The notes under the pieces are model-generated. The model made no database searches and had not been told where the DNA came from. It was given only the letters and a program-made list of their open reading frames with translations. A DNA stretch of 64,000 bases from Myceligenerans pegani (lineage in GTDB: Bacteria; Actinomycetota; Actinomycetes; Actinomycetales; Cellulomonadaceae): the NCBI RefSeq assembly GCF_014892515.1, contig NZ_JADBGR010000093.1, positions 18,108 through 82,107 of the forward strand, given 5' to 3'. A program made the translations under genes and the position numbers. How positions within the stretch are numbered: the first letter of the stretch is position 1; every line of letters begins with the position of its first letter. Below, piece by piece: positions 1-64,000 of the stretch.

Positions 1-32
1 CACGACGCCTGCTGGGACGACTTCGATGGGCA

Positions 33-50
33 TCGCGGGCGGGCCCGCGA
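33..50 (-). terminator. Hairpin downstream of GH43 gene
   Basis: TCGCGGGC and GCCCGCGA form an 8-bp perfect stem with a 2-base loop just past the 3' end of the leftward glycosidase gene. There is no T-tract, which is usual for actinobacterial terminators. An outer ATCGCG/CGCGAT pairing could extend it. Confidence 0.4.
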
Positions 51-66
51 CGCGATGGGGAGTGTT

Positions 67-2148
67 CTACGGGGTCGTCAGGTCGAACCGCCGCACCGTG
101 ACCTCGCCGCCGAGAGAGCTGGTGGCGTAGTTGAAGATCCCGAAGCGGTAGCCCATGAAGAACTGCCACGAGTTGCCGAGCGTGAAGCCAGGGCCGAGCC
201 GGGTGAAGGTCACGCCGTCGGTGCTGTAGGAGAAGGTGGCCTGCCGGCCGGTGCCGGGCCGGATGTCGGCGGTGGCCCGCAGCCAGATCCGGCCGCCGCT
301 GACGGCCGCGCTCGCGGCCTCGGTGCCGATCCCGGTCGTGTTCCAGTTGCCGTCCATCGACAGGCCGTTGGTCATCGAGACCCGGGTGGCGCCGTTGTCA
401 CGCCTGACTCCGATCCACGCCGAGGAGTCCCGCAGCATCGCGAGCCCGGCCCGGTCGCCGTCGCGCATCGTGCTGTAGTCGAGCTCGATCGTCGCGGTGG
501 ACGACGGTCCCTGGATGCGGTGGGTGAGCGTGTTGCGGGCGTTGTAGAGGTCGTTCGTGACGGTGGCGGTCTGCAGCCGGAGCCCGTCGTTCACCGTGAA
601 TCGGTTCGTGTCCGGGTTGTGATTCCACTCCCAGCGCGGACCGAGTTCGGGGCCGGCGAACGCGTCCTGGCCGATCATCGGGTCCACGGAGCGTGACGTC
701 TCGATGCTCGGCTTCGGGTAGCTGCTGCCCCACCTGCCGTTGACTGTCTGCAGCACCGGCCAGTTGTCGCGCCAGGTGATGGGGGCGAGGGCCGGCATCC
801 GGCCGCCCGGATAGGCGTCGACGAACGCCATGTAGTACCAGTCGCCGTTCTGGGTCTCCACCAGGCCGCCCTGGTGCGGCACGCCGCCGCCCTGGATCGG
901 GCCGGGGAGATCAAGGAGTACCTCGCGCATCTCGTACGGTCCGAACGGCGAGGTGGACCGCAGCACGTACTGCCCGTTGGCCGGCTTGGTCAGCCAGATG
1001 TAGTAGTAGCCGTTGCGCTTGTAGAAGCGTGCACCTTCGAGGGTGTTGATGCCCGACGGCGTGCTGAACACGTGCTGGTTGCGGACCTCGCTGAACCCGT
1101 CGTCGGACAACTCTGCGACCCGGATGTCACCGTTGCCGTAGGCGACGTACATGGTGTCGTCGTCGTCCACGAGCAGGCCGGCGTCGTAATAGCAGTCGTC
1201 GATGCGGGCGCGCTTGGTCCAGTCGCCGTCCACCGACGACGCCGTGTAGACGTACGTGCGGTTGAACTCGACGCAGCCCAGCCAGTAGTAGGTCTGGTTG
1301 CTGGGCCGGTAGTTGAGCGTGGAGGCCCAGATCCCCCTGACGTACCTGCGGCCGTCGTTGAGGTCGTAGGCGCTCGAGTCGAAGTCGAGCCGTGGCACAG
1401 AGTGGCCCGCGTACTCCCAGTTGACGAGGTCGTACGAGCGCAGGATCGGCGCGCCGGGAGAGTAGTGCATCGTGGAGGCGGAGTAGTAGTAGGCGTCGTC
1501 GACCCGGATGATGTCGCCGTCGGCGAAGTCCTGCCAGATCACGGGGTTGTTGTAGGTCCCGGTGCCGGGGCCGCTGCTGCCGACCTCGACCAGCTCCCAC
1601 TGCTGGTTGGCGCCGTTCCAGTCGGTGTACTGGACGATGTTGCCGCCGTCGGCGGTCGAGGCGTCCTGGACCTCGACGGCCTTGCCGCTGTGGCGGGCGA
1701 TCAGCTGGACGTGGCCGTCCACATCCTCCAGCCGGAACTGCTGGTTGGTGGAGTTGTTGTCGGTCCACTGGATGATCGGGGCGCCGTTGGCCGTGGATCG
1801 CTCGGAGACGTCCAGGACCTTGCCGGACAGGCGTGACTTGAGCCGGTACCAGCCGTCGCCGGAGTCGACGAACTGCCACTGCTGGTTGTCGCCGTCGTGG
1901 CGGGACCACTGGGTGATGCGCGCGCCGTCGTGGGTGGCGAGGTCGTACACGTCCAGCGCCTTGCCGCTGTTGCGGTTGACCAGCACGTACCACGCCGTGG
2001 GAGCCACGGTGGCGGCCGACTCCGCGGCCGAGGCGGCAGGCGCGGGGCCGGTCGTCAGCGGCAGGATCACGCCGACGAGCGCTGTGGCAGCGGCCGCGAC
2101 GAGTGCGACGGGGCGACGGCCGAGCCGGACTGCACTTCGGGAAGGCAT
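67..2148 (-). CDS. Secreted RICIN-GH43 beta-xylosidase/arabinofuranosidase-type glycosidase
   Basis: A secreted plant-polysaccharide-degrading enzyme of 693 residues. I chose the ATG at 2148 because AGGGAG lies about 6 bases upstream; an in-frame start 17 codons further up lacks this. Residues 1-42 are a signal peptide with an AxA-type end (ASA-AE). Residues about 50-190 form a ricin-type lectin domain with repeated QW-like motifs (DNQQWQF, TNQQFRL, ANQQWEL). Residues about 200-495 are a GH43 five-bladed propeller: the base Asp is probably in IWQDFADGD, the pKa-modulating Asp in CYYDAGLLVDD and the acid Glu in NTLEGARFY. The C-terminal 190 residues look like the beta-sandwich domain common in GH43 beta-xylosidases. 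It stands alone on the minus strand behind two LacI-type operator candidates, so sugar induction is likely. Family assignment is firm; whether it acts on xylosides or arabinosides is not settled. Confidence 0.9.
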   Translation of the reverse strand: MPSRSAVRLGRRPVALVAAAATALVGVILPLTTGPAPAASAAESAATVAPTAWYVLVNRNSGKALDVYDLATHDGARITQWSRHDGDNQQWQFVDSGDGWYRLKSRLSGKVLDVSERSTANGAPIIQWTDNNSTNQQFRLEDVDGHVQLIARHSGKAVEVQDASTADGGNIVQYTDWNGANQQWELVEVGSSGPGTGTYNNPVIWQDFADGDIIRVDDAYYYSASTMHYSPGAPILRSYDLVNWEYAGHSVPRLDFDSSAYDLNDGRRYVRGIWASTLNYRPSNQTYYWLGCVEFNRTYVYTASSVDGDWTKRARIDDCYYDAGLLVDDDDTMYVAYGNGDIRVAELSDDGFSEVRNQHVFSTPSGINTLEGARFYKRNGYYYIWLTKPANGQYVLRSTSPFGPYEMREVLLDLPGPIQGGGVPHQGGLVETQNGDWYYMAFVDAYPGGRMPALAPITWRDNWPVLQTVNGRWGSSYPKPSIETSRSVDPMIGQDAFAGPELGPRWEWNHNPDTNRFTVNDGLRLQTATVTNDLYNARNTLTHRIQGPSSTATIELDYSTMRDGDRAGLAMLRDSSAWIGVRRDNGATRVSMTNGLSMDGNWNTTGIGTEAASAAVSGGRIWLRATADIRPGTGRQATFSYSTDGVTFTRLGPGFTLGNSWQFFMGYRFGIFNYATSSLGGEVTVRRFDLTTP

Positions 2149-2259
2149 CGTTGGCTCCCTCTCATCGATGGACAGACGCTTGTGCAGGGCGCCGGACACA
2201 GGACTCGGGGAGTCGGTGCCGGGCGCGAGGCCGCGTCAGGTCCGATCCGGGAGAGCCGT

Positions 2260-2271
2260 GTGAGCGCTAAC
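2260..2271. promoter_or_regulatory. LacI-family operator candidate 1
   Basis: GTGAGCGCTAAC is a near-perfect 12-bp palindrome centred on GCGC (two symmetric positions break). It lies about 115 bases upstream of the glycosidase start. The TnAGCGCTnA core resembles operators of actinobacterial LacI-family sugar regulators. No regulator gene is adjacent. Confidence 0.45.
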
Positions 2272-2324
2272 ATCGATCTCGATGCTGGCAGGCGCTTTCC
2301 CTGGGGGCAACGGTCCGACTGAAA

Positions 2325-2338
2325 GTTTAACGATTAAC
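2325..2338. promoter_or_regulatory. LacI-family operator candidate 2
   Basis: GTTTAACGATTAAC is an imperfect palindrome around a central CG (10 of 14 symmetric positions). It is an A/T-rich island in very GC-rich DNA, upstream of the glycosidase. The form TTAA-N-CG-N-TTAA is typical of LacI-type sites near hemicellulase genes. Confidence 0.4.
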
Positions 2339-2371
2339 CTCCGGGTGCTCCGGGCAGGCCGGCGTTCGGAC

Positions 2372-2419
2372 GGCAAAGGGCGGGACAACCGGCGCCTGCC
2401 GGTTGTCCCGCCCCTTGCC
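2372..2419 (-). terminator. Strong hairpin terminator of acs
   Basis: A 22-bp inverted repeat with one mismatch (arms 2372-2393 and 2398-2419) and a GCCT loop sits 17 bases past the acs stop codon. Its position and strength suggest termination of acs and insulation of the glycosidase promoter. Confidence 0.75.
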
Positions 2420-2435
2420 GAACGACCCCTACACC

Positions 2436-4469
<2,034 letters not shown>

Positions 4470-4522
4470 GGTCGGGACCTCCGGTGCGCGTCGTTGCGGG
4501 CGTACTCAGTCGTGAGGGGCTC

Positions 4523-4540
4523 GGAGGTCGCGCGACCTCC
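4523..4540. promoter_or_regulatory. 18-bp perfect palindrome in acs leader
   Basis: GGAGGTCGCGCGACCTCC reads the same on both strands, 54-71 bases upstream of the acs ATG. It could be an operator or, in RNA, a hairpin in the 5' leader. A second short inverted repeat (GACTCCT/AGGAGTC) follows at 4551-4567. Confidence 0.45.
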
Positions 4541-4579
4541 AATTTGTTCGGACTCCTGACAGGAGTCTAGTCCCACAAG

Positions 4580-4593
4580 GTGATAGGTATCAC
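4580..4593. promoter_or_regulatory. CRP/GlxR-type binding site candidate upstream of acs
   Basis: GTGATAGGTATCAC has perfect GTGA-N6-TCAC half-sites; flanking bases are G and G. This matches the form of CRP/GlxR boxes in actinobacteria, where acetate activation genes are known members of such regulons. It lies 111 bases upstream of acs. Confidence 0.5.
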
Positions 4594-5056
4594 GTACCGG
4601 GCGCGCGGTGTGAGGCGTGCTTCGCATTCGGGAGCGGGAAGGCCGCGAGCGGTCGGAATCGGCCGGTGAACGGCAGCGGCCGTATCGATTCGGCCGGATG
4701 GTCGGGCGCGTCGCGAGGTGGTTCGCGATCCCGGCCCTGCGACGGGCCCGACCAGCACGGTGGCGAGTTCTCGTCCCCCACGAGTACGACACCTGGGAGA
4801 TTCCTCAAGCCGGATGTCGCTCTCGCCACGGGGCGGGGGTGATCAGGCGCTTGGTGCTCCGCCGAACCGTTGGCACGGCCGACGTGTCCTGGATGCGGAC
4901 TTCCGACGCGTGGGTTCCCGCCGCCCCTGTGGGTGGTGCTGTGTGGTCTATGACACACCGTTAGGGGAGTAAGTGCAAGCGGGACTCGTGATCTCCATCA
5001 GTGAATTTTCTCGCCAATCGGCAGCAACAGGTGAAAATGCTTTGCCGTCCTTGTTC
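4594..5056. other. Gene-free region between acs and gntR
   Basis: No reading frame here has convincing codon use. Base composition is lower in GC than the flanks, especially 4960-5060, as expected for divergent promoter DNA. Apart from the acs upstream sites and the GntR promoter I see no further element. Confidence 0.5.
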
Positions 5057-5110
5057 TTGACAGCTGGCACTGGCGCCGAGATGCTCGGTGCGCGATCATA
5101 TATGAGATCG
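5057..5110 (+). promoter_or_regulatory. gntR promoter with inverted repeat
   Basis: TTGACA at 5057-5062 is a consensus -35 box; a weak -10 (GATGCT) follows after 17 bases. Downstream, CGATC-N8-GATCG (5093-5110) spans an ATATAT core, an unusual A/T cluster here, and is a candidate autoregulatory operator for the GntR protein. Confidence 0.45.
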
Positions 5111-5140
5111 AACACGATGGTTGCGAAGGAGGAACCGATC

Positions 5141-5815
5141 GTGACGGAGGCTCCCGCGAGCGTCTCCAAGTCCGAGCGCGTCTACCGCACGCTGCGCGGG
5201 CGCATCCTGGAGGGTCAGTACACGAGCGGCTACCGGCTGGTGCTCGACCAGATCGCGCGTGAGCTCGACGTCAGCCCGGTGCCGGTGCGCGAGGCGGTGC
5301 GCCGCCTGGAGGCCGAGGGCCTGGTCACGTTCACCCGCAACGTGGGGGCCGAGGTCCGCGGGGTCGACGTCGGGCAGTACGCGGACGCCATGCAGACCCT
5401 GGCGTGGCTCGAGGGGGCCGCCACCGGGCTGGCCGCACCCCACCTGGACGGCGAACGGTTGGAGCGTGCCCGGTCGCTCAACGAGGACATGCGCAACCTG
5501 CTGGGCGACGGCTTCGACCCCGTGCGGTTCACCGCGCTGAACGAACAGTTCCACCGGGTGCTCTGCGGGGCCTGCCCGAACGAGCACCTGCTGGGGCTGC
5601 TGCGGCGCGAGTGGCTGCACATGTCGCTGGTGCGGCGCTCCAGCTTCGCCGCGATGCCCGGCCGGCCCGCCGTCTCCGTCCAGGAGCACGACAGGATCCT
5701 CGCGCTCGTGAGCTCGGACGCCCCGCCGGCGGACGTCGAACGGGCGGTCCGGGACCACAAGCTGCGCACGATGCAGGAATACCTCGCCGCCCGGGGGCGA
5801 ACCCCCCGGGCGTGA
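5141..5815 (+). CDS. GntR-family transcriptional regulator, FCD domain
   Basis: A DNA-binding ligand-responsive repressor of 224 residues. The frame is open further upstream, but GTG at 5141 follows AAGGAGG by 8 bases and gives a normal family length; the upstream part is A/T-rich promoter DNA. Residues about 8-75 are the GntR winged helix (SERVYRTLRGRILEGQY, then LARELDVSPVPVREAVRRLEAEGLV-type helices). The rest is an all-helical FCD effector domain; metal-ligand-like residues are seen in NEQFHRVL and EHDRIL. It is followed after 71 bases by the thiamine-diphosphate enzyme, so the two probably form a pathway-specific regulator/enzyme pair. FCD regulators usually sense organic acids; the effector here is unknown. 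Confidence 0.88.
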   Translation: MTEAPASVSKSERVYRTLRGRILEGQYTSGYRLVLDQIARELDVSPVPVREAVRRLEAEGLVTFTRNVGAEVRGVDVGQYADAMQTLAWLEGAATGLAAPHLDGERLERARSLNEDMRNLLGDGFDPVRFTALNEQFHRVLCGACPNEHLLGLLRREWLHMSLVRRSSFAAMPGRPAVSVQEHDRILALVSSDAPPADVERAVRDHKLRTMQEYLAARGRTPRA

Positions 5816-5886
5816 GCCGTACCGCAATGTCTCGGTGCCGGCGGCGATCCCGTCCGGCCCGCGGAGCGAGAGGAACGACGACGTTC

Positions 5887-7524
5887 ATGACCACAGTCTC
5901 CGAAGCTGTCGCCCACGCCGTCGCGGCCTGCGCCGACGACGTCTTCGCCCTGATGGGCAACGGGAACGCTCATCTCCTGGACGCCCTCAGCCGCACGGAT
6001 GCACGCGTCACCGCCGTGCGGCACGAGGCCGCCACCGTCGCGTCGGCGGACGCCTATCACCGCATCACCGGCCGCCTCGCGGTCGCCACCACCACTTACG
6101 GACCCGGCTTCACCAACGCCGTGACCCCGCTGGCCGAGGCCTCGCTCGCCCGGACCCCGATGCTCCTGGTGACGGGCGACGCGCCCGCCGCCGGTCAACG
6201 GGACATCGACGTCGACCAGGCGGCGATCGCGCGAGCGACCGGCGCGCTGGTGCGGCACGTGAACCCCGCCGCGCCCGGGAGACAGACGGTCGCGGCCGTG
6301 CAGGAGGCCCTGGTCCGGCGTCGGCCCGTCGTGCTGGGCATCCCGTACGACCAGGCCACGGCCGAGGCGCGGGACGACACCGTCCCCGTCCTGGAGTCGC
6401 GGCCCGAGCTCCCCGAGCCGCGTGAGGAGCAGATCGAGGCGGTCGCCGCGCTGGTCGCGGACGCCAAGCGGCCGCTCCTGCTGGCCGGCCGCGGAGCGGT
6501 CGCCGCGGCGGCCGAGGTCCGCCTGCTCGCCGACCGGATCGGCGCGCTGACCACGACGTCCGCTCCCGCCCGCGGAATGTTCGCCGGCCGCCGGTACGAC
6601 GTGGGAGTGTGCGGCGGGTTCGCCTCCCCGTCGGCGTCCGAGCTGATCCGGCAGGCCGACGTCGTGCTGGTGCTCGGCGCCGGGCTCAACGACTTCCAGA
6701 CGGCGTTCGGGACGGCCTTCGCGCCCGGAGCGAAGCTGGTGCAGGTCGATGTCGCCGCCCGGCCGACGCACGCGAGCGTCGCCCTGCATCTGCGGGCCGA
6801 CGTCGGCCGTGCCGTCGTCGCGCTGCTCGGCGTGCTCGAGGCCGGCGAGACGCCGACCGAGCCGTGGTGCGGCGTGGCGCACGAGGCCGGCGAGCGCGAC
6901 CTGCACCACCTGCGCGACACCGGGGAGGGCGTCGCCCGGGACGGCCGCATGGACCCGCGCTCCCTGTTCACCTACCTGGATCGGATGCTGCCGAAGAACC
7001 GGCAGGTCGTGTCCGACGGAGGCCACTTCATCGGCTGGGCACCCAGCTACCTCTCGGTCCCCCGGGCGGATGCCACGGTGCTGGTCGGCACGGCTTACCA
7101 GTCGATCGGGCTCGGCTTCCCGTCCGCGCCGGGTGCGCTGGTGGCGCGGCCCGACGTGCTGACCGTCGTCGTCACCGGTGACGGCGGTGGTGTCATGGGG
7201 ATCGCCGACCTGGAGACCGTCGTGCGGCTGCGTAGGTCGACCCTCGTGGTCGTGGTGAACGACGCCGTCTACGGTGCGGAGGTGCACCAGTACGGATCGC
7301 AGGGGCTGGACCAGGACGTGATGCGCGTGAGCGAGATGGACTTCGCCGCGATCGCCCGCGGGTTCGGTGCACAGGCCGTGACGCTGACGCGGCCGAGCGA
7401 CCTGGACTGGGTGGTGCAGTGGGTGCGGCACGGCGCCCGCGGGACGCTCGTGGTCGACGCCAAGGTGTCGCCGGAGGTGGTGGCCCCGTACATGCAGGAG
7501 ATGGTGGCGCAGGCAAGGCGCTGA
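5887..7524 (+). CDS. Thiamine-diphosphate-dependent enzyme, acetolactate synthase-like
   Basis: A cytoplasmic ThDP enzyme of 545 residues. The start is ATG at 5887 behind GAGAGGAA. Residues 1-170 are the pyrimidine-binding domain with the catalytic Glu47 in RHEAATVASADAYHR. Residues about 180-320 are the central DHS-like domain. Residues about 360-530 are the PP-binding domain with GDGGG (431-435) and a following Asn-Asp (458-459) that bind Mg-ThDP. The protein lacks a partner regulatory subunit gene and diverges from true acetolactate synthases, so I do not call it ilvB. Alternatives are benzoylformate decarboxylase-like or other 2-keto-acid decarboxylases/ligases. The GntR gene just upstream suggests inducible catabolism of one substrate. 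Confidence 0.82.
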   Translation: MTTVSEAVAHAVAACADDVFALMGNGNAHLLDALSRTDARVTAVRHEAATVASADAYHRITGRLAVATTTYGPGFTNAVTPLAEASLARTPMLLVTGDAPAAGQRDIDVDQAAIARATGALVRHVNPAAPGRQTVAAVQEALVRRRPVVLGIPYDQATAEARDDTVPVLESRPELPEPREEQIEAVAALVADAKRPLLLAGRGAVAAAAEVRLLADRIGALTTTSAPARGMFAGRRYDVGVCGGFASPSASELIRQADVVLVLGAGLNDFQTAFGTAFAPGAKLVQVDVAARPTHASVALHLRADVGRAVVALLGVLEAGETPTEPWCGVAHEAGERDLHHLRDTGEGVARDGRMDPRSLFTYLDRMLPKNRQVVSDGGHFIGWAPSYLSVPRADATVLVGTAYQSIGLGFPSAPGALVARPDVLTVVVTGDGGGVMGIADLETVVRLRRSTLVVVVNDAVYGAEVHQYGSQGLDQDVMRVSEMDFAAIARGFGAQAVTLTRPSDLDWVVQWVRHGARGTLVVDAKVSPEVVAPYMQEMVAQARR

Positions 7525-7570
7525 GGCGCGACCGGGCGGAGTCACGACCGGTGCGGGCCGCCGCGCTTGC

Positions 7571-7606
7571 GGGTGCGAGCCGCCGCCGAGGCGGCGGTTC
7601 GCACCC
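7571..7606. terminator. Bidirectional hairpin terminator
   Basis: A 17-bp stem with one G-U pair (arms 7571-7587 and 7590-7606) lies in the 98-base gap between two convergent genes. It can serve both the ThDP enzyme gene and the leftward winged-helix gene. Confidence 0.7.
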
Positions 7607-7622
7607 GGCGGCGTCCCCGTCG

Positions 7623-8741
7623 CTATTCCTCGCCGCGGGCGTACCGCACCTCGCCGAGCCGCAGCCACGAGGCGAGGCGCTCCACCTCGGCGTGCACCGC
7701 GTCCATGAGGTGGCCGTCGAACGGCAGGTCCTCGTGCACCTCGAAGACGTTCAGGACGCCGGCCTTGCGGTCCGCCTTGGCGTCGAGCTTCCCGACGAAA
7801 CGGTCCTCGTGCAGGATCGGCAGGGCGAAGTAGCCCCAGCGTCGCTGTGCCTTCGGCTTGTACATCTCCAGGACGTACTCGTAGTCGAAGAGGTCGAGCA
7901 GGCGCCTGCGGTCGGCGATGAGGGCGTCGAACGGGGAGAGCAGGGCGGTGCGCGGCTCGAAGTCGTCGTCGGCGCGCGCCAGGAGCTCGGGGTCCACCCG
8001 CCACTCGCCGTCGACGCCCTCGACCTCGACGGGCTCGCCCGGCAGGTCGGTCCACCAGCCGTCGCCGTCGCCGGACCTGCTCTGCACGCGCGGCCGCGCG
8101 ATGCCCTCGGCGGCCAGCCGCCGGCCGACCCGTTCCCGCCGTGCGTCCTCCAGCGGCACGGGATCGACCCGCGGATAGGCGCGTTCGGTGAGATCCCACA
8201 GTCGTTGCCGGCCCTTGCGGCCGACCATGGCCACCTTGCCCTGCATGTTCAGCGCCTCCAGCATCTCGGCCACGCTGCGGCGGCTGCTCCAGCCCTCGGC
8301 ACCCCAGCGGTACGGCGTCGCCGCGGTGTCCGGGATGTCCTTGGCGAGCATCGGGCCCTCCGCCTCGAGCAGGCGCAGGATGTCCCGCTCGAAGCTCGCG
8401 TTCTCCTTCAGCCAGCCCCGCAGGCCCTCGTGCTGCGGCCAGCGCTTCATCTGCTCCAGGTAGAGCGGTAGATCGCCCATCGAGCGCACGGTGCCGCGCA
8501 GCTGGAAGAGCATGCCGTCCGCGATGGCGTCGTCGACGGCTCCCGGCCAGTAGCTGCCGCCGAGCCGCGACCACGCGATCAGGTCGGTCGCGGGGGCGAT
8601 GGCCGAGGTCGGGTCGACCGCCAGGTACGTCAGGTCCTCCACCGTGTGCACGAGATCGACCGGCCGCCGGGCGTCCAGCAGCTGGGCGCGGAGCGCGATG
8701 CGGCGAGCCTGGGTGACGGTGAGCCTGTGCTTGCGGGGCAT
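7623..8741 (-). CDS. Winged-helix DNA-binding protein, AlkZ/YcaQ-like (HTH_42) glycosylase family
   Basis: A 372-residue member of the HTH_42 family, whose studied members (AlkZ, YcaQ/AlkX) are DNA glycosylases that remove bulky adducts or unhook interstrand crosslinks. Diagnostic blocks are AIAPATDLIAWSRLG near residue 50, the winged-helix region around SRRSVAEMLEALNMQGK and the C-terminal YVLEMYKPKAQRRWGYFALP. In known enzymes a QxQ or QxD pair is catalytic near the N-terminus; here the aligned segment reads LAVDPTSAI, so the first Gln seems to be Ala while the Asp remains. This may mark a different subfamily or altered activity. It is on the minus strand, convergent with the ThDP gene and with no evident operon partner. 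Confidence 0.82.
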   Translation of the reverse strand: MPRKHRLTVTQARRIALRAQLLDARRPVDLVHTVEDLTYLAVDPTSAIAPATDLIAWSRLGGSYWPGAVDDAIADGMLFQLRGTVRSMGDLPLYLEQMKRWPQHEGLRGWLKENASFERDILRLLEAEGPMLAKDIPDTAATPYRWGAEGWSSRRSVAEMLEALNMQGKVAMVGRKGRQRLWDLTERAYPRVDPVPLEDARRERVGRRLAAEGIARPRVQSRSGDGDGWWTDLPGEPVEVEGVDGEWRVDPELLARADDDFEPRTALLSPFDALIADRRRLLDLFDYEYVLEMYKPKAQRRWGYFALPILHEDRFVGKLDAKADRKAGVLNVFEVHEDLPFDGHLMDAVHAEVERLASWLRLGEVRYARGEE

Positions 8742-8898
8742 GGTGCGAGACTACGGCCGGTGTCTGACACCCGGCGTGCGGTGCCGTGGGGCCGTGCCCG
8801 CGGCCTGCGGGCCGTGCGCCGAGCGGCGCCTTACCGGTGGAATGCGGGCCGCGCCGAGCGGCCTTGGCGGTGGGGGCACGGGATCGTCGCGCGTGAGT

Positions 8899-9636
8899 TC
8901 ACCGCGCGGGCTTCGCCCATTCGAGCGTGTACCGGAAGAAGAGCCGCTGCCGGAACCTCGCGCCCGGAAGCACCCGCGCGGCCGTGGCCGCGATCTCGGC
9001 GTGGGTCTCGCCAGGATCGCGCATCGGTATCTCCGGTCCGGCATCGTCGTGGACGACGGCGGTCGTGGCGAGGGCCGCCCTGGAGGGCTTGTCGCGCCGT
9101 GGTGCGGGCCGTGGGTGCTTGACCAGGCCCACGACGGGGTTGACGACGGCCGAGACGAGGTCGACGGCCGCCTCGCGAGGGCTGCCGACCCGGGCGAGGC
9201 CCACGACGAGCAGCCGGCCGCCGGGCGCCAGCAGGTCCGAGGCGTGGGTGAGCGCGGCGTCGAGCGGCATGTGGTGCAGCGAGGCCACCATGGTGACGGC
9301 GTCGTACGTGCCGGAGATCTCCTCGAAACCGGTGTGCTCGATGCGGACCCCGGTGTCGCCCGCGAAGCGGGTGGCGGCCGTCCGGGCCATTCCCGCATCC
9401 GCGTCGATCCCGACGACGACGGCGCCGCGCTCCCGCAGCCGGCCGATGAGCGCACCGCGGCCGCACCCGACATCGAGCACGCGCAGCGGCCCCGTGCCGC
9501 CTCGACGCGGCAGGCGCCGCAGGATCCAGCCGTGGAAGTGGTCGTTGTGGCTCCACGGATGCCGGGCGTTGAACCGGTGCAGGCCGTCGGCCACACGCCG
9601 GACGACGCGGCCCTGATTCTCCCGGACATCCCACAT
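8899..9636 (-). CDS. Class I SAM-dependent methyltransferase
   Basis: A 245-residue methyltransferase of the UbiE/Methyltransf_11 type. Motif I is RVLDVGCGRGALIGRL (about 52-67), with the acidic residue of motif II in VVVGIDADAGM. A motif-IV-like segment TYDAVTMVASLHHMP follows, then LAPGGRLLVVGLAR. The substrate cannot be read from sequence; family members modify quinones, lipids and small molecules. The gene is read leftward and ends 157 bases before the next gene. That gap (8742-8898) shows no further gene. The divergent neighbour is the phenylacetate gene paaF, with no obvious functional link. Confidence 0.85.
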   Translation of the reverse strand: MWDVRENQGRVVRRVADGLHRFNARHPWSHNDHFHGWILRRLPRRGGTGPLRVLDVGCGRGALIGRLRERGAVVVGIDADAGMARTAATRFAGDTGVRIEHTGFEEISGTYDAVTMVASLHHMPLDAALTHASDLLAPGGRLLVVGLARVGSPREAAVDLVSAVVNPVVGLVKHPRPAPRRDKPSRAALATTAVVHDDAGPEIPMRDPGETHAEIAATAARVLPGARFRQRLFFRYTLEWAKPAR

Positions 9637-9759
9637 GCCGCCGGATCGTAGTACCTCGTGGGCGCGGCGAGACCGACGCGCCGCCGGCCTGGCTCTCCGG
9701 AGCGAGCGGCCGAAGTTCCACGGCTACCTGTTCTCCTCGTCGTCTCGTGTGGCAGGATG

Positions 9760-9781
9760 AGTTCCTGAACGATCGGTCACT
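9760..9781. promoter_or_regulatory. paaR-box: PaaR-type operator upstream of paaF
   Basis: The segment AACGATCGGTCACT carries a good right half (CGGTCACT) and a degenerate left half of the PaaR operator reported for Corynebacterium (ACTNACCG and CGGTNAGT halves spaced by NNCGNN, recalled from memory). It shares GAACGATCGGT with the stronger copy at 13600-13621, 44 bases upstream of the paaF start. Confidence 0.55.
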
Positions 9782-9824
9782 AATTCCGGTCGGAGGACCT
9801 GGACGGCGTCGTCGGGGAGTGCAC

Positions 9825-10655
9825 ATGGGTCAGCGCGAGGGGACCGGCCCGCTCCGTGTGGAGCGTGCGGCCGATCGCGTCGTCGCGACGCTGGACCGGC
9901 CCGGCGCCCGGAACGCCGTCGACCGCGCGACCGTCGACGCGCTGCACGTGCTGTGCGCCGAGCTCGAGGCCGAGCCGCGCACACTGATCCTCACCGGCGC
10001 GAACGGCGACCTCGCGGCCGGGGCCGACATCGCCGAGCTCATCGACCGCGACGCCGGAGACGCCCTCGCGGGGATCAACACCCACGCCTTCGACCGGATC
10101 GCGGCGCTCCCCATGCCGGTGATCGCCGCGATCGACGGCTACGCCCTCGGCGGCGGCGCCGAGCTCGCCTACGCCGCCGACCTCCGCATCGGCACCCCGC
10201 GTCTGCGGATCGGCAGCCTCGAACCGACCCTCGGCATCATGCCCGCCGCGGGCGCGACCTGGCGGCTGCCCGCGATGATCGGTGCCACCCGCGCGTCCGA
10301 GATGCTGCTCACCGCACGCGTCCTGACCGGCGACGAGGCGCTGGCCTGGGGAGTCGTCACCGCGCTGCACGATCCCGAGGACCTGCTCCCGGCGGCGCAC
10401 TACCTCGCCGACCGGATCGCCCGGCTGGCACCCGAGGCCGTCCGGCACACCAAGACCGCTCTGCGGGCCCGGCCCGACCAGCACCCCCGGGTCGAGCTGG
10501 AGCTTCAGGCAGAGCTGTTCGAGAGCGACGAGAAGCGCCGGCGCATGTCGGCCTTCCTGGACCGGAAGCGCCGCGACCCGGCGCGTTCCGCGGGCTCCGC
10601 ATCCGGGCCCGAGCAAGCGGCGACACCCCTGCCCGCAGTGACGAAGGAGAAGTGA
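9825..10655 (+). CDS. paaF: Enoyl-CoA hydratase, probable 2,3-dehydroadipyl-CoA hydratase
   Basis: A crotonase-fold protein of 276 residues that probably hydrates 2,3-dehydroadipyl-CoA in phenylacetate breakdown. ATG at 9825 follows GGGGAG; upstream in-frame codons overlap the operator. The oxyanion-hole segment is LTGANGDLAAGADIAEL. Both hydratase glutamates are present, in GGGAELAYAADL and GSLEPTLGIMPAAGA. The C-terminal tail is Arg/Ser-rich and extends past the usual family end. It overlaps paaZ by one base (TGATG), so the two are co-translated. The link to phenylacetate comes from paaZ, the PaaR-type operator and paaG nearby; by sequence alone it could also be a fatty-acid hydratase. Confidence 0.85.
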   Translation: MGQREGTGPLRVERAADRVVATLDRPGARNAVDRATVDALHVLCAELEAEPRTLILTGANGDLAAGADIAELIDRDAGDALAGINTHAFDRIAALPMPVIAAIDGYALGGGAELAYAADLRIGTPRLRIGSLEPTLGIMPAAGATWRLPAMIGATRASEMLLTARVLTGDEALAWGVVTALHDPEDLLPAAHYLADRIARLAPEAVRHTKTALRARPDQHPRVELELQAELFESDEKRRRMSAFLDRKRRDPARSAGSASGPEQAATPLPAVTKEK

Positions 10656-12778
10656 TGACGAACACCGTGCCCGTGCTGCCGTCGTACGTCCGGGACGGCT
10701 GGTGGACACCCGCCGACGCGAGCACACCAGGCGGTACCGCCACGGACGCGCCCGAGGCCGCCCGGGCCGTCGTCGTCCACGACGCCTCGACCGGTGAGCC
10801 GGTCGCCCGTCTCTCGACGGACGGCCTCGACATGGCCGCCGTGCTGGACCACGCGCGCGACGTCGGGCAGAAGTCCCTCGGCGACCTCACGATCCATGAG
10901 CGGGCCGTGCTGCTCAAGCGCATGGCGCTCGAGCTCACCGCGCACAAGGACGAGCTGTACGAGGTCTCCGCGCGGACGGGCGCCACCGCGCGCGACTCGG
11001 CGTTCGACGTCGACGGCGGCATCGGCGTGCTCTTCACCTACTCGTCCAAGGGGCGGCGCGAGCTGCCGAACGCGAACCTCATCCTGGACGGGCCGCCCGA
11101 GCAGCTGTCGAAGGACGGCTCGTTCCTCGGGCGGCACGTGTACACGCGGCTGTCGGGCGTGGCGGTGCAGATCAACGCGTTCAACTTCCCCGTGTGGGGG
11201 CCGCTGGAGAAGTTCGCCCCCGCGTTCCTGGCCGGGGTGCCGACGGTGATCAAGCCCGCGACACCCACCGCCTACCTCACCGAGGCCTGGGTGCGCGTCC
11301 TCGTCGAGGCGGGCCTGGTGCCCGACGGCTCGCTGCAGCTCGTCTCGGGCCCTGCGCGGGACCTGCTGGGACACCTGCGGCTCGGCGACTCCGTCGCCTT
11401 CACCGGCAGCGCCGACACCGCGCGCCGGCTGCGCGGCTCGGTCGCCGAGGGGGTCCGGTTCACGGCGGAGGCCGACTCGATCAACGCGAGCGTGCTCGGT
11501 CCCGACGGCGTTCCCGGGTCCGCCGAGTTCGACGCGTACGTCCGGCAGCTCGTGACCGAGATGACGGTGAAGGCCGGGCAGAAGTGCACGGCGATCCGGC
11601 GCGCGATCGTGCCGGAGGCTCTCGTGGACGACGTCGTCGCCGCGGTGGGCACGCGCCTCGCGCAGAAGGTGACCGTCGGCGACCCGCGTGCCGAGGGAGT
11701 CACCATGGGACCGCTCGCGTCCCTGGAGCAGCGGGAGGAACTGCACCGGCAGGTGGAGAAGCTGATCGGGGCAGGTGGCCGGGTCGCCGTCGGGCCCGCG
11801 GACTTCGCCGCCCCGCCGGAGGTGGTGCGTGCCGACGGGACCGTCGGAGCGGCGCCCGGCGGCGCGTTCGCCGCTCCGCTCCTGCTCCGGTTCGACGACG
11901 CCGACGCCGCGGCGCTGCACGACGTCGAGGCGTTCGGCCCGGTCGCGAGCGTGGTGGGCTACCGCGACGTCGGCCACGCGGCGGACCTCGTCGTGCGCGG
12001 TGGCGGGTCGCTGGTGACGTCGGTGGCGACGAGCGACCCTGCTGCGGCCGCCGCGCTGTTCGGCCGGCTCTGCGCGGCCAACGGCCGGGTGCTGTTCCTC
12101 GACCGGGACGACGCGCGGACCTCGACCGGACACGGCTCGCCCGTGCCGCACCTCGTGCACGGCGGGCCGGGGCGCGCGGGCGGGGGCGAGGAACTCGGTG
12201 GCGTGCGCGCGGTGCACCATTACATGCAGCGCACCGCGATCCAGGGCTCGCCACGGATGCTCACCGAGCTCACCGGGGTGTGGCACACGGGGGCGCCGGC
12301 GGGCGGCGCGGGCGCCGTGCACCCGTTCCGGAAGTCCCTCGCGGAGCTGCGGGTCGGCGACCAGGTGGTGGCAGGGCCGCGCGAGGTGACGCTCGAGGAC
12401 ATCGAGCACTTCGCGGAGTTCACCGGCGACACGTTCTACGCGCACATGGACGAGACCGCCGCCGCGGCCAATCCGTTCTTCCCGGGGCGGGTGGCGCACG
12501 GGTACCTGCTGGTGTCGTTCGCCGCGGGACTGTTCGTGGACCCGGACCCCGGGCCTGTGCTGGCGAACTACGGACTGGAGAACCTGCGGTTCCGCACACC
12601 GGTGTCGCCGGGCGAAGCGATCACGGTGACCCTGACGGCCAAGCAGATCATCCCGCGCGAGACGGACGACCACGGCGAGGTCCGCTGGGACGCGGTGCTG
12701 CGCAACCAGGACTACGAGGTCGTGGCCACCTACGACGTGCTGACGCTCGTGGCGAAGGAGTGGCCGCCGCCGGAGTGA
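10655..12778 (+). CDS. paaZ: Bifunctional PaaZ: aldehyde dehydrogenase + MaoC hydratase
   Basis: PaaZ opens the oxepin-CoA ring with its hydratase domain and oxidises the resulting semialdehyde with its NADP-dependent dehydrogenase domain. The protein has 707 residues; the ATG at 10655 has AAGGAG 7 bases upstream. Residues about 1-540 form the ALDH domain: GVAVQINAFNFPVWG substrate/NADP segment, general base Glu in FTAEADSINA and nucleophile Cys in KAGQKCTAIRR. Residues about 555-700 form the MaoC hot-dog domain with the Asp/His hydratase dyad in FTGDTFYAHMDE. This is the full two-domain form as in E. coli (681 residues). It is translationally coupled to paaF. The ring-forming paaABCDE genes are not in this window. 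Confidence 0.95.
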   Translation: MTNTVPVLPSYVRDGWWTPADASTPGGTATDAPEAARAVVVHDASTGEPVARLSTDGLDMAAVLDHARDVGQKSLGDLTIHERAVLLKRMALELTAHKDELYEVSARTGATARDSAFDVDGGIGVLFTYSSKGRRELPNANLILDGPPEQLSKDGSFLGRHVYTRLSGVAVQINAFNFPVWGPLEKFAPAFLAGVPTVIKPATPTAYLTEAWVRVLVEAGLVPDGSLQLVSGPARDLLGHLRLGDSVAFTGSADTARRLRGSVAEGVRFTAEADSINASVLGPDGVPGSAEFDAYVRQLVTEMTVKAGQKCTAIRRAIVPEALVDDVVAAVGTRLAQKVTVGDPRAEGVTMGPLASLEQREELHRQVEKLIGAGGRVAVGPADFAAPPEVVRADGTVGAAPGGAFAAPLLLRFDDADAAALHDVEAFGPVASVVGYRDVGHAADLVVRGGGSLVTSVATSDPAAAAALFGRLCAANGRVLFLDRDDARTSTGHGSPVPHLVHGGPGRAGGGEELGGVRAVHHYMQRTAIQGSPRMLTELTGVWHTGAPAGGAGAVHPFRKSLAELRVGDQVVAGPREVTLEDIEHFAEFTGDTFYAHMDETAAAANPFFPGRVAHGYLLVSFAAGLFVDPDPGPVLANYGLENLRFRTPVSPGEAITVTLTAKQIIPRETDDHGEVRWDAVLRNQDYEVVATYDVLTLVAKEWPPPE

Positions 12779-12867
12779 CCGGTGTCGCCGTGCCGGTGGT
12801 TCGCCGCCGGCGGTCGGACGACGCTCTTGCCGCGCCGGAGACCGGGGCCTGGCGTGGGCCCGGCGGG

Positions 12868-13587
12868 TCAGGGCGCCCGGAGTCCGGACAGCGCCAGGGT
12901 GACGACGTCGTCGGCCAGGCTGTCCGCGGACTCACGCCCGGCCGGGCGGTACCACTCGACGATCGAGTTGATCATGCCGAAGATCAGGCGTTCGGCGACC
13001 CGGGGGTCCAGGTCGGCGCGGAGCTCGCCCGATCGCTGTGCGGCCTCGATCACGGCGGTGACCCGCTTGTCGAAGGCGCGGCGGCGGGCCAGGGCGGCGC
13101 GCTCGGTGGCGGTGTTGCCGCGCACGCGGAGCAGGAGGGTGACGTAGGGGAGGCGGTCCACGAGGACGTGGACGGCCTCGCGGAGGACGTGTTCGAGCAC
13201 GTGGACGCCCTCGCCGTCGGTCGCTTGCGCTCCGTGCCCCGCGGCGCTCCCGGCTCCGGGGGTGACACGGGCTCCGGACTGCATGTCGGTCTCCGCGGCG
13301 TCGTCGGCCAGGGGGGCGTCCTCGGCACGGGGGGCGGGGGGCGGGAGCGCCGCCTCGAGCGCGTCGAGGGCCTCGTCGAGGGCGGCCGCGAGGATCTGCT
13401 CCTTGGAGGAGAAATGGTGGTAGATCGCCGACTTGGACAGGCCCAGTCGTTCGGCGAGCGTCGCGATCGAGGTGGCGTCGTAGCCGCGCTCGATGAAGGT
13501 CTGGACGGCGACGTCGAGCAGTCCGCGGCGGTCGTAGCCAGGACGGCCCCGGCGGGGTGGTGCGGCCGGGGCGGTCTGGTGGGTCAT
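12868..13587 (-). CDS. paaR: TetR-family regulator, probable PaaR
   Basis: A TetR repressor of 239 residues, start ATG at 13587. The N-terminal helix-turn-helix (about 18-65) shows TFIERGYDATSIATLAERLGL followed by SKSAIYHHFSSKEQI. The ligand-binding domain contains an Ala/Pro/Glu-rich, probably disordered insert (about 78-125) that is not typical. The gene is divergent from paaG, and a palindrome in the intervening 72 bases is a strong match to the PaaR operator; a second copy precedes paaF. From this I infer repression of paaFZ and paaG, relieved by phenylacetyl-CoA as known for PaaR proteins. It runs convergently against paaZ with 89 bases between. Confidence 0.85.
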   Translation of the reverse strand: MTHQTAPAAPPRRGRPGYDRRGLLDVAVQTFIERGYDATSIATLAERLGLSKSAIYHHFSSKEQILAAALDEALDALEAALPPPAPRAEDAPLADDAAETDMQSGARVTPGAGSAAGHGAQATDGEGVHVLEHVLREAVHVLVDRLPYVTLLLRVRGNTATERAALARRRAFDKRVTAVIEAAQRSGELRADLDPRVAERLIFGMINSIVEWYRPAGRESADSLADDVVTLALSGLRAP

Positions 13588-13599
13588 GCGAGTCACTAT

Positions 13600-13621
13600 A
13601 TTGACCGAACGATCGGTTGGT
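13600..13621. promoter_or_regulatory. paaR-box: PaaR operator between paaR and paaG
   Basis: ACCGAACGATCGGT (13604-13617) has perfect ACCGA/TCGGT arms and sits inside a longer site differing at about two defined positions from the reported PaaR motif. It overlaps both divergent promoters, only 13 bases from the paaR ATG, so autoregulation is likely. Confidence 0.7.
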
Positions 13622-13659
13622 AATGTTGCCGACGCAGGTCCGCCCCGGCGAGGAGGTCG

Positions 13660-14433
13660 ATGATGATCCGCATGTCCCTGGACGACGGCGTCGCCGAGGT
13701 GGTGCTCGACGCTCCCGGACGGCTCAACGCGCTGGACGAGGCCGGGCTCGACGAGCTCGCCGACGTGCTCGCCCGTGCCGAGGCCGACGGTGCGCGGGCG
13801 CTGCTGCTGCGCGGCGAGGGCAAGGCGTTCTGCGCGGGCCGGGACATCGCCGACGTGGATCCGGCGACCGACGACGTGCTCGGCTTCCTCGCGGGCCGGG
13901 TGGAGCCCGTCCTGCGCCGGCTCGCGCACTTTCCCGCGCCGACGTTCGCCGTCGGACACGGGGCCTGCCTGGGTGTGGGGCTCGGGCTGCTCATCGCGGC
14001 CGACGTCGTCTACCTCGCCGACGACGCGAAGGTGGGTTCCCCGTTCGGCCGGCTCGGCGCGGTGCTCGACTCGGGCGGCCACGCCTTGTTCGTGGAGCGG
14101 CTGGGGGCGCATCGCGCCCTGGATCTGATCTACACGGGCGATCTGCTGAGCGGTGCGGAGGCCGTGCGGGCGGGGTTGTTCTCGCGGAACTACCCGGCCG
14201 ACGACGTGCTGGGCGCGACGCGTGCGGCGGCCAGGCTCGCGGCGTCGGGCCCGACGAGGGCCTTCGTGGCGAGCAAGGAGATCGTCGCGGAGATCCGGGA
14301 CGCGCGACTCGGGCTGTGGGCGGCGATGGACCGGGAGAACCAGGGGCAGGCGGCCCTCCGCGACACCGCCGACTACGCCGAGGGGTTCGCGGCGTTCCGG
14401 GAGAAGCGGAAGCCGGAGTTCCGCGGGGCGTAG
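13660..14433 (+). CDS. paaG: 1,2-epoxyphenylacetyl-CoA isomerase-type crotonase
   Basis: A crotonase of 257 residues, probably isomerising ring-1,2-epoxyphenylacetyl-CoA to oxepin-CoA. GAGGAGG precedes two adjacent ATGs (13660 and 13663). The CoA-binding CAGRDIADVD and the oxyanion-hole GACLGVGLGLLIAADVV are clear. The first hydratase Glu is absent (position occupied in GVGLGLL). The PaaG-type catalytic Asp appears in GAVLDSGGHALFVERLG, which favours isomerase over hydratase. The C-terminal SASGP(T)-like region and YAEGFAAFREKRKPEF are typical of crotonases. It starts a rightward unit from the PaaR operator and ends at a convergent gene. Confidence 0.82.
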   Translation: MMIRMSLDDGVAEVVLDAPGRLNALDEAGLDELADVLARAEADGARALLLRGEGKAFCAGRDIADVDPATDDVLGFLAGRVEPVLRRLAHFPAPTFAVGHGACLGVGLGLLIAADVVYLADDAKVGSPFGRLGAVLDSGGHALFVERLGAHRALDLIYTGDLLSGAEAVRAGLFSRNYPADDVLGATRAAARLAASGPTRAFVASKEIVAEIRDARLGLWAAMDRENQGQAALRDTADYAEGFAAFREKRKPEFRGA

Positions 14434-14486
14434 AGCGGCGTCCGCCCGGGTCGGCCGCTTGCCGGGTGGTCGGCCGGAAGTCCGAT

Positions 14487-14510
14487 GATCGGCCGCTCGA
14501 GCCGCCGATC
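14487..14510. terminator. Hairpin between convergent paaG and HAD gene
   Basis: GATCGGC (14487-14493) pairs with GCCGATC (14504-14510) across a 10-base GC-rich loop in the 121-base gap between two convergent genes. It is a modest candidate for a shared terminator. Confidence 0.4.
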
Positions 14511-14554
14511 ACCCGACGTGTTGCCGACGACGTCAGCCCTGCCGGCGGGCACGG

Positions 14555-15394
14555 TCAGCCCTGTCGGCGGGCGCGTCGGCGGCGGAGATGGCGGATGACG
14601 AAGTATGCCGCCACGGCGACGGCGATTCCTCCGACGACGGCGGCGACCGGGATCGGCTCGACGCGTGGCCGGAGCGCGACCGGCCTGGTGAAGCGCAGCT
14701 CCCCCCAGCCGGACTCGGCGGCGAGACGGCGCAGGTTGCGGTCCGGGTTCACGACGAAGGCGTGCCCCACCGCGCCGAGCATCGGGGCGTCCGTGATCGA
14801 GTCGGAGTAGGCGAAGCTTCCGGCCAGGTCGTAGCCCTCACGGGCGGCGAGGTCGCGGATGCCGGCGGCCTTGTTCTCGCCGTAGTTGTAGAAGTCGATC
14901 TCGCCGGTGTAGTGGTCGTCGACCACCTCCATGCGGGTGGCGAGCACGTGGTCCGCGCCGAGGGCGGCCGCGATCGGCTCGACGAGCTCGGCGCCCGAGG
15001 CGGACACGATGACGACGTCCTGTCCGAGGGCGTGATGGTCCTCGATGAGTTCGACCGCCTCCGCGTAGACGTACGGGTCGATGTGCTCGTGGACGGTCTC
15101 CGCGACGATCTCCCGGACCTTGCGCACGTCCCAGCCCTTCGCCAGTGAGCTGAGGTGGGCGCGCATCCGTTCGGTCTGGTCCTCGTCGGCGTTCCCCACG
15201 AGGAACAGGAAGTGTGCGTACGCACTGCGGAGCACGTCGGCACGGCTGATCAGCCCGCCGGCGATGAACGGCTTCGAGAACGCCTGGGACGAGCTCGTGG
15301 CGATGATCGTCTTGTCCAGGTCGAAGAAGGCCGCGATACGGCCTGTCGCGGGGGCGCGGCCCGGCCGCGCGGGCAGGGGTGCCTCGTCGGTCAC
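14555..15394 (-). CDS. HAD-IB family phosphatase with C-terminal membrane anchor
   Basis: A 279-residue HAD hydrolase of subfamily IB (phosphoserine-phosphatase-like). The nucleophile motif is FFDLDKTII (about 22-30), motif II is VIVSASG, the motif III lysine lies in YNYGENKAAGI and the metal-binding motif IV is YSDSITDAPML. Residues about 246-265 are one hydrophobic helix followed by a very basic tail (RHLRRRRARRQG), so the enzyme probably sits on the inner face of the membrane. Genes of this type regularly neighbour CpaE/TadA clusters in actinobacteria. It is divergent from the cpaE-like gene with 292 bases between. The substrate is unknown. Confidence 0.85.
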   Translation of the reverse strand: MTDEAPLPARPGRAPATGRIAAFFDLDKTIIATSSSQAFSKPFIAGGLISRADVLRSAYAHFLFLVGNADEDQTERMRAHLSSLAKGWDVRKVREIVAETVHEHIDPYVYAEAVELIEDHHALGQDVVIVSASGAELVEPIAAALGADHVLATRMEVVDDHYTGEIDFYNYGENKAAGIRDLAAREGYDLAGSFAYSDSITDAPMLGAVGHAFVVNPDRNLRRLAAESGWGELRFTRPVALRPRVEPIPVAAVVGGIAVAVAAYFVIRHLRRRRARRQG

Positions 15395-15686
15395 TGTTCG
15401 AGCCTAGCGGGCGTGTCCGATCTGACCGATGTCCGGGGACGGGGTGGCGTGCGAATTTCACCCGCCCACCGGGGTTCGTGTGCGGTGCGGCGACGTGCGG
15501 AATGACCGTGGTTCCGGCGTCGCGGGCGGACGACAGGGACAGCGGGCCTGTGGACGGACGCCTCGTCGACAGGTCGCGACGGCGGGCGGGTCGGCCTGGC
15601 GCGCGGCGATGAAAGCTGGTTGCCACGCGCCGGATCACGGCGACAGGCCACGGCCCGGGGGCGCCCGGCGGACAAGGGGGATCGAC

Positions 15687-16394
15687 ATGGGGCGGTACGG
15701 GCGTGTGATCGCCGTGACCGGTGCGATCGGCGGGGTGGGGACCACCGTGGCCGCCGCCGCGGCGGCACTCGGGCTGATCGGGCGCGGGGAGCCGGCGGCG
15801 CTCGTCGATCTCGACGCCGATGCGCCCGGCATCGAGTTGCTGCTGGGCATCGAGGACGTCCGGGGTGCGCGGTGGCCGGAGCTGTCCGCCGCCCGGGGAG
15901 ACGTCGACGGCGAGACCCTGGTGGCCGCCCTCCCGTCCTGGCGCGACGTGCCGGTGGTCAGCGGGAGGCGGCGTGCCGGGCCGCCGTCGGACGACGTCGT
16001 GCTCGACGTGTGCGCCGGGATCGTGCGATCGGGCCGGGCCCTGGTGCTGGATCTGCCGCGACCGAGCTCCTGGACGGGCGCGGCTCGCGCGCTGCTGGGC
16101 GGATGCGACACGGCGGTGCTGGTGACGCCGCTGACGTTTCCCGGCGCCGCGGGTGCCGAACTGGTGCGCGATCAGCTCGTCGCGGCCGGCGTGCGCGACG
16201 TGCGCGTCGTGGCGCGCGGACCCGCGCCGGGGCAGGTCGACCCGGACGCGCTCGGCGCGGCGCTCGGGCTGCCGGTGGACGGCATGCTGGAGCGTGACCG
16301 GTCGGTGCCGGCGGCGATCGAGCGGGGCGACGGGCTGCCCGCCGGCCGGGGTGCCGTGGCCCGGCTGGCGGCGAACCTCGGAGCTGCGCTGTGA
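15687..16394 (+). CDS. CpaE/TadZ-like ParA-fold protein (septum-site-determining type)
   Basis: A 235-residue MinD/ParA-fold ATPase-like protein that localises Tad pilus machines in other bacteria. AAGGGGG precedes ATG at 15687 by 6 bases. It starts directly with the P-loop-like IAVTGAIGGVGTTVAAAAA (about 9-27); the usual deviant Walker lysine is replaced (GAIGGVGTT instead of KGGVGKT), so ATP binding may be weak. DLDADAPGIELLLG is the switch region. The N-terminal receiver-like domain found in many actinobacterial homologues is missing. A short hydrophobic DNA-binding-like tail ends with ARLAANLGAAL. Its stop overlaps tadA by 4 bases (GTGA). It belongs to the helicase-neighbourhood CpaE family (TIGR03815, from memory). 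Confidence 0.85.
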   Translation: MGRYGRVIAVTGAIGGVGTTVAAAAAALGLIGRGEPAALVDLDADAPGIELLLGIEDVRGARWPELSAARGDVDGETLVAALPSWRDVPVVSGRRRAGPPSDDVVLDVCAGIVRSGRALVLDLPRPSSWTGAARALLGGCDTAVLVTPLTFPGAAGAELVRDQLVAAGVRDVRVVARGPAPGQVDPDALGAALGLPVDGMLERDRSVPAAIERGDGLPAGRGAVARLAANLGAAL

Positions 16395-17560
16395 CGGCGG
16401 GGGCACTCGACCCGGCGCTGCTGGACGACGTACGCGCTCGGATCGCGAGCGGCGGCGCGGAACCGTCCGACGCCGTCCGCGACGCGGTGCGGGACAGCGG
16501 GCTCGTGCTGGGCTCCGCCGCACTCGATGCGCTGGCCCGGACGACTCGGGCCGAGCTGCTGGGCGCCGGTCCGCTGCAGCACCTGCTCGAGGAGCCCGAG
16601 GTCACCGACGTGCTGGTCAACGGGCCCGACGGCGTCTGGCTGGATCGGGGCCGCGGCCTCGAACGGATCGGTATGTCCCTGGGGACGACGGCGGACGTGC
16701 GGGCGCTCGCCGTACGGCTCGCGGCGATCGGTGGGCAGCGCCTCGACGACGCCCAGCCCAGCGTCGATGCGCGCCTGCCCGACGGAACGCGACTGCACGC
16801 GGTTCTCGCGCCCCTCGCACCGGCAGGGGCGGCGATCTCGCTCCGGGTGCTGCGGGCGCGCGCGTTCTCGCTCGACGAACTCGTGGCGAGCGGCGCCCTG
16901 CCGGACGACTGGGCCGGACTGCTGCGGGCGCTCGTGGAGCGGCGGGCGAACATCGTCGTCAGCGGAGGCACGGGAAGCGGGAAGACGACGCTCCTCGCGG
17001 CTCTGCTGTCCCTGGCCGGGGAGGACGAGCGGATCGTGACGGTGGAGGAGGCCCGTGAGCTCGTGCCCGACCACCCCCACGTGGTGTCCCTGGCCACGCG
17101 ACGCGCCAACATCGAGGGCGCCGGTGGCATCGACCTCGCCGGCCTCGTGCGGGACGCCCTGCGGATGCGACCCGACCGGATCGTGCTCGGCGAATGCCGC
17201 GGGGCCGAGGTCCGCGAGGTGCTCCTGGCCATGAACACCGGACACGACGGCGGCCTCGCGACCCTGCACGCCAACGCCGTCGCGGTGGTTCCGGCGCGGC
17301 TGGAGGCGCTCGCGGCGCTTGCCGGGATGCCGCGGGAGGCGGTGGCGGCACAGGCCGCCGGGGCGCTCGACGTGGTGCTGCACCTACGGCGCGAGCGGGG
17401 CGTGCGGTTCCTGGCGGAGATCGGTGTGGTGGGCCGGGACGAGCGCGGTGAGCTCGTGGTGCGGCCGGCGGCGTGGTGGGACGGCCGCGGAGCCGTCGAG
17501 CTGGATCCGCCGGTGTGGCGCGAACTGGCCGGACGGTTCGGCCCGTGGTGCGCGTCGTGA
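16391..17560 (+). CDS. tadA: TadA/CpaF-type secretion ATPase
   Basis: The cytoplasmic hexameric ATPase that drives Tad/Flp pilus assembly or related secretion. It has 389 residues and starts at GTG 16391 inside the preceding stop. An N-terminal domain (about 50-160) carries VTDVLVNGPDGVWLDR. The Walker A is VVSGGTGSGKTTLL (about 188-201). The Asp box RIVTVEEARELV, the Walker B region RMRPDRIVLGECRG and the His box HDGGLATLHAN are all intact, so an active ATPase is expected. It overlaps the next gene by 4 bases (GTGA). It matches the helicase/secretion-neighbourhood ATPase family rather than the enterobacterial GspE group. Confidence 0.93.
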   Translation: MTAGALDPALLDDVRARIASGGAEPSDAVRDAVRDSGLVLGSAALDALARTTRAELLGAGPLQHLLEEPEVTDVLVNGPDGVWLDRGRGLERIGMSLGTTADVRALAVRLAAIGGQRLDDAQPSVDARLPDGTRLHAVLAPLAPAGAAISLRVLRARAFSLDELVASGALPDDWAGLLRALVERRANIVVSGGTGSGKTTLLAALLSLAGEDERIVTVEEARELVPDHPHVVSLATRRANIEGAGGIDLAGLVRDALRMRPDRIVLGECRGAEVREVLLAMNTGHDGGLATLHANAVAVVPARLEALAALAGMPREAVAAQAAGALDVVLHLRRERGVRFLAEIGVVGRDERGELVVRPAAWWDGRGAVELDPPVWRELAGRFGPWCAS

Positions 17561-18762
17561 CGGGCGGGGACCAGGGGTCGTCGGCCGTCCTGGCCGGAAT
17601 TCTGCTGGCGGTGGCCGTGTACCTCGGGTTCGCGCCGGTCGGGCGACGGGTGCGTGAGCTCGGGATCCGGCCGCGTGGCGCTGCGGCGCCGGGAGTCTCC
17701 CGGCAGGGCGCACGGAACGGAGCACCCCGGCTCGGCGCTCGGAATGCAGGGCGGGACGGAGTCAGGCGGGACGGAGCCAGGCGGGACGGAGGAAGGACCC
17801 GTGCGGCGCGCGCCTCGCGCACCGGGCGTCCCGCACCAGGCGCCTCTGTGCGCGTGGTCGTGCTGCAGGTGGTCGCTCTGCTGCGGGCGGGAGTCGCACC
17901 CGCGACGGCGTGGGCGCGAGCGGCCGGGATCCCGGTGGACCCGACCGGAGCACCCGACGGCGAGGCGCTGGGACCACTGCTCGGACCGGGGAACGCGCGG
18001 GCGGTCGTGGCCGCGAACCGGCTCGCGCTCGACGTCGGTGCCCCGCTGGGCCGGGTCCTGGAATCCGTGGCGGACTCCCTCGTGCGGGAGGCCGAGGCGC
18101 GTGCCGAACGCGATGCCGCGATCGCCGGGCCGCGGACGACCGCACGCGTCATTCTCTGGCTGCCCGCGGCCGGTGCCGGACTCGGGTGGCTGCTCGGCGC
18201 CGACATGGTCGGCGTCGCGACCGACGGGGGCCTCGGCACCGTCGCGACGGTGCTGGGCACGGCGTTCCTGTTCGCGGGACGGACGTGGTCGGCGCGACTC
18301 GTGGCACAGGCGCGCGACCGGCCGCGCGACCGTGAGATCGACGTGCGCGTGGTGCTCGACCTGCTGGCCGCGGCCCTCGGTGCGGGCGCCGGCGTGCCAC
18401 GGGCGCTCGGTGCGGTCGGGCACGCGGCGGGCGGGAACCACGGGACCGCGCTCCGGGCGGCAGCCGACGCGCTCGTGCTCGGCGCCGGCTGGGAACAGGC
18501 ATGGGCGGGCACCTCGGAGGTGCTCGCACCGGTGAGGCGCGCGCTCCGCAGCGCCTGGATCGACGGCGCGGCGCCCGGAGCGGCGCTGCGTGCGGCGGGC
18601 GAGGAGCTCCGGCGGGACCGGAGCGCCGCAGCGCGGACCGCCGCCGCACGGCTCGGTGTGCGGCTGGTGCTTCCCCTCGGGTGCTGCTACCTGCCGGCGT
18701 TCGTCCTGGTCGGGATCGTCCCGGTACTGCTCGCGCTCGGGACCGACCTGTTCGCCGCCTGA
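17557..18762 (+). CDS. Fused TadB-TadC type II secretion F-domain protein
   Basis: An integral membrane platform protein of 401 residues, start GTG 17557 within the tadA stop. Residues about 7-27 form one membrane helix, then comes a basic linker with an RDG-rich triplet repeat. A first T2SSF-like domain (about 90-180, with LLRAGVAPATAWARAAG and LALDVGAPLGRVLESVADSL) is followed by two hydrophobic segments. A second F domain (about 265-400, with LDLLAAALGAGAGVPRALGAVG) ends in a membrane helix LPLGCCYLPAFVLVGIVPVLL. In most Tad systems TadB and TadC are separate genes of about 300 residues each; here both appear compressed into one chain. It lies between tadA and the pilin-like gene, as expected for the platform. 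Confidence 0.82.
   Translation: MTGGDQGSSAVLAGILLAVAVYLGFAPVGRRVRELGIRPRGAAAPGVSRQGARNGAPRLGARNAGRDGVRRDGARRDGGRTRAARASRTGRPAPGASVRVVVLQVVALLRAGVAPATAWARAAGIPVDPTGAPDGEALGPLLGPGNARAVVAANRLALDVGAPLGRVLESVADSLVREAEARAERDAAIAGPRTTARVILWLPAAGAGLGWLLGADMVGVATDGGLGTVATVLGTAFLFAGRTWSARLVAQARDRPRDREIDVRVVLDLLAAALGAGAGVPRALGAVGHAAGGNHGTALRAAADALVLGAGWEQAWAGTSEVLAPVRRALRSAWIDGAAPGAALRAAGEELRRDRSAAARTAAARLGVRLVLPLGCCYLPAFVLVGIVPVLLALGTDLFAA
17751..17795 (+). repeat. 15-bp tandem repeat in the TadBC linker
   Basis: Three near-identical copies of GCGGGACGGAGNCAG encode an Arg/Asp/Gly-rich run (GRDGVRRDGARRDGG) between the first membrane helix and the first F domain. Being a multiple of three, it preserves the frame. 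Confidence 0.75.
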
Positions 18763-18835
18763 TCGCGCGAGCGCCGAGCGCGCAGAGAGACCTCCCGCCG
18801 CACGGGGCGGCGGGTGAACGAAGGAGGAGAACACG

Positions 18836-19174
18836 ATGACGGACACCAGGATCACCGCTCCGGACGAGCACGGCGCGGGTGGTGCCGACGCAGGTGGTGC
18901 CGACGCGGTCGGTGCACGACAGGTCCCGGCCGGGGCGCACGGTGCGCGAGGGTTCCCGCCCGGCGCGGGCGCTGCGCGACCGGTTCCGCCCGGCGCGCGT
19001 GGCGGGCGGCGTGCCCCGGGGCGCGACCCCGAGGCCGGGATGGCCACGGCGGAGTACGCGATCGCGACGCTCGGCGCGGCGACGTTCGCCGGCCTGCTCA
19101 TGGCCGTGCTCCAGGGCGGTGACGTGCAGTCGTTGCTCACGTCGCTGATCACGACGGCGCTCTCGGCGGGCTGA
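18836..19174 (+). CDS. DUF4244 pilin-like small protein
   Basis: A 112-residue Flp-pilin-like protein, start ATG 18836 behind GAAGGAGG. The first 65 residues are an Ala/Gly/Pro/Arg-rich low-complexity leader with imperfect repeats (GGADAGGADAVGARQ, then ARGFPPGAG and ARPVPPGARG). The core is a prepilin cleavage-like site followed by one hydrophobic helix: EAGMATAEYAIATLGAATF. The Glu five residues after the presumed cleavage Gly fits type IV/Flp prepilins. The leader is far longer than the 6-20 residues usual for prepilins. The gene lies three bases before tadE and is the likely major filament or pseudopilin subunit of this locus. Confidence 0.8.
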   Translation: MTDTRITAPDEHGAGGADAGGADAVGARQVPAGAHGARGFPPGAGAARPVPPGARGGRRAPGRDPEAGMATAEYAIATLGAATFAGLLMAVLQGGDVQSLLTSLITTALSAG

Positions 19175-19176
19175 GG

Positions 19177-19527
19177 ATGGCCGCGCACCGGGATGCGGAG
19201 CGAGGGGCGGTGACGGCCGAGCTCGCCGTCGCGCTTCCCGCCGTCGTGCTGGTCCTGGTCGCGGTGCTCACGCTCGTGGCCGCGTCCGTGGCGCAGATGC
19301 GCGCCGTGGACGCGGCCCGGGCGGGGGCCAGGGCGGTCGCGATCGGCGAGGAGGAGGCGGTGGTCGCTCGGGTGGTCGGACGGGTGGGCGGTGACGATGC
19401 GGAACTGTTGATCGACCACGACGGCGACTGGGTACGCGTGACCGTCACGAAACCCGTCGTGAACGGATGGACCGCCGCCGGCCCGCTACGGGCCCGCGGA
19501 ACCGCGACGGCCTGGGTGGAGCCATGA
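19177..19527 (+). CDS. tadE: TadE-like pseudopilin
   Basis: A 116-residue TadE-like protein, start ATG 19177, two bases after the previous stop. DAERGAVTAELAVALPAV is a prepilin-peptidase-like site with Glu at +5 from the cleavage point, leading into a 22-residue membrane helix (LPAVVLVLVAVLTLVAASVA). The exported part (about 40-116) has a small alpha/beta domain with DGDWVRVTVTKPV. It overlaps the next gene by 4 bases (ATGA). TadE pseudopilins support pilus assembly; a prepilin peptidase gene is not in this window. Confidence 0.88.
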   Translation: MAAHRDAERGAVTAELAVALPAVVLVLVAVLTLVAASVAQMRAVDAARAGARAVAIGEEEAVVARVVGRVGGDDAELLIDHDGDWVRVTVTKPVVNGWTAAGPLRARGTATAWVEP

Positions 19528-20468
19528 ATCGACGGGCCTCGGCCGGGGCCAAGAACCAGCGGACTTCGGCCGGGACCAGGAACCGGTGGGCCTCGGCCGG
19601 GGCCAGGAATCGGCGGGCCTCGGCCGACACCAGGAATCGGCGGGCGGCGGAGCGCGGCGCGGGAACCGTCCTGGTGCTCGGGATCATCGGCGTGGTGCTG
19701 GCGCTCGCCGCCGGGGTCGCCATACTCGGAGCCGCGCAGAACGGCCGCGGCGCGGCGCAGTCGGCAGCTGATCTCGGTGCGCTGGCAGGGGCGACTGCGC
19801 TCGGGGGCGGTCTCGACGCGTGCTCGACGGTGGCCGCCGCGGTCGCGCGCAACGGCGCGGAGGCGACGACGTGCGAGGTGGCGGCAGCGGGTGTGGTGCG
19901 CGTCGAGGTGCGTCGCCCGGTGGCGCTGCCCGGCAGGTGGTCCTTCCTCGGCGCCGCGCGCGCGGATGCCCGGGCGGGTCCTCGGCCTCCGGAGGCAGGC
20001 GAAGGGCTCCCGGTCCCGGGGACGGCGATGCCGCGGCACGTCGCCGGACGTGCGGCCGAAGCCGGGAACTACCGGAACGGCCGGATCCCGTCGCACCTCC
20101 TGTGCGACGTCTCGTTCGCGGCGGGGCAGAGGCTACGCTGCGACGCCGCCGTGGCGATCGAGCGGCTGAACGTGGCGTTCCGTGCGGCGTTCGGACGGGA
20201 TCTGGCGGTCCGCGATTCGTACCGGTCCTACGAGGCGCAGGTGGCGGTGGCGGCGAGCAAGGGCGCCCTGGCCGCCCCGCCGGGGACGTCGAATCACGGC
20301 TGGGGCCGGGCGGTCGACCTGAGTGGCGGCATCCAGTACTTCGGCACCGCCGAGCACCGGTGGATGGTCGCGAACGCCGGCGTGCACGGCTGGAACCACC
20401 CGGAGTGGGCGGGACCCGGCGGGTCCAAGCCGGAGGCCTGGCACTGGGAGTACGGCACCGCGGGGTGA
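19524..20468 (+). CDS. TadG-like membrane anchor fused to VanY/M15B D,D-carboxypeptidase
   Basis: A 314-residue fusion, ATG 19524 overlapping the tadE stop. Residues 1-42 are a basic repeat-rich cytoplasmic leader. Residues about 43-80 are the helicase-neighbourhood TadE/TadG-like helix (ERGAGTVLVLGIIGVVLALA, then QSAADLGALAGATAL). After an external Cys-pair domain and linker, residues about 170-314 are a peptidase of family M15B: SxHxxGxAxD appears as SNHGWGRAVDL and the third zinc ligand as EAWHWEYG, so the zinc site is complete. Such enzymes trim peptidoglycan stem peptides outside the membrane. Fused to a Tad pseudopilin, it could open the wall where the apparatus passes. I know the two families separately; the combined role is inference. 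It ends the operon. Confidence 0.85.
   Translation: MNRRASAGAKNQRTSAGTRNRWASAGARNRRASADTRNRRAAERGAGTVLVLGIIGVVLALAAGVAILGAAQNGRGAAQSAADLGALAGATALGGGLDACSTVAAAVARNGAEATTCEVAAAGVVRVEVRRPVALPGRWSFLGAARADARAGPRPPEAGEGLPVPGTAMPRHVAGRAAEAGNYRNGRIPSHLLCDVSFAAGQRLRCDAAVAIERLNVAFRAAFGRDLAVRDSYRSYEAQVAVAASKGALAAPPGTSNHGWGRAVDLSGGIQYFGTAEHRWMVANAGVHGWNHPEWAGPGGSKPEAWHWEYGTAG
19533..19640 (+). repeat. Four 27-bp tandem repeats in the TadG-VanY leader
   Basis: Units at 19533, 19560, 19587 and 19614 differ by only a few bases. Each encodes a nine-residue unit of the form RASAGARNR, giving a strongly basic cytoplasmic leader. Copy number could vary without changing frame. Confidence 0.9.
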
Positions 20469-20501
20469 CCCGAGCGGAAAAAACCGAGTGACATGACATC
20501 G

Positions 20502-20527
20502 CTACGAAACGTAGTATCCCTACTACG
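20502..20527. promoter_or_regulatory. Nested inverted repeats upstream of the ABC exporter operon
   Basis: CGTAGTA-TCCC-TACTACG (20510-20527) is a perfect inverted repeat, overlapped on the left by CTACG-AAA-CGTAG (20502-20514). The TAGTAT/AGTAT segments are the only -10-like sequences nearby. This is 19 bases upstream of the ABC gene start and a likely operator for a repressor. Confidence 0.6.
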
Positions 20528-20545
20528 AAGAGTATGGAGGGTGTG

Positions 20546-21580
20546 ATGACTGATAGTCAGCCGTCGCAGGAACCGGCGGACGTCGCGATCGACGTGCGCG
20601 ACCTGCGGATGCGCTACGGAACGAAGGATGTGCTCACCGGCGTCTCGTTCACGGCGAGGCGCGGAGAGGTGCTGGCACTGCTCGGTCCCAACGGGGCCGG
20701 CAAGAGCACCACCATCGAGATCCTCGAGGGGTTTCGCACCCGTTCCGCCGGCCAGGTCGCGGTGCTGGGGCAGGATCCGGCACATGGTGACGAGGCGTGG
20801 CGGGCAAGGCTCGGAGTCGTGCTGCAGTCCTGGCGGGACCACGGCCGGTGGAAGGTGCGCGAGCTCCTGGACTACCTCGCCCGGTTCTACGTGCCGTTCT
20901 CGACGCCCGAGGTCGAGCGGCCGTGGAAGGTGGACGAACTGCTGAATGCTGTCGGCCTCACGGAGCACGCGAACCAGAAGGTCAAGGCCCTCTCGGGCGG
21001 CCAGCGCCGCCGCCTGGACGTGGCGATCGGGATCGTCGGCCGGCCCGAGCTGGTCTTCCTCGACGAGCCGACGGCGGGCTTCGACCCGCACGCCCGGCGT
21101 GAGTTCCACGACCTCGTGCACCGGCTGTCGGACTTCGAGAACACGACGATCCTGCTCACCACTCACGATCTCGACGAGGCGGAGAAGCTCGCCGACCGGA
21201 TCCTGATCCTCGACCAGGGCACGATCGTCGCGAACGGGTCGGCCGACGAGCTCGCACGCCAGATGGCGACGGGTGCGGAGGTCCGCTGGACCGCGGACGG
21301 GCGGCGGCACGTGCACGCCGCCGAGCAGAACGATCCCACCCCGTTCGTCCGCGACCTGCTGGCGACGGATGCCGGGATCACCGAGCTCGAGGTGCGGCGC
21401 GCCAGCCTGGAGGACACCTACATGGCGCTCGTGCAGCGCGCGGAGACGGGCCAGGGCGCCACCGGGAACGGTGCGGACGGGTCTGCACCGGACGGCTCGG
21501 GCCAGGACGAGCCGGATGCCGGCGGGACCGGCAACGGCGTGACGAGCAAGGACGACGAGGCCCAGGAGGTGCGCTCATGA
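20546..21580 (+). CDS. ABC transporter ATP-binding protein (DrrA/CcmA type)
   Basis: The ATPase subunit of an ABC-2 exporter, 344 residues. GGAGGG precedes ATG 20546. Walker A is GPNGAGKSTTIEIL (about 45-58), the signature is LSGGQRRRLDVAIGI, Walker B is LVFLDEPTAGFDP and the switch His is in LLTTHDLDEAEKLAD. The last 60 residues are a Gly/Asp/Asn-rich tail without predicted fold. It overlaps the permease gene by 4 bases (ATGA). Multidrug or lipid-like export is typical of the family; the substrate is unknown. Inverted repeats in the promoter suggest induction by a ligand or stress. Confidence 0.93.
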   Translation: MTDSQPSQEPADVAIDVRDLRMRYGTKDVLTGVSFTARRGEVLALLGPNGAGKSTTIEILEGFRTRSAGQVAVLGQDPAHGDEAWRARLGVVLQSWRDHGRWKVRELLDYLARFYVPFSTPEVERPWKVDELLNAVGLTEHANQKVKALSGGQRRRLDVAIGIVGRPELVFLDEPTAGFDPHARREFHDLVHRLSDFENTTILLTTHDLDEAEKLADRILILDQGTIVANGSADELARQMATGAEVRWTADGRRHVHAAEQNDPTPFVRDLLATDAGITELEVRRASLEDTYMALVQRAETGQGATGNGADGSAPDGSGQDEPDAGGTGNGVTSKDDEAQEVRS

Positions 21581-22440
21581 CCGCGACAACGAACGACGCC
21601 CGGTGGGCGGCGGCCCGCGCCGGCCTGGTCCGTGGCTGGCTGGAGACCAAGCAGTCGCTCCGGGAACCCGGGGACGTCCTCTGGTACTTCCTGATGCCCG
21701 TGATCTTCGCGGTGGTGCTGCTCTTCATGCGCGGCAGCTCGCTGCCCGGCACGGAGTACGAGCTCGGCGCCATGGTGTTGCCGAGCATCGTGGGGATGTC
21801 GATCGGGTTCGGCGGCTTGACCGGCCCCGCGGGAACCATCGCCACGGATCGGGAGGACGGCACCCTGTTGCGGGCCAAGGCGACGCCGAACGGCATGATC
21901 GGCTACCTGTTCGGCAAGGTCGTCATGTTCGGCTCGACGACGCTGATCAGCCTGGCGCTGCTGATCATCCCCGGCCTCACGGTCGCCGGCGAACTGCGGT
22001 TCGACGCCCGGACGTGGATGCTCCTCCTGATGATCTTCGTCCTGGGTATGGCCGCGACCGTGCCGATCGGCGTGGCGCTCGGGTCCCTGTTCAAGACCGC
22101 GTCGCAGACCGGACTCCTCATGCTGGGTTCGATGGCCCTCCTGGTCGTGTCGGGCATCTTCTACCCGCTCAGTGCCCTGCCCACGTGGCTGCAGTGGGTC
22201 GGTCAGGCGTTCCCGTACTACTGGCTCGGCCTGGGCGCCCGGTCCGCGATGCTGCCGCCGGAGATGGTGACGACGGAGATCGGTGAGTCGTGGCGGACCC
22301 TCGAGATGTTCGGCGTGCTCGGCGCCTGGATCGTGGTGGGCTTCGTCGTCGCGCCGATCGTGCTGCGGCGGATGACTCGCCGGGCGTCCGGTGCCGCCGT
22401 CGCCGAGGCGCGTGATCGCGTCATGGCGCAGGGATGGTGA
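21577..22440 (+). CDS. ABC-2 type permease
   Basis: The membrane subunit of the exporter, 287 residues, start ATG overlapping the ATPase stop. Six hydrophobic segments are visible, beginning with WYFLMPVIFAVVLLFMRG and ending with GAWIVVGFVVAPIVLRRM. The segment MGMAATVPIGVALGSLFKTASQTGLLMLGSM matches the ABC-2 membrane domain core. One ATPase plus one permease would work as a 2+2 complex. The XRE gene follows after 3 bases. Confidence 0.9.
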   Translation: MTATTNDARWAAARAGLVRGWLETKQSLREPGDVLWYFLMPVIFAVVLLFMRGSSLPGTEYELGAMVLPSIVGMSIGFGGLTGPAGTIATDREDGTLLRAKATPNGMIGYLFGKVVMFGSTTLISLALLIIPGLTVAGELRFDARTWMLLLMIFVLGMAATVPIGVALGSLFKTASQTGLLMLGSMALLVVSGIFYPLSALPTWLQWVGQAFPYYWLGLGARSAMLPPEMVTTEIGESWRTLEMFGVLGAWIVVGFVVAPIVLRRMTRRASGAAVAEARDRVMAQGW

Positions 22441-22443
22441 GCA

Positions 22444-22680
22444 GTGGGCGAGACCACCACCGACGTCGTCCACAACCGCATCGCGATGCTCCGCGCCGAG
22501 CGGGGGATCTCGCGGCGCGAGCTCGCGGAGGCGCTCGGGGTGCACTACCAGACGGTCGGCTACCTGGAGCGAGGGGAGTACAGCCCGTCGCTGTACCTCG
22601 CGCTCCGGATCGCCGAGTACTTCGGCGTGGCGGTCGAGGTCGTGTTCTCGACACGCCCGTTCAAGCGACTCGGCGAGTGA
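22444..22680 (+). CDS. Small XRE-type helix-turn-helix regulator
   Basis: A 78-residue single-domain DNA-binding protein of the YgzD/YozG-like group, start GTG 22444. RIAMLRAERGISRRELAEAL is helix 1-2 and GVHYQTVGYLERGEYSPSL contains the recognition helix; the C-terminal EYFGVAVEVVFSTRPF is typical. Such proteins often sit at the end of ABC-2 exporter operons and repress them. The palindromes at 20502-20527 are the candidate target. A strong hairpin follows. Confidence 0.88.
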   Translation: MGETTTDVVHNRIAMLRAERGISRRELAEALGVHYQTVGYLERGEYSPSLYLALRIAEYFGVAVEVVFSTRPFKRLGE

Positions 22681-22734
22681 ACGACGGCGCGTCGTGACGC
22701 GAGGGTCAGGTTGAACGGCCGGCGGTGACCTCGC

Positions 22735-22768
22735 ACGAACTGCCCCCGCGCACGCGGGGGCAGTTCGT
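22735..22768 (+). terminator. Strong terminator of the ABC/XRE operon
   Basis: A perfect 16-bp inverted repeat (22735-22750 and 22753-22768) with a CA loop follows the XRE stop by 54 bases. It overlaps an open frame of the next gene, which is one reason to start that gene further downstream. Confidence 0.85.
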
Positions 22769-22820
22769 CATGCGGGTCCGGCACGCGCTGCACGCATGGG
22801 TGGTGACACGGCTACTGTCT

Positions 22821-23801
22821 ATGACCTGGCGTCGGCCCGCGGACGGGCCGCCCCGTCGGTTCCATCCCTGGTGGGAGGTACTCACGAACTTCTCGAACGC
22901 AACCTGGCGCCTGACCGGGCTCGTCTGGACCGATGACCTCGCCACCGGCGCCGACGCCGCCCTGGAGTGGAACGGCATCGACGGACGACGGCGTGCCGGC
23001 AGCGTCACCGTCGGCGCCGCCCTCGCGCTCGGTGCGGGCCCCGAACGATCCTGCGTGGGCGTGTGGCGGGCGGGCCGCCGCATCGCCTGCCCGGCCTCGA
23101 CGTCCATCGACCCGGCCGCCACGTCCGGACAGTGCCGTGACTGCGCGGCCATGGCCCGCTCCCGCTCGATTGCGACCGACACCGCGCTGGACGACCCCCG
23201 CGACTTCACCGTCTACCTGGCCCACCACGGCGCCACGATCAAGGTTGGCATCACCGCCGCCGAACGCGGCCGGGCACGCCTGCTCGAACAAGGCGCCCTG
23301 AGCATGCTCACCCTGTCCACCGGGACACTGCTGCCCGCCCGCCGCTGCGAAGCACTCCTGACCACCGCCCTCGGACTGCCCCAACGAGTCACCACCAGCC
23401 GTAAGCGCCAGGCCCGCCACTTGCCGGACACGCCCGCGGCCCGATCCGAGGAACTTCGCGAACTCGCCTCTCGGGTCCGCGCACTCGACTGGCCTCCCGG
23501 ACAACACTTCACCGACGAGGACCCGGCCGACCTCACGCCCTGCTACGGCCTGCCCGACGACGGCGTCCGGCCGAGCCACGCCCTCACCCGCGTGTCACCG
23601 GGGACGATGGTCGCCGGCACGGTGCGATGCCGGATCGGCCGCGACCTGTACCTGACCGACGGCGACCGGCTGATCCTCGTCGACACCGGCCTGCTGCAGG
23701 GCTGGACCTTCACCCGCGCCCCCGAACCCTCCGCCACCACCGCCGACCTGGAACGCCTCGGAGCACCGCCACCGGAGAGCCACCAGGATGCACTTTTCTG
23801 A
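22821..23801 (+). CDS. DUF2797 domain protein
   Basis: A conserved actinobacterial protein of unknown function, about 326 residues. Conserved features are TWRLTGLVW near the N-terminus, a Cys pair in SGQCRDCAAMARSRSIA, and FTVYLAHHGATIKVGITAAER, a GIY-YIG-like strand pattern (VYLA...IKVGIT) that has been noted in the family. LDTGLLQGWTF-like C-terminal residues complete it. The frame is open back to 22725, but that stretch is the preceding terminator hairpin, so I place the start near ATG 22821; no Shine-Dalgarno is seen and this start is uncertain. GC content matches neighbours. Confidence 0.75.
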   Translation: MTWRRPADGPPRRFHPWWEVLTNFSNATWRLTGLVWTDDLATGADAALEWNGIDGRRRAGSVTVGAALALGAGPERSCVGVWRAGRRIACPASTSIDPAATSGQCRDCAAMARSRSIATDTALDDPRDFTVYLAHHGATIKVGITAAERGRARLLEQGALSMLTLSTGTLLPARRCEALLTTALGLPQRVTTSRKRQARHLPDTPAARSEELRELASRVRALDWPPGQHFTDEDPADLTPCYGLPDDGVRPSHALTRVSPGTMVAGTVRCRIGRDLYLTDGDRLILVDTGLLQGWTFTRAPEPSATTADLERLGAPPPESHQDALF

Positions 23802-23953
23802 TCCGCGGGCGGCCCGGCAACGCCACGTGCACGACATCGCCCGTCCGATCGACCGCGGCCAATGCAGCCCGAGGTTCCCCGCGTTCAACTCGATCTGCCC
23901 GGCCGCCGACATGGAAGCCGCTGAACCCGGTTGGAGCCGCAGGGCGGAACGTG

Positions 23954-24166
23954 TCAGCCCTCCTCCGGCTCCGCAGGACGGTTCAGGACGGCGACGGTGC
24001 CGTCGTCGTCGACCCGGAGACGACGGGGGTCGCCGTCGGCCAGATCGAGCGCGGCTTCGAGGAGAACGGGGTGGACGGAGTCCCACCCGGCCGGCAGCCA
24101 GTGGTAGATGCGCAAGGCGTCGAGAACCGGTCCTGGGGGTACGCGTTGCACTGTCATGTCGTCCAC
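23954..24166 (-). CDS. Small hypothetical protein
   Basis: A possible 70-residue protein on the minus strand, start GTG 24166 or ATG 24157. Its composition is normal for a globular protein (VLDALRIYHWLPAGWDSV, then LLEAALDLADGDPRRLRVDD), whereas the opposite-strand frame is an Arg-rich string. I do not recognise a family. It sits alone in the 574-base gap before thiC, and no clear ribosome binding site is seen, so it could be chance. Confidence 0.4.
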   Translation of the reverse strand: MDDMTVQRVPPGPVLDALRIYHWLPAGWDSVHPVLLEAALDLADGDPRRLRVDDDGTVAVLNRPAEPEEG

Positions 24167-24240
24167 GGCGTCACATCATCCCAGGTCAGAGGCTATTTTG
24201 CGAACCAGGTGCCGTTCTCTGGTGGTATCCGACAACGCTG

Positions 24241-24269
24241 TTGACGCGCAGCCGTCGACGTGTTGTAAC
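24241..24269 (+). promoter_or_regulatory. thiC promoter
   Basis: TTGACG (24241-24246) and TGTAAC (24264-24269) are spaced by 17 bases, a good vegetative promoter, and lie immediately upstream of the riboswitch. Confidence 0.65.
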
Positions 24270-24277
24270 GTGACCCT

Positions 24278-26199
<1,922 letters not shown>

Positions 26200-26284
26200 C
26201 GTGGCGACGAGCGTCGGTGCGTTCGGCGGTCGTCGTGTGGCCGCTCGGGCCACCGGTCACGACGCTACCCACTCTCGCGACCTC

Positions 26285-27670
26285 TTATTCGCCGCCGTCC
26301 CCGTCTCCGCCGTCGCCGGAATCGGCGCTCAGGTCGGTCCAGCCGTCGTCGTCCCAGCCGTCGTCGCGGACGGGAACGTCGCCGGGTGCGGCGTCGCGCA
26401 CCGCGAACGCCCACTCGGCGCGGCGGGCGTCCTGCACCCGGGCCGGGCCGCGCAGCGCGCCTTCCGCGAACAGCTGCACCCCGACCTCCCCGGACAGGCG
26501 CTCGCCCCGGCCCTCGGCGGTCACGAACAGCAGCTGGAGCTCGGTGTTGCCCGGTTCGTCCCGGCCGACCGGCCGGTCGAGCCGGACCGTGCGCATCCCG
26601 TGACGTCCCATGACCCGGGTGCCGTCGACCATGGCGCCGGTCAGCTCGAGCGTCGGCTGTCCTCGGGCGGCCCGTCGCCACGCCGGTCCGATCAGCCGAC
26701 GACGGCGGATCCGCCCGCGGACACCCCACAGGACCAGCAGCGGCAGCAGGGCGATCATGACCAGCAGCGCGAGCTGCCACGGGTTCCGCGGGTCGAGCGC
26801 GCCCTCCGACTCCGCCCACGGCTCTCCTAGCGCCCCGCCGATGGTGAAGAGGAGGAACGTGCCGGTCATGACCACCGGGAGGATCGTGCTCAGCCCCAAC
26901 CGCCACAGTGACGTTCCCCGGGTGCCCGCCCTGCGGGCGCTGGCGAACCCGTCCCCGACAGGAGACAGCGGCACGCCGTGCACGCCGTCGTCGCGGCCGA
27001 GCCGAACCGACCAGCTCGTCACCGACGGCTCCGACGGCGGCCCGCCGAGCTCCACCTCCGCCTCGACCTCCGGTGGCCGGCCCGTCGGACCGGTCGTCAC
27101 GTCGAACGCCCACGCGGCACCCTCGCCGGCGCGGAGGCGCACCGGGCCGCCCACGTCGTCGCCCGCGAACAACTCCAGGACCGCCGGTCCCCGCAGTTCC
27201 TCGCCCGCACCCCGCACGAACGCCAGGTGCAACCACGGCAGGACGTCGGCGTCATGCACGCGCACGACACGCACGACGTGCTTGCCCTCCTGGCGAGCGC
27301 CCGGCAGGACCTCGCCGTGCAGCACGCGGGTCGGCCTCCCGGCGGCCGCCCGTCGCCACGTCGGCGCGATGCGCGTCCAGCGCAGGATCAGCCGGCCGCA
27401 CAACGCGACCACCACCGGCAGCAGGAGGAGGGCCGCCACCAGGCCGAACAGGGCCGAGACGACGATCAACCCGGCGAGACCCGCGGCACCGTCCCACTGC
27501 GCGTTCGCGTTCGCCATGCTCGCCGGCACCGCCACCGCGATGCCGGCCTCCGCGAGCAGCACGATCGAGATCCAGGCCCGCGGCGCGGCAAGCCCCATTC
27601 CCGCCCGGCGCGCCGCACGGAACCCGTCGTCGATCTGCTCACGGCCATGAACCCGCTGGTCAGCCACCAT
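26285..27670 (-). CDS. Internally duplicated membrane protein, function unknown
   Basis: A 461-residue protein with four membrane helices in two pairs: ISIVLLAEAGIAVAVPAS and LFGLVAALLLLPVVVALCG in the first half, then LPVVMTGTFLLFTIGG and LALLVMIALLPLLVLWGV in the second. Each pair is followed by a similar cytoplasmic or external domain beginning W-R-RAA-G-PT (PTWRRAAAGRPTRVLHGE and AWRRAARGQPTLELTGA) and ending AAWAFDV / AEWAFAV. The protein is therefore a tandem duplication of a two-helix plus beta-domain unit. The C-terminus is an Asp/Gly-rich acidic tail. I do not recognise the family. Its ATG lies next to the stop of a frameshifted pilin-like frame. Confidence 0.75.
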   Translation of the reverse strand: MVADQRVHGREQIDDGFRAARRAGMGLAAPRAWISIVLLAEAGIAVAVPASMANANAQWDGAAGLAGLIVVSALFGLVAALLLLPVVVALCGRLILRWTRIAPTWRRAAAGRPTRVLHGEVLPGARQEGKHVVRVVRVHDADVLPWLHLAFVRGAGEELRGPAVLELFAGDDVGGPVRLRAGEGAAWAFDVTTGPTGRPPEVEAEVELGGPPSEPSVTSWSVRLGRDDGVHGVPLSPVGDGFASARRAGTRGTSLWRLGLSTILPVVMTGTFLLFTIGGALGEPWAESEGALDPRNPWQLALLVMIALLPLLVLWGVRGRIRRRRLIGPAWRRAARGQPTLELTGAMVDGTRVMGRHGMRTVRLDRPVGRDEPGNTELQLLFVTAEGRGERLSGEVGVQLFAEGALRGPARVQDARRAEWAFAVRDAAPGDVPVRDDGWDDDGWTDLSADSGDGGDGDGGE

Positions 27671-27859
27671 GCCACGCTACCTTCGCCGTCGGAGTCCGCA
27701 CGTCCGCGACGATCAGGAGCATGATCCCGACGACGCCGATGAATTCCGGCAGAGCCTGGCCGCGCTCGTCGGAGAGGCGGCGGGGATGCGGGGATGCGGA
27801 TCTGACTGGAGCGCGGCGCGGCTGATGCTGAACACGGACTCAAGGCTGAACTGTGCCAT
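27660..27859 (-). pseudogene. Frameshifted TadE/pilin-like small gene
   Basis: A frame ending at the stop at 27660 encodes ERGQALPEFIGVVGIML plus more hydrophobic residues, which looks like a TadE/Flp prepilin cleavage site and helix, but this frame has no start codon. A different frame opens with ATG at 27859. A perfect 8-bp tandem duplication (CGGGGATG twice, 27781-27796 on the plus strand) lies between; removing one copy joins the two frames into a single 55-residue peptide whose stop overlaps the downstream gene start. I read it as a small pilin-like gene broken, or switchable, by the duplication. No ribosome binding site is evident at the ATG, so the start is weak. Confidence 0.4.
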
Positions 27860-28011
27860 CGTGTGCAAACAGGGAGAGCGCGTCCCAGGGACGATCCGTA
27901 CCACCCCGGGAGGCGCCTGATCCGGCGGTACTGGGCCCGTGGGCCCGTTCCAAGAAGGGGCTGCAGGCCCCGTGCCCGGGCCCACCCGTGCCGACGTAGC
28001 TGGACAACAGC

Positions 28012-28027
28012 CTTTGACCGGCCAAAG
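28012..28027. promoter_or_regulatory. Palindrome upstream of MmyB-type regulator
   Basis: CTTTGACCGGCCAAAG is a 16-bp palindrome with one broken pair, ending 9 bases before the GTG start of the regulator. It is a candidate autoregulatory operator. The gene-free stretch 27860-28011 shows nothing else recognisable. Confidence 0.45.
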
Positions 28028-28036
28028 ATCTCGCGT

Positions 28037-28942
28037 GTGACCGATCGGAACGCGCTCGCCAGCTTCGTCCGCCGTCGCCGCGAACGCCTGCGCCCGGCCG
28101 ACGTCGGACTCCCCGCCGGAGCCGACCGCCGGACGCCCGGGCTTCGCCGGGACGAACTCGCGGCACTCGCCGGGGTCTCGGCGGACTATGTCACCCGGAT
28201 CGAGCAGGCGCGCGGATCGGGACCGTCGGCCCAGGTCGTCGCGGCCCTGGCGCAGGCCCTGCGGCTCACGGACGACGAGCGCGACCACCTGTACCGCCTG
28301 GCGTCGCTGCTGCCGCCCACGGATCGCGAGGTGGACGACGACCTCCCGCCGGGACTCCGCCGCGTCCTGGACAGCCTGAGCGACCTCACCCCCGCCGCCG
28401 TCTTCGCCGCCGACTGGCAACTGATCTGGTGGAACCACACGTGGGCCGGCCTCATCGGCGACCCGGCCGGAGCGCCGGCCGCATTGCGCAACTTCGCCCG
28501 CGTCACCTTCCCTCCCGATGGCGGCGGACCGCTGGGGCCGCGCTGGACGGCGACGTCCGCCGACCGCGATGCGCTCGAGGCCGCGATGGTGTCCGACCTA
28601 CGGCGCGCCTCGGGCCGTTACCCCGAGAGCGAGCGGCTGCACGACCTCATCCGCGAGCTGACCGAGACCAATGAGCGGTTCGCTGAGCTCTGGGCGTCCG
28701 GATCCGTCGGCGTGCACCGGGCGGATCGCAAGACCATCCATCACAGGACGGCCGGCCCCATCGCCGTCGACTGCGACGTGATCACCGACGGCGACGGTGA
28801 TCGCAAGCTCGTCGTCATGTCGGCCCAGCCGGGGAGCGAGGACGAGGCCAAGCTGCGGCTGGCCGTCGCGCACAGCGCCGCGCCCTCTCGGCCGTCCCTC
28901 GAGCCGGCGCGCAGCACCGCCGCCCCGACCGCCTCGGACTGA
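28037..28942 (+). CDS. XRE-family regulator with MmyB-like ligand domain
   Basis: A 301-residue regulator, start GTG 28037; no Shine-Dalgarno is visible, so it may be leaderless or weakly translated. The N-terminal helix-turn-helix is RTPGLRRDELAALAGVSADYVTRIEQARG (about 37-65). The C-terminal MmyB-type PAS-like domain (about 105-270) includes AAVFAADWQLIWWNHTWAGLIGD and the conserved FPPDG/ALEAAMVSDLRRASGRYP region. Related proteins often control a divergent short-chain dehydrogenase; none is present here. It ends at a short hairpin shared with the convergent helicase gene. Confidence 0.88.
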   Translation: MTDRNALASFVRRRRERLRPADVGLPAGADRRTPGLRRDELAALAGVSADYVTRIEQARGSGPSAQVVAALAQALRLTDDERDHLYRLASLLPPTDREVDDDLPPGLRRVLDSLSDLTPAAVFAADWQLIWWNHTWAGLIGDPAGAPAALRNFARVTFPPDGGGPLGPRWTATSADRDALEAAMVSDLRRASGRYPESERLHDLIRELTETNERFAELWASGSVGVHRADRKTIHHRTAGPIAVDCDVITDGDGDRKLVVMSAQPGSEDEAKLRLAVAHSAAPSRPSLEPARSTAAPTASD

Positions 28943-28944
28943 AC

Positions 28945-28965
28945 CGCCGGCGACGCCCGCCGGCG
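28945..28965. terminator. Bidirectional hairpin between regulator and helicase
   Basis: CGCCGGCG (28945-28952) pairs with an identical self-complementary octamer (28958-28965) in the 29-base gap between convergent genes. Confidence 0.55.
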
Positions 28966-28971
28966 CCACCG

Positions 28972-31893
28972 TCACGGCGCGTGCGACAGCACCGCGTCCA
29001 GCAGCCGTACGGCCGCCGCCTTCTCCAGCGGAGAGTTGTACGAGCCGCACTTCGGGGACTGCACGCACGCGGGGCAGCCGTCCGAGCAGGGGCAACCGGC
29101 GATCGCGTCGCGGGTGGCGCGCAGCCACGTCACGCCGAGTTCGTAGCCGCGCTCGGCGAAGCCGGCCCCGCCGGGGAACGCGTCGTAGACGAAGACGGTG
29201 GCCTCGCCGGTGTCGGCGTGCAGTTCCGTGGAGACCCCGCCGAGGTCCCAGCGGTCGCACGTGGCCAGCAGCGGCAGCATTCCGATCGACGCGTGCTCGG
29301 CCGCGTGCAGGGCGCCGGGAGTCTCCTCGGGGGTCACGCCGGCCGCCCGCAGCACGAACTCCGGGACGGACCACCAGACCGCCGTCGTGCCGAGGGTCCG
29401 CTCGGGCAGGTCGAGGGACTCCGTGCCGAGGGCCTGCAGGTCCGGGAGCCGACGTCGTTGAAAGCTCACCACCTGGCTCGTCACCTCCACGGGCCCGAGG
29501 CTCCAGGTGATCGGCCCCCATTCCCGGGTCGTGACGGGCCGGTCCTCGCCGGCTTCCGCCCCGCCTGCGCTGTGACGGGGCTCGCCGCCCACGTCCGCGC
29601 CGGGGTCCTGATCGGTCCGCGCCTGCTCGCCGCCGCTGACGCCGGCAGCGGCTCCGCCCGAACCAGGACCCGCGCCCACACCGCCGTCGTCGGCCCCGAC
29701 GATCGCCACCTCCATCACCTCACGCGACCACGTCCCGTAGTCGACGTCGCGCCGCACGACGAGGGCGGTGTGGTCCGCGAGGTCGAACCGGTCCACCACG
29801 TAGGTGACGCCCTGGTGGACGTAGACGGCGCCGTCGTGCACCTGCCCGTCCGCCGACGGTGCGTCCACGGTGCCGAGCAGCCGCCCCGACCCCGCCTCGA
29901 CGACCCGCACCGGCGCGCCGCCCGACCCTCGCAGGTCCGTCAGGCCCGCTGCCGACTGTGCATGCGTCCAGTACCAGCCCGACGGCCGGCGTCGCAGCGC
30001 ACCCCGTGCGACCAGCACCTCCAGGACGTGGCGCACGTGGGCCGGGTCGCCGAACCGCGCGAGGTCGGCGGACCGCAGCGGCGCCTCCTGCGCGGCGACA
30101 CACAGGTGCGGGGCCAGGACGTGCGGGTTCTCGGGGTCGAAGACCGTGGCCTCGAGGGGCGCGTCGAAGACCGCCTCGGGGTGGTGCACCAGGTAGGTGT
30201 CGAGCGGGTCCTCGCGGGCCACGAAGGCGACGAGCCCGTCGGCGCCCGCGCGCCCGGCCCGCCCCGCCTGCTGCCAGAGCGACGTGCGCGTACCGGGCCA
30301 GCCCGCGACGAGCACCGCGTCGAGGCCGGAGATGTCCACCCCCAGCTCGAGCGCGTTGGTCGTGGCGAGCCCCAGGATCTCCCCGGTTCGTACGGCGCGC
30401 TCCAGTTCGCGACGCTCCTCGGGCAGGTACCCGCCGCGATACGCGGCGATCCGCTCGGAGGGATGGACGACGACGGTCGCGGCGGAGCCTTCCGGTCCGC
30501 GGTCGGCCGCGTCGCGGCGGCGCGGGCCGTCCGAGCCGTGGCCTTCCGGCGAGCCGTTGACGCCATCGGCGTCCGCGGACGTGCCGACTGCGCCGGCGGG
30601 CACGATCGCGTGCCTCAGGTGGTCACGAGCACGCTGCGCGACGGACTCCGCCCCCCGGCGGCTGCGCGTGAACGCGAGCGTGCGGGCGCCTGCGGCGGCG
30701 AGGTCGGCGAGCAGGTCGGCGGCCTCGGCCGTGGCGGAACGCCGAGGATTCTTCCGCGCCTCCTCGGCCGGCGGAGGTGACTCGTGATCGGGATCGGCGT
30801 CGAGCGCCCAGGGGTCGTCGTCGCCGACGGCGCGCGTATCGCCGCGGCCCGGCGCGTCTCCTCCGGCCGACTCGTCGGAGCCGCCGGTCGTGCCGGGTGC
30901 GGCGGCGTCGTCCTCGGAACCACCGCCGGATCGCGTGAAGCCGTACCCCGCGATCTCGGGCGGCTGCCACAGCGCGAACGTGCGCCGCCCGGCGGGCGAC
31001 GCGTCCCGGTCGACGACGGCGACCGCCTCGGCGGGCACCCCGATCAGTCGCCCCGCGCTGACGCCGGGCTCGGCGCTGGTCGCGGACGCCACGACGAACG
31101 TGACCCGGCGCGTCGCGTCCCCGGTCAGGGAGGACGGAAACGAGGGAACCGCCGCGTAGTGCTCCGCGAGCCGGGTCAACCGGCGCAGTACGTGCGACAC
31201 GTGCGCCCCGAACACGCCCCGATAGGCGTGCCCTTCGTCCACGATCACGTACCGCAGCCCGCGCAGCAGCCGCGACCAGCGACGATGCCCGGGCAGCAGC
31301 GCGAAGTGCAGGAAGTCCGGGTTGGTCAGCACGACGTCCGCGTGGTTCTGGGCCCACACCCGTTCCTCGCGCGGGGTGTCGCCGTCGCAGGTGGTGACGC
31401 GCACGTCGCCCACCCCGGCTGCGTCGAGCACGCGCCGCAGCGCCTGGAGCTGGTCGGCGGCAAGGGCCTTGGTGGGGCTGAGGTAGATCGCGGTCGGTCG
31501 TCGGATGTTCGCCGACGACGTCGGCGGGGCGCCACCGTTCCTTGCCGTCGACGACGGCGGGTCGCCACTCGGCGTCGGGCCCCGATCGCCACCGGCGGAC
31601 CGGACGTCCGACAGCACCGGCAGCCAGAAGGCCAGCGACTTCCCCGAACCCGTCGACGTGGCGAGCGCGACGTGCCGGCCGCGCCACGCGGCGTCGGCGG
31701 CCTCGACCTGATGGACCCACGGCCGGTCGGCGCCCAGCGCCCGGTATCCCCCGACGACCTGGGGATCGGCCCACTCCGGCCAGTCGGCCTGCTCGCCGCT
31801 ACGCCCGGGAAGGGTCCGCACGTGCAGAAGGCGCTCGGCCCGCGCCCCGCGCGCGGTGAGCACGTCGAGCAACGGATGTTCGGCGGACGACAC
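28972..31893 (-). CDS. DECH-box helicase of the MrfA/DUF1998 type
   Basis: A 973-residue superfamily 2 helicase, start GTG 31893 (a CAGACT box 6 bases upstream suggests a leaderless mRNA). Motif I is ATSTGSGKS (78-86), motif II is VDEGHAY, motif III is VASAT, and motifs V-VI are NALELGVDISGLD and QQAGRAGRAG. Two Asp/Gly/Ser-rich inserts (about 320-380 and 440-470) interrupt the core. The C-terminal DUF1998 region ends in the four-Cys zinc motif CPCSDGCPACVQSPKCG. B. subtilis MrfA uses this architecture to repair mitomycin damage. In many actinobacteria this helicase (TIGR03817) sits directly beside the CpaE/TadA cluster; here it is 8.5 kb away. Confidence 0.92.
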   Translation of the reverse strand: MSSAEHPLLDVLTARGARAERLLHVRTLPGRSGEQADWPEWADPQVVGGYRALGADRPWVHQVEAADAAWRGRHVALATSTGSGKSLAFWLPVLSDVRSAGGDRGPTPSGDPPSSTARNGGAPPTSSANIRRPTAIYLSPTKALAADQLQALRRVLDAAGVGDVRVTTCDGDTPREERVWAQNHADVVLTNPDFLHFALLPGHRRWSRLLRGLRYVIVDEGHAYRGVFGAHVSHVLRRLTRLAEHYAAVPSFPSSLTGDATRRVTFVVASATSAEPGVSAGRLIGVPAEAVAVVDRDASPAGRRTFALWQPPEIAGYGFTRSGGGSEDDAAAPGTTGGSDESAGGDAPGRGDTRAVGDDDPWALDADPDHESPPPAEEARKNPRRSATAEAADLLADLAAAGARTLAFTRSRRGAESVAQRARDHLRHAIVPAGAVGTSADADGVNGSPEGHGSDGPRRRDAADRGPEGSAATVVVHPSERIAAYRGGYLPEERRELERAVRTGEILGLATTNALELGVDISGLDAVLVAGWPGTRTSLWQQAGRAGRAGADGLVAFVAREDPLDTYLVHHPEAVFDAPLEATVFDPENPHVLAPHLCVAAQEAPLRSADLARFGDPAHVRHVLEVLVARGALRRRPSGWYWTHAQSAAGLTDLRGSGGAPVRVVEAGSGRLLGTVDAPSADGQVHDGAVYVHQGVTYVVDRFDLADHTALVVRRDVDYGTWSREVMEVAIVGADDGGVGAGPGSGGAAAGVSGGEQARTDQDPGADVGGEPRHSAGGAEAGEDRPVTTREWGPITWSLGPVEVTSQVVSFQRRRLPDLQALGTESLDLPERTLGTTAVWWSVPEFVLRAAGVTPEETPGALHAAEHASIGMLPLLATCDRWDLGGVSTELHADTGEATVFVYDAFPGGAGFAERGYELGVTWLRATRDAIAGCPCSDGCPACVQSPKCGSYNSPLEKAAAVRLLDAVLSHAP

Positions 31894-32129
31894 GGCCCAA
31901 GTCTGACAAACGATTCGCAGTCCGGAGCCGGGCGGGTACCGGCACGACGAGTCTGCTCACCTACCAGTCCGACGTGTCGAGCTGCTGAAGGTGAGCGCGC
32001 ACACCGGAGTCCGGGTCGAGGGCGCTCGCAGGGCCCCGGTGCCGGGCGCCGGGTGTGTGAGGGCGTCAAGACCTCGCCCGTCCGCTCCCCGGCGTGGTCG
32101 GGTTCGTCGAGGAGCCCAGGACGTCAGGG

Positions 32130-33233
32130 TCAGTACCGCTTGGGCAGCTTGAGGCGTCGCTCGGCCATGATCGTGCGCAGCAGATCGGGCCGGTCCGTGA
32201 TGATGCCGTCCACGCCGATGTCCATCAGGTACTCCATGGTGGCGCGGTCGTTGATCGTCCACGGGATCACGCGGAGGCCGGCTTCGTGCGCGGCGCCGAC
32301 GAGTTCCGGCGTGGTGAAGGGGACGTAGCCGGGGTCGGTCACCGAGCCGCCCTGCGGGTCGCCGTGCACGGGCGAGACCGCGTCGGCCCCGAACGAGGCG
32401 GAAGCAGCGACGAACTTCTCCTGGATCGAACCAGGGAAGTCGTCGATGTCCAGGCCGCCGAGCCACGGGGACCTGCCCGGCTCCCCGACCTGCAGGAACT
32501 GCTGGCCGTTCGTCAGCGCCACCAGCGGGAAGCGGGGTTCGACCTCGCTCATCCGCATCAGTGCGCCCCAGTCGAAGCTCTGGATCGTGACCTGGTCGAC
32601 CAGGCGGGCCTTGCGGACCTCGCGGGCGACGATCCGCACGAACTGTTCCCGCGGTGCCGTCTGCTCCGGCGCCCCGGCCTCGACCTTGGTCTCGATGTTG
32701 AGCGTGACCCGGTGCGCGCGGTGGCGGTTCACGAGCTTCAGCACCTCGGACAGCAGCGGCATCCGCTCGCCGGGGTGCAGCTCCTGTCCCGGGAACTGCG
32801 GCTGGCGCAGCGACCCGCAGTCGATGGTCCGGACCTGTGCGAGGGTGAGGTCCTTGATGTAGGTGGTGCCGGGAACGTACGGGAACTGAGGGTCGCCCGG
32901 GAACGCGGGTTCGGTGTCGACGCACTTGGCGGGGTTGGGGTCGCGATCGTGGGTCACCACGGCGTACCCGTCACGGGTGATCTGCACATCGAGCTCGAGA
33001 GTGCTGACCCCGAGTGCCAGGGCGTTGTCGAACGCGGGCAGCGTGTTCTCGACCGTGAGTGCCACGCCGCCGCGGTGCGCCTGGAGATCGAAGGCGCGGT
33101 GGTGACGGGCGGCGTCCTGCGCGCCCGCCGTGCTCCGGGCGGACAGCGCCGATGCCGGGGCGGCGCTCAGGGCCAGCGTGCCCGCGAGGGTCACGGCAAG
33201 GGCTTGTGCGAAGCGGGTTCGGATGGTTCCCAT
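32130..33233 (-). CDS. Secreted glycerophosphodiester phosphodiesterase
   Basis: A 367-residue exported GDPD-family enzyme that releases glycerol-3-phosphate from deacylated phospholipids. I chose ATG 33233, which begins a regular signal peptide (TIRTRFAQALAVTLAGTLALSAAPASA); 12 more codons are open upstream. The TIM-barrel active-site histidines are in LQAHRGG and VVTHDRDPN, and the metal-binding Glu in ENTLPAF and ELDVQI; ITLNIETK-type (VTLNIETKVE) and the C-terminal GVDGIITDRPDLL complete the family signature. It is a monocistronic minus-strand gene. The 236 bases between it and the helicase gene show no feature. Confidence 0.93.
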   Translation of the reverse strand: MGTIRTRFAQALAVTLAGTLALSAAPASALSARSTAGAQDAARHHRAFDLQAHRGGVALTVENTLPAFDNALALGVSTLELDVQITRDGYAVVTHDRDPNPAKCVDTEPAFPGDPQFPYVPGTTYIKDLTLAQVRTIDCGSLRQPQFPGQELHPGERMPLLSEVLKLVNRHRAHRVTLNIETKVEAGAPEQTAPREQFVRIVAREVRKARLVDQVTIQSFDWGALMRMSEVEPRFPLVALTNGQQFLQVGEPGRSPWLGGLDIDDFPGSIQEKFVAASASFGADAVSPVHGDPQGGSVTDPGYVPFTTPELVGAAHEAGLRVIPWTINDRATMEYLMDIGVDGIITDRPDLLRTIMAERRLKLPKRY

Positions 33234-33362
33234 GCGTCCGAGCCTGGTGACGGCCGGTGACCGTGGCACGACTCGCCGTCGTCGCCCGGATGGCCCGCAT
33301 GTGAACGTGCGACGACGTCGATCTCGCCGCCGTCCTCGCTCACGTGCCGAGGTTCATCCGTC

Positions 33363-33608
33363 TCATCCGTCGTCAGGCCAGCGGTTCGCCAGGGCCAGCG
33401 CCTTGCGGGCCGCGTCCGTCGTGTCGCCGGTGGCCGCGGCCAGGCCCGTCGCGTAGCCGACCGCATAGGCGGTGAGGGGCGCGGCCGGTCGCGCGACGGC
33501 GTGTGCCGCGTCGCGGGCCAGGTCGAGGACCGTGTTCATGTCGATCGTGCCGGGCTCGAGCCCGAGCTCGGTCTCCAGGGCGGAGATCCAGGTCTGCAGG
33601 TCGGTCAA
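33363..33608 (-). CDS. DUF6457 small protein, mob-linked
   Basis: An 81-residue acidic protein whose conserved core is DLQTWISALETELGL and ALANRWPDDG. The start is an unusual TTG at 33608 that overlaps the mobA stop in a TTGA tetranucleotide and has GAAGGAG 5 bases upstream. A longer open frame runs further upstream but only as an Arg/Pro-rich shadow of mobA. The family is typically found beside molybdenum cofactor genes in actinobacteria; its biochemical role is unknown to me. It is the last gene of moeA-mobA-DUF6457. Confidence 0.85.
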   Translation of the reverse strand: MTDLQTWISALETELGLEPGTIDMNTVLDLARDAAHAVARPAAPLTAYAVGYATGLAAATGDTTDAARKALALANRWPDDG

Positions 33609-34522
33609 GGTCGCTCCTTCGGTGGGGGACCGGGGCGGACGCCGAGGTGCTCGGCATCGTCCCACGTGTCGACGTCTGCGGACAGATTGCCAGGGTCGGG
33701 GACTTCGAGCAGGCGGAGCCCGTTCAGGAGGCGCCGCACGGAGGCGCCGCGCCCCGACGGCGTGTCGTGTCCGACGGCGGTCAGGCGCTCCGCGAGCGCG
33801 TCGGTGCGATAGAGCCCCACGAGCCACTGCGCCCGCCCGCCGGCGACCAGGTGCGCCCCGTCCAGTCCGCTGTCACTCCGAACGGCGCGCCGCAGCTTCG
33901 GCACCGCCGCGCCAACCCGCGGCACATCGACGGCGAGCACCAGCACCCACGGCGATCCCGGCGCGGCGCGATCGCCGGCGGGAAGGGGCAGCGGGCGGTC
34001 CGGCTCCGTGTGGTCGGGGGGTTTCCGCGTGGTCCGGCGATCACTTGACCGACCCCGCGGAAAGCCCCCGACCACACGAGGGGCACTGGTCGGGGGCACC
34101 TCGGCCGCCGCCGGAGGCATCAGGGCTGCCAGGCCTGCGGCAATGCCGGCCACCGGGCCGCCGTACGGCGGATCTTCCCTGGTCAGCATGGTCCTGGGCG
34201 CGGCGGGATGGGCAGCGACGGCGTCCGCCAGGTCGTCAGGGCCGACGACGGCGATCCGGCGCGCATCCCCGGCCGCGTCGAGTGCGAGGTGGAGGAGCGG
34301 CACGCCGTCGTCGGACAGCAATCCCGGCTTGGCGACACCGCCCAGGCGGGACGCGCGGCCGCCGGCGAGGACGATCGCGTCGTACGGGCCGAGGGCGCTG
34401 CCCGACCCCGGGGCGGGACGGTCGGCCAGGGCGTCGGACTCGGCAATAGCCGCTGAGGTGGCGCCGTCCTTCGTGGCGGGCCGCTCAGCCGAGGCGTCGC
34501 GCGGGTCCTTGGTGTCGTTCAC
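33605..34522 (-). CDS. mobA: Molybdenum cofactor guanylyltransferase-like protein MobA
   Basis: A 305-residue NTP-transferase that attaches GMP to molybdopterin to make the guanine-dinucleotide cofactor used by the nitrate reductase downstream. The signature is VLAGGRASRLGGVAKPGLL (about 51-69), followed by GGPVAGIAAGL and the metal-binding Asp in LVLAVDVP. The N-terminal 45 residues are low complexity. Between GGPVAGIAAGL and LAVDVP an Arg/Pro-rich insert of about 45 residues is encoded by a 72-bp palindromic element, which is foreign to the family. It overlaps moeA by 4 bases on one side and DUF6457 on the other. The core motifs are intact, so it is probably functional despite the insert. 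Confidence 0.88.
   Translation of the reverse strand: MNDTKDPRDASAERPATKDGATSAAIAESDALADRPAPGSGSALGPYDAIVLAGGRASRLGGVAKPGLLSDDGVPLLHLALDAAGDARRIAVVGPDDLADAVAAHPAAPRTMLTREDPPYGGPVAGIAAGLAALMPPAAAEVPPTSAPRVVGGFPRGRSSDRRTTRKPPDHTEPDRPLPLPAGDRAAPGSPWVLVLAVDVPRVGAAVPKLRRAVRSDSGLDGAHLVAGGRAQWLVGLYRTDALAERLTAVGHDTPSGRGASVRRLLNGLRLLEVPDPGNLSADVDTWDDAEHLGVRPGPPPKERP
34007..34078. repeat. Palindromic element inside mobA
   Basis: Two 23-bp arms (34007-34029 and 34056-34078) are inverted copies with a single mismatch, separated by 26 bases. The whole 72 bp is a multiple of three and is read through in mobA as VVGGFPRGRSSDRRTTRKPPDH. Its size and form resemble a mobile palindromic element rather than normal coding drift. 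Confidence 0.85.
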
Positions 34523-36054
34523 AGCGGGATCACCGGCACCAGATCACCCGGTTCGACCTTCTCGACGTCGGCGGGAACCACGGCCAGCGCATCGGCCGCC
34601 GTCAGCGCCGACAGGTGATGCCCGTCGCCGGTGGGCTCGACCCCGTCGGCCAGTATCCGTACCGGCACGACCTGCTCCCGGCCGCGCGGGCTGGTCCACC
34701 CGGCGGCGGCCGGCCGGGACTCCGGCGCGCGGCCGGGGCCCGAGAGGCCGCGCAGCCGCTCGATCGCCGGCCGCACGAACATGACGAACGAGACGTAGGC
34801 GGCCACCGGCGTGCCCGGCACGGCGATCCACGGGACGCCCCGCCAGCGCGCGAGCGCCTGCGGGCGCCCGGGCTTCATCCCCACGGCGGCGACGTCGACG
34901 CCGGACACGGCGCCGGGCCCACCACCGGGCATCCGGTCACCCCCGGCCGAGAGGACGGCGCGCACGACGTCGGCCGCGCCCGCCGACACGCCCCCGGCGG
35001 TCACGATCAGGTCGACGCGCGGGTCCGCCTCCGCGGCGGGCCGTCCCGGTCCTGCGACAGCCCCGCCCGGTCCCCCGACGACCTCGCCCGGTCGCGCGGC
35101 CACCTCCTCCCGTCGCCCGGCCACGTCCCCCGGTTCCCCGGCCACCCCACCCGCTCCCGCGTGCGCCTCACCCGGGCCGAACGTCGCGTCGTCCAGGGCC
35201 GCACGGAGCGCGTCCGGTTCGTCGGGGACCGGGCCCAGGCGAACGACGTCCGCCCCCGCTGCTCGCGCCGCCGCCGCGAGCATGAGCGAGTTCGAGTCGG
35301 TGATCTGCCCCGGCCGGACCGGCGATCCCGACGGCACCAGCTCCGAGCCGGTCGCGATGATCGCCACCCGGGGCCGCCGTCGGACACGAACCCGCGAGAC
35401 GCCGGTGGCGGCGAGCGCCGCCACCAGCGGCGCCGTCAACTCCTGACCGGCGCGCGCGAGCACGGCGCCCGCCGCGGTGTCGGTGCCCTGCCGGCGGATG
35501 TGGTCGCGGGGCTGGCGCCCCAGCGTCACGCTGCCGGCCGCCCCGACGCCGGATTCCGAGGCCGGGTCGAATCGGCCTGTGGACGTCCGCTCCACGGGGA
35601 CGACGGCGTCCGCGCCGGGCGGTAGCGGCGCACCGGTCATGATCCGGGCCGCGGTGCCCGGCGCCAGCTCGCGGGGCTCGTTCGGCGCGGCCGGGATGTC
35701 GGCCACGACCCGGAGCACCACCGGTTCGGAGCCGGCGGGCAGATCACCGCTGCGCACGGCGTACCCGTCCATGGCGGAGTGATCGAAGGCCGGTACGGCA
35801 TGCGCGGCGCTCACATCCTCGGCCAGCACTGCCGGGTCGGTCCCCTGCGGGGCGGTCGGCCCGATGTCGAGAAGTCGGTCCCCCGAGGGACCCACCACAC
35901 GGACATCGGGCCGACCACTCGACGACGGACCGACCGCACCGCCGTCGACGATCTCCGCCGGCGTCGTCTCGCGCGGGGGCAGCGGCGAGACCATCGCGAG
36001 CACACGCTCGAGGTGCTCGGCAACGGTACGGCTCGTCGGTTCCACGACGTCCAC
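34519..36054 (-). CDS. moeA: Molybdopterin molybdotransferase MoeA
   Basis: MoeA inserts molybdate into adenylylated molybdopterin. I place the start at GTG 36054 (511 residues), where family similarity begins (RTVAEHLERVLAMVSPLPP); the frame is open to GTG 36138. Conserved blocks are VPAFDHSAMDGYAVR, MTGAPLPPGADAVVPVE, ATGSELVPSG with GQITDSNSLMLAAA, and the molybdate-site VTAGGVSAGAADVV. Within the MogA-like domain, before DPRVDLIVTAGGVS, there is a Gly/Pro/Val-rich insert built of seven-residue repeats. The C-terminal domain IV ends in EKVEPGDLVPVI. It leads the moeA-mobA-DUF6457 operon, divergent from narK. Confidence 0.93.
   Translation of the reverse strand: MDVVEPTSRTVAEHLERVLAMVSPLPPRETTPAEIVDGGAVGPSSSGRPDVRVVGPSGDRLLDIGPTAPQGTDPAVLAEDVSAAHAVPAFDHSAMDGYAVRSGDLPAGSEPVVLRVVADIPAAPNEPRELAPGTAARIMTGAPLPPGADAVVPVERTSTGRFDPASESGVGAAGSVTLGRQPRDHIRRQGTDTAAGAVLARAGQELTAPLVAALAATGVSRVRVRRRPRVAIIATGSELVPSGSPVRPGQITDSNSLMLAAAARAAGADVVRLGPVPDEPDALRAALDDATFGPGEAHAGAGGVAGEPGDVAGRREEVAARPGEVVGGPGGAVAGPGRPAAEADPRVDLIVTAGGVSAGAADVVRAVLSAGGDRMPGGGPGAVSGVDVAAVGMKPGRPQALARWRGVPWIAVPGTPVAAYVSFVMFVRPAIERLRGLSGPGRAPESRPAAAGWTSPRGREQVVPVRILADGVEPTGDGHHLSALTAADALAVVPADVEKVEPGDLVPVIPL
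35059..35163 (-). repeat. 21-bp tandem repeats encoding a heptapeptide array in moeA
   Basis: About five degenerate 21-bp units (boundaries at 35080, 35101, 35122, 35143) encode seven-residue units of the form PGxVxGx. They form the MoeA-domain insert and keep frame. Confidence 0.7.
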
Positions 36055-36177
36055 GCTAGTCGTCCGCTGTTCGCGACGGGTTGCACCCGCCTCACCGCCG
36101 GCGGGCGCGACCTGTGAGCCGGGCGGGTGCCGGCTCACGTGGTCTCACATCGCCCCCTAGACGCCTGTGCGTTCTTT

Positions 36178-36216
36178 CTTACGGTTGCTTCACCGCCTCA
36201 TGACCGGCATGGAAAC
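36178..36216 (+). promoter_or_regulatory. GlnR-like array upstream of narK
   Basis: Half-sites CTTAC, TTCAC, ATGAC and GAAAC follow one another with spacers of 6, 6 and 7 bases, which mimics the alternating gTnAC-n6-GaAAC layout of actinobacterial GlnR boxes. A 10-bp direct repeat TTCTTACGGT occurs at 36176-36185 and 36223-36232. GlnR activates nitrate assimilation in Streptomyces and mycobacteria. The match is partial. Confidence 0.45.
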
Positions 36217-36322
36217 ACCACCTTCTTACGGTCGTCGCATCCGGTCCGACGTCGGGCCGGTGCCGGGACATCGTTCCGGATGCCCGACGTCGTCGGGCAC
36301 CCAGCCATCAGGGAGGCACCAC

Positions 36323-37798
36323 GTGTCCGCACCGACCGCCCGAGAAGACAACCCCACTACCGCCGTCGCACAGGCGGCGACCGCGACCGATGTGGCGCGG
36401 GACGGCGTGACGACGACCCTCGACGCCGCCACCGCCGTCGAGGCCGACGACGCGGCGACGGCCCCCGCGCACGCCCTGGAAGCAGCCAAGGCCGCGACCA
36501 TCAGCGCGGCCGCCGAGCGCCGGCACCACCGCACCGGCCGCTGGATCCAGCACTGGGACCCCGAGGACCCCACCTTTTGGAACGACGGCGGCCGCCGCAT
36601 CGCCCGCCGCAACCTCCTCATCTCGATCTTTGCCGAGTTCCTCGGCTTCTGCGTCTGGGCGGTCTGGTCCATCGTCGTGCCGCAGCTCCCCGCGGCGGGC
36701 TTCGCCCTGACCACCGACCAGATGTTCTGGCTCATCGGCCTCCCCGCCCTGATCGGCGCGACCCTGCGCATCCCGTACACGCTCGCGGTCCCCGTGTTCG
36801 GCGGGCGCAACTGGACGATCGTCTCCGCGGCCCTCCTGCTCATCCCCTGCACGGGGCTCGCCATCGTCGTGCAGAACCCCGACATCTCCTTCGGCGTGCT
36901 CCTCGCCGTCGCGGCGCTCGCGGGCTTCGGCGGCGGCAACTTCGCCTCGTCGATGGCGAACATCTCGTTCTTCTACCCCGAGAAGGAGAAGGGCGCGGCG
37001 CTCGGCTGGAACGCCGCGGGCGGCAACATCGGCACGGCGGCCGTGCAGTTCGTCGTGCCGCTGGTGATCGTGACGAGCGCCGGCGTCGCGCTGCAGAACG
37101 CGGCCTATGTGTTCATCCCGTTCGTCTTGCTGGCCGTGTTCCTGGCCTGGCGGTACATGGACAACCTCGGCACGGCGAAGGCCGACCCGCGCCAGTTCGC
37201 CATCGCCACCCGCAGCAAGCACACGTGGCTGATCAGCTTCATCTACATCGGCACGTTCGGGTCGTTCATCGGGTTCGCGGGCGCGTTCCCGACGCTGATG
37301 AACAACCAGTTCCCGGAGGTCTCCCTGTCGCTGGCGTTCATGGGCGCCCTGGTCGGCTCCGTGGCCCGTCCGCTCGGCGGGATCCTCGCCGACCGGCTCG
37401 GCGGCGTGTCGATCACCCTTGTCTCCTTTGCCGCGATGGCGGCCGGGACCGTGGGCGCGATCTGGTCGCTCGGCACGCACAACTTCCCGGTGTTCTTCGG
37501 GTCCTTCATGTTCCTGTTCATCTTCACCGGCGTCGGCAACGGCTCGGTGTACCGGATGATCCCCGCGGTCTTCCGGGTCGCCGGCCTCACCCCGAAGATG
37601 GCGGCCGGCTGCATCGGCATCGCGGGCGCGGCGGGCGCGTTCGGCGGCTTCCTGATCCCCCGTGGGTTCGCGGTCTCCACCACCGTGACCGGATCGCTGG
37701 TCCCCGCGTTCTGGGTGTTCGTCGGCGCCTACGCCGTCATGGCCCTCGTCTGCTGGCTCGTCTACGGGCGCGGTGAGATGCGCGCCGCGAAGGTCTGA
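36323..37798 (+). CDS. narK: Nitrate/nitrite transporter, NarK family
   Basis: An MFS nitrate importer (or nitrate/nitrite exchanger) of 491 residues. GTG 36323 follows GGGAGG by 6 bases. The first 80 residues are a cytoplasmic Ala/Thr-rich extension. Twelve hydrophobic segments follow WIQHWDPEDPTFWNDGGRRIARRNL. The nitrate signatures are seen as GFGGGNFASSMANISFFYP and GNGSVYRMIPAVF with GIAGAAGAFGGFLIP. Arg residues in TLRIPY and the nitrate-signature regions fit substrate binding. It heads the nitrate operon, three bases before the reductase gene. Confidence 0.95.
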   Translation: MSAPTAREDNPTTAVAQAATATDVARDGVTTTLDAATAVEADDAATAPAHALEAAKAATISAAAERRHHRTGRWIQHWDPEDPTFWNDGGRRIARRNLLISIFAEFLGFCVWAVWSIVVPQLPAAGFALTTDQMFWLIGLPALIGATLRIPYTLAVPVFGGRNWTIVSAALLLIPCTGLAIVVQNPDISFGVLLAVAALAGFGGGNFASSMANISFFYPEKEKGAALGWNAAGGNIGTAAVQFVVPLVIVTSAGVALQNAAYVFIPFVLLAVFLAWRYMDNLGTAKADPRQFAIATRSKHTWLISFIYIGTFGSFIGFAGAFPTLMNNQFPEVSLSLAFMGALVGSVARPLGGILADRLGGVSITLVSFAAMAAGTVGAIWSLGTHNFPVFFGSFMFLFIFTGVGNGSVYRMIPAVFRVAGLTPKMAAGCIGIAGAAGAFGGFLIPRGFAVSTTVTGSLVPAFWVFVGAYAVMALVCWLVYGRGEMRAAKV

Positions 37799-37801
37799 CC
37801 C

Positions 37802-40435
37802 ATGACCGACACCCACTGCCCCTACTGCGCGCTGCAGTGCGGCATGTCCCTGGCGCCGGGCACCGAGCCCGGCGCCGGGGGCGCGTCCGGAACGCCGTCG
37901 TCGGTGCCCGACGGCGGTCGGGGCGCGGCCGGTTCGGCGCCCGACGTCGGCCCTCGGCGCGCTCTGCCCCTCACGGTGACACCGCGCGAGTTCCCCACCA
38001 ACCGGGGCGGCCTCTGCCAGAAGGGCTGGACCTCCTCGTCGGTGCTGACCGCGACCGACCGCATCACGACACCGCTCGTGCGGCACTCGCTGCTCACGTC
38101 CGCGGGCCAGGACGCGGGCGCGGCGGACCTGCGGGACGACCCCCTGGTCCCCGCGAGCTGGGACACCGTGCTCGACCTGGTGGCCGGCAAGCTCGCCGCG
38201 CTCCGCGCCGAGCACGGCCCCGAGTCGGTGGCCGTGTTCGGCGGCGGCGGGCTGACCAACGAGAAGGCGTACGCGCTCGGGAAGTTCGCGCGCACCGTCC
38301 TGCAGACCCCGAACATCGACTACAACGGCCGGTTCTGCATGTCGTCCGCGGCCGCCGCGACCAACCGCGCCCTCGGCGCCGACCGCGGCCTGCCGTTCCC
38401 GCTCGCGGACCTCGGCGGGGCCGACGTCGTGCTGCTGCTCGGCTCCAACCTCGCCGAGACGATGCCGCCCGCCGTGCAGCACCTCGCCGGCGCGCGCGAG
38501 GCGGGCCGGCGCGGCACGGGCGGCCTCGTGGTCGTCGACCCGCGCGTGTCCGCGACGGCCAAGCTGACCGACGACGGCGCCGGCGTCCACCTGCAGCCGG
38601 TTCCGGGCACCGACATGGTGGTGCTCCTCGGCCTGCTGCACGTGGTCCTCGCCGAGGGCCTCGCGGACCGGGAGTACCTCGCCGAGCGGGTGACCGGGTT
38701 CGAGGACGTCGCTCGCTCGGTCGCCGTCTGGTGGCCCGAGCGCGCCGAGACGGTGTGCGGCGTCCCGGCCGAGGAACTGCGCCGCGTGGCGCGGCTGCTC
38801 GCCGTGGCAGCGCCGGCACACGGCGGGCGTGGCGCCTACGTGCTGACGGGCCGGGGCGTGGAGCAGTCCGCGCAGGGCACCGCAACCGTGACCGCGGCGA
38901 TCAACCTCGCGCTGACCCTGGGCCTCGTGGGCCGAGAGGGCTCCGGCTACGGTGCCGTCACCGGCCAGGGCAACGGGCAGGGCGGCCGCGAGCACGGCCA
39001 GAAGTCCGACCAGCTCCCCGGCTACCGCAAGATCGACGATCCCGTCGCGCGTGAGTACGTCGCGAACGTCTGGGGCGTCACCCCCGAGTCGCTGCCCGGC
39101 CCGGGCAAGCCGGCGGTGCAACTGCTCCAGTCGCTCGGGGCACGGCCGGCCGCCGCGCCGGGCGCCCCGGCGCGCGGCGGATCGCCGGCCGCGGCCGATG
39201 TGCCGTCCTCCGCAGCGGCGTCTTCGGCTGCGCCCTCTGCAGGTGTGTCTTCCTCCGCGGCGCCGGCCGTCGCGCCGCCGGGCGGCGCGGGCGCCCGCAC
39301 CCGTCCCCGCGCGCTCCTGGTGCACGGCTCGAACCTGATCGTCAGCGCGCCGAACGCGGACTCGGTCACGGAGCGCCTGAAGTCGCTCGAGCTCCTCGTG
39401 GTCTCCGACTTCGTCCCGTCGGAGACCGCCCTGCTGGCCGACGTCGTCCTCCCCGTCACCCAGTGGGCCGAGGAGGAGGGCACCATGACCTCCCTGGAGG
39501 GCAGGGTGATCCGCCGCCGCCGCGCCGCGGGCCCGCCGGGCGAGGCCCGATCCGAGCTGTGGATCCTCGCCGAACTGGCGCGCCGCCTCGGCACGCCCGG
39601 CGAGACCGCGCCGGGCGCGGTGCGGTTCCCTACCGACCCCGCCGAGGTGTTCGACGAGCTCGCGCGCGCCTCGCGCGGCGGCGTCGCCGACTACTCGGGC
39701 CTGTCGCACGCCCGCCTCGACGCCGACGAGGCCGCCTCCGGACCGGGCTTCTTCTGGCCGGTCCCGGCCACGCCGACGTCCGCCGGACCGTCGGCATCCG
39801 CCGAGCCCGCGGACCGCGGCACGCCGGACACCGGCCCCGCCGCGGCCCCCGCGCCCGCCGACGCGCAGATCCATCCCGGCACGCCCCGGATGTTCCTCGA
39901 CGGCTTCCCGACGCCGGACGGCCGCGCGCGCATGATCGCCGTCGACCACAACGGGCCCGCCGACGACGTGCGTCCCGGCGCGCCCCTCTACCTGGTCACG
40001 GGCCGCGTCCTGCAGCACTACCAGTCCGGCGCGCAGACCCATCGCGTCGCCGAGCTGGAGCGCCTCGTCCCGGAGCCGTACATCGAGATCCATCCGGTGC
40101 TCGGCTTCCGCATCGGCGTGCCCGACGGTGCCCGCGCCCGGCTCACCACCGACCGCGGCTTCGTCGAGGCGACCGCACGCTGGACCGACGCCGTGCGCCC
40201 CGACACGGTCTTCATGCCGTTCCACTGGTCCGGCGTGGGTTCCGTGAACCGCGTGACGACCGACGCCACCGACCCGATCTCCGGGATGCCGGAGTTCAAG
40301 GTGTGCGCGGTCGAGATCGCACCCGTGCCCGACGGTGTCCCGCCGGGCAGCGAGCCGGGCACCGTGCCCGGCGCCACCTCCCGGTTCCCCATCCGCCCCG
40401 AGTCCGCCCCCACACTCGAGGAGACCCCCGCATGA
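37802..40435 (+). CDS. nasA: Assimilatory nitrate reductase, molybdopterin subunit
   Basis: A cytoplasmic Mo-bisMGD enzyme that reduces nitrate to nitrite, 877 residues. The N-terminal [4Fe-4S] ligands are CPYCALQCGM and, after an Ala/Gly-rich insert, GGLCQKGW. The Mo-ligand Cys is in NGRFCMSSAA. Further pterin-binding blocks are GSNLAETMPPAVQHL, VVVDPRVS and GYGAVTGQGNGQGGREHGQK. The C-terminal dinucleotide-binding domain has LVTGRVLQHYQSGAQT and FHWSGVGSVNRVT. Ala/Ser/Pro-rich inserts at about 450-495 and 655-690 are unusual. The NarB/NasA type lacks signal peptide and membrane subunits. It overlaps the next gene by 4 bases (ATGA). Confidence 0.94.
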   Translation: MTDTHCPYCALQCGMSLAPGTEPGAGGASGTPSSVPDGGRGAAGSAPDVGPRRALPLTVTPREFPTNRGGLCQKGWTSSSVLTATDRITTPLVRHSLLTSAGQDAGAADLRDDPLVPASWDTVLDLVAGKLAALRAEHGPESVAVFGGGGLTNEKAYALGKFARTVLQTPNIDYNGRFCMSSAAAATNRALGADRGLPFPLADLGGADVVLLLGSNLAETMPPAVQHLAGAREAGRRGTGGLVVVDPRVSATAKLTDDGAGVHLQPVPGTDMVVLLGLLHVVLAEGLADREYLAERVTGFEDVARSVAVWWPERAETVCGVPAEELRRVARLLAVAAPAHGGRGAYVLTGRGVEQSAQGTATVTAAINLALTLGLVGREGSGYGAVTGQGNGQGGREHGQKSDQLPGYRKIDDPVAREYVANVWGVTPESLPGPGKPAVQLLQSLGARPAAAPGAPARGGSPAAADVPSSAAASSAAPSAGVSSSAAPAVAPPGGAGARTRPRALLVHGSNLIVSAPNADSVTERLKSLELLVVSDFVPSETALLADVVLPVTQWAEEEGTMTSLEGRVIRRRRAAGPPGEARSELWILAELARRLGTPGETAPGAVRFPTDPAEVFDELARASRGGVADYSGLSHARLDADEAASGPGFFWPVPATPTSAGPSASAEPADRGTPDTGPAAAPAPADAQIHPGTPRMFLDGFPTPDGRARMIAVDHNGPADDVRPGAPLYLVTGRVLQHYQSGAQTHRVAELERLVPEPYIEIHPVLGFRIGVPDGARARLTTDRGFVEATARWTDAVRPDTVFMPFHWSGVGSVNRVTTDATDPISGMPEFKVCAVEIAPVPDGVPPGSEPGTVPGATSRFPIRPESAPTLEETPA

Positions 40436-42120
40436 GTCTGCGAGTCCCGACGCGGATCGTCGTGATCGGCTTCGGCATGGTCGGCGGCAGGTTCGTCGAC
40501 GAACTGCTGCGCCGCGACACCGACGACGCCTTCGACATCACCGTCCTCGGCGCCGAGCCCTACGAGCCCTACAACCGCGTGCTCCTGAGCGACGTCGTCG
40601 CCGGCCGCACCGACGTGGCGGCCATCAGCATGCCGATGCCGGATCTGGAGCGCGTCGACCTGCGGCGCGGCGTCAGCGCGGTCTCGATCGACCGCGAGGC
40701 GCGGGTGGTCGTGGCCGACGACGGATCTCGGCACCCGTACGACCAGCTGGTCCTGGCCACCGGGTCCGAGGCCCGCATCCCCCCGGTCCCGGGCCTCGGC
40801 ACGGGCGGCGCCGCCGGGCTGCCGGCCGGCGTGCATGCGCTGCGCACGCTCGACGACGCCCGGGAGATCGTCGCCGCCACCGTGAACACCCCCCGCGCCG
40901 TCGTTGTGGGGGGCGGCGTCCTCGGCGTCGAGGCGGCGTACGGCCTCGCGGCGCGCGGCCTGGAGGTCACCATCGTCGACGGCGCGCCGTCGCTCATGGC
41001 CCGCCAGCTCGACGGGCCCGCGGGCGAGGTGCTCGCCGACGGGCTCGCCGCGCGCGGCGTGACCGTCCGCGCCGGCGTCCTGCCGAGCGAGGTGCTCGTC
41101 GCCGGCGGTCGCGTGGTCGGCGTCCGGCTCGGGAACGACGACGTCGTCGCCGCCGGCCTCGTCGTGATGTCCACCGGGACGGTGCCGATGTCCGGTATCG
41201 CGCAGGCCGCCGGACTGACGACGGACCGCGGCATCGTCGTCGGACACGACCTGACCAGCCCGGACGACGACGCGATCTGTGCCGTCGGGGACTGCGCCCA
41301 GCCGCCCGAGGGCTCCCGTGGCCTCGTCGCCGAGGGCTGGGACCAGGCGCGGCGCCTGGCCGAGCGGTTCGCCGACCAGGCCGCCGCGCGCGCGGCGGCG
41401 ACCGCGCGGGAGGCCGCGGGACTCGGCCGCCCCGGAGGCGACGGTCCCGGCGCGGCCGAGGGTCCGCGAGCCCACCTCCGCTTCCCCGACCAGGGCGAGC
41501 GTCCGTCGATGGCCGTGCGTCTCGGGACACTGCTCGGTTCGCAGGCGGTGACGCGTACGCCGTCGGACGCCGGGATCGAGACGCGCGGCACCGACGTCGT
41601 CAAGGTCAAGGCGGGCGACCTGAGCGTCGTCAGCATGGGTGCGGCCGGCCTCGGCCGCGCGCCGCGGCCCGGTGAGCGCGCGGTGCGGCTCGCCGACCCC
41701 GCCGCCGGCCGGTTCGTCGAGGCCGTCGTGGCCGACGGCGTCCTCGTGGGGGCCACGTGCGTGGGCGACCCCCGCGTGGCGGCCGACCTCACCGCCGCCT
41801 ACACGCGCCGCACCCCCGTGCCGACCGACCCGGCGTTCCTGCTGCTCACGCCCATCATGGCGACGGCCGCGCCGGTCGACTCGCCGGAGCACATGCCGGA
41901 CGACGCCGTGGTGTGCCGGTGCAACGGCGTCACCAAGGGGGAGATCGCCGACTGCTGCGCCGACGGGAAGGACTCGCTGGAGGAGATCGCCGCGGCGACG
42001 CGGGCGACCACCGGCTGCGGTTCCTGCAAGGAGGCCGTCTGCGGGATCGCGGCCTGGGCGAGGTCGGCTCGGGGCGAGGCCGCGGACCACATGACGAGCG
42101 AAACGCAGGTGCCCGCATGA
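40432..42120 (+). CDS. FAD/NAD(P)-dependent oxidoreductase with BFD [2Fe-2S] domain (nitrate reductase electron donor)
   Basis: A 562-residue flavoprotein that most likely passes electrons from NAD(P)H to the nitrate reductase. ATG 40432 overlaps the nasA stop. The FAD site is VVIGFGMVGGRFVDELL (about 9-25), the NAD site is AVVVGGGVLGVEAAYGLAA, and AICAVGDCAQPP is the C-terminal FAD motif. Residues about 485-535 are a bacterioferritin-ferredoxin-like domain with CxC and CxxC ligands (VVCRCNGVTKGE and TTGCGSCKEAVCG). It resembles the N-terminal half of NirB, a frequent arrangement for NasB/NasC-type partners. A 35-residue Ala/Gly/Arg linker sits at 325-350. Confidence 0.9.
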   Translation: MSLRVPTRIVVIGFGMVGGRFVDELLRRDTDDAFDITVLGAEPYEPYNRVLLSDVVAGRTDVAAISMPMPDLERVDLRRGVSAVSIDREARVVVADDGSRHPYDQLVLATGSEARIPPVPGLGTGGAAGLPAGVHALRTLDDAREIVAATVNTPRAVVVGGGVLGVEAAYGLAARGLEVTIVDGAPSLMARQLDGPAGEVLADGLAARGVTVRAGVLPSEVLVAGGRVVGVRLGNDDVVAAGLVVMSTGTVPMSGIAQAAGLTTDRGIVVGHDLTSPDDDAICAVGDCAQPPEGSRGLVAEGWDQARRLAERFADQAAARAAATAREAAGLGRPGGDGPGAAEGPRAHLRFPDQGERPSMAVRLGTLLGSQAVTRTPSDAGIETRGTDVVKVKAGDLSVVSMGAAGLGRAPRPGERAVRLADPAAGRFVEAVVADGVLVGATCVGDPRVAADLTAAYTRRTPVPTDPAFLLLTPIMATAAPVDSPEHMPDDAVVCRCNGVTKGEIADCCADGKDSLEEIAAATRATTGCGSCKEAVCGIAAWARSARGEAADHMTSETQVPA

Positions 42121-42209
42121 CGAACGGCTCACACGCCGGCTCCGAGCCGCGTGAGGAAGATGTTCCCGTCGTGCAACCACTGTCGCACGGTGGCGAAAAG
42201 ACCCCCGCC

Positions 42210-42221
42210 TACGGTCAAGAC
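42210..42221 (+). promoter_or_regulatory. Candidate internal promoter for nirB
   Basis: TACGGT (TAnnnT form) ends 6 bases before ATG 42222, the spacing seen for leaderless actinobacterial mRNAs. The 100 bases before it have unusually low third-position GC, unlike coding DNA here. No clear -35 is seen. Confidence 0.35.
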
Positions 42222-44909
42222 ATGGTCAATTCATCCGTGCCCGAGCCCACGGGCGACACCCAGCGCGAAGCCGCCCGGAGCGACGACACGCGGCGCGTCG
42301 TCGTCGTGGGCGGTGGCATGGTCGCGCAGCGTTTCGTCGAGGCCCTGCGCTCCCGCGACACCGCCGGCCGCTACTCCGTGCAGCTCTTCGCCGAGGAGCC
42401 CCGGCCCCCGTACGACCGCGTCGGCCTGAGCCGCTGGTTCACCGAGGGGCCCGAGTCCCTCGCGCTCGGCGAGCCGGAGCTGTGGGACGACCCGCTCGTC
42501 ACCCTGTACCGCGACCGCAAGATCACGGCGATCGACCGTGAGCGGAAGACCGTCACCGACCGCCTCGGCCGCGTGCACCCCTACGACCACCTCGTCCTGG
42601 CCACGGGCTCCTACCCGTTCGTGCCGCCGATCCCGGGCGCCGACCTCCCGGGCGTGTTCGTCTACCGCACCATCGACGACCTGGCCGCACTGCGCGGCTG
42701 GGTCGAGCAGAAGAGAGAGGCAAGCCCGAACAAACCCCTACGTGGTGCCGTCATCGGCGGCGGCCTCCTCGGCCTCGAGGCAGCCGGCGCGCTCAAGGCG
42801 CTCGACGCGCACGCGACCGTCATCGAGTTCGGCACGCATCTCATGGGCGTGCAGATCGACCTGGGCGGCGGCGAGGCCCTCAAGCGGCTCATCAACAACA
42901 AGGGCATCGCCGTCCGCACGGACACCGCCACCAAGGAGCTCAGGCCCCACAAGCGCACCGGCCACGTCGGGCGCATGGAGTTCGCCGACGGCGGGCGGTT
43001 GGACACCGACATCGTCGTCGTCGCCACGGGCGTCCGTCCCCGCGACGAACTGGCGCGGGAGGCCGGCCTGGAGCTGGGCGAGCGCGGCGGCGCCGTCGTC
43101 GACCTCGCTTGCACCACCAGCGATCCGGACGTGTCCGCGATCGGCGAGGTGGCCTGCATCGAGGGCCGCTGCATCGGCCTCGTCGCGCCCGGCTACACGA
43201 TGGCGGAGATCGTCGTCGACCGCCTGCTGGGCGGCGACGCGACGTTCCCCGGCGCCGACACCGCGACCAAGCTCAAGCTGTCCGGCGTCGACGTCGCCTC
43301 CTTCGGCGACGCCCACGGCCGCACCGACGGCTGCGTCGAGGTCGTCTGGGCCGACCAGGTGGCCGGCATCTACAAGAAGCTCGTGCTGTCCGACGACGCC
43401 CGCACCCTCCTGGGTGGCGTGTTCGTCGGCGACGCCGCCCCCTACGCCATGCTGCGCCCGCTGCTCGGCGCCCAGCTCCCCGAGGGCGACCCGAGCGGCT
43501 TCATTCTCCCCGAGGGCGGTAACGGCGCCGCCCTCGGTGGGCTCGAGCTCCCGGACGACGCCGCCGTCTGCTCCTGCAACAACGTGTCGGCGGGAGAGAT
43601 CCGCGCCGCCGTGACGGAGCACGGCTGCACCGACGTCCCCGGGGTCAAGTCCTGCACCAAGGCGGCCACCACCTGCGGGGCCTGCCTCCCGGTGGTCAAG
43701 AAGCTCACCAACACCGAGCTCGAGAAGGCCGGCATCGAGGTCAGCAACGCGCTGTGCGAGCACTTCGAGATGACCCGCGCCCAGCTGTTCGACGCCGTCC
43801 GTGTGGCCGACCTGCACACGTTCAGCGAGATCATCAGCCGGTTCGGGCGCGCCCCCGAGGGCGCCACGAGCCCCGGCCGCGGCTGCGACATCTGCAAGCC
43901 GGTCGTCGCCTCGATCCTCGCGAGCCAGGGCAACGGCCACATCCTCGCCGGCGAGCAGGCCGCGCTGCAGGACACCAACGACCACATGCTGGCCAACATG
44001 CAGAAGGACGGCACCTACTCGGTCGTCCCGCGCATGCCGGGCGGCGAGGTCACGCCCGAGGGACTGATCGCCGTCGGCGAGGTCGCGCGCGACTTCGGCC
44101 TGTACACCAAGATCACGGGCGGCCAGCGGGTCGACATGTTCGGCGCGCGCGTCGAACAGCTCCCCGAGATCTGGCGCCGCCTCGTGGCCGCCGGCTTCGA
44201 GTCCGGCCACGCCTACGGCAAGTCGCTGCGCACCGTGAAGTCCTGCGTGGGTTCCACCTGGTGCCGGTACGGCGTGCAGGACTCCGTCGGCATGGCGGTC
44301 GAGCTGGAGCTGCGCTACCGCGGCCTGCGCGCGCCGCACAAGCTCAAGATGGGGGTGTCCGGCTGCGCCCGCGAGTGCGCCGAGGCCCAGAGCAAGGACG
44401 TGGGCGTCATCGCCACCGACAAGGGCTGGAACCTCTACGTGGCCGGCAACGGCGGGCAGCGCCCCGCGCACGCCAGGCTCCTGGCGGAGGACCTCACCCG
44501 GGAGCAGCTGATCACCACCATCGACCGCTTCCTCATGTACTACATCCGCACGGGCGACCGCCTGCAGCGCACCGCCCCGTGGATGGACGAGGTCGAGGGC
44601 GGCCTGGAGGGCGTGCGCCAGGTCATCATGGAGGACTCCCTCGGCATCTGTGCCGACCTCGACGCCGCCATGGCCGACCACGTCGCCAACTACGAGGACG
44701 AGTGGAAGGCGGTGCTGGACGATCCCGAGAAGCTGCGGCGCTTCACGTCGTTCGTGAACGCGCCGGAGGAGGCGGATCCCAACCTCGCGTACGTCTCCCA
44801 GCGCGGGCAGCACCGCCCTGCCACCGACGAGGAACGCGCCGCGGCGGTCGCCGGCGCGCCCGACGCCCCCGTGCTGATCTCTGGCCCGAACCTGGAGGTG
44901 CGCTCATGA
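42222..44909 (+). CDS. nirB: NADH-dependent nitrite reductase large subunit
   Basis: NirB reduces nitrite to ammonium with six electrons from NADH. From ATG 42222 it has 895 residues; an alternative ATG at 42117 overlaps the previous stop (ATGA) but would add 35 residues with atypical codons. Domains: FAD (VVVVGGGMVAQRFVEAL), NAD (GAVIGGGLLGLEAAGAL), a BFD-like [2Fe-2S] site with CSCNNVSAGE and CTKAATTCGACLP, ferredoxin-like half domains (GGQRVDMFGAR), and the siroheme/[4Fe-4S] site CVGSTWCRYG with GVSGCARECAEAQ. All cluster ligands are present. It overlaps nirD by 4 bases (ATGA). Confidence 0.95.
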   Translation: MVNSSVPEPTGDTQREAARSDDTRRVVVVGGGMVAQRFVEALRSRDTAGRYSVQLFAEEPRPPYDRVGLSRWFTEGPESLALGEPELWDDPLVTLYRDRKITAIDRERKTVTDRLGRVHPYDHLVLATGSYPFVPPIPGADLPGVFVYRTIDDLAALRGWVEQKREASPNKPLRGAVIGGGLLGLEAAGALKALDAHATVIEFGTHLMGVQIDLGGGEALKRLINNKGIAVRTDTATKELRPHKRTGHVGRMEFADGGRLDTDIVVVATGVRPRDELAREAGLELGERGGAVVDLACTTSDPDVSAIGEVACIEGRCIGLVAPGYTMAEIVVDRLLGGDATFPGADTATKLKLSGVDVASFGDAHGRTDGCVEVVWADQVAGIYKKLVLSDDARTLLGGVFVGDAAPYAMLRPLLGAQLPEGDPSGFILPEGGNGAALGGLELPDDAAVCSCNNVSAGEIRAAVTEHGCTDVPGVKSCTKAATTCGACLPVVKKLTNTELEKAGIEVSNALCEHFEMTRAQLFDAVRVADLHTFSEIISRFGRAPEGATSPGRGCDICKPVVASILASQGNGHILAGEQAALQDTNDHMLANMQKDGTYSVVPRMPGGEVTPEGLIAVGEVARDFGLYTKITGGQRVDMFGARVEQLPEIWRRLVAAGFESGHAYGKSLRTVKSCVGSTWCRYGVQDSVGMAVELELRYRGLRAPHKLKMGVSGCARECAEAQSKDVGVIATDKGWNLYVAGNGGQRPAHARLLAEDLTREQLITTIDRFLMYYIRTGDRLQRTAPWMDEVEGGLEGVRQVIMEDSLGICADLDAAMADHVANYEDEWKAVLDDPEKLRRFTSFVNAPEEADPNLAYVSQRGQHRPATDEERAAAVAGAPDAPVLISGPNLEVRS

Positions 44910-45388
44910 CCGTGTCGCGACGTGAGACCGTGTCGGGACGTGACGAGTCGCCGGCGGCGCCGGCGCCCGGTGGAGCCGTGGCGCTCGCCGATCTCCCCGG
45001 AGGAGGCGAGGCCGTGTCCGGTGACGTCGTGTGGCACGCCGTGTGCCCGGTCGACGACCTGATGCCGGAACGCGGGGTCGCCGCGCTGCTCGACGGCGTC
45101 CAGGTCGCCGTCTTCCTCCTGGCCGAGCCGTACGACGGCGTGCGGGTACGCGCCGTGCAGAACCTCGACCCGTTCTCCGGGGCGTACGTCCTCTCCCGCG
45201 GGATCGTCGGCACCAGGGACGGCGTGCCGACCGTGGCGTCGCCGATCTACAAGCAGGTGTTCTCCCTCGTCACGGGCGAGTGTCTGGTCAAGGCCGACAA
45301 GGAACCGAAGGCAGGCCTCGCGGCCGACCTGACGGTCCTTCCGGCCCGGGTGCGCGACGGCGTCGTCGAGGTGGGGACGCCGGCGTGA
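44906..45388 (+). CDS. nirD: Nitrite reductase small subunit
   Basis: A 160-residue Rieske-fold subunit of NirBD, start ATG 44906 in the nirB stop. As in other assimilatory NirD proteins the Rieske Cys/His ligands are absent; conserved segments are VAVFLLAEPYDGVRVRAVQNLDPF, VLSRGIVGTRDGVPTVASPIYKQVF and LVTGECL. The first 45 residues are a flexible Ser/Ala/Gly extension. It overlaps cobA by 4 bases (GTGA). It is expected to bind NirB and be required for NADH-nitrite activity. Confidence 0.95.
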   Translation: MTVSRRETVSGRDESPAAPAPGGAVALADLPGGGEAVSGDVVWHAVCPVDDLMPERGVAALLDGVQVAVFLLAEPYDGVRVRAVQNLDPFSGAYVLSRGIVGTRDGVPTVASPIYKQVFSLVTGECLVKADKEPKAGLAADLTVLPARVRDGVVEVGTPA

Positions 45389-46203
45389 GGGCCCGTACGA
45401 CGTCGGAGCCGGGCGGTGCGGCAGGCCCGCCCGGCTCCGGCCACCCACCGCGCGGGCGGGTCACCCTCGTGGGCGGCGGGCCCGGTGCCGTCGATCTGCT
45501 CACGCTGCGGGCGTGGCGCGCCCTGCGGAGCGCCGACGTCGTCGTGGCCGACCGACTCGGTGCCGTGGGGGTGCTCGACGACCTGCCGGCCACGACGGAC
45601 GTCGTCCACGTGGGCAAGACCTCCGGGCACCATCCCGTGCCGCAGGACGAGATCAACCGCATCATCGTCGCGCGCGCCCTGGCGGGGGCGCACGTCGTCC
45701 GCCTCAAGGGCGGCGACCCGTTCCTGTTCGGGCGGGGCGGGGAGGAGGTGCTGGCCTGCCGGGAGGCGGGGATCGAGGTCGACGTCGTGCCCGGGGTCAC
45801 CTCGGCGGTGGGCGTTCCCGAGCTCGCGGGCATTCCCGTCACCCACCGCGGGACCGCCCGCGGGGTGCACATCACGTCCGGGCACGGTGGTCTCGATACG
45901 GCCGCGATCGCCACGGTGCGGGAGAACACGACTACGCTGGTGGTACTCATGGGGGTCTCGTCGCTGAGCACCATCGTTCAGCAGGCGCTGCGTGCCGGGA
46001 CCGACCCGGCCACTCCCGTGGCGATCGTGGAGAACGGCTCCACACCCGCCCAGCGTGTCACGCGGACCCGCCTCGACGAGGCGGGCGACGTCGCCACGAG
46101 GGAGGGTGTGGCGGCCCCCGCCGTCATCGTCATCGGTGGCGTCGCGGCGGACGGACTGCTCGGGGGCGCGCGTGACGGGCGACTGGCAGGTGCCGGTGTC
46201 TGA
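45385..46203 (+). CDS. cobA: Uroporphyrinogen-III C-methyltransferase (SUMT)
   Basis: This enzyme makes precorrin-2, the entry to siroheme needed by NirB. It has 272 residues and starts at GTG 45385 overlapping nirD. Family motifs are VTLVGGGPGAVDLLTLRAWRAL, VHVGKTSGHHPVPQDEIN, VVRLKGGDPFLFGRGGEE and VVPGVTSAVGVPELAGIPVTHRG. It is the stand-alone SUMT form without the CysG dehydrogenase/chelatase part, so another gene must finish siroheme. It overlaps hemD. Confidence 0.95.
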   Translation: MRARTTSEPGGAAGPPGSGHPPRGRVTLVGGGPGAVDLLTLRAWRALRSADVVVADRLGAVGVLDDLPATTDVVHVGKTSGHHPVPQDEINRIIVARALAGAHVVRLKGGDPFLFGRGGEEVLACREAGIEVDVVPGVTSAVGVPELAGIPVTHRGTARGVHITSGHGGLDTAAIATVRENTTTLVVLMGVSSLSTIVQQALRAGTDPATPVAIVENGSTPAQRVTRTRLDEAGDVATREGVAAPAVIVIGGVAADGLLGGARDGRLAGAGV

Positions 46204-47338
46204 GGCCGCGCAGGGCGTGGCCCTGCCCCGTCCTGCCCTGGGACAGGTGATGGCCGGCTGCACGGTGCTCGTGACGGCCGAGCGCCGGGCGGCCGAACTG
46301 GCGGCGGCACTGCAGCGCCGCGGCGCCGAGATCCGCCACGCGCCCGCGCTGAGCATGATCCCGCACGTCGACGACCAGACGTTGCTCGCGGCGACGCGCG
46401 CGATCCTCGCCCATCCGCCCGACGTCGTGGTGGTCACCACCGGGATCGGGTTCCGCGCCTGGTTCGAGGCGGCCGACGCGCACGGGCTCGCCGAACAGCT
46501 CACGGCGATGCTCCGGGGCGTACGGATCGTGGCGCGGGGACCGAAGGCGCGCGGCGCGATCCAGGCCGCCGGGCTGCAGGCGGACTGGGTCGCCGAGTCG
46601 GAGACCTCCGCCGAGGTGGCGGAGGTGCTGCTGAGCGAGGGCGTGTCCGGGTCGCGGATCGCGATCCAGCACCACGGCGCCGGCGCCGACGGGCTGGACG
46701 ACGTGTTCGAGAAGGCCGGGGCGCAGGTCGCGAGCCTCGTCGTGTACCGGTGGGGCCCCGCGCCGGACCCCGGCGCGGTCGTCGCCTCGGCGGATGCCGC
46801 CGCCGTCGGGGAGATCGATGCTGTCGTCTTCACGTCCGCGCCCGGCTCGGAGGCGTGGATGCGGGCCGTCGAGGACGCGGGCGTGCTGTCCGCCGTGCGG
46901 GAACGGGTCGAGGCGGACCTGCTGGTCATGGCCGCCGTCGGGCCGATCACCGCGAAGCCGCTCGAGGACCGCGGCATCAAGACGTTGCAGCCCGAGCGAG
47001 GGCGCCTGGGCGCGCTGGTCCGGGCCCTGGTGGGGCACTACGAGCGGATCGAGTCCGTGGCGCTGGTGACCGTCGCGGGGCCGCTGCAGATCCGCGCGCG
47101 CGTGGCGGTGCTGAACGGACGTGTCCTGCCGCTGTCGCCGACCGGCGTCGAGGTGCTGCGGCTGCTCGCCGCCGCCGGGGGCGACGTCGTGTCCCGGGAC
47201 CAGGTCCTGGCCGCGCTGCCGGGGGAGTCCACTGACCCGCACGCCGCCGAGGTGGCCATCGCCCGCCTGCGCGAGACGACGGGCAGGGACCTGATCCGCA
47301 CCGTCGTGAAGCGCGGCTACCGCATCGAGCTGGCCTGA
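46172..47338 (+). CDS. hemD: Uroporphyrinogen-III synthase with C-terminal winged-helix domain
   Basis: A fusion of a HemD-type domain with an OmpR-like DNA-binding domain. GTG 46172 has GGGGG 5 bases upstream; GTGs at 46190 and 46196 are alternatives, all overlapping cobA. Residues about 27-290 are HemD-like: VLVTAERRAAELAAALQRRGAEI, VVVVTTGIGFRAWFEAA, VFTSAPGSEAWM and MAAVGPITAKPLEDRGI. Residues about 300-388 are a trans_reg_C winged helix: LPLSPTGVEVLRLLAAAGGDVVSRDQVLAAL and VKRGYRIEL. Such hybrids next to nirBD are known in mycobacteria and Streptomyces; whether the domain binds DNA here is not shown. It is the last gene of the nitrate operon. Confidence 0.88.
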   Translation: MTGDWQVPVSEAAQGVALPRPALGQVMAGCTVLVTAERRAAELAAALQRRGAEIRHAPALSMIPHVDDQTLLAATRAILAHPPDVVVVTTGIGFRAWFEAADAHGLAEQLTAMLRGVRIVARGPKARGAIQAAGLQADWVAESETSAEVAEVLLSEGVSGSRIAIQHHGAGADGLDDVFEKAGAQVASLVVYRWGPAPDPGAVVASADAAAVGEIDAVVFTSAPGSEAWMRAVEDAGVLSAVRERVEADLLVMAAVGPITAKPLEDRGIKTLQPERGRLGALVRALVGHYERIESVALVTVAGPLQIRARVAVLNGRVLPLSPTGVEVLRLLAAAGGDVVSRDQVLAALPGESTDPHAAEVAIARLRETTGRDLIRTVVKRGYRIELA

Positions 47339-47587
47339 CTTTCGACGGCCGGCCCGAAACGCCCGCCCGAACGCGGGAAGCCGTCCAGCCGAACCGTTGG
47401 GGCAACTCGACGGTCTTCACAACTTCTTCACTTTTGGTCTGTATCAGGACGCTGGGAGGTCCCTCTGAGTCAGGTGAGATTGGTTTCGCGGGCGGCGTGC
47501 GTGATGCGGAAGAATCTCTCGGTTGCCCCCAACCATCGGGGGCGCTCGTTCGTGACGACCTGACATGAGAACCCTCAGGAGGCCCCT

Positions 47588-48157
47588 GTGCCGCAGTGGG
47601 ACAAGGAGCTGGCCGACCTCATGACGCATCGAGGGGCCGCCCTGAACGGCTATGCCTACCTGCTGTGCGGTGACCGGCACCAGGCCGAGGACCTGGTCCA
47701 GGAGGCGCTGGTGCGTACCTTCTCCCGGTTCCGTCGCCCGGCGGTCGCGCGCGTCGCCGACGCGGACGGTCAGCCGTTCGCCGACGACGCGCACGGGACC
47801 GGCCTCGATCCGGCGATGGGCATCGAGCGGTACGTGAAGCGCGCGATGACCAACATCTACGTCGACGGCTTCCGCCGCCGCTCCCGGTGGTTCGGCATCC
47901 AGCACCTCCTGGCCGACGACGGCCGCGCGCGCAGCCCGGAGCACGCCGCGGCCGCCAAGGCGGACATCGAGGCGGCACTGGGTCAGCTCTCCCCGCGGCA
48001 GCGCGCCGTCGTCGTGCTGCGCCACTTCGAGGACATGACGGTGCCACAGATCTCGGCCACTCTGGGCATCGCGCAAGGTACTGTGAAGCGGCACTTGTCG
48101 GACGCGATGTCAGCGCTTCAGGACGTCATGGACGTGCAGCCGGGAGGAAGCCTGTGA
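47588..48157 (+). CDS. SigE-family ECF RNA polymerase sigma factor (copy A)
   Basis: A 189-residue sigma factor, start GTG 47588 behind AGGAGG. Region 2 includes LNGYAYLLCGDRHQAEDLVQEALVRTF (about 19-45) and region 4 includes LSPRQRAVVVLRHFEDMTVPQISATLGIAQGTVKRHLSDAM. An insert of about 30 residues rich in Ala/Asp separates the domains. Its stop overlaps the next gene by 4 bases (GTGA), so sigma and partner are co-translated. Copy B at 51098 has the same layout. The 249 bases upstream contain a GCCCCC/GGGGGC hairpin at 47525-47543 but no recognised promoter. Confidence 0.9.
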   Translation: MPQWDKELADLMTHRGAALNGYAYLLCGDRHQAEDLVQEALVRTFSRFRRPAVARVADADGQPFADDAHGTGLDPAMGIERYVKRAMTNIYVDGFRRRSRWFGIQHLLADDGRARSPEHAAAAKADIEAALGQLSPRQRAVVVLRHFEDMTVPQISATLGIAQGTVKRHLSDAMSALQDVMDVQPGGSL

Positions 48158-49104
48158 GATCCGCAGACCACCCGCCCGAAGGAGAACATCCGGGGGCGGG
48201 AGCCGGTCTTGCCGCCGCGCTCGAGGAGATGTCCCGGCGGGGTGCGGCGATGGCTCCGCCCCACGAGGACGCCTACGCGGCGGTGCGTGCCCGCGTCCGC
48301 AGCAGGAGGGCGGCCAAGGCCACCGGGGCGGGGATGATGTCCGTGGCCGCGGTGACGCTCGTCGCGGCCGGGGCGCTGTACGACAAGCCCCATGACATGG
48401 GCTACGTGCCGGGGGTCGTGGGATTCACGGCCGCACCCGACGTGCTCGGGCTCGGCGAGCACGGTGAGGCGCACCTGATACTCGGGTTCCAGCCGCCCGG
48501 CTGGGAGAACGGCGCGATCGCGTGCGGTGAACGGCTGCCCCCGGAGCTCCTCGCCGACGCCGCCGACGGCGAGGTGCCCTCCGGCGACGCCGTTCGCGCC
48601 GAGGACGGGGCTGACAGCGCGGGCACCGGTGGGTACGGGTTGCGGATCACCGATGTGCGACGGAACACGCTGGCGGTCAGCAGGGCCCCGAGATCGTTGC
48701 CGGACGACGTGCTCGCGGGCCCCCTGTCCTACGTGTGGACCCAGGACGACCGGGTCGTGTCGCTCCCGGTCGACGCCGTGCAGGACGCGACCGTGGGCGT
48801 GGAGGACTTCACGCACTACGACACGCCGTCGACCAGGTCCGCCTGCCTGGGCCACGACGGTTCGGACGGGAAGGTGAGCGGGCCCACGGCGGAGGCGCCC
48901 GAGCTCCCGGCCGGCACGTACCAGGTGCGCGCATACCAGTACCTCGTGCCGACCGGCGGTGATTTCCGTGCCGAGCCCGGCGACGGAGCGGGCGCCGAGC
49001 ACGGCGGGGTCGCGGCGCGGCGCGCGATCGAGGACCCGGCCTCGTGGAGCGCTCCGGTCACGGTCACGCTCACCAAGGACGGAGTCCTCCTGCCGGCCGA
49101 GTGA
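48154..49104 (+). CDS. Membrane-anchored sigma-partner protein (copy A), function unknown
   Basis: A 316-residue protein, start GTG 48154 overlapping sigma copy A. Residues 1-52 are cytoplasmic (LAAALEEMSRRGAAMAPPHEDAYAAVRARVRSRR), 58-76 are one membrane helix (GAGMMSVAAVTLVAAGAL), and the remainder is an exported acidic domain with a Cys pair. The layout fits an anti-sigma factor, but no ZAS zinc motif is seen, so this role is inferred from position. The exported part ends LPAGTYQVRAYQYLVPTGG, echoed in copy B as LPAGEYTVYPILW. Confidence 0.75.
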   Translation: MRSADHPPEGEHPGAGAGLAAALEEMSRRGAAMAPPHEDAYAAVRARVRSRRAAKATGAGMMSVAAVTLVAAGALYDKPHDMGYVPGVVGFTAAPDVLGLGEHGEAHLILGFQPPGWENGAIACGERLPPELLADAADGEVPSGDAVRAEDGADSAGTGGYGLRITDVRRNTLAVSRAPRSLPDDVLAGPLSYVWTQDDRVVSLPVDAVQDATVGVEDFTHYDTPSTRSACLGHDGSDGKVSGPTAEAPELPAGTYQVRAYQYLVPTGGDFRAEPGDGAGAEHGGVAARRAIEDPASWSAPVTVTLTKDGVLLPAE

Positions 49105-49160
49105 CGTCGCACCGGCACGGTCCGGCCCGCGGGCACCTCCCGGTCCGACCCGCGTGATCG

Positions 49161-49493
49161 CTACGCGCCGCCGTGCACCGTGCCCCCGGGCGCCGGATCG
49201 TGGAGCAGATCCTCCTCGGCGTAGTCCCACCGCCGGAACTTCGGCACGTGGGCGGTCAGCTTCGGCTCGCCGATCCACCACGCCGTGTCGCCGTCGCAGC
49301 GTGGCTTGCGGTCCGCGGGTTCGCCCTGCGCGATCCAGTGATAGCGGCCGGTCTCCTCGACCCAGGTCAGCACGGTCATCTTGCCGCACATCATGCAGGA
49401 GGCGTGCTCGCCCCGGAACGAACGCTCCCCGGGTGGGATCTCGCGCGCCTTTCTCCTGGCGGGCGGCGCGCCGTCGTCGCCGCGCGGGGTCAC
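49161..49493 (-). CDS. Small zinc-ribbon-like hypothetical protein
   Basis: A 110-residue protein, start GTG 49493 with GGGAG 6 bases upstream. The N-terminus is basic (PPARRKAREIPPGERSF) and is followed by a Cys pair CMMCGK and a further Cys in KPRCDGD, so one metal site is possible though a full four-ligand ribbon is not evident. The Trp-rich part (WVEETGRYHWIAQG, TAWWIGEPKL) looks like a small folded domain. I do not recognise a characterised family. It is read leftward against copy A of the sigma partner. Confidence 0.65.
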   Translation of the reverse strand: MTPRGDDGAPPARRKAREIPPGERSFRGEHASCMMCGKMTVLTWVEETGRYHWIAQGEPADRKPRCDGDTAWWIGEPKLTAHVPKFRRWDYAEEDLLHDPAPGGTVHGGA

Positions 49494-49661
49494 GAGGTGC
49501 TCCCGGCTGTCGAGCGGGCCGCGAGGTCGTGACGGGGGGAGGAGTGGGGGGAGGCCGGGGTGCGCACCGCGGAGTGCGTCCCACCAGCCCTGACCTGGGA
49601 ATGGACCGAGCGCATGCTCCTGGATGTTAGTTACACCGGCAAGGCGGCGTGTGGAATTTTC

Positions 49662-50553
49662 TCAATGTTTCTCGTCGATGTGTCGCTCGTCGATCTCGCG
49701 TGCGGCGACCCGTGCCGCGGCGCCGCGCAGCACCGCGCGGGCCCGCTCGCCGTGCACGGCGGAGCGCTCCAGCGCGTCGAAGGCGGTGGCGTACGCCTCG
49801 ACCTCGTCGGACTGGGTCAGCTGCAGGAGCGCCGATACGGTCTCGACGACGACGAGCCGGTCGTCGTGGATACCGAAGGGATGCTTCGGCGTCACGATCA
49901 TCGGCTGGTCGAACGGGATGATGCCGAGTCTGACGTTCGGCAGCGTCGTGGCTTCCCTGAGCCGCTCGATCTGGCCGGCCATCTCGTCCGGAGGGCAGAG
50001 GTTGTAGAGCAGGACCGCCTCGGTGATGACGATCCGGAACTGCTTCGACGTGTCGCGCAGGATCTCCTGGCGGCGCATCCGGGCCGCCACGGCCTCCGCG
50101 ATGTCCGTGCGTCCCCAGGTCCTGCTCACCCGTTCCATGATCGCGGCGGCGTACCCGGGCGTCTGCAGCAGGCCGGGCACGATCCCCGTACCCACGGAAG
50201 AGCTGGGTCTCCTCCTCCCGCCGCGCGACGGCGTTCTGCCTCGACGCCATGCCACCGCGCAGGACGCGCTGCCACTCCTGGTGGCGCGTCTGGAGCGTGT
50301 GCAGCTCCGCCAGGATCGAGTCGACCTGGTCGGCGCTGTTCGTGACGTCGCACCAGGAACGGACGTCGTCGTCGGTGGGCGGCTGGTACGCGTTCTCGAT
50401 CTTCGAGACCTTCGACCGCGCCCACGACAGCGAGTCGGCGAGCTGCTGTCCTGTCATCCCAGCAGCTCGCCGGAGGTCGCGAAGACGCGCGCCCAGTGCC
50501 GTGCGCCCCTCGCGGATGCGAGGGCTCAGCGCGGTGGTGCGGGGCACGGGCAT
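49662..50553 (-). pseudogene. Frameshifted XRE-family regulator (Scr1/DUF5753 type)
   Basis: The first part, from ATG 50553, encodes the helix-turn-helix LRDLRRAAGMTGQQLADSLSWARSKVSKIENAYQPP and runs to EEETQLFRG. The typical second part, GIVPGLLQTPGYAAAIM to EAVLLYNLCPPDEM and MIVTPKHPFGIHDDRLVVVETVSALLQLT (DUF5753-like domain), continues in another frame. The switch falls at about 50183-50193 in a G-rich run, consistent with one extra G. Without it the protein would have about 296 residues, normal for this family. It is either a recent pseudogene or a homopolymer error in the assembly. It lies downstream of the small partner gene. Confidence 0.8.
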
Positions 50554-50626
50554 CTCTCTTCTATCCGGCAGAGGAAGACATTACCGAAGACAAGGTATCG
50601 GATACCCAAGCTGGGCATGAACCACA

Positions 50627-50860
50627 CTAATGGCTGACGGCCTGGTGGTACCGTCTCGCCCACATCAGGATCACCTCCTCGGGCACCTCCACGATGTCCT
50701 CGTGTTCCGGCACCTCCCCCACCTCCTGCCGGACCTGTGCGTCCCGTACCTTCCAGCCCTGGACGATGTACGTCGCCCGATCGGTACGGTCCGTGGCGAA
50801 GAGCGTCGGGGAGCCTTCGGGCTCCGAGGCGGGATCCTTCCCGAGAAATCGCACGTGCAC
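50627..50860 (-). CDS. Small acidic partner of the XRE regulator
   Basis: A protein of about 77 residues (VHVRFLGKDPASEPEGS, then TLFATDRTDRATYIVQGWKV and EVGEVPEHEDIVEVPEEV). GGGAGG abuts the ATG at 50866, so a GTG two codons later (50860) with 6-base spacing is the better start. Small genes of this kind accompany Scr1/XRE regulators in actinobacteria, sometimes as toxin- or antitoxin-like partners; I cannot assign it. It precedes the frameshifted regulator by 73 bases on the same strand, with direct repeats in its promoter. Confidence 0.75.
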   Translation of the reverse strand: MHVRFLGKDPASEPEGSPTLFATDRTDRATYIVQGWKVRDAQVRQEVGEVPEHEDIVEVPEEVILMWARRYHQAVSH

Positions 50861-50877
50861 GAGCATCCTCCCTGTTG

Positions 50878-50902
50878 AGTGGTACCCCGGTCAGTGGTAC
50901 CC
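50878..50902. repeat. 15-bp-period direct repeat upstream of the XRE partner gene
   Basis: AGTGGTACCC occurs at 50878-50887 and 50893-50902. The repeat lies just upstream of the leftward partner gene and is a candidate binding site for the XRE regulator. Confidence 0.55.
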
Positions 50903-51097
50903 AGGGATCATCACAGCGCTCCTCGCGACGGTCCGGGTCTGGGTGTGAAGGGCGGGCGCGGCGTCGATCGCTCTCGTCGCGATCCGGGCCCGTGGCCCGC
51001 GTCCGCGAACGTGCGATACAACGATCCCCGCACGCCGCGCGTCATGGTCAGTGTGTCCGGCCGGACGGGCCGGAGGGATCCACGGAGGTGACGCATC

Positions 51098-51679
51098 GTG
51101 GCGTGGGAGGACGAGCTCGGCGAGCTGATGGCCACGCGCGGTAACGCGCTGGTCCGCTACGCCTACATGCTCTCCGGCGACCGCGCGCTCGCGGAGGACC
51201 TGGTGCAGGACGCGCTCGTCAAGGTCTTCTCCCGCCTCCGCGGGCCGGCCGGCCGCAGCGGGCGCCAGGCAGGGGGAACGAAGGGATCGCGCGTGCACAC
51301 ACTGGACGACTCGCCGCTCGACAACACCGAGGGGTACGTACGGCGCGCGATCCTCACCCTCTACCTCGACGGCTACCGCAAACGGCAGCGCTGGTACGAC
51401 ATCAAGCACCTGCTGGCCGACGACGGCGTCGGCCGCCCGGCGGAAGCGGCCGCGACGGCCCGGGTCGACGTCATGTCCGCCCTCGCCCGGCTCGGCCCGC
51501 GTCAGCGGGCCTGCGTGGTGCTGCGCTACTTCGACGACCTCACCGTGCCGCAGATCGCCGACGCACTCGGCACGGCCCAGGGCACCGTGAAGCGATATCT
51601 GTCCGACGCCACCGACCATCTCCGGGACATGCTCCGCCCGGACGACTTCCACCCGGCCGAAGGGAGGGCCGCCCGATGA
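51098..51679 (+). CDS. SigE-family ECF RNA polymerase sigma factor (copy B)
   Basis: A 193-residue sigma factor, start GTG 51098 with GGAGG 9 bases upstream. Region 2 is LVRYAYMLSGDRALAEDLVQDALVKVF and region 4 is LGPRQRACVVLRYFDDLTVPQIADALGTAQGTVKRYLSDA. It is clearly paralogous to copy A, including the shared FGIQHLLADDGR / YDIKHLLADDGV linker segment. It overlaps its partner gene by 4 bases (ATGA). Both copies have similar spacer inserts, so they arose by duplication of a two-gene module and then diverged. Confidence 0.92.
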   Translation: MAWEDELGELMATRGNALVRYAYMLSGDRALAEDLVQDALVKVFSRLRGPAGRSGRQAGGTKGSRVHTLDDSPLDNTEGYVRRAILTLYLDGYRKRQRWYDIKHLLADDGVGRPAEAAATARVDVMSALARLGPRQRACVVLRYFDDLTVPQIADALGTAQGTVKRYLSDATDHLRDMLRPDDFHPAEGRAAR

Positions 51680-53169
51680 ACAGCAACCTGCCCGAACGCG
51701 ACGAGGCGGACTTCCTCGCCGGCGCGCTGCACGGCGCGGCGGACGCGATGCCCGGAGGAGAGGCGGAGGAGATGCACCTGCAGTTCGGCGTCGTCCGCGA
51801 CCGCGTCCACCGGCGCCGCGCCGCGAAGATCGGCGGGATCGGCGCCACGGCGTTCGCAGTCGTCGGCGGGCTCGTCGTGGGGGCCGCGCAGCTGGTGCCG
51901 CTCGACGGCGACGCGCTGCTCCCGGCGGACCCCACGCCGTCGGACACCGCCACGGCGGAACCGAGCCCGACCGCGGAGGACACGATCCTGGACGGGTACC
52001 TGCCCTCCGACGTCTACGAGGGGACCCCGCTCGCCTGCGGTGCGGACGAGGACGTGGTCCCCCGGTCCGCCGACGGCTACGCGATCGAGATCGAGGGGCT
52101 GTACGTCGATCGCGACGCGGGTGAGGACCTGCCGTGGCTCGACCTGACGGTCGAGGGCGAGTCCCGGGACTTCCCGGGGTACCTCGAGTTCCCGCCCGGG
52201 ACCGTGTGGGTCCGGGACGGCGAGGTCGCGAGCCTCTCCGCGTACTTCGATCCGGAACCGCCTCAGGTCGCGTTCGACGACGCCGGGGTGGGACGGACCG
52301 AGGACTACCTGCGCACCGACAACACGTGTCTGCCGCCCGAGGGGTTCGAGGACATCCCGTCCTCCGAGCCCGTGCCGTACGAGCAGCCGCTCCCCGCGGG
52401 CGAGTACACGGTGTACCCCATCCTGTGGACCGACGTCACGGCAGGAGGCGCGGACTACGTCTCGGGCGAGCCCGTGATCGTCGAGGTGCTGGCCGGGGGC
52501 TCGATCGCCGGGCTGGACGAGGCGCCGTTCGGGGACGCGGGAGGGACCTCGTCGGCCGGGACCGAGGAGCCGTCGGGTGGAGCCGGGTCGTCCGGCGACG
52601 CGAGCGGGTCCGGTGCCGGGACGGGCTCCGGTGACACGGGCGGATCCGGTGACACGGGCGGATCCGGTGAGGCGGACCCGGGCGACGGCCCGAGCGACTG
52701 CTCGGCCGCCGGGCTCGACGACACGAGTGACTTCTCGTTCGAGCCCGAGCCGGTCGCGCGGACCGCCCGGGCGCTGGTCGACGCCGCCCTCGCCTGTGAC
52801 CTGGACGCGCTCGAGCTGGTCGAGGAGCCCGGTGTCACCCAGCTCCACCGGGCCGCCGAGGTCTCCGTGGCAGAGCGGTTCGCGCTCCCGGAGGGGGAGG
52901 ACGACGTCTACGCGAAGCTCGCGACCCTGCTGAGCGGGACCGCCGTCGTCCATCCGGACACCGGCAACTACGTCTGGCCGACCGTGGCCTCCCCCGAGTA
53001 CCAGGACGATCCGGTCGCCTGGGACTACGCCGTCGAGATGGGTTTCGCCACCCAGGAGCAGGCCGACGCGTGGCGCGCCGCCGGGGGCGCGTACTACGGC
53101 TGGCGCATGTCGATCGAGCCGGACGGCACCTGGCGCACCTTCCTGGGACCGGACCCGGCGGCGGGCTGA
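51676..53169 (+). CDS. Membrane-anchored sigma-partner protein (copy B), function unknown
   Basis: A 497-residue protein, ATG overlapping sigma copy B. The cytoplasmic part is short (MNSNLPERDEADFLAGALHG), one membrane helix lies at about 54-75 (IGGIGATAFAVVGGLVVGAA), and the exported region is very acidic. A Ser/Gly/Thr linker (about 290-335) contains an 18-bp tandem repeat at 52628-52671 encoding GDTGGS units. A second folded domain follows (about 345-490; ARALVDAALACDLDALELVEEPG, ending in a Trp/Tyr-rich region). Position and topology suggest an anti-sigma or signal sensor, as in copy A, but no known anti-sigma motif is present. The extra C-terminal domain distinguishes it from copy A. Confidence 0.8.
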   Translation: MNSNLPERDEADFLAGALHGAADAMPGGEAEEMHLQFGVVRDRVHRRRAAKIGGIGATAFAVVGGLVVGAAQLVPLDGDALLPADPTPSDTATAEPSPTAEDTILDGYLPSDVYEGTPLACGADEDVVPRSADGYAIEIEGLYVDRDAGEDLPWLDLTVEGESRDFPGYLEFPPGTVWVRDGEVASLSAYFDPEPPQVAFDDAGVGRTEDYLRTDNTCLPPEGFEDIPSSEPVPYEQPLPAGEYTVYPILWTDVTAGGADYVSGEPVIVEVLAGGSIAGLDEAPFGDAGGTSSAGTEEPSGGAGSSGDASGSGAGTGSGDTGGSGDTGGSGEADPGDGPSDCSAAGLDDTSDFSFEPEPVARTARALVDAALACDLDALELVEEPGVTQLHRAAEVSVAERFALPEGEDDVYAKLATLLSGTAVVHPDTGNYVWPTVASPEYQDDPVAWDYAVEMGFATQEQADAWRAAGGAYYGWRMSIEPDGTWRTFLGPDPAAG

Positions 53170-53208
53170 CGGGCGCCGGGTCCGGGCGGGGAGGGTGCCT
53201 CCGATGCG

Positions 53209-53214
53209 CATAAT
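53209..53214 (+). promoter_or_regulatory. Promoter -10 for a leaderless transcript
   Basis: CATAAT ends exactly 6 bases before GTG 53221. There is no ribosome binding site in the 51-base gap, so transcription probably begins at or next to the start codon. Confidence 0.5.
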
Positions 53215-53220
53215 GTGCCG

Positions 53221-54639
53221 GTGAGCCCTCAGAATTCGAACCCGCCCGTGCCGAGCCCGCCGCTGCCCCCGTCGATCCCGCCCCGTCAGCCCGCACCGAA
53301 GGCCGCCAAGCAGCACGTCGAGGACCTCGGCGCCTTCGTGGCCGCGTCGCCCTCCTCCTACCACGCGGCGGCGGAGGTCACGCGCCGTGCCCGGATCGCG
53401 GGCTTCGTCGTCCTGGACGAGACCGACGCCTGGCACGTGGTGCCGGGCGGGCGGTACGTCGTCGTCCGCGACGGTTCCGTGATCGCCTTCGCGATCCCGG
53501 CCGACGCCGGACCCGACGCCGCCTTCACGATCCTCGGCGCCCACACCGACTCGCCGGGCTTCAAGCTCAAGCCCAAGCCGACCACCGGCGCGCACGGCTG
53601 GTGGCAGGCCGGCGTCGAGGTCTACGGCGGGCCACTGCTCAACTCCTGGCTGGACCGGGAGCTCGAGCTCGCCGGCCGGGTGGTGACGACGGAAGGCACC
53701 GAGCACCTCGTCCGGACGGGGCCGCTGCTCCGCATCCCGCAGCTCTCGATCCACCTGGACCGCGGGGCGAACGACGGCCTCAAGCTCGAGGCGCAGCGCC
53801 ACACCCAGCCGGTGTGGGGGCTGGGCGACCTGTCGGGCGCGGACGTGCTCGCGGAGCTGGCGCCGCAGGCGGTGGATCCGGCCACCATCGCCGGGTACGA
53901 CATCGTGGTCGCCGACACGCAGCCGTCACGCACCTTCGGCGCGGGGCAGTCCATGTTCGCCTCGGGCCGCCTGGACAACCTGCTGTCCACGCATGCCGCG
54001 CTGACCGCGCTGCTCGCCCGGGTGAACGGCGGGAAGAAGGGCAAGGGCGGTGCGGCGCCGTCGTCGGGTGCCGCCGCGAACGGCGCGGCGAACGCCCGCG
54101 CCGGGAACGGGCACATCGCCGTGCTCGCGGCGTTCGACCACGAGGAGATCGGATCGGCGTCGCGGTCGGGTGCGGCCGGGCCCTTCCTGGAGGACGTGCT
54201 GGGGCGGATCCAGGCCGCGCTCGGCACGTCGGCGGAGGACCGCGCGCGGTCGTTCGCGGCGTCGCTCCACGTGTCGTCCGACGTCGGGCACGCGGTGCAC
54301 CCCAACTACCCGGAGCGGCACGATCCGGCGAACCGCCCGGTCGCGGGCGGCGGCCCGATCCTGAAGATCAACGCCAACCAGCGCTACGCGACCGACGCGC
54401 ACGGCGCGGCCGCCTGGAACGCGGCGTGCGCGGCGGCCGGGGTGCCGAGCCAGGAATTCGTGTCGCACAACGACGTTCCGTGCGGGTCGACGATCGGTCC
54501 GATCAGCGCGACGCGGCTCGGCATCCGGACGGTCGACGTCGGCGTCGCCCTCCTGTCGATGCACTCGGCGCGCGAGATGACCGCGGTGGTCGACCCCTGG
54601 TACCTGTCTCGAGCCATGACCGCGGTCCTGGCGGGCTGA
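53221..54639 (+). CDS. M18 family aminopeptidase
   Basis: A cytoplasmic dinuclear zinc aminopeptidase of 472 residues, usually called aspartyl aminopeptidase. I use GTG 53221 because of the leaderless promoter; GTG 53215 is possible. Metal and catalytic residues are in LGAHTDSPGFKLKPKP (His, Asp), AAFDHEEIGSASRSGAAG (Glu pair), SSDVGHAVHPNYPE (Asp) and LSMHSAREM (His). A Lys/Gly/Ala-rich insert of about 28 residues (GGKKGKGGAAPSSGAAANG) follows LLARVN and is atypical. It stands alone, rightward after the sigma module. Confidence 0.95.
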   Translation: MSPQNSNPPVPSPPLPPSIPPRQPAPKAAKQHVEDLGAFVAASPSSYHAAAEVTRRARIAGFVVLDETDAWHVVPGGRYVVVRDGSVIAFAIPADAGPDAAFTILGAHTDSPGFKLKPKPTTGAHGWWQAGVEVYGGPLLNSWLDRELELAGRVVTTEGTEHLVRTGPLLRIPQLSIHLDRGANDGLKLEAQRHTQPVWGLGDLSGADVLAELAPQAVDPATIAGYDIVVADTQPSRTFGAGQSMFASGRLDNLLSTHAALTALLARVNGGKKGKGGAAPSSGAAANGAANARAGNGHIAVLAAFDHEEIGSASRSGAAGPFLEDVLGRIQAALGTSAEDRARSFAASLHVSSDVGHAVHPNYPERHDPANRPVAGGGPILKINANQRYATDAHGAAAWNAACAAAGVPSQEFVSHNDVPCGSTIGPISATRLGIRTVDVGVALLSMHSAREMTAVVDPWYLSRAMTAVLAG

Positions 54640-54789
54640 CGCCAGCGATTTCCACAGCCGCCGCGCGGTTTGGCGCCAAATGCCCCGCCGCGCGGCGGTC
54701 CAGCACGCTGGCCTGCGACGACGGGTCGAAATGTCCTTCCCGGAGCGGGTGAATTCTTGGCCTGTTCGTCATGCATGCATCCGTTCACG

Positions 54790-54859
54790 GTGATATCACG
54801 GAAGTAATCTGCTCAGTCGAAGAGCGACTTGACGAATCATCTGGGAAAGTCGGTCATAC
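54790..54859 (+). promoter_or_regulatory. Promoter and palindrome upstream of the zinc-ribbon XRE regulator
   Basis: GTGATATCAC (54790-54799) is a perfect palindrome. TTGACG (54829-54834) is a -35 box, and TCATAC (54854-54859) a possible -10 at 19-base spacing. The region 54640-54901 is the most A/T-rich stretch of the right half of the window. Confidence 0.45.
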
Positions 54860-54901
54860 AACGACAACGTCATGGGTTGCCAACAGGGGGAGGCTGGCGA
54901 A

Positions 54902-56599
54902 ATGCCCAGTAGCAGAAAGTCACGAACGTGTGCTCGATGCGGTTGCGTGTTGAGCCGATACAACTCCGAGGAGCAGTGCGCTGCCTGCCGGCGCACCGAG
55001 CGTGTCCCGGTGGTCGAGCTCCCGACCGTCCCGACGCACGTCTGGGACGACCCCGGGGTCCGTTCCGCACTCGAGGACTGGGACTTCGGCCAGGTGAGCC
55101 GCATGGTTCGCCAGCTCGTCCCGCTGCGCCAGGAGGACGTCGCCGCCCTGACCGGGCTGAGCCAGTCCTACCTCTCCATGCTCGAGTGCGGTGACCGGAA
55201 GCTGACCGATGTCGCCCGTGTCGTCCAGTTCCTCTCCGGGCTGGGCACGCCGGTGGACCTGGTGCGGCTGCCGCTGCCCGGGGCCTCGCGTGGCGACGGC
55301 GCCGACGTCGAGCGCTCCACGAGCGGCCGGGCCGCCGGTGCCGGCAGGCCCGCCACGGGTCCGGTGCGGGCCGTGAGCAGGAAGCGGAGCGAGCCGGTTC
55401 GCAAGAGCCCCGCGAGGCTCGACGCCGACAACGAGGTCGCGCCGAGCCTGACCGACCCGATGCTGGACCCGGTCGAGCCGTGGACCAACGACCGCCTGAC
55501 GCTCGCGCTGCGCGCCGCGCTCCGGCACGACACCTCGGTCGGGGACTCCGGTTCGGCGCCGCAGTTCGCCGAGCCGAACGCCGGGAACTCGGCGATGCTC
55601 AGCGGCCTCACGCTCGCCGCCTACGTGCACCACTGGGGTACGGAGGAGACGGAGCTGCTGCGGCGGACCGTCGGCGGGGCACGGGTCACGCAGCAGATGT
55701 GCGACCACCTCCAGGGCACCACCGACCAACTGCGGATGATGGACGCCGGCGCCGGCAGCGGTAGTGTCGCGGACATGGCCCGCGCCCACCTCGCTCTCGT
55801 GCTGCGGGCGCTGGAGCACGGGAACTTCGACGAGTCGGTCGGGCGCAAGCTCGCGGGCGTCGCCGCCGACACAGCGGCGCAGGCCGGCTGGTACGCGTTC
55901 GACGCCGACCGGCACGCGGCCGCGCAGGCCTACCTGCTCGGCTCGCTCCGTGCGGCGCACACGGCGCAGGACGCCCGACTCGGTGCCGGGGCCCTGTCCT
56001 ACCTGGCCATCCACGCCTACGCCAACGACCGTCCGCGGGACGCGATCGTCGCGGCGCAGGCCGGCCGGCAGCAGGTCCGCGGCTTCGACGTGCCCCACCT
56101 GGAGGCCGTGCTGCTCACGCGGCAGGCCCGCGGGCACGCGCTGCTCGGCGAGCGCGAGGCCGTGAAGCGGGCGCTCGGTACTGCGGCCGAGCTCTGCATG
56201 AAGGGTCCGGGCAAGGACGACCCGCACTGGATCTACTGGATGAACGAGGGCGAGATCCACGGCCAGACGGCGTCGGCCAGCCTGGCCCTGGGCGACACCG
56301 CCGCGGCCGTCCAGTCGTTCGGCCGCGCGGCCGACGGGCTGAACCCCGCCGAGCAGCGCACCCGGGGCCTGTTCCTGTCCAGGTCGGCCCAGGCGTACGC
56401 CCGTGCGGGGGATCTCGACGCGGCCTGCGCGACCGGCGGCGAGGTGGTGACGCTGGCCGAGCGTGTGCAGTCGGCGCGGCTGCGCAAGCACCTCACCGAC
56501 GTGGCCGGCGACGTGCGTACCGCCGCGCGGCGCACCACCCGCGGGCGGTCGCACGCGGGAGCACGCCACCTGACCGAGCGGATCGCCGCTCTCGTGTGA
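54902..56599 (+). CDS. Zinc-ribbon/XRE/TPR regulator
   Basis: A 565-residue regulator, ATG 54902 with GGGGGAGG 8 bases upstream. Residues about 8-32 hold two CxxC pairs (CARCGCVLS and CAACRR), a small zinc ribbon. Residues about 70-125 are an XRE helix-turn-helix (RQEDVAALTGLSQSYLSMLE). After a Ser/Arg-rich linker, residues about 185-560 form a helical TPR-like array (LGAGALSYLAIHAYANDRPRDAI, LTRQARGHALLGEREAVKRALG, ASLALGDTAAAVQSFGRAAD), a layout used to bind peptides or partner proteins. A zinc ribbon ahead of an XRE domain is uncommon. The HAD gene follows after 6 bases, so the two form an operon. Target genes and ligand are unknown. Confidence 0.82.
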   Translation: MPSSRKSRTCARCGCVLSRYNSEEQCAACRRTERVPVVELPTVPTHVWDDPGVRSALEDWDFGQVSRMVRQLVPLRQEDVAALTGLSQSYLSMLECGDRKLTDVARVVQFLSGLGTPVDLVRLPLPGASRGDGADVERSTSGRAAGAGRPATGPVRAVSRKRSEPVRKSPARLDADNEVAPSLTDPMLDPVEPWTNDRLTLALRAALRHDTSVGDSGSAPQFAEPNAGNSAMLSGLTLAAYVHHWGTEETELLRRTVGGARVTQQMCDHLQGTTDQLRMMDAGAGSGSVADMARAHLALVLRALEHGNFDESVGRKLAGVAADTAAQAGWYAFDADRHAAAQAYLLGSLRAAHTAQDARLGAGALSYLAIHAYANDRPRDAIVAAQAGRQQVRGFDVPHLEAVLLTRQARGHALLGEREAVKRALGTAAELCMKGPGKDDPHWIYWMNEGEIHGQTASASLALGDTAAAVQSFGRAADGLNPAEQRTRGLFLSRSAQAYARAGDLDAACATGGEVVTLAERVQSARLRKHLTDVAGDVRTAARRTTRGRSHAGARHLTERIAALV

Positions 56600-56605
56600 G
56601 GTGAG

Positions 56606-57340
56606 ATGAGCTCCACCGCACGCGGGGAACACGGCACCATCCTGCTGCTGTGGGACATCGACCGGACCCTCCTCTACGTGGGCGAGGTGGACCGGACGGC
56701 GTATCGCGAGGCGTTCGAGAAGGTCGTCGGACGCCCCGCGAGCCGCTTCCCGGCGCGCGGCACGGGAATGACCATGCCGCGCGCCGTCCGTGGGCTGCTG
56801 CTCGACAACGGCGTGTCCGAGGACGACGCCGAGCGCCTGCTGCCGCGGATGCTGACGATGGTGCCGGAGTGCCTGGCGGCGCATGAGGACGACGTACGAC
56901 GCGACGGCGTCCTCATGCCCGGCGCGCGGGCGGCCGTCACCGCCGTCGCGGCCGACGGCCGGTTCGTCCCGGCCGTCGTCACGGGGAACCTCGAGCCGAA
57001 CGCCCGCCTCAAGCTGCGGGTGTTCGAGCTCGACCGGTACATCGATCCCGATGTCGGCGCGTACGCGTCGGACGACGAGCACCGGCCCGCCCTCGTCGCG
57101 ATCGCCCAGAAGCGGGCGGGCGAGCGCTACGGCGAACGTTTCACACGGGAGAACACCGTGATCGTGGGCGATTCCCTGGAGGACGTGCGGACCGGCGTCG
57201 AGGGCGGGGCGCGCGTCGTGGGCGTGGCCGCCGGGCGGACGTCGGCCGCGGCGCTCCGCGACGCGGGTGCCGACGTCGTCCTCCCGGACCTCACCGATGT
57301 CGAGCGGCTCCTGACCGCCGCAGACCCGCACCGCTCGTGA
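56606..57340 (+). CDS. HAD-superfamily hydrolase
   Basis: A 244-residue phosphatase-like protein, ATG 56606 behind GAGGTGAG. The nucleophile motif is LLLWDIDRTLLYVG, motif II is VVTGN, the Lys of motif III lies in RLKLRVF or AIAQKRAGE and motif IV is VIVGDSLEDVRTGVEGGARVVGVAAG. The cap domain is of the alpha-helical C1 type, as in phosphoglycolate phosphatase or beta-phosphoglucomutase relatives. The substrate is unknown. It is co-transcribed with the zinc-ribbon regulator, so it may act on a signal molecule or be under its control. Confidence 0.88.
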   Translation: MSSTARGEHGTILLLWDIDRTLLYVGEVDRTAYREAFEKVVGRPASRFPARGTGMTMPRAVRGLLLDNGVSEDDAERLLPRMLTMVPECLAAHEDDVRRDGVLMPGARAAVTAVAADGRFVPAVVTGNLEPNARLKLRVFELDRYIDPDVGAYASDDEHRPALVAIAQKRAGERYGERFTRENTVIVGDSLEDVRTGVEGGARVVGVAAGRTSAAALRDAGADVVLPDLTDVERLLTAADPHRS

Positions 57341-57456
57341 CCGGTGTCACATGCAGGTACACTCGGCGCATTCCCGCTGCCAACGTTGCCGGCGGGACGT
57401 TCCATACCCACCAAGGGTCATGACCCGTTCATGGAATCCCCCGTCGAGGAGGACGG

Positions 57457-59751
57457 ATGCTCACACTCGGCTCCACCAGCATCACCGTTGTCGCGGTGAT
57501 CGCCCTCATCGCCCTGGGCGCGCTCGTCTGCGCCTTCATCCTGCGCCGGCAGGTGCTCGCCGCTCCTGAAGGCACCCCGAAGATGCAGGACATCGCACAA
57601 GGGGTGCAGGAGGGCGCCTCGGCCTACCTCAATCGTCAGTTCCGCACGCTCGCCCTGTTCGCGGTGGTCGTGTTCGCGCTGCTGTTCCTGCTCCCCGGGG
57701 AGAGCGGGGTGCGCGTCGGCAGGTCCGTCGCGTTCCTCTTCGGCGCCGGGTTCTCCGCCGCGATCGGTTACCTCGGCATGTGGCTGGCGGTGCGGGCGAA
57801 CGTGCGCGTCGCCTCCGCCGCGACCCGTCCCGGTGGCCGCGCCGAGGGCGCCCGCATCGCGTTCCGCACGGGCGGCGTCGTCGGCATGTCGGTGGTCGGC
57901 CTCGGCCTCCTCGGAGCCGCGCTCGTCGTCATCGTCTACCGCGAGCAGGCGCCCGGCGTCCTCGAGGGCTTCGGCTTCGGCGCGGCGCTCCTCGCGATGT
58001 TCATGCGGGTCGGTGGCGGAATCTTCACCAAGGCGGCGGACGTCGGTGCCGACCTGGTCGGAAAGGTCGAGCAGGGCATTCCCGAGGACGATCCGCGCAA
58101 CGCGGCCACGATCGCGGACAACGTGGGCGACAACGTCGGCGACTGCGCCGGGATGGCGGCCGACCTCTTCGAGTCGTACGCCGTGACGCTCGTGGCCGCC
58201 CTGATCCTGGGCAAGGCCGCGATGGGCGAGCAGGGCCTCGTGTTCCCGCTGATCGTCACCGCGATCGGCGCGTTCGTCGCCCTCCTGGGCGTGTTCATCA
58301 CTCGCGTGCGCGGTTCGGAGAGCGGGCTGACGGCCATCAACCGGGGCTTCTATGTCTCCGCGCTCGTGGGCGCGGTGCTGGCGGGCATCGCGGCGTTCGT
58401 CTACCTGCCGGGCTCCTTCGCGCAGCTGAACGGCACCGCCGACCTCGGTGATGTCAGCGGGATCGACCCGCGGGTCGTCGCCTCCGTGGCCGTGCTGGTC
58501 GGCGTGGTCCTGGCGGGCGTGATCCTGTGGCTCACCGGCTACTTCACGGACACGAACAAGAAGCCGACCGCGCATGTGGCGGCCACCTCGCGAACCGGCG
58601 CGGCGACCGTGGTGCTCGCGGGCATCGGCGTGGGCTTCGAGTCGGCCGTCTTCACGGCCGGCACGATCGCCGCCGCGATCTGCGCCGTGTTCCTGCTGGC
58701 CGGCGGGTCGGTGTGGCTCGCGCTGTTCCTCGTGGCGCTGGCGGGCTGCGGCCTGCTCACCACGGTGGGCGTCATCGTCGCGATGGACACCTTCGGTCCG
58801 GTCAGTGACAACGCGCAGGGCATCGCCGAGATGTCCGGCGACGTGGACGAGAACGGCGCGCAGATCCTCACCGACCTGGACGCCGTCGGGAACACCACCA
58901 AGGCCATCACGAAGGGCATCGCCATCGCGACGGCCGTGCTGGCGGCGACGGCGCTGTTCGGCTCGTACGCGGACGCGGTGACGCATGCGCTGGGGGACGT
59001 GGAGGAGCAGGGCCGGGGCCTGGTCGCGGCCATGCTCAGCTACGAAATCGTCAGCCCGGTCACCCTCGTGGGCGTGATCCTCGGCGGTGCGACCGTTTTC
59101 CTGTTCTCGGGCCTCGCGATCGACGCGGTGACGCGGGCGGCCGGGGCGATCGTGTTCGAGGTGCGGCGCCAGTTCCGCGAGCACCCGGGCATCATGACGT
59201 ACGACGAGCGTCCGGAGTACGGTCGCGTGGTCGACATCTGCACCAAGGACTCGCTGCGTGAACTCGCCACGCCGGGCCTCCTCGCGGCCTTCGCCCCGAT
59301 CGCGGTGGGCTTCGGCCTCGGCGTCGGCCCGCTGGCCGGCTTCCTCGGTGGTGCCATCGGCGCGGGCGTGCTCATGGCGATCTTCCTGGCGAACTCGGGC
59401 GGCGCCTGGGACAACGCGAAGAAGATCGTGGAGGACGGCAACTACGGCGGGAAGGGCTCCGAGGCGCACGAGGCGACCATCATCGGCGACACCGTGGGCG
59501 ACCCGTTCAAGGACACGGCCGGCCCGGCGATCAACCCGCTCATCAAGGTGATGAACCTGGTGGCGCTGCTGATCGCGCCCGCGGTCGTGGCGATGTCGAT
59601 CCCGGCCGACGCGAACCACGCCCTGCGCATCGGCATCGCGCTGGTCGCGGCGGCCATCGCGCTCGGCGCGGTCGCCTGGACGAAGATCCGCGCGAACCGC
59701 GAGAACGGCGCGTCGGAGGAGAGCGAGGAGAAGGCGCCGGCGGTGGTCTGA
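57457..59751 (+). CDS. hppA: K+-independent proton-translocating pyrophosphatase
   Basis: An integral membrane enzyme of 764 residues that couples pyrophosphate hydrolysis to proton export or import. GAGGAGG precedes ATG 57457. About 16 membrane helices are visible. The substrate site includes GGGIFTKAADVGADLVGKVE, DDPRNAATIADNVGDNVGDCAGM and the C-terminal GGAWDNAKKIVE with GDTVGDPFKDTAGPA. The determinant GNTTKAITKG has Lys and Thr where K+-dependent enzymes have Ala and Gly, so this is the K+-independent type. It stands alone and ends before two hairpins. Confidence 0.97.
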   Translation: MLTLGSTSITVVAVIALIALGALVCAFILRRQVLAAPEGTPKMQDIAQGVQEGASAYLNRQFRTLALFAVVVFALLFLLPGESGVRVGRSVAFLFGAGFSAAIGYLGMWLAVRANVRVASAATRPGGRAEGARIAFRTGGVVGMSVVGLGLLGAALVVIVYREQAPGVLEGFGFGAALLAMFMRVGGGIFTKAADVGADLVGKVEQGIPEDDPRNAATIADNVGDNVGDCAGMAADLFESYAVTLVAALILGKAAMGEQGLVFPLIVTAIGAFVALLGVFITRVRGSESGLTAINRGFYVSALVGAVLAGIAAFVYLPGSFAQLNGTADLGDVSGIDPRVVASVAVLVGVVLAGVILWLTGYFTDTNKKPTAHVAATSRTGAATVVLAGIGVGFESAVFTAGTIAAAICAVFLLAGGSVWLALFLVALAGCGLLTTVGVIVAMDTFGPVSDNAQGIAEMSGDVDENGAQILTDLDAVGNTTKAITKGIAIATAVLAATALFGSYADAVTHALGDVEEQGRGLVAAMLSYEIVSPVTLVGVILGGATVFLFSGLAIDAVTRAAGAIVFEVRRQFREHPGIMTYDERPEYGRVVDICTKDSLRELATPGLLAAFAPIAVGFGLGVGPLAGFLGGAIGAGVLMAIFLANSGGAWDNAKKIVEDGNYGGKGSEAHEATIIGDTVGDPFKDTAGPAINPLIKVMNLVALLIAPAVVAMSIPADANHALRIGIALVAAAIALGAVAWTKIRANRENGASEESEEKAPAVV

Positions 59752-59772
59752 CCGCCGGCCGGCGGCCGTGGT

Positions 59773-59862
59773 CGGTCATCCGATGACCGCCCGGAACCTT
59801 GATCGGTCCTTCGGTGGGTGATCAGCAGTTCGATCTGCCGATCACCCACCGAAGGACCGATC
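59773..59862 (+). terminator. Two hairpins after hppA, one with 23-bp perfect arms
   Basis: CGGTCAT/ATGACCG (59773-59789) is followed by a perfect 23-bp inverted repeat (59801-59823 and 59840-59862) whose 16-base loop can pair further (GCAG/CTGC). It is an unusually long terminator-like structure, and the rest of the 338-base gap to 60089 shows no gene. Confidence 0.75.
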
Positions 59863-60089
59863 GCTGTCCGCGGGCTTTCGGCTCGGGGCTCGGCCTCGTA
59901 CTGAGCCTCGTGCAGTAAGGGATCAAATCCATTTACTCGGCCCTCAAAGGTCTGTCCGGCCCTGCTGAACCGAATCCAGCAGCGGCGCCGTCGGGCCCGG
60001 CCGTCGGGCGACGGCGGGGAGAGCCGGCGCAGGTTGCGGTGGTTCGGTTTCCGGTGGGGGGTGCGGGCGGCGTACGGGAAGATGGCGGT

Positions 60090-61976
60090 GTGTCCGTCTC
60101 GCCCCTGGTGACCCCGTCCTCCGCTCCGAACCTCGATGTCTCGTTGATCCGTGCCCTGCGCGGTGACCTCGACGCGGCCGACTACCACGTCGACGGTGTC
60201 GAGGACCTGCTCGGGCCCGTGGCCGCGGCGGCGCTGCATCGCGAGCAGGTGCTGCCCGCGCGCCGGGTCGTCCAGCCCGCCGCCACCAGGGACCCGCGCG
60301 CCACACTCGTCTCGCTCTTCCTGCTCGGCGGCGTGGTCCCGCGGGCCGGGCTCGACCGCGCCCTGCCCGCCACCGGCACCTCCGGCGCGGAGCGCCTCGG
60401 CCTGGTCCGTTCCGCCGGCCAGGAGCCCGACGACGACGTCCGCGCCGCCGTCGATCTGCGCCCCTACGTCGCCACCGACGCGTCGGGCGACGTGCGCTGG
60501 TGGCTGGCCTCCGACCTGGGCGAACTGGCGACCGGCTCCCGGCTCTCCGCCGACCACGTGCTCGGTGCCGGTGGTGCCTCCCTCACGCTCGCACAGGTCA
60601 CCACGCGCAAGCCCGTCGCCCGCGCGCTGGACCTCGGCACCGGCTGCGGGATCCAGGCCCTGCACGCCGCGCGGCACGCGGGCGTGGTCGTCGCCACCGA
60701 CATCTCGCGCCGCGCCCTCGCGTACACGGCGTTCAACGCGGCCCTCAACCTCGACGACGACAGTGCGCCCGGCGACCGCGGTGCGCTCGGTGGGGGCGCG
60801 CCCGGTGGTGGGTCCGACGCCGGCCGTGCGCCTGACGGTGGCCCCGCGGTCGACGGCCGCCCCGCGGTCGGCGAGGGTGTGCCGGGTGGTATGCCCGGTG
60901 GCACCGGGCATCTTGACCTGCGACACGGCTCCATGCTCGAGCCCGTCGAGGGCGAGCAGTTCGACCTGGTGGTGTCGAACCCGCCGTTCGTCATCACGCC
61001 GCACACCGGTCCCGCCGGCGCGGCGGTGCGGGAGGCGCTCGGGGACTACGAGTACCGCGACGGCGGCCGGGCCGGCGACGACCTGGTCCGCGACCTGGTC
61101 ACGGGCATCGGCCGGGTACTGGCGCCGGGCGGCGTCGCGCAACTGCTCGTGAACTGGGAGCACCGGCGCGGCCAGGAATGGGAGGAACGCGTCGGCGCGT
61201 GGCTGGACGAGGCGTACGGGCGGTACGGGCTGGACGGCTGGGTGATCCAGCGCGAGGTCCTCGATCCCGCCGAGTACGCGGAGACCTGGATCCGGGACGG
61301 CGGTACCACCCCGGATCGCGAGCCCGAGGTCTGGGCGGCCGCGTACGAGGCGTGGCTCGACGACTTCGCGTCCCGCGAGGTCGAGGCCGTAGGTTTCGGG
61401 ATCGTGACGCTGCGGCGTCCCGGCGCCGTCGCTCGCGACGCGGGCGACGGGCCGGACGGCGCCGACGGCGTCGCGGCCGACCGGCCGAGCGAGGCCGGCA
61501 TCTCCGCGGACAGTGGGTCGACGGAGGCCGACGACGTCGTCCGCGGTGGCCGGGAAAGGCTGCGCCGCCTGGAGGAACACGGCGGATCGGTGCGGCAGCC
61601 GCTGGGGGATCACCTCGGCGCGGTGCTCGCCGCGCATGCATGGCTCGCCGCGCGCAGTGACGACGATGTGGCGGTAACCCGCCTCGTTTCGGCCGCGGAT
61701 GTCACGGAGGAAAGGTATCTGACACCTGGATCGGCCGATCCGAACATCGTGATCCTGCGGCAGGGCGACGGGCTGGGCCGAGGCGTGCAGGCGTCGTCGC
61801 CGCTCGCCGCGCTCGCCGGAGCGTGTGACGGAGAGCTGACCGTCGGCCAGATTATCGGCGCGCTGGCGGCGCTCTTCGAGGTCCCGGCGGACGATCTCAG
61901 GGCCGAGCTGCTTCCCGCCGTGCGCGGTCTCGTCCTGGACGGCTTCCTCGTCCCGGCGGCGAACGCCGACGCGTGA
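60090..61976 (+). CDS. Multidomain methyltransferase (DUF7059/DUF7782 type)
   Basis: A 628-residue protein, start GTG 60090 with GGGAAG 8 bases upstream. Residues 1-135 are an N-terminal DUF7059-like domain (LIRALRGDLDAADYHVDGVEDLLG). Residues about 150-380 are a class I methyltransferase with motif I LDLGTGCGIQALHAARHAG and catalytic NPPF in VVSNPPFVITP, as in N5-glutamine or N6-adenine methyltransferases. A Gly/Asp/Ala insert at about 225-265 interrupts the fold. Residues about 490-628 are a C-terminal winged-helix-like DUF7782 (LVLDGFLVPA). The substrate is not known; the NPPF motif favours methylation of a planar nitrogen. Confidence 0.88.
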   Translation: MSVSPLVTPSSAPNLDVSLIRALRGDLDAADYHVDGVEDLLGPVAAAALHREQVLPARRVVQPAATRDPRATLVSLFLLGGVVPRAGLDRALPATGTSGAERLGLVRSAGQEPDDDVRAAVDLRPYVATDASGDVRWWLASDLGELATGSRLSADHVLGAGGASLTLAQVTTRKPVARALDLGTGCGIQALHAARHAGVVVATDISRRALAYTAFNAALNLDDDSAPGDRGALGGGAPGGGSDAGRAPDGGPAVDGRPAVGEGVPGGMPGGTGHLDLRHGSMLEPVEGEQFDLVVSNPPFVITPHTGPAGAAVREALGDYEYRDGGRAGDDLVRDLVTGIGRVLAPGGVAQLLVNWEHRRGQEWEERVGAWLDEAYGRYGLDGWVIQREVLDPAEYAETWIRDGGTTPDREPEVWAAAYEAWLDDFASREVEAVGFGIVTLRRPGAVARDAGDGPDGADGVAADRPSEAGISADSGSTEADDVVRGGRERLRRLEEHGGSVRQPLGDHLGAVLAAHAWLAARSDDDVAVTRLVSAADVTEERYLTPGSADPNIVILRQGDGLGRGVQASSPLAALAGACDGELTVGQIIGALAALFEVPADDLRAELLPAVRGLVLDGFLVPAANADA

Positions 61977-62121
61977 AGCCGGGGTGAACGGCCGTCATCG
62001 TCGACACTCGGTTTCACCCGGAGTGGGGTCTGTTTCCGGCGTGTAACGGCGGGTGGCGGGCATCCGCCAATTGACTCCAGTCACAAGACAGGGGCTGGTA
62101 TTGACGATTATTTTCCATCCC

Positions 62122-63075
62122 GTGGAACTCGACTTGCGCCACCTGCGGATGGTGGTCGCCGTCGCCGAGTCCGGGAGCGTGACCAAGGCCGCCGCTGTCC
62201 TTGGCATCGCGCAGCCGGCTCTGACGGCGCAGCTGAACCGCATCGACCGTGCTTTGGGCGGGAGCGTCTTCGTGCGTGACCGCAACGGCGCGCGCTCGAC
62301 CGAGCTCGGCGACCTGGTACTGCGCCATGCCCGCGTCCTGCTGCCCGCCATGGCCACGCTCACCGACGATGTTCAACGACTGGTCAACTCCTCGGATAAT
62401 GATCCCGGCGCGCTGCGGGTCGGTGTCGCCGGCAGCGGGCTCGGCGGGCTCTTCGTCAACCGGCTGCACTCGGCCTTGCCCGGCGCCGAGGTCACCACCG
62501 TGCTCCCCCGGGGCGGTGGCGATCTCAGCGGCGCCCTCGCGTGCGGCACGATCGAGCTCGCCGTCACGGGGATGTGCTCCGACGCACCACCTCCGGCCTC
62601 CGAATCGGTGACATGGACGCGGGTGAGCACCGATCCGCTGTTCGTCCTGCTGCACGAGAGGCACGAGTACGCCGACAAACCCGAGGTCACGCTCGCCGAA
62701 CTGGCGGAGGAGCAGTGGCTCAGCGTGCCCGATCACAGCTGCCTCGAATCCTGCTTCGTGTCGGCCTGCGTGCGCGCGGGTTTCGCCCCGAGCGCGGTCG
62801 GCGAGGCCGACTGGACCACGGCCGTCGACCAGGTCCGGACCGGTCGCGCGGTCGCACTCGTGGAGCCGGGACAGCCCGACCCGCCCGGGGTGCGGGCGGT
62901 GCCGCTCACCGGGGCGCCGCTGCGCCGCACCCACTACCTCGGGTGGCGCCGCGACGTGCGCGGACTGCTCGACACGGAGCTGATCGAGGACGCCGCGTTC
63001 CGTGCTCACCGGGACGCCGTGGCGCGGAGCCCGCAGTACGGCCTGTGGTTGGAGCGCCATCCGAACATCGGGTGA
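62122..63075 (+). CDS. LysR-family transcriptional regulator
   Basis: A regulator of 317 residues. I use GTG 62122, preceded at 7 bases by TATTTT, which suggests a leaderless start; TTG 62101 with AGGGG upstream is an alternative. The helix-turn-helix is LRHLRMVVAVAESGSVTKAAAVLGIAQPALTAQLNRIDRALGGSVFVRD (about 5-53). The effector domain (about 90-300) is periplasmic-binding-protein-like: LRVGVAGSGLGGLFVNRLH and ELAVTGMCSDAPP. There is no divergent metabolic gene next to it, so its targets are not apparent. A T-N11-A type site may lie in 62060-62120. Confidence 0.92.
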   Translation: MELDLRHLRMVVAVAESGSVTKAAAVLGIAQPALTAQLNRIDRALGGSVFVRDRNGARSTELGDLVLRHARVLLPAMATLTDDVQRLVNSSDNDPGALRVGVAGSGLGGLFVNRLHSALPGAEVTTVLPRGGGDLSGALACGTIELAVTGMCSDAPPPASESVTWTRVSTDPLFVLLHERHEYADKPEVTLAELAEEQWLSVPDHSCLESCFVSACVRAGFAPSAVGEADWTTAVDQVRTGRAVALVEPGQPDPPGVRAVPLTGAPLRRTHYLGWRRDVRGLLDTELIEDAAFRAHRDAVARSPQYGLWLERHPNIG

Positions 63076-63079
63076 CGGA

Positions 63080-63150
63080 CCCGCCCGGGGCGGCACGCCC
63101 GCCTGGCGCGGCACGATGCCCAGGGCGGCACACATACCCAGGGCGGCGAG
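63080..63150. repeat. Degenerate GGGCGGCAC tandem array
   Basis: About four copies of a roughly 20-bp unit ending GGGCGGCAC/GCGGCAC fill the gap between the LysR gene and the convergent membrane-protein gene. No terminator hairpin is clear. Confidence 0.4.
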
Positions 63151-63206
63151 TTCGCCCGGACGGCGCGCGCGTCGGGCGGCGCTCCCGGCCGGGGCGGTGC
63201 CCTTCG

Positions 63207-64000
63207 TCAGGCGTTGCAGTTGGCGTTCACATATCGCGTGATGCGCTTGCTGGTCGCGATCATGTCGTCGGTGTCGACCTTGGTGGAGGCGATCTGGGCG
63301 GCCTCCGCGATCCCCTCGGCGTCACCGGCCTTCTCCGCCTCGAGGGCGTCGGCGACGGTGGCGTAGAACGCGTGGGCGGCAGCCCAGTCGTCGGCGATGC
63401 CCTCGGGGACGTCGACCGAGGCCATCGCGTCCCGCGCCTCGATGAAACCGGCGCGCACGGACGCCGGCTCGTCCTCGGAGATCCCCGTCTGCGCGTTGGC
63501 CGCCTTCGTCCAGGCGGTCTGCGCGGCCGCGCACTGCTGCGGGGTCGCCGCCGCGAGGTTCTTCCCGGAATCGAAGTAGTTGGTGGTCCAGCCGACGCCG
63601 AGCCCCAGAACGACGGCCACCACCGCGGCCACGATCAGCACGGTGGGCCTGTCGGCGGCTTTCGGCAACCCCTTGGCCAGGATGCGACGCACCCGCTTGC
63701 CGGACAGCCTCCTGCCGGACGGCTTCGCCGATCCCGCCGTGACCGAGCGGCCCCGGGGGCGAGCCCCGGCCCTGCCGCCGCGCTTCTCCCGCCCGCCGGG
63801 TGTGACGGGACCACCGAGCGCGCCGGACCCACCGGGCGTGACGGACTCACCGGGCGTGACGGACTCACCGGGTGTGACGGCCCCACCGAGCGCGGCGGAT
63901 CCGCCAGGCGCACCGGCCTCACCGGCCGCAGCGGCAGCGGACCTGCGCCCGGGCGTCCCCGAGGTCGACCGGCGCGCGGCGCGGCCCCCGGCAGAATCCG
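63207..64000 (-). CDS. Single-span membrane protein with repeat-rich N-terminus (partial at window edge)
   Basis: A frame reading left from the window edge to 63207, at least 264 residues; the true start is outside the window. No in-frame ATG/GTG/TTG exists between 64000 and GTG 63692, yet the frame stays open, so I treat it as one gene. The cytoplasmic part is Gly/Ala/Ser/Arg-rich, with repeats of VTPGES or VTPGG (18-bp period at about 63800-63880). The basic RRLSGKRVRRILAKG precedes one membrane helix (TVLIVAAVVAVVLGLGVGW), and an external helical domain (QCAAAQTAWTKAANAQ to ITRYVNANCNA) closes it with two Cys. I do not recognise the family. Confidence 0.7.
   Translation of the reverse strand, partial: DSAGGRAARRSTSGTPGRRSAAAAAGEAGAPGGSAALGGAVTPGESVTPGESVTPGGSGALGGPVTPGGREKRGGRAGARPRGRSVTAGSAKPSGRRLSGKRVRRILAKGLPKAADRPTVLIVAAVVAVVLGLGVGWTTNYFDSGKNLAAATPQQCAAAQTAWTKAANAQTGISEDEPASVRAGFIEARDAMASVDVPEGIADDWAAAHAFYATVADALEAEKAGDAEGIAEAAQIASTKVDTDDMIATSKRITRYVNANCNA

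Follow-up and report, generated by a model that had tools for sequence, protein, structure and literature searches.

By what means type IV filaments get through the meshwork of the Gram-positive cell wall is a named open question (PMC6916266; PMC13192262), and one gene in the DNA analysed here (the window, a 64,000-nucleotide stretch of the genome of the soil bacterium Myceligenerans pegani) raises the question whether a Tad apparatus may bring its own peptidoglycan enzyme to that wall. As the initial annotation had proposed, the last gene of the Tad operon encodes a TadG-like part and a complete M15B zinc peptidase in a single frame, which matches both TIGR03816 and PF02557 and contains the motifs SNHGWGRAVDL and PEAWHWEY. 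The operon is arranged in the order ssd/tadZ, tadA, tadBC, DUF4244 (Flp-like), tadE and tadG, with the fusion gene in the last position:

15687–16394, plus strand: ssd/cpaE/tadZ-like ATPase (TIGR03815 under its cut-off, 129.8 against 154.45 bits)
16391–17560, plus strand: tadA ATPase (TIGR03819, 452 bits)
17557–18762, plus strand: tadB-tadC in one frame, platform protein (two T2SSF stretches; start set by hand within the open reading frame 17473–18762)
18836–19174, plus strand: DUF4244 protein (PF14029; processing-like motif G/MATAEYAIAT read from the sequence)
19177–19527, plus strand: tadE minor pilin (NF041390 TadE_Rv3655c)
19524–20468, plus strand: tadG-M15 fusion gene, 314 amino acids (open frame and domain matches)

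Judged by its sequence, the DUF4244 protein is probably the Flp major pilin, and the joining of tadB and tadC in one frame has also been reported for the tad-2 cluster of M. luteus (PMC4322843).

The frame from 19524 to 20468 is free of stops over 314 codons, and its ATG overlaps the tadE stop codon as ATGA. The same overlap between the tadE stop and the tadG start is found in all four Myceligenerans species (ATGA in three, GTGA in one), and the fusion gene is translationally coupled to tadE. The high G+C content of the DNA, which yields long open frames on many frames, and a single in-frame ATG at residue 169 of the window copy would be compatible with two genes, or a sequencing frameshift, wrongly joined into one. 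However, the same in-frame fusion is present in 4 of the 4 Myceligenerans genomes examined, which were sequenced independently, where the other three copies are 70–75% identical to the window copy and the linker tolerates indels. The ATG at residue 169 is absent as a conserved start in the other species, and a protein begun there would have no export signal; comparison of the four Myceligenerans copies revealed no internal start that is conserved, and within the gene a sigma-70-like promoter was looked for and not found. An artefact is thus hardly credible and was rejected, and the reading as one gene stands. In a codon alignment of the four copies, dN/dS is 0.22–0.34 for the Tad part, 0.21–0.38 for the M15 part and 0.39–2.7 for the linker, which also varies in length. 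Both domains are under purifying selection while the linker is not, and this pattern, together with the length changes, indicates two selected domains on a flexible tether.

The product is predicted to be a pilus component and a wall enzyme at once, with the following parts:

19524–19649, plus strand: Arg/Asn-rich leader, putatively cytoplasmic, residues 1–42 (mostly a 27-bp tandem repeat, in the copy of this species only)
19650–19982, plus strand: pilin-like TadG/Rv3654c module, residues 43–153 (TIGR03816; AlphaFold models)
19983–20054, plus strand: flexible linker, residues 154–177 (low model confidence at 154–164; neutral or relaxed dN/dS)
20055–20465, plus strand: M15B/VanY-type zinc peptidase domain, residues 178–314 (PF02557; fold match to LdcB/VanXY/VanYB)
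20295–20318, plus strand: zinc ligands His258 and Asp265 in SNHGWGRAVDL (invariant in 51 sequences; spaced as His153/Asp160 of SpLdcB)
20433–20444, plus strand: catalytic Glu304 and zinc ligand His307 in EAWH (invariant in 51 sequences; spaced as Glu204/His207 of SpLdcB)

The 27-bp tandem repeat (4.6 copies, 19521–19645), which the other three species lack, codes for the repeated ASAGxRNRR of the leader. The N-terminal leader of the DUF4244 protein is also built of repeats (30 bp, 18910–18998).

The N-terminal module matches the NCBIfam family TIGR03816 (Rv3654c-family TadE-like) over residues 43–153 and the full profile (1–109 of 109), with 54.3 bits against a curated cut-off of 50.95 bits. 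The Pfam Tad family PF13400 falls just under its cut-off in the window copy (20.9 versus 22.3) and exceeds it in the M. indicum orthologue (23.2). With a full-model score over the cut-off and a place after tadA, tadBC, DUF4244 and tadE, the protein belongs to the Rv3654c/TadG-like family. The AlphaFold model of the fusion protein consists of a long helix, a short helix and three strands (residues 18–150), a disordered stretch (154–164) and then the peptidase domain, and modelled alone the N-terminal module has a mean pLDDT of 72.8. The “TadG-like membrane helix” of the initial annotation was thus right as to TadG/Rv3654c and too narrow as to the helix, as a whole pilin-like module is found at residues 43–153. 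In the models, its layout of a helix and three strands appears to be that described for CpaL (PMC12607857). Foldseek returned nothing significant for the module alone, and VIA-align gave weak and mixed matches, namely a competence pilin (6qvf, Z 6.7) and GspI (3ci0, Z 4.3), among unrelated pantothenate synthetases of equal or higher Z.

The glutamate at position 5 of processed pilins is absent from the Rv3654c/TadG family, in which Leu, Val or Ile takes the +5 position in the 45 of 68 sequences that have the motif (Leu in the window copy). By this residue the protein does not look like a classical processed type IV pilin, and the label “pseudopilin” previously given to it goes beyond the evidence. 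The tip pseudopilin GspK is not known to have Glu5 either; the absence of this residue counts against a place among the classical processed pilins alone, to which TadG-type and GspK-type members may be exceptions. The same absence of Glu5, a hydrophilic leader whose last residue ahead of the hydrophobic helix is G, and the one prepilin peptidase gene found in this genome would suit a processed protein displayed at the pilus tip like CpaL or KilN, the M15 domain of which would face away from the cell, either binding peptidoglycan as an adhesin or attacking neighbouring cells as an enzyme. TadG-type modular pilins have also been modelled as the tip backbone (PMC12075869, PMC12607857). However, TadE/TadF of M. 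luteus were not detected in pilus preparations (PMC4322843), and Myceligenerans has no known link to predation; display at the tip is a rather unlikely role.

The C-terminal part matches the Pfam family VanY (PF02557) at residues 203–310 (E 1.1e-8, 35.4 against a cut-off of 25 bits), and in an alignment of 51 sequences His258, Asp265, Glu304 and His307 are invariant, in agreement with the expectation that orthologues retain the zinc ligands. Their spacing equals that of S. pneumoniae LdcB, in which His153, Asp160 and His207 are the zinc ligands and Glu204 is the counterpart of Glu304 (PMC4087270). The domain is modelled with a pLDDT of mostly about 94–98, and its fold matches the L,D-carboxypeptidase BaLdcB (Z 13.5), VanXYg (13.1) and VanYB (12.5), the next folds being well below, while VanY-type D-Ala-D-Ala carboxypeptidases are the only matches in a sequence search of the PDB. 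Its score over the cut-off, LAS fold and correctly spaced His-Asp-His ligands and catalytic Glu place it in peptidase family M15B; the active-site motif is intact, and the domain is a putatively active enzyme. Fold, zinc ligands and catalytic Glu are shared with the M15B carboxypeptidases LdcB/DacB and VanY/VanXY (4mph, 4jid, 5hnm, 4f78; PMC4087270), which, however, are stand-alone enzymes with no pilus protein attached, whereas the Myceligenerans domain is fused.

The family TIGR03816 is widespread, being detected in 146 of 150 genomes of the family and 170 of 198 of the class. Proteins joining TadG and M15 at the end of Tad operons were found in all four Myceligenerans genomes examined, and no further Tad-M15 fusion turned up among 59 relatives or among 297 genomes from the order and 396 from the phylum, where the best candidates per genome were scored and rare distant fusions could escape. 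The Rv3654c family, which includes the TadG-like proteins of actinobacterial tad operons, resembles the fusion in N-terminal module and operon position; however, the other TIGR03816 loci fetched have a short end after the module, a low-complexity tail or a run-on open frame, and none contains the M15 domain that the Myceligenerans fusion has. Several other M15 proteins give long alignments to the fusion that start at residues 6–60; these were rejected as Tad fusions, as the Tad profile finds no Tad domain in the fetched loci and their N-termini are Ala-rich or coiled. In several relatives (eight loci) no stop closes the tadG frame, which stays open for some 500 codons or as far as the locus reaches; this may be a high-GC antisense frame of a convergent gene further downstream, or the protein may truly be longer.

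In the sister genus Promicromonospora, the locus is collinear with that of Myceligenerans over a stretch that begins with a HAD phosphatase gene, includes tadG and reaches the ABC transporter and XRE genes. The Promicromonospora tadG ends within 10–16 residues of the Tad module and contains no peptidase, and the DNA right after its stop codon resembles the DNA after the Myceligenerans peptidase, which indicates that tadG of Myceligenerans gained the peptidase domain at its 3' end. Closest to this domain are a secreted M15 protein that stands alone in the same genomes (73–77% identity over the domain) and the M15 proteins of Promicromonospora. In the M15 tree, the fusion copies form one clade (support 95/92), the paralogues another (96/92), and both join with the Promicromonospora enzymes in a clade supported by 98/95; in one single-contig Myceligenerans genome, 40 kb separate the paralogue from the fusion. 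The closeness of the domain to the secreted M15 protein of the same genomes indicates an origin by duplication and grafting: the passenger was gained a single time, at the base of Myceligenerans or close to it, as a duplicate of the secreted M15 domain placed on the end of tadG.

Retention of this close paralogue, and the fact that carboxypeptidases are general wall-maintenance enzymes, would also be expected if the TadG helix were a mere membrane anchor, providing together with its promoter a home for one more copy of some housekeeping carboxypeptidase that has no functional link to the pilus. This is quite improbable, as the Tad module is itself under purifying selection at the dN/dS given above, the whole operon is intact with the fusion coupled to tadE, and among the TIGR03816 matches listed for this genome no other one exceeds the cut-off. 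Transformation of the actinobacterium M. luteus requires the TadG-like genes at the end of a tad operon (PMC4322843), and with this single match the fused protein presumably also does the work of TadG.

The Arg-rich leader and the single hydrophobic helix suggest an N-in/C-out orientation, from which we infer that the peptidase would face the wall. The preferred reading, which has about an even chance of being correct, is that the fusion protein is a minor pilin of the TadG type, modular in build, which carries a cell-wall enzyme as its passenger and trims the wall where the pilus forms. The N-terminal module would sit in the membrane, with the leader inside and the C-terminus outside, and would perform the job of TadG in the Tad/Flp pilus, while the flexible linker would hold an active M15B zinc carboxypeptidase on the side that faces the wall. 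There the enzyme would trim stem peptides of the peptidoglycan next to the assembling pilus and lower the local cross-linking, which would make it easier to extrude the pilus through the thick wall or to anchor it there. Of the tasks that the passenger might have, local stem-peptide trimming is the most likely. Most M15B enzymes are carboxypeptidases, which trim stem peptides and do not cut holes; those with the LdcB/VanY-type fold, a fold of L,D- and D,D-carboxypeptidases, remove the terminal D-Ala and leave the glycan strands uncut. Against a role in wall passage, M15B carboxypeptidases alone cannot open a pore. As tadG is unfused in close relatives whose operons are syntenic, Tad systems in general can do without the enzyme; it is a genus-specific addition or refinement and no general solution. 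The suggestion that the fusion would solve the passage through a thick wall is plausible, and it is somewhat doubtful that an enzymatic modular pilin, giving the Tad apparatus a built-in peptidoglycan enzyme, remodels the wall at the very place of filament passage.

In S. sanguinis, the wall hydrolase LytF raises extracellular pilin and promotes pilus extrusion, and has been proposed to aid the pilus across the Gram-positive wall (PMC13192262), a role to which the one proposed for the fusion can be likened. LytF, however, is a separate secreted protein of the competence pilus and is not fused, whereas the Myceligenerans peptidase is fused to TadG. LytF is not known to be an M15 carboxypeptidase. 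Modular pilins with grafted domains are well known and have been described mainly for adhesion (PMC6916266, PMC10191384). PilB and PilC of Streptococcus sanguinis carry a foreign domain on a pilin by way of a short linker, as the fusion does, but belong to type IVa pili and have adhesive passengers (vWA, lectin-like), whereas the Myceligenerans passenger is of enzyme type (PMC6916266, PMC10191384). Among Tad systems, CpaL of Caulobacter crescentus is a pilin joined to vWA (PMC12607857), and in models of pilus tips TadG proteins expose a modular domain at their C-terminus (PMC12075869). CpaL and the TadG/KilN tip proteins share with the fusion the Tad locus, the predicted layout of the N-terminal pilin-like module (long helix and three strands) and a C-terminal passenger, which is vWA in CpaL and structurally unassigned domains in KilN, in contrast to a peptidoglycan zinc peptidase in the monoderm Myceligenerans.

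The protein is best classed with a known kind, as a modular minor pilin like CpaL, and is new in its peptidoglycan-enzyme passenger, for which no precedent was found in the literature searched. No description of a fusion of a Tad pilin with an M15 carboxypeptidase and no paper on a Myceligenerans pilus was found there (subscription papers were outside its scope), which bears out the earlier remark that the fusion is not a described Tad component. A pilus-operon protein bearing a wall enzyme makes the wall-crossing question testable by one zinc-ligand mutation that leaves the TadG part intact, with Promicromonospora, the unfused sister genus, as a natural control. Such a protein would also widen modular pilins from adhesive to catalytic passengers, and a built-in enzyme that remodels the wall right at the crossing point would, if real, directly explain in molecular terms how a pilus passes a thick Gram-positive wall.

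The same genome encodes a second Tad-like locus (contig C89, 56440–57591), which contains two TadE genes and a TadG-like gene with no peptidase. A protein on contig C97 (1366–2346) has a Tad-like N-terminus, with PF13400 under its cut-off for the whole protein, and a C-terminal part of about 230 residues with no Pfam family match; it is a candidate for a second modular protein. The fusion gene is followed by an ABC transporter operon, the last gene of which encodes an XRE regulator (22444–22680). Between the two lies the palindrome CGTAGTA-TCCC-TACTACG (20505–20530), which is partly present in Promicromonospora as well and is possibly the operator of the XRE regulator.

What the first reader, a model, noticed from the sequence alone, without database searches (positions are those of the whole stretch)
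34007..34078. Palindromic element inserted in frame within mobA
Two 23-bp arms with one mismatch lie inside the coding region at a loop before the metal-binding LAVDVP. The 72-bp unit keeps frame and adds an Arg/Pro-rich peptide. This recalls protein-coding palindromic elements such as those in Rickettsia, which are not usual in actinobacteria.
Basis: partly seen in the sequence, partly recalled or inferred. Interest (0 to 1): 0.55.

Follow-up and report, generated by a model that had tools for sequence, protein, structure and literature searches.

The report
Mobile DNA hairpins inside enzyme genes
A soil actinobacterium carries dozens of copies of a short DNA hairpin, and at least six lie in frame inside ordinary enzyme genes, adding about 25 amino acids each, much like the protein-coding palindromes known from Rickettsia.

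Summary
The palindrome is real, at exactly 34007-34078 (two 23-bp arms, one mismatch), and is the outer part of a ~72-bp hairpin. It belongs to a dispersed repeat family. 46 places in the genome match the family model (35 of them at 40 bits or more), in three related types. The related species Myceligenerans indicum has 24 copies of the same type, at least one without a mismatch. Six copies of this genome lie in frame inside conserved genes: mobA, the adjacent moeA, menE, tilS, an Ada-AlkA fusion and an alpha/beta-hydrolase, at variable linkers. menE shares its copy with a sister species; M. indicum tilS carries one too; and another genus has its own element type in the same ada-alkA linker. 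The other 40 lie between genes by my gene calls. No Y1 (RAYT-type) transposase was found in four genomes of the genus, and no half-arm pair looks like insertion-sequence ends, so how it moves is unknown. Best reading: a non-autonomous, REP/MITE-like selfish palindrome, tolerated in genes when it lands in frame in a flexible linker. It works like a Rickettsia palindromic element without being one.

The parts
34004..34081 (.). Palindromic element, type A, in frame in mobA (residues 148-173); imperfect 34-bp stem, loop near 34041-34044
   Evidence: CM R1 89.2 bits on + and 71.2 on - (the model includes this copy); fold z about -7; blastn relatives at six other places of the genome
34007..34029 (+). 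Left 23-bp arm as reported
   Evidence: arms 34007-34029 / 34056-34078, one mismatch
34056..34078 (+). Right 23-bp arm as reported
33605..34522 (-). mobA-like gene (MobA-like NTP transferase), 305 aa, host of the element
35846..35924 (.). Second palindromic element, type B, in frame in moeA (residues 73-97), absent from moeA of the three congeners
   Evidence: 43.3 bits; RNA z -5.9; no match in the congeners' moeA loci
34519..36138 (-). moeA gene (MoeA_N, MoCF_biosynth, MoeA_C), upstream of and overlapping mobA by 4 bases
59793..59870 (.). Intergenic palindromic element, type C, downstream of the ORF 57457-59751 (pyrophosphatase-like, name recalled, not searched)
   Evidence: 47.9 bits; RNA z -11
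14460..14537. Weaker type B-like element, not in frame in a gene by the test
   Evidence: (26.7 bits); not counted in the 46

Best explanation
The 72-bp palindrome is one copy of a dispersed, non-autonomous palindromic repeat family of the genus Myceligenerans. Each arm of a typical copy holds two units, about 19 bp apart, built around TGGTCGG, so one strand folds into a long hairpin. Copies spread, by a route not identified, mostly into spaces between genes. Now and then one lands inside a gene. Where it falls in a variable linker, in a frame without a stop, the gene survives with a run of about 25 extra residues, and the copy is then inherited as part of the protein. This is seen at six places of this genome (mobA, moeA, menE, tilS, ada-alkA, an alpha/beta-hydrolase). 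Shown: the family, its copies, the in-frame positions, the absence from relatives as listed. Inferred: insertion as the direction of change, mobility, survival of enzyme function, neutrality of the peptide.
For: Copies. In-frame genic copies against relatives: mobA, tilS, hydrolase, ada-alkA, moeA and menE, checked at DNA level with the family model; domains by Pfam. Paired change: in 23 M. indicum copies 95.3% of cells pair and 59 cells are changed on both sides against 23.8 in shuffles (0 of 500 as high), slid controls at most 14. Inheritance: menE copy shared with the sister genome G002. Recurrence: G005, another genus, has its own element type in frame in the same ada-alkA linker. Tolerable frame: the frame used in mobA and the hydrolase has a stop in 0 of 7 type A copies of this genome but in 19 of 23 of M. 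indicum. Intergenic preference: 40 of 46.
Against: No transposase or other mover was found, no target-site duplication was evident by eye, and no empty site could be read at base level because the linkers have diverged. The ada-alkA copy is read in a frame that has a stop in 4 of 7 own and 22 of 23 M. indicum type A copies, so that copy must have lost it or lacked it. Transcription and translation were not tested. Gene calls are mine (a codon model trained on the window). The mobA linker has 17-24 more extra residues than the element explains. For mobA and moeA only three congeners each were compared.
Confidence: 0.85

Rival explanations
1. The hairpins are bidirectional transcription terminators or mRNA-end stabilisers that have multiplied, and the genic ones are strays.
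For: Few intergenic copies lie between divergent genes: own types B/C 12 convergent, 21 tandem, 4 divergent of 37; M. indicum 11 convergent, 8 tandem, 2 divergent and 2 at contig ends of 23. The genome's own background of such intervals was not measured.
Against: Copies are alike in sequence, with 16 of 34 pairs that never vary, which a terminator does not need; two strong hairpins lie within the coding parts of two overlapping genes, where a terminator should be polar. T-runs were not tested.
Confidence: 0.15
2. The genic elements were kept because they do something useful, for example a hairpin that regulates moeA-mobA, or a peptide with a binding function.
For: Two elements in two neighbouring genes of one pathway; menE copy kept in two species with third-position change (0.24) above first and second (0.12, 0.15); tilS carries one in two species; ada-alkA carries unlike elements at the same linker in two genera.
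Against: Six unrelated enzymes; peptides read in more than one frame; amino-acid change in the menE element (0.26 of 34 codons) is no lower than in the rest of the protein (0.18 of 342); most relatives compared lack an insert.
Confidence: 0.08
3. The palindrome arose in place, by template switching or slippage in a GC-rich linker, and the likeness to other copies comes from a preferred motif.
For: Some copies have further tandem units beside the hairpin and arms that change in step, as copying within a hairpin would give; linkers of this genus hold low-complexity expansions.
Against: The mobA copy aligns with the six other places over 66-83 bp at 77-88% identity on the better strand, with the same loop and unit order, which points to common descent of the whole element.
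Confidence: 0.05
4. It is a MITE moved by an insertion sequence of the same genome whose ends resemble the arms.
For: Size, palindromy and copy number fit a MITE.
Against: A 29-bp half-arm pattern with up to 3 mismatches gives 42 hits in M. indicum and 4 in the own genome; compared by hand with the copy lists, all lie in or directly beside known hairpins, none as a pair at insertion-sequence distance. An IS with more diverged ends is not excluded.
Confidence: 0.2

Closest known systems
Rickettsia palindromic elements (RPE), and the Wolbachia protein-coding palindromic repeats
   Same: Palindromic repeats in frame in unrelated, conserved genes; also present between genes (passages of PMC10969869 and PMC2229807; the Wolbachia case seen only as a reference title).
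   Different: RPEs are given there as 105-146 bp or ~150 bp, in ten families; this one is about 72 bp with two units per arm, GC-rich, in an actinobacterium. No sequence comparison with RPEs was run. Nearly half the RPEs are genic by PMC10969869; here 6 of 46.
Intragenic GTAG and CGTC REPs (Di Nocera et al. 2013, PMC3733652)
   Same: Short palindromes, mainly downstream of coding regions, some inside ORFs, argued to be neutral where they lie in flexible linkers or loops; CGTC REPs too lack a dedicated transposase (abstract and passages).
   Different: Those have 5-13 bp stems and an unpaired GTAG or CGTC tag at one end; this has a 34-bp stem, and I saw no such tag. The word 'actinobacteria' does not occur in that text.
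QMITE2 of Coxiella burnetii (PMC5896051)
   Same: A MITE sometimes in frame within ORFs (passages).
   Different: Different phylum; the in-frame cases shown are hypothetical ORFs or a gene's 3' end. Sequences not compared.

Membership tests
Protein-coding palindromic elements (general kind, of which RPE is the type) | Palindromic repeat in several copies | tested here: met
   46 places in the own genome, the weakest of which may be unrelated hairpins; fold z -7
Protein-coding palindromic elements (general kind, of which RPE is the type) | In frame inside several unrelated genes, absent from orthologues | tested here: met
   Six genes. Exceptions among orthologues: menE of G002, tilS of G001, and ada-alkA of G005 carry an element too
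Protein-coding palindromic elements (general kind, of which RPE is the type) | Element-encoded peptides alike between genes | tested here: met
   mobA, hydrolase and ada-alkA inserts share V.G.P.GR.....TTR..PD (its fourth row is an intergenic copy); tilS uses another frame, and moeA and menE carry type B, so only three of six genes show it
Protein-coding palindromic elements (general kind, of which RPE is the type) | Host gene still makes a working protein | not testable with these tools
   Open frames and domain matches only
RPE of Rickettsia, as a family | Length 105-150 bp | tested here: not met
   About 72 bp; RPE length from PMC2229807 and PMC10969869
RPE of Rickettsia, as a family | Sequence likeness to a described RPE | not tested
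   No RPE sequence was fetched
REP with RAYT (GTAG superfamily) | Y1 tyrosine transposase in the genome | tested here: not met
   PF01797: 0 of 4 genomes of the genus; control found it in 5 of 14 known genomes. Drafts, so a gap cannot be excluded
REP with RAYT (GTAG superfamily) | Unpaired GTAG or CGTC tag, stem 5-13 bp | tested here: not met
   34-bp stem in 23 copies; tag looked for by eye only
MITE of an insertion sequence | Terminal repeats match those of a transposase-bearing element | tested here: inconclusive
   No half-arm pair at IS distance within 3 mismatches
MITE of an insertion sequence | Target-site duplication | tested here: inconclusive
   None evident by eye in the flanks of 24 M. 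indicum copies
Known structured RNA | Rfam match over the gathering score | tested here: not met
   In 33500-34600 only two microRNA-model hits, 28.2 and 22.5 bits against cut-offs of 90 and 78

The most novel reading that the evidence does not exclude
A family-wide class of palindromes with two or more units per arm lives in these actinobacteria without any known transposase. Each genus has its own sequence on the same plan. The arms are kept matched by copying one arm from the other through a hairpin or cruciform, units are gained the same way, and the elements repeatedly become coding sequence in conserved enzymes, even at the same linker in different genera.
Probability: 0.4. Interest if true: 0.65.

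Novelty: new variant of a known kind. Interest (0 to 1): 0.55.

Why it matters
In-frame palindromic elements have been described mainly from Rickettsia and Wolbachia, both intracellular bacteria with small genomes (recalled), and in scattered form as intragenic REPs. A high-GC actinobacterium with six such inserts in enzymes of cofactor, tRNA and repair pathways would show that the process does not depend on an intracellular life style. The matched arms and the missing transposase make the question of how short palindromes spread directly testable in this genus.

Tried and rejected
Structure prediction of the mobA protein alone gave no usable model (mean pLDDT 34.3) and a PDB sequence search found no relative, so the position of the insert in the fold was not established.

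Rfam gave nothing above threshold. The element is not in viral contigs by an exact core pattern, nor in the phage or plasmid collections by blastn at E 1e-5.

An early idea that genic copies had lost a TGA under selection is not supported for mobA and the hydrolase: their frame is open in 7 of 7 own type A copies, genic or not. It is not excluded for ada-alkA, whose frame has a stop in 4 of 7 own copies.

Three copies first looked genic: upstream of an isochorismate-synthase-like ORF (L003), of a release-factor-like ORF (L096) and of a kinase-like ORF (L067). They lie before the likely start and are counted as intergenic (gene names read off the sequence, not searched). A short open frame at L076 was likewise dropped.

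I first took ada-alkA of G005 for an orthologue without an element. A check of 27 orthologue loci with the family model showed one there (36.8 bits), and bore it out; the text is mended and the odds of the novel case raised from 0.35 to 0.4 and the interest from 0.52 to 0.55 for this reason.

The excess of genic copies in type A (4 of 7) over types B/C (2 of 39; Fisher p 0.003) and over M. indicum type A (1 of 24; p 0.005) is reported but not leaned on: the family search began from a genic copy. A binomial test used an assumed coding fraction of 0.88 and is not used.

Counts and drops: one of the 24 M. indicum copies (C115, listed with 79 positions) was left out of the stop count and of alignment A3, which hold 23. 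The 46 own places are 44, merged by hand from 69 matches, plus two window copies; 33 of the 44 score 40 bits or more.

Full report
Observation. The window holds an inverted repeat at exactly 34007-34078, arms of 23 bp with one mismatch and 26 bases between. Nine of ten first-order resamples of the window contain no pair of that quality; one has 2 hits. The middle pairs too, so the element is a hairpin of about 72 bp; its DNA fold is 7 standard deviations below shuffles, and so is the RNA of the coding strand. It lies in an open frame of 305 codons on the minus strand, a MobA-like NTP transferase, and encodes residues 148-173.

Other copies in this genome. blastn with 106 bases finds six other places with hairpins of the same type in the 5.87-Mb genome: C45, C97 (two), C6, C88 and C91. 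A further short hit in C94 is a tandem stretch, not a hairpin. A covariance model of eight copies gives 69 matches at E <= 0.001, 44 distinct places. A full scan of the window adds copies at 35846-35924 and 59793-59870 that the capped genome search had not listed, and weaker ones such as 14460-14537. That makes 46 places, 35 of them at 40 bits or more. Three types can be told apart by eye: A, the reported one; B, with TGTCG units and a CCTCGGG-like loop; C, with a GTGAGTGATCGGCAGATC-like inner arm. All share an outer and an inner GTGRTCGG-like motif in each arm. The labels A, B, C are mine.

Which organism. A core pattern hits only Myceligenerans indicum I2 in the genome collection (14 stretches; that tool may leave out the window's own genome and very near ones). 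Contig lengths identify G001 with it (33352, 25005, 26819). The window's genome is in the same genus by the tool's kinship. M. indicum has 24 copies (48 matches on both strands), all with the type A loop; the copy at C89:26685 folds without a mismatch at -76.7 kcal/mol.

Anatomy. In 23 of the 24 M. indicum copies the 34 pairs of the stem form in 95.3% of cells. Sixteen pairs never vary, most of them in the TGGTCGG motifs, twice per arm. The spacer between them varies, but with both sides changed together: 12 pairs, 59 cells, against 23.8 cells in shuffles, 0 of 500 as high; slid controls give at most 14 cells. So the arms change in step. On the eight mixed copies of A1 the same test is weaker: 14 cells against 7.9, 2 of 500 shuffles as high. 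Some copies carry a further unit beside the hairpin.

Genes that carry a copy. Six genes of the own genome carry an element in frame: mobA; moeA, its overlapping upstream neighbour (two elements of different types 1.8 kb apart); menE; tilS; an Ada-AlkA fusion; an alpha/beta-hydrolase. Orthologues were aligned and 27 orthologue loci scanned with the family model. mobA and moeA: absent in G001, G002, G003. Hydrolase: absent in G001, G002, G003, G005, G009. tilS: absent in G002, G003, G005, G009; present in G001 at the same place and frame as a near-perfect copy, so either a second insertion in a tolerant linker or an old one lost in G002. menE: present in G002 (52 bits), absent in G001, G003, G005, G009. 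ada-alkA: absent in G001, G002, G003, G009; but G005, another genus, has an in-frame palindrome in the same linker (36.8 bits; RNA fold z -3.8, 0 of 200 shuffles as stable). It matches another hairpin of G005 (L023) at 62 of 74 aligned columns (score 86; best of 200 shuffles 23) and the mobA copy only weakly (34 against 25). So two genera have each put their own element into this linker.

Constraint. Between own and G002 the menE element differs at codon positions 1, 2, 3 by 0.12, 0.15, 0.24 over 34 codons, amino acids 0.26; the rest of the protein 0.10, 0.11, 0.29 and 0.18. The insert evolves as weakly constrained coding sequence. By Pfam borders the inserts in ada-alkA and tilS fall between domain matches, and that in mobA interrupts the single domain.

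Reading frame. mobA and the hydrolase read the element in the same frame and orientation, ada-alkA in the equivalent frame of the other orientation, giving V.G.P.GR.....TTR..PD; tilS uses another frame. The mobA/hydrolase frame has a stop in 0 of 7 own type A copies, genic or not, and in 19 of 23 M. indicum copies; the ada-alkA frame has a stop in 4 of 7 and 22 of 23. So the local version of the element was fit to be read through in one orientation; I do not claim that genes selected against the stop in general.

Where the other copies lie. By a codon-model gene caller (134 of 139 training chunks placed in the right frame), 40 of 46 own copies are intergenic: 13 convergent, 23 tandem and 4 divergent. 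In M. indicum 1 of 24 is genic. The background of such intervals was not measured.

What moves it. PF01797, the Y1 transposase that goes with GTAG REPs, was not found in the four genomes of the genus (0 of 4; control found it in 5 of 14). A half-arm pattern gives 42 hits in M. indicum and 4 in the own genome, all in or beside known hairpins, and none in the backwards control. Phages, plasmids and viral contigs gave no match. The route of spread is open.

Wider spread. Of 39 genomes searched with the model, 10 had matches: all four of the genus and six of other genera of the family. The copies printed from G004, G005, G009 and G012 have other sequences on the same two-motif plan. Since the model rewards any long GC hairpin, common descent of these types is a lead, not proof.

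Literature. Passages read by term search: PMC10969869 and PMC2229807 on RPEs, PMC3733652 on GTAG/CGTC REPs and their genic copies, PMC5896051, PMC12306157 (Actinomycetota once, in a table; none of Cellulomon-, Promicromonospor- or Myceligenerans). Listings only: Myceligenerans with palindrom (0 papers); Promicromonospora with palindromic and repeat (7); combinations with REP, MITE, in-frame, Rickettsia, Wolbachia and actinobacteria (of which 46 and 69 showed 20 of 2,702 and 15 of 100). By title and start of abstract none reports in-frame palindromic elements in Actinomycetota. The founding Rickettsia paper is not held. Absence here is absence from these searches only.

Verdict. The finding stands and grows: a dispersed palindromic repeat that becomes part of proteins, in a phylum where these searches showed no report of it. 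It works like an RPE. It fails the tests for a RAYT-type REP and differs from RPEs in size and host, so I file it as a new variant of a known kind. The peptide most likely has no function.

Noticed in passing
window 35846-35924: A second element, of another type, sits in frame near the N-terminus of moeA, next to mobA.
   Followed up: yes
L141:1693-1768 (G005): Another genus carries its own palindrome type in frame in the same ada-alkA linker.
   Followed up: yes
L173:1086-1164 (G002) and L061 (own): The same in-frame type B element is inherited in menE of two species, with weak coding constraint.
   Followed up: yes
L108 (G001 C96:18135): M. indicum tilS carries a near-perfect copy beside a repeated EPGADD stretch, at the same linker and frame as the degenerate copy in the own tilS.
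   Followed up: partly
L116, L117, L118, L120 (M. indicum): Hairpins with extra tandem units beside them; may show how arms grow.
   Followed up: no
L023, L033, L026, L034, L027, L024: Other genera of the family have near-perfect hairpins with the same two-motif plan but other sequences.
   Followed up: partly
L142:2792-2851 (G009): A hairpin matching the family model (36.6 bits) lies downstream of ada-alkA in G009.
   Followed up: no
window 2371-2420: A strong 23-bp inverted repeat with a 4-base loop without the family motifs, perhaps an ordinary terminator.
   Followed up: no
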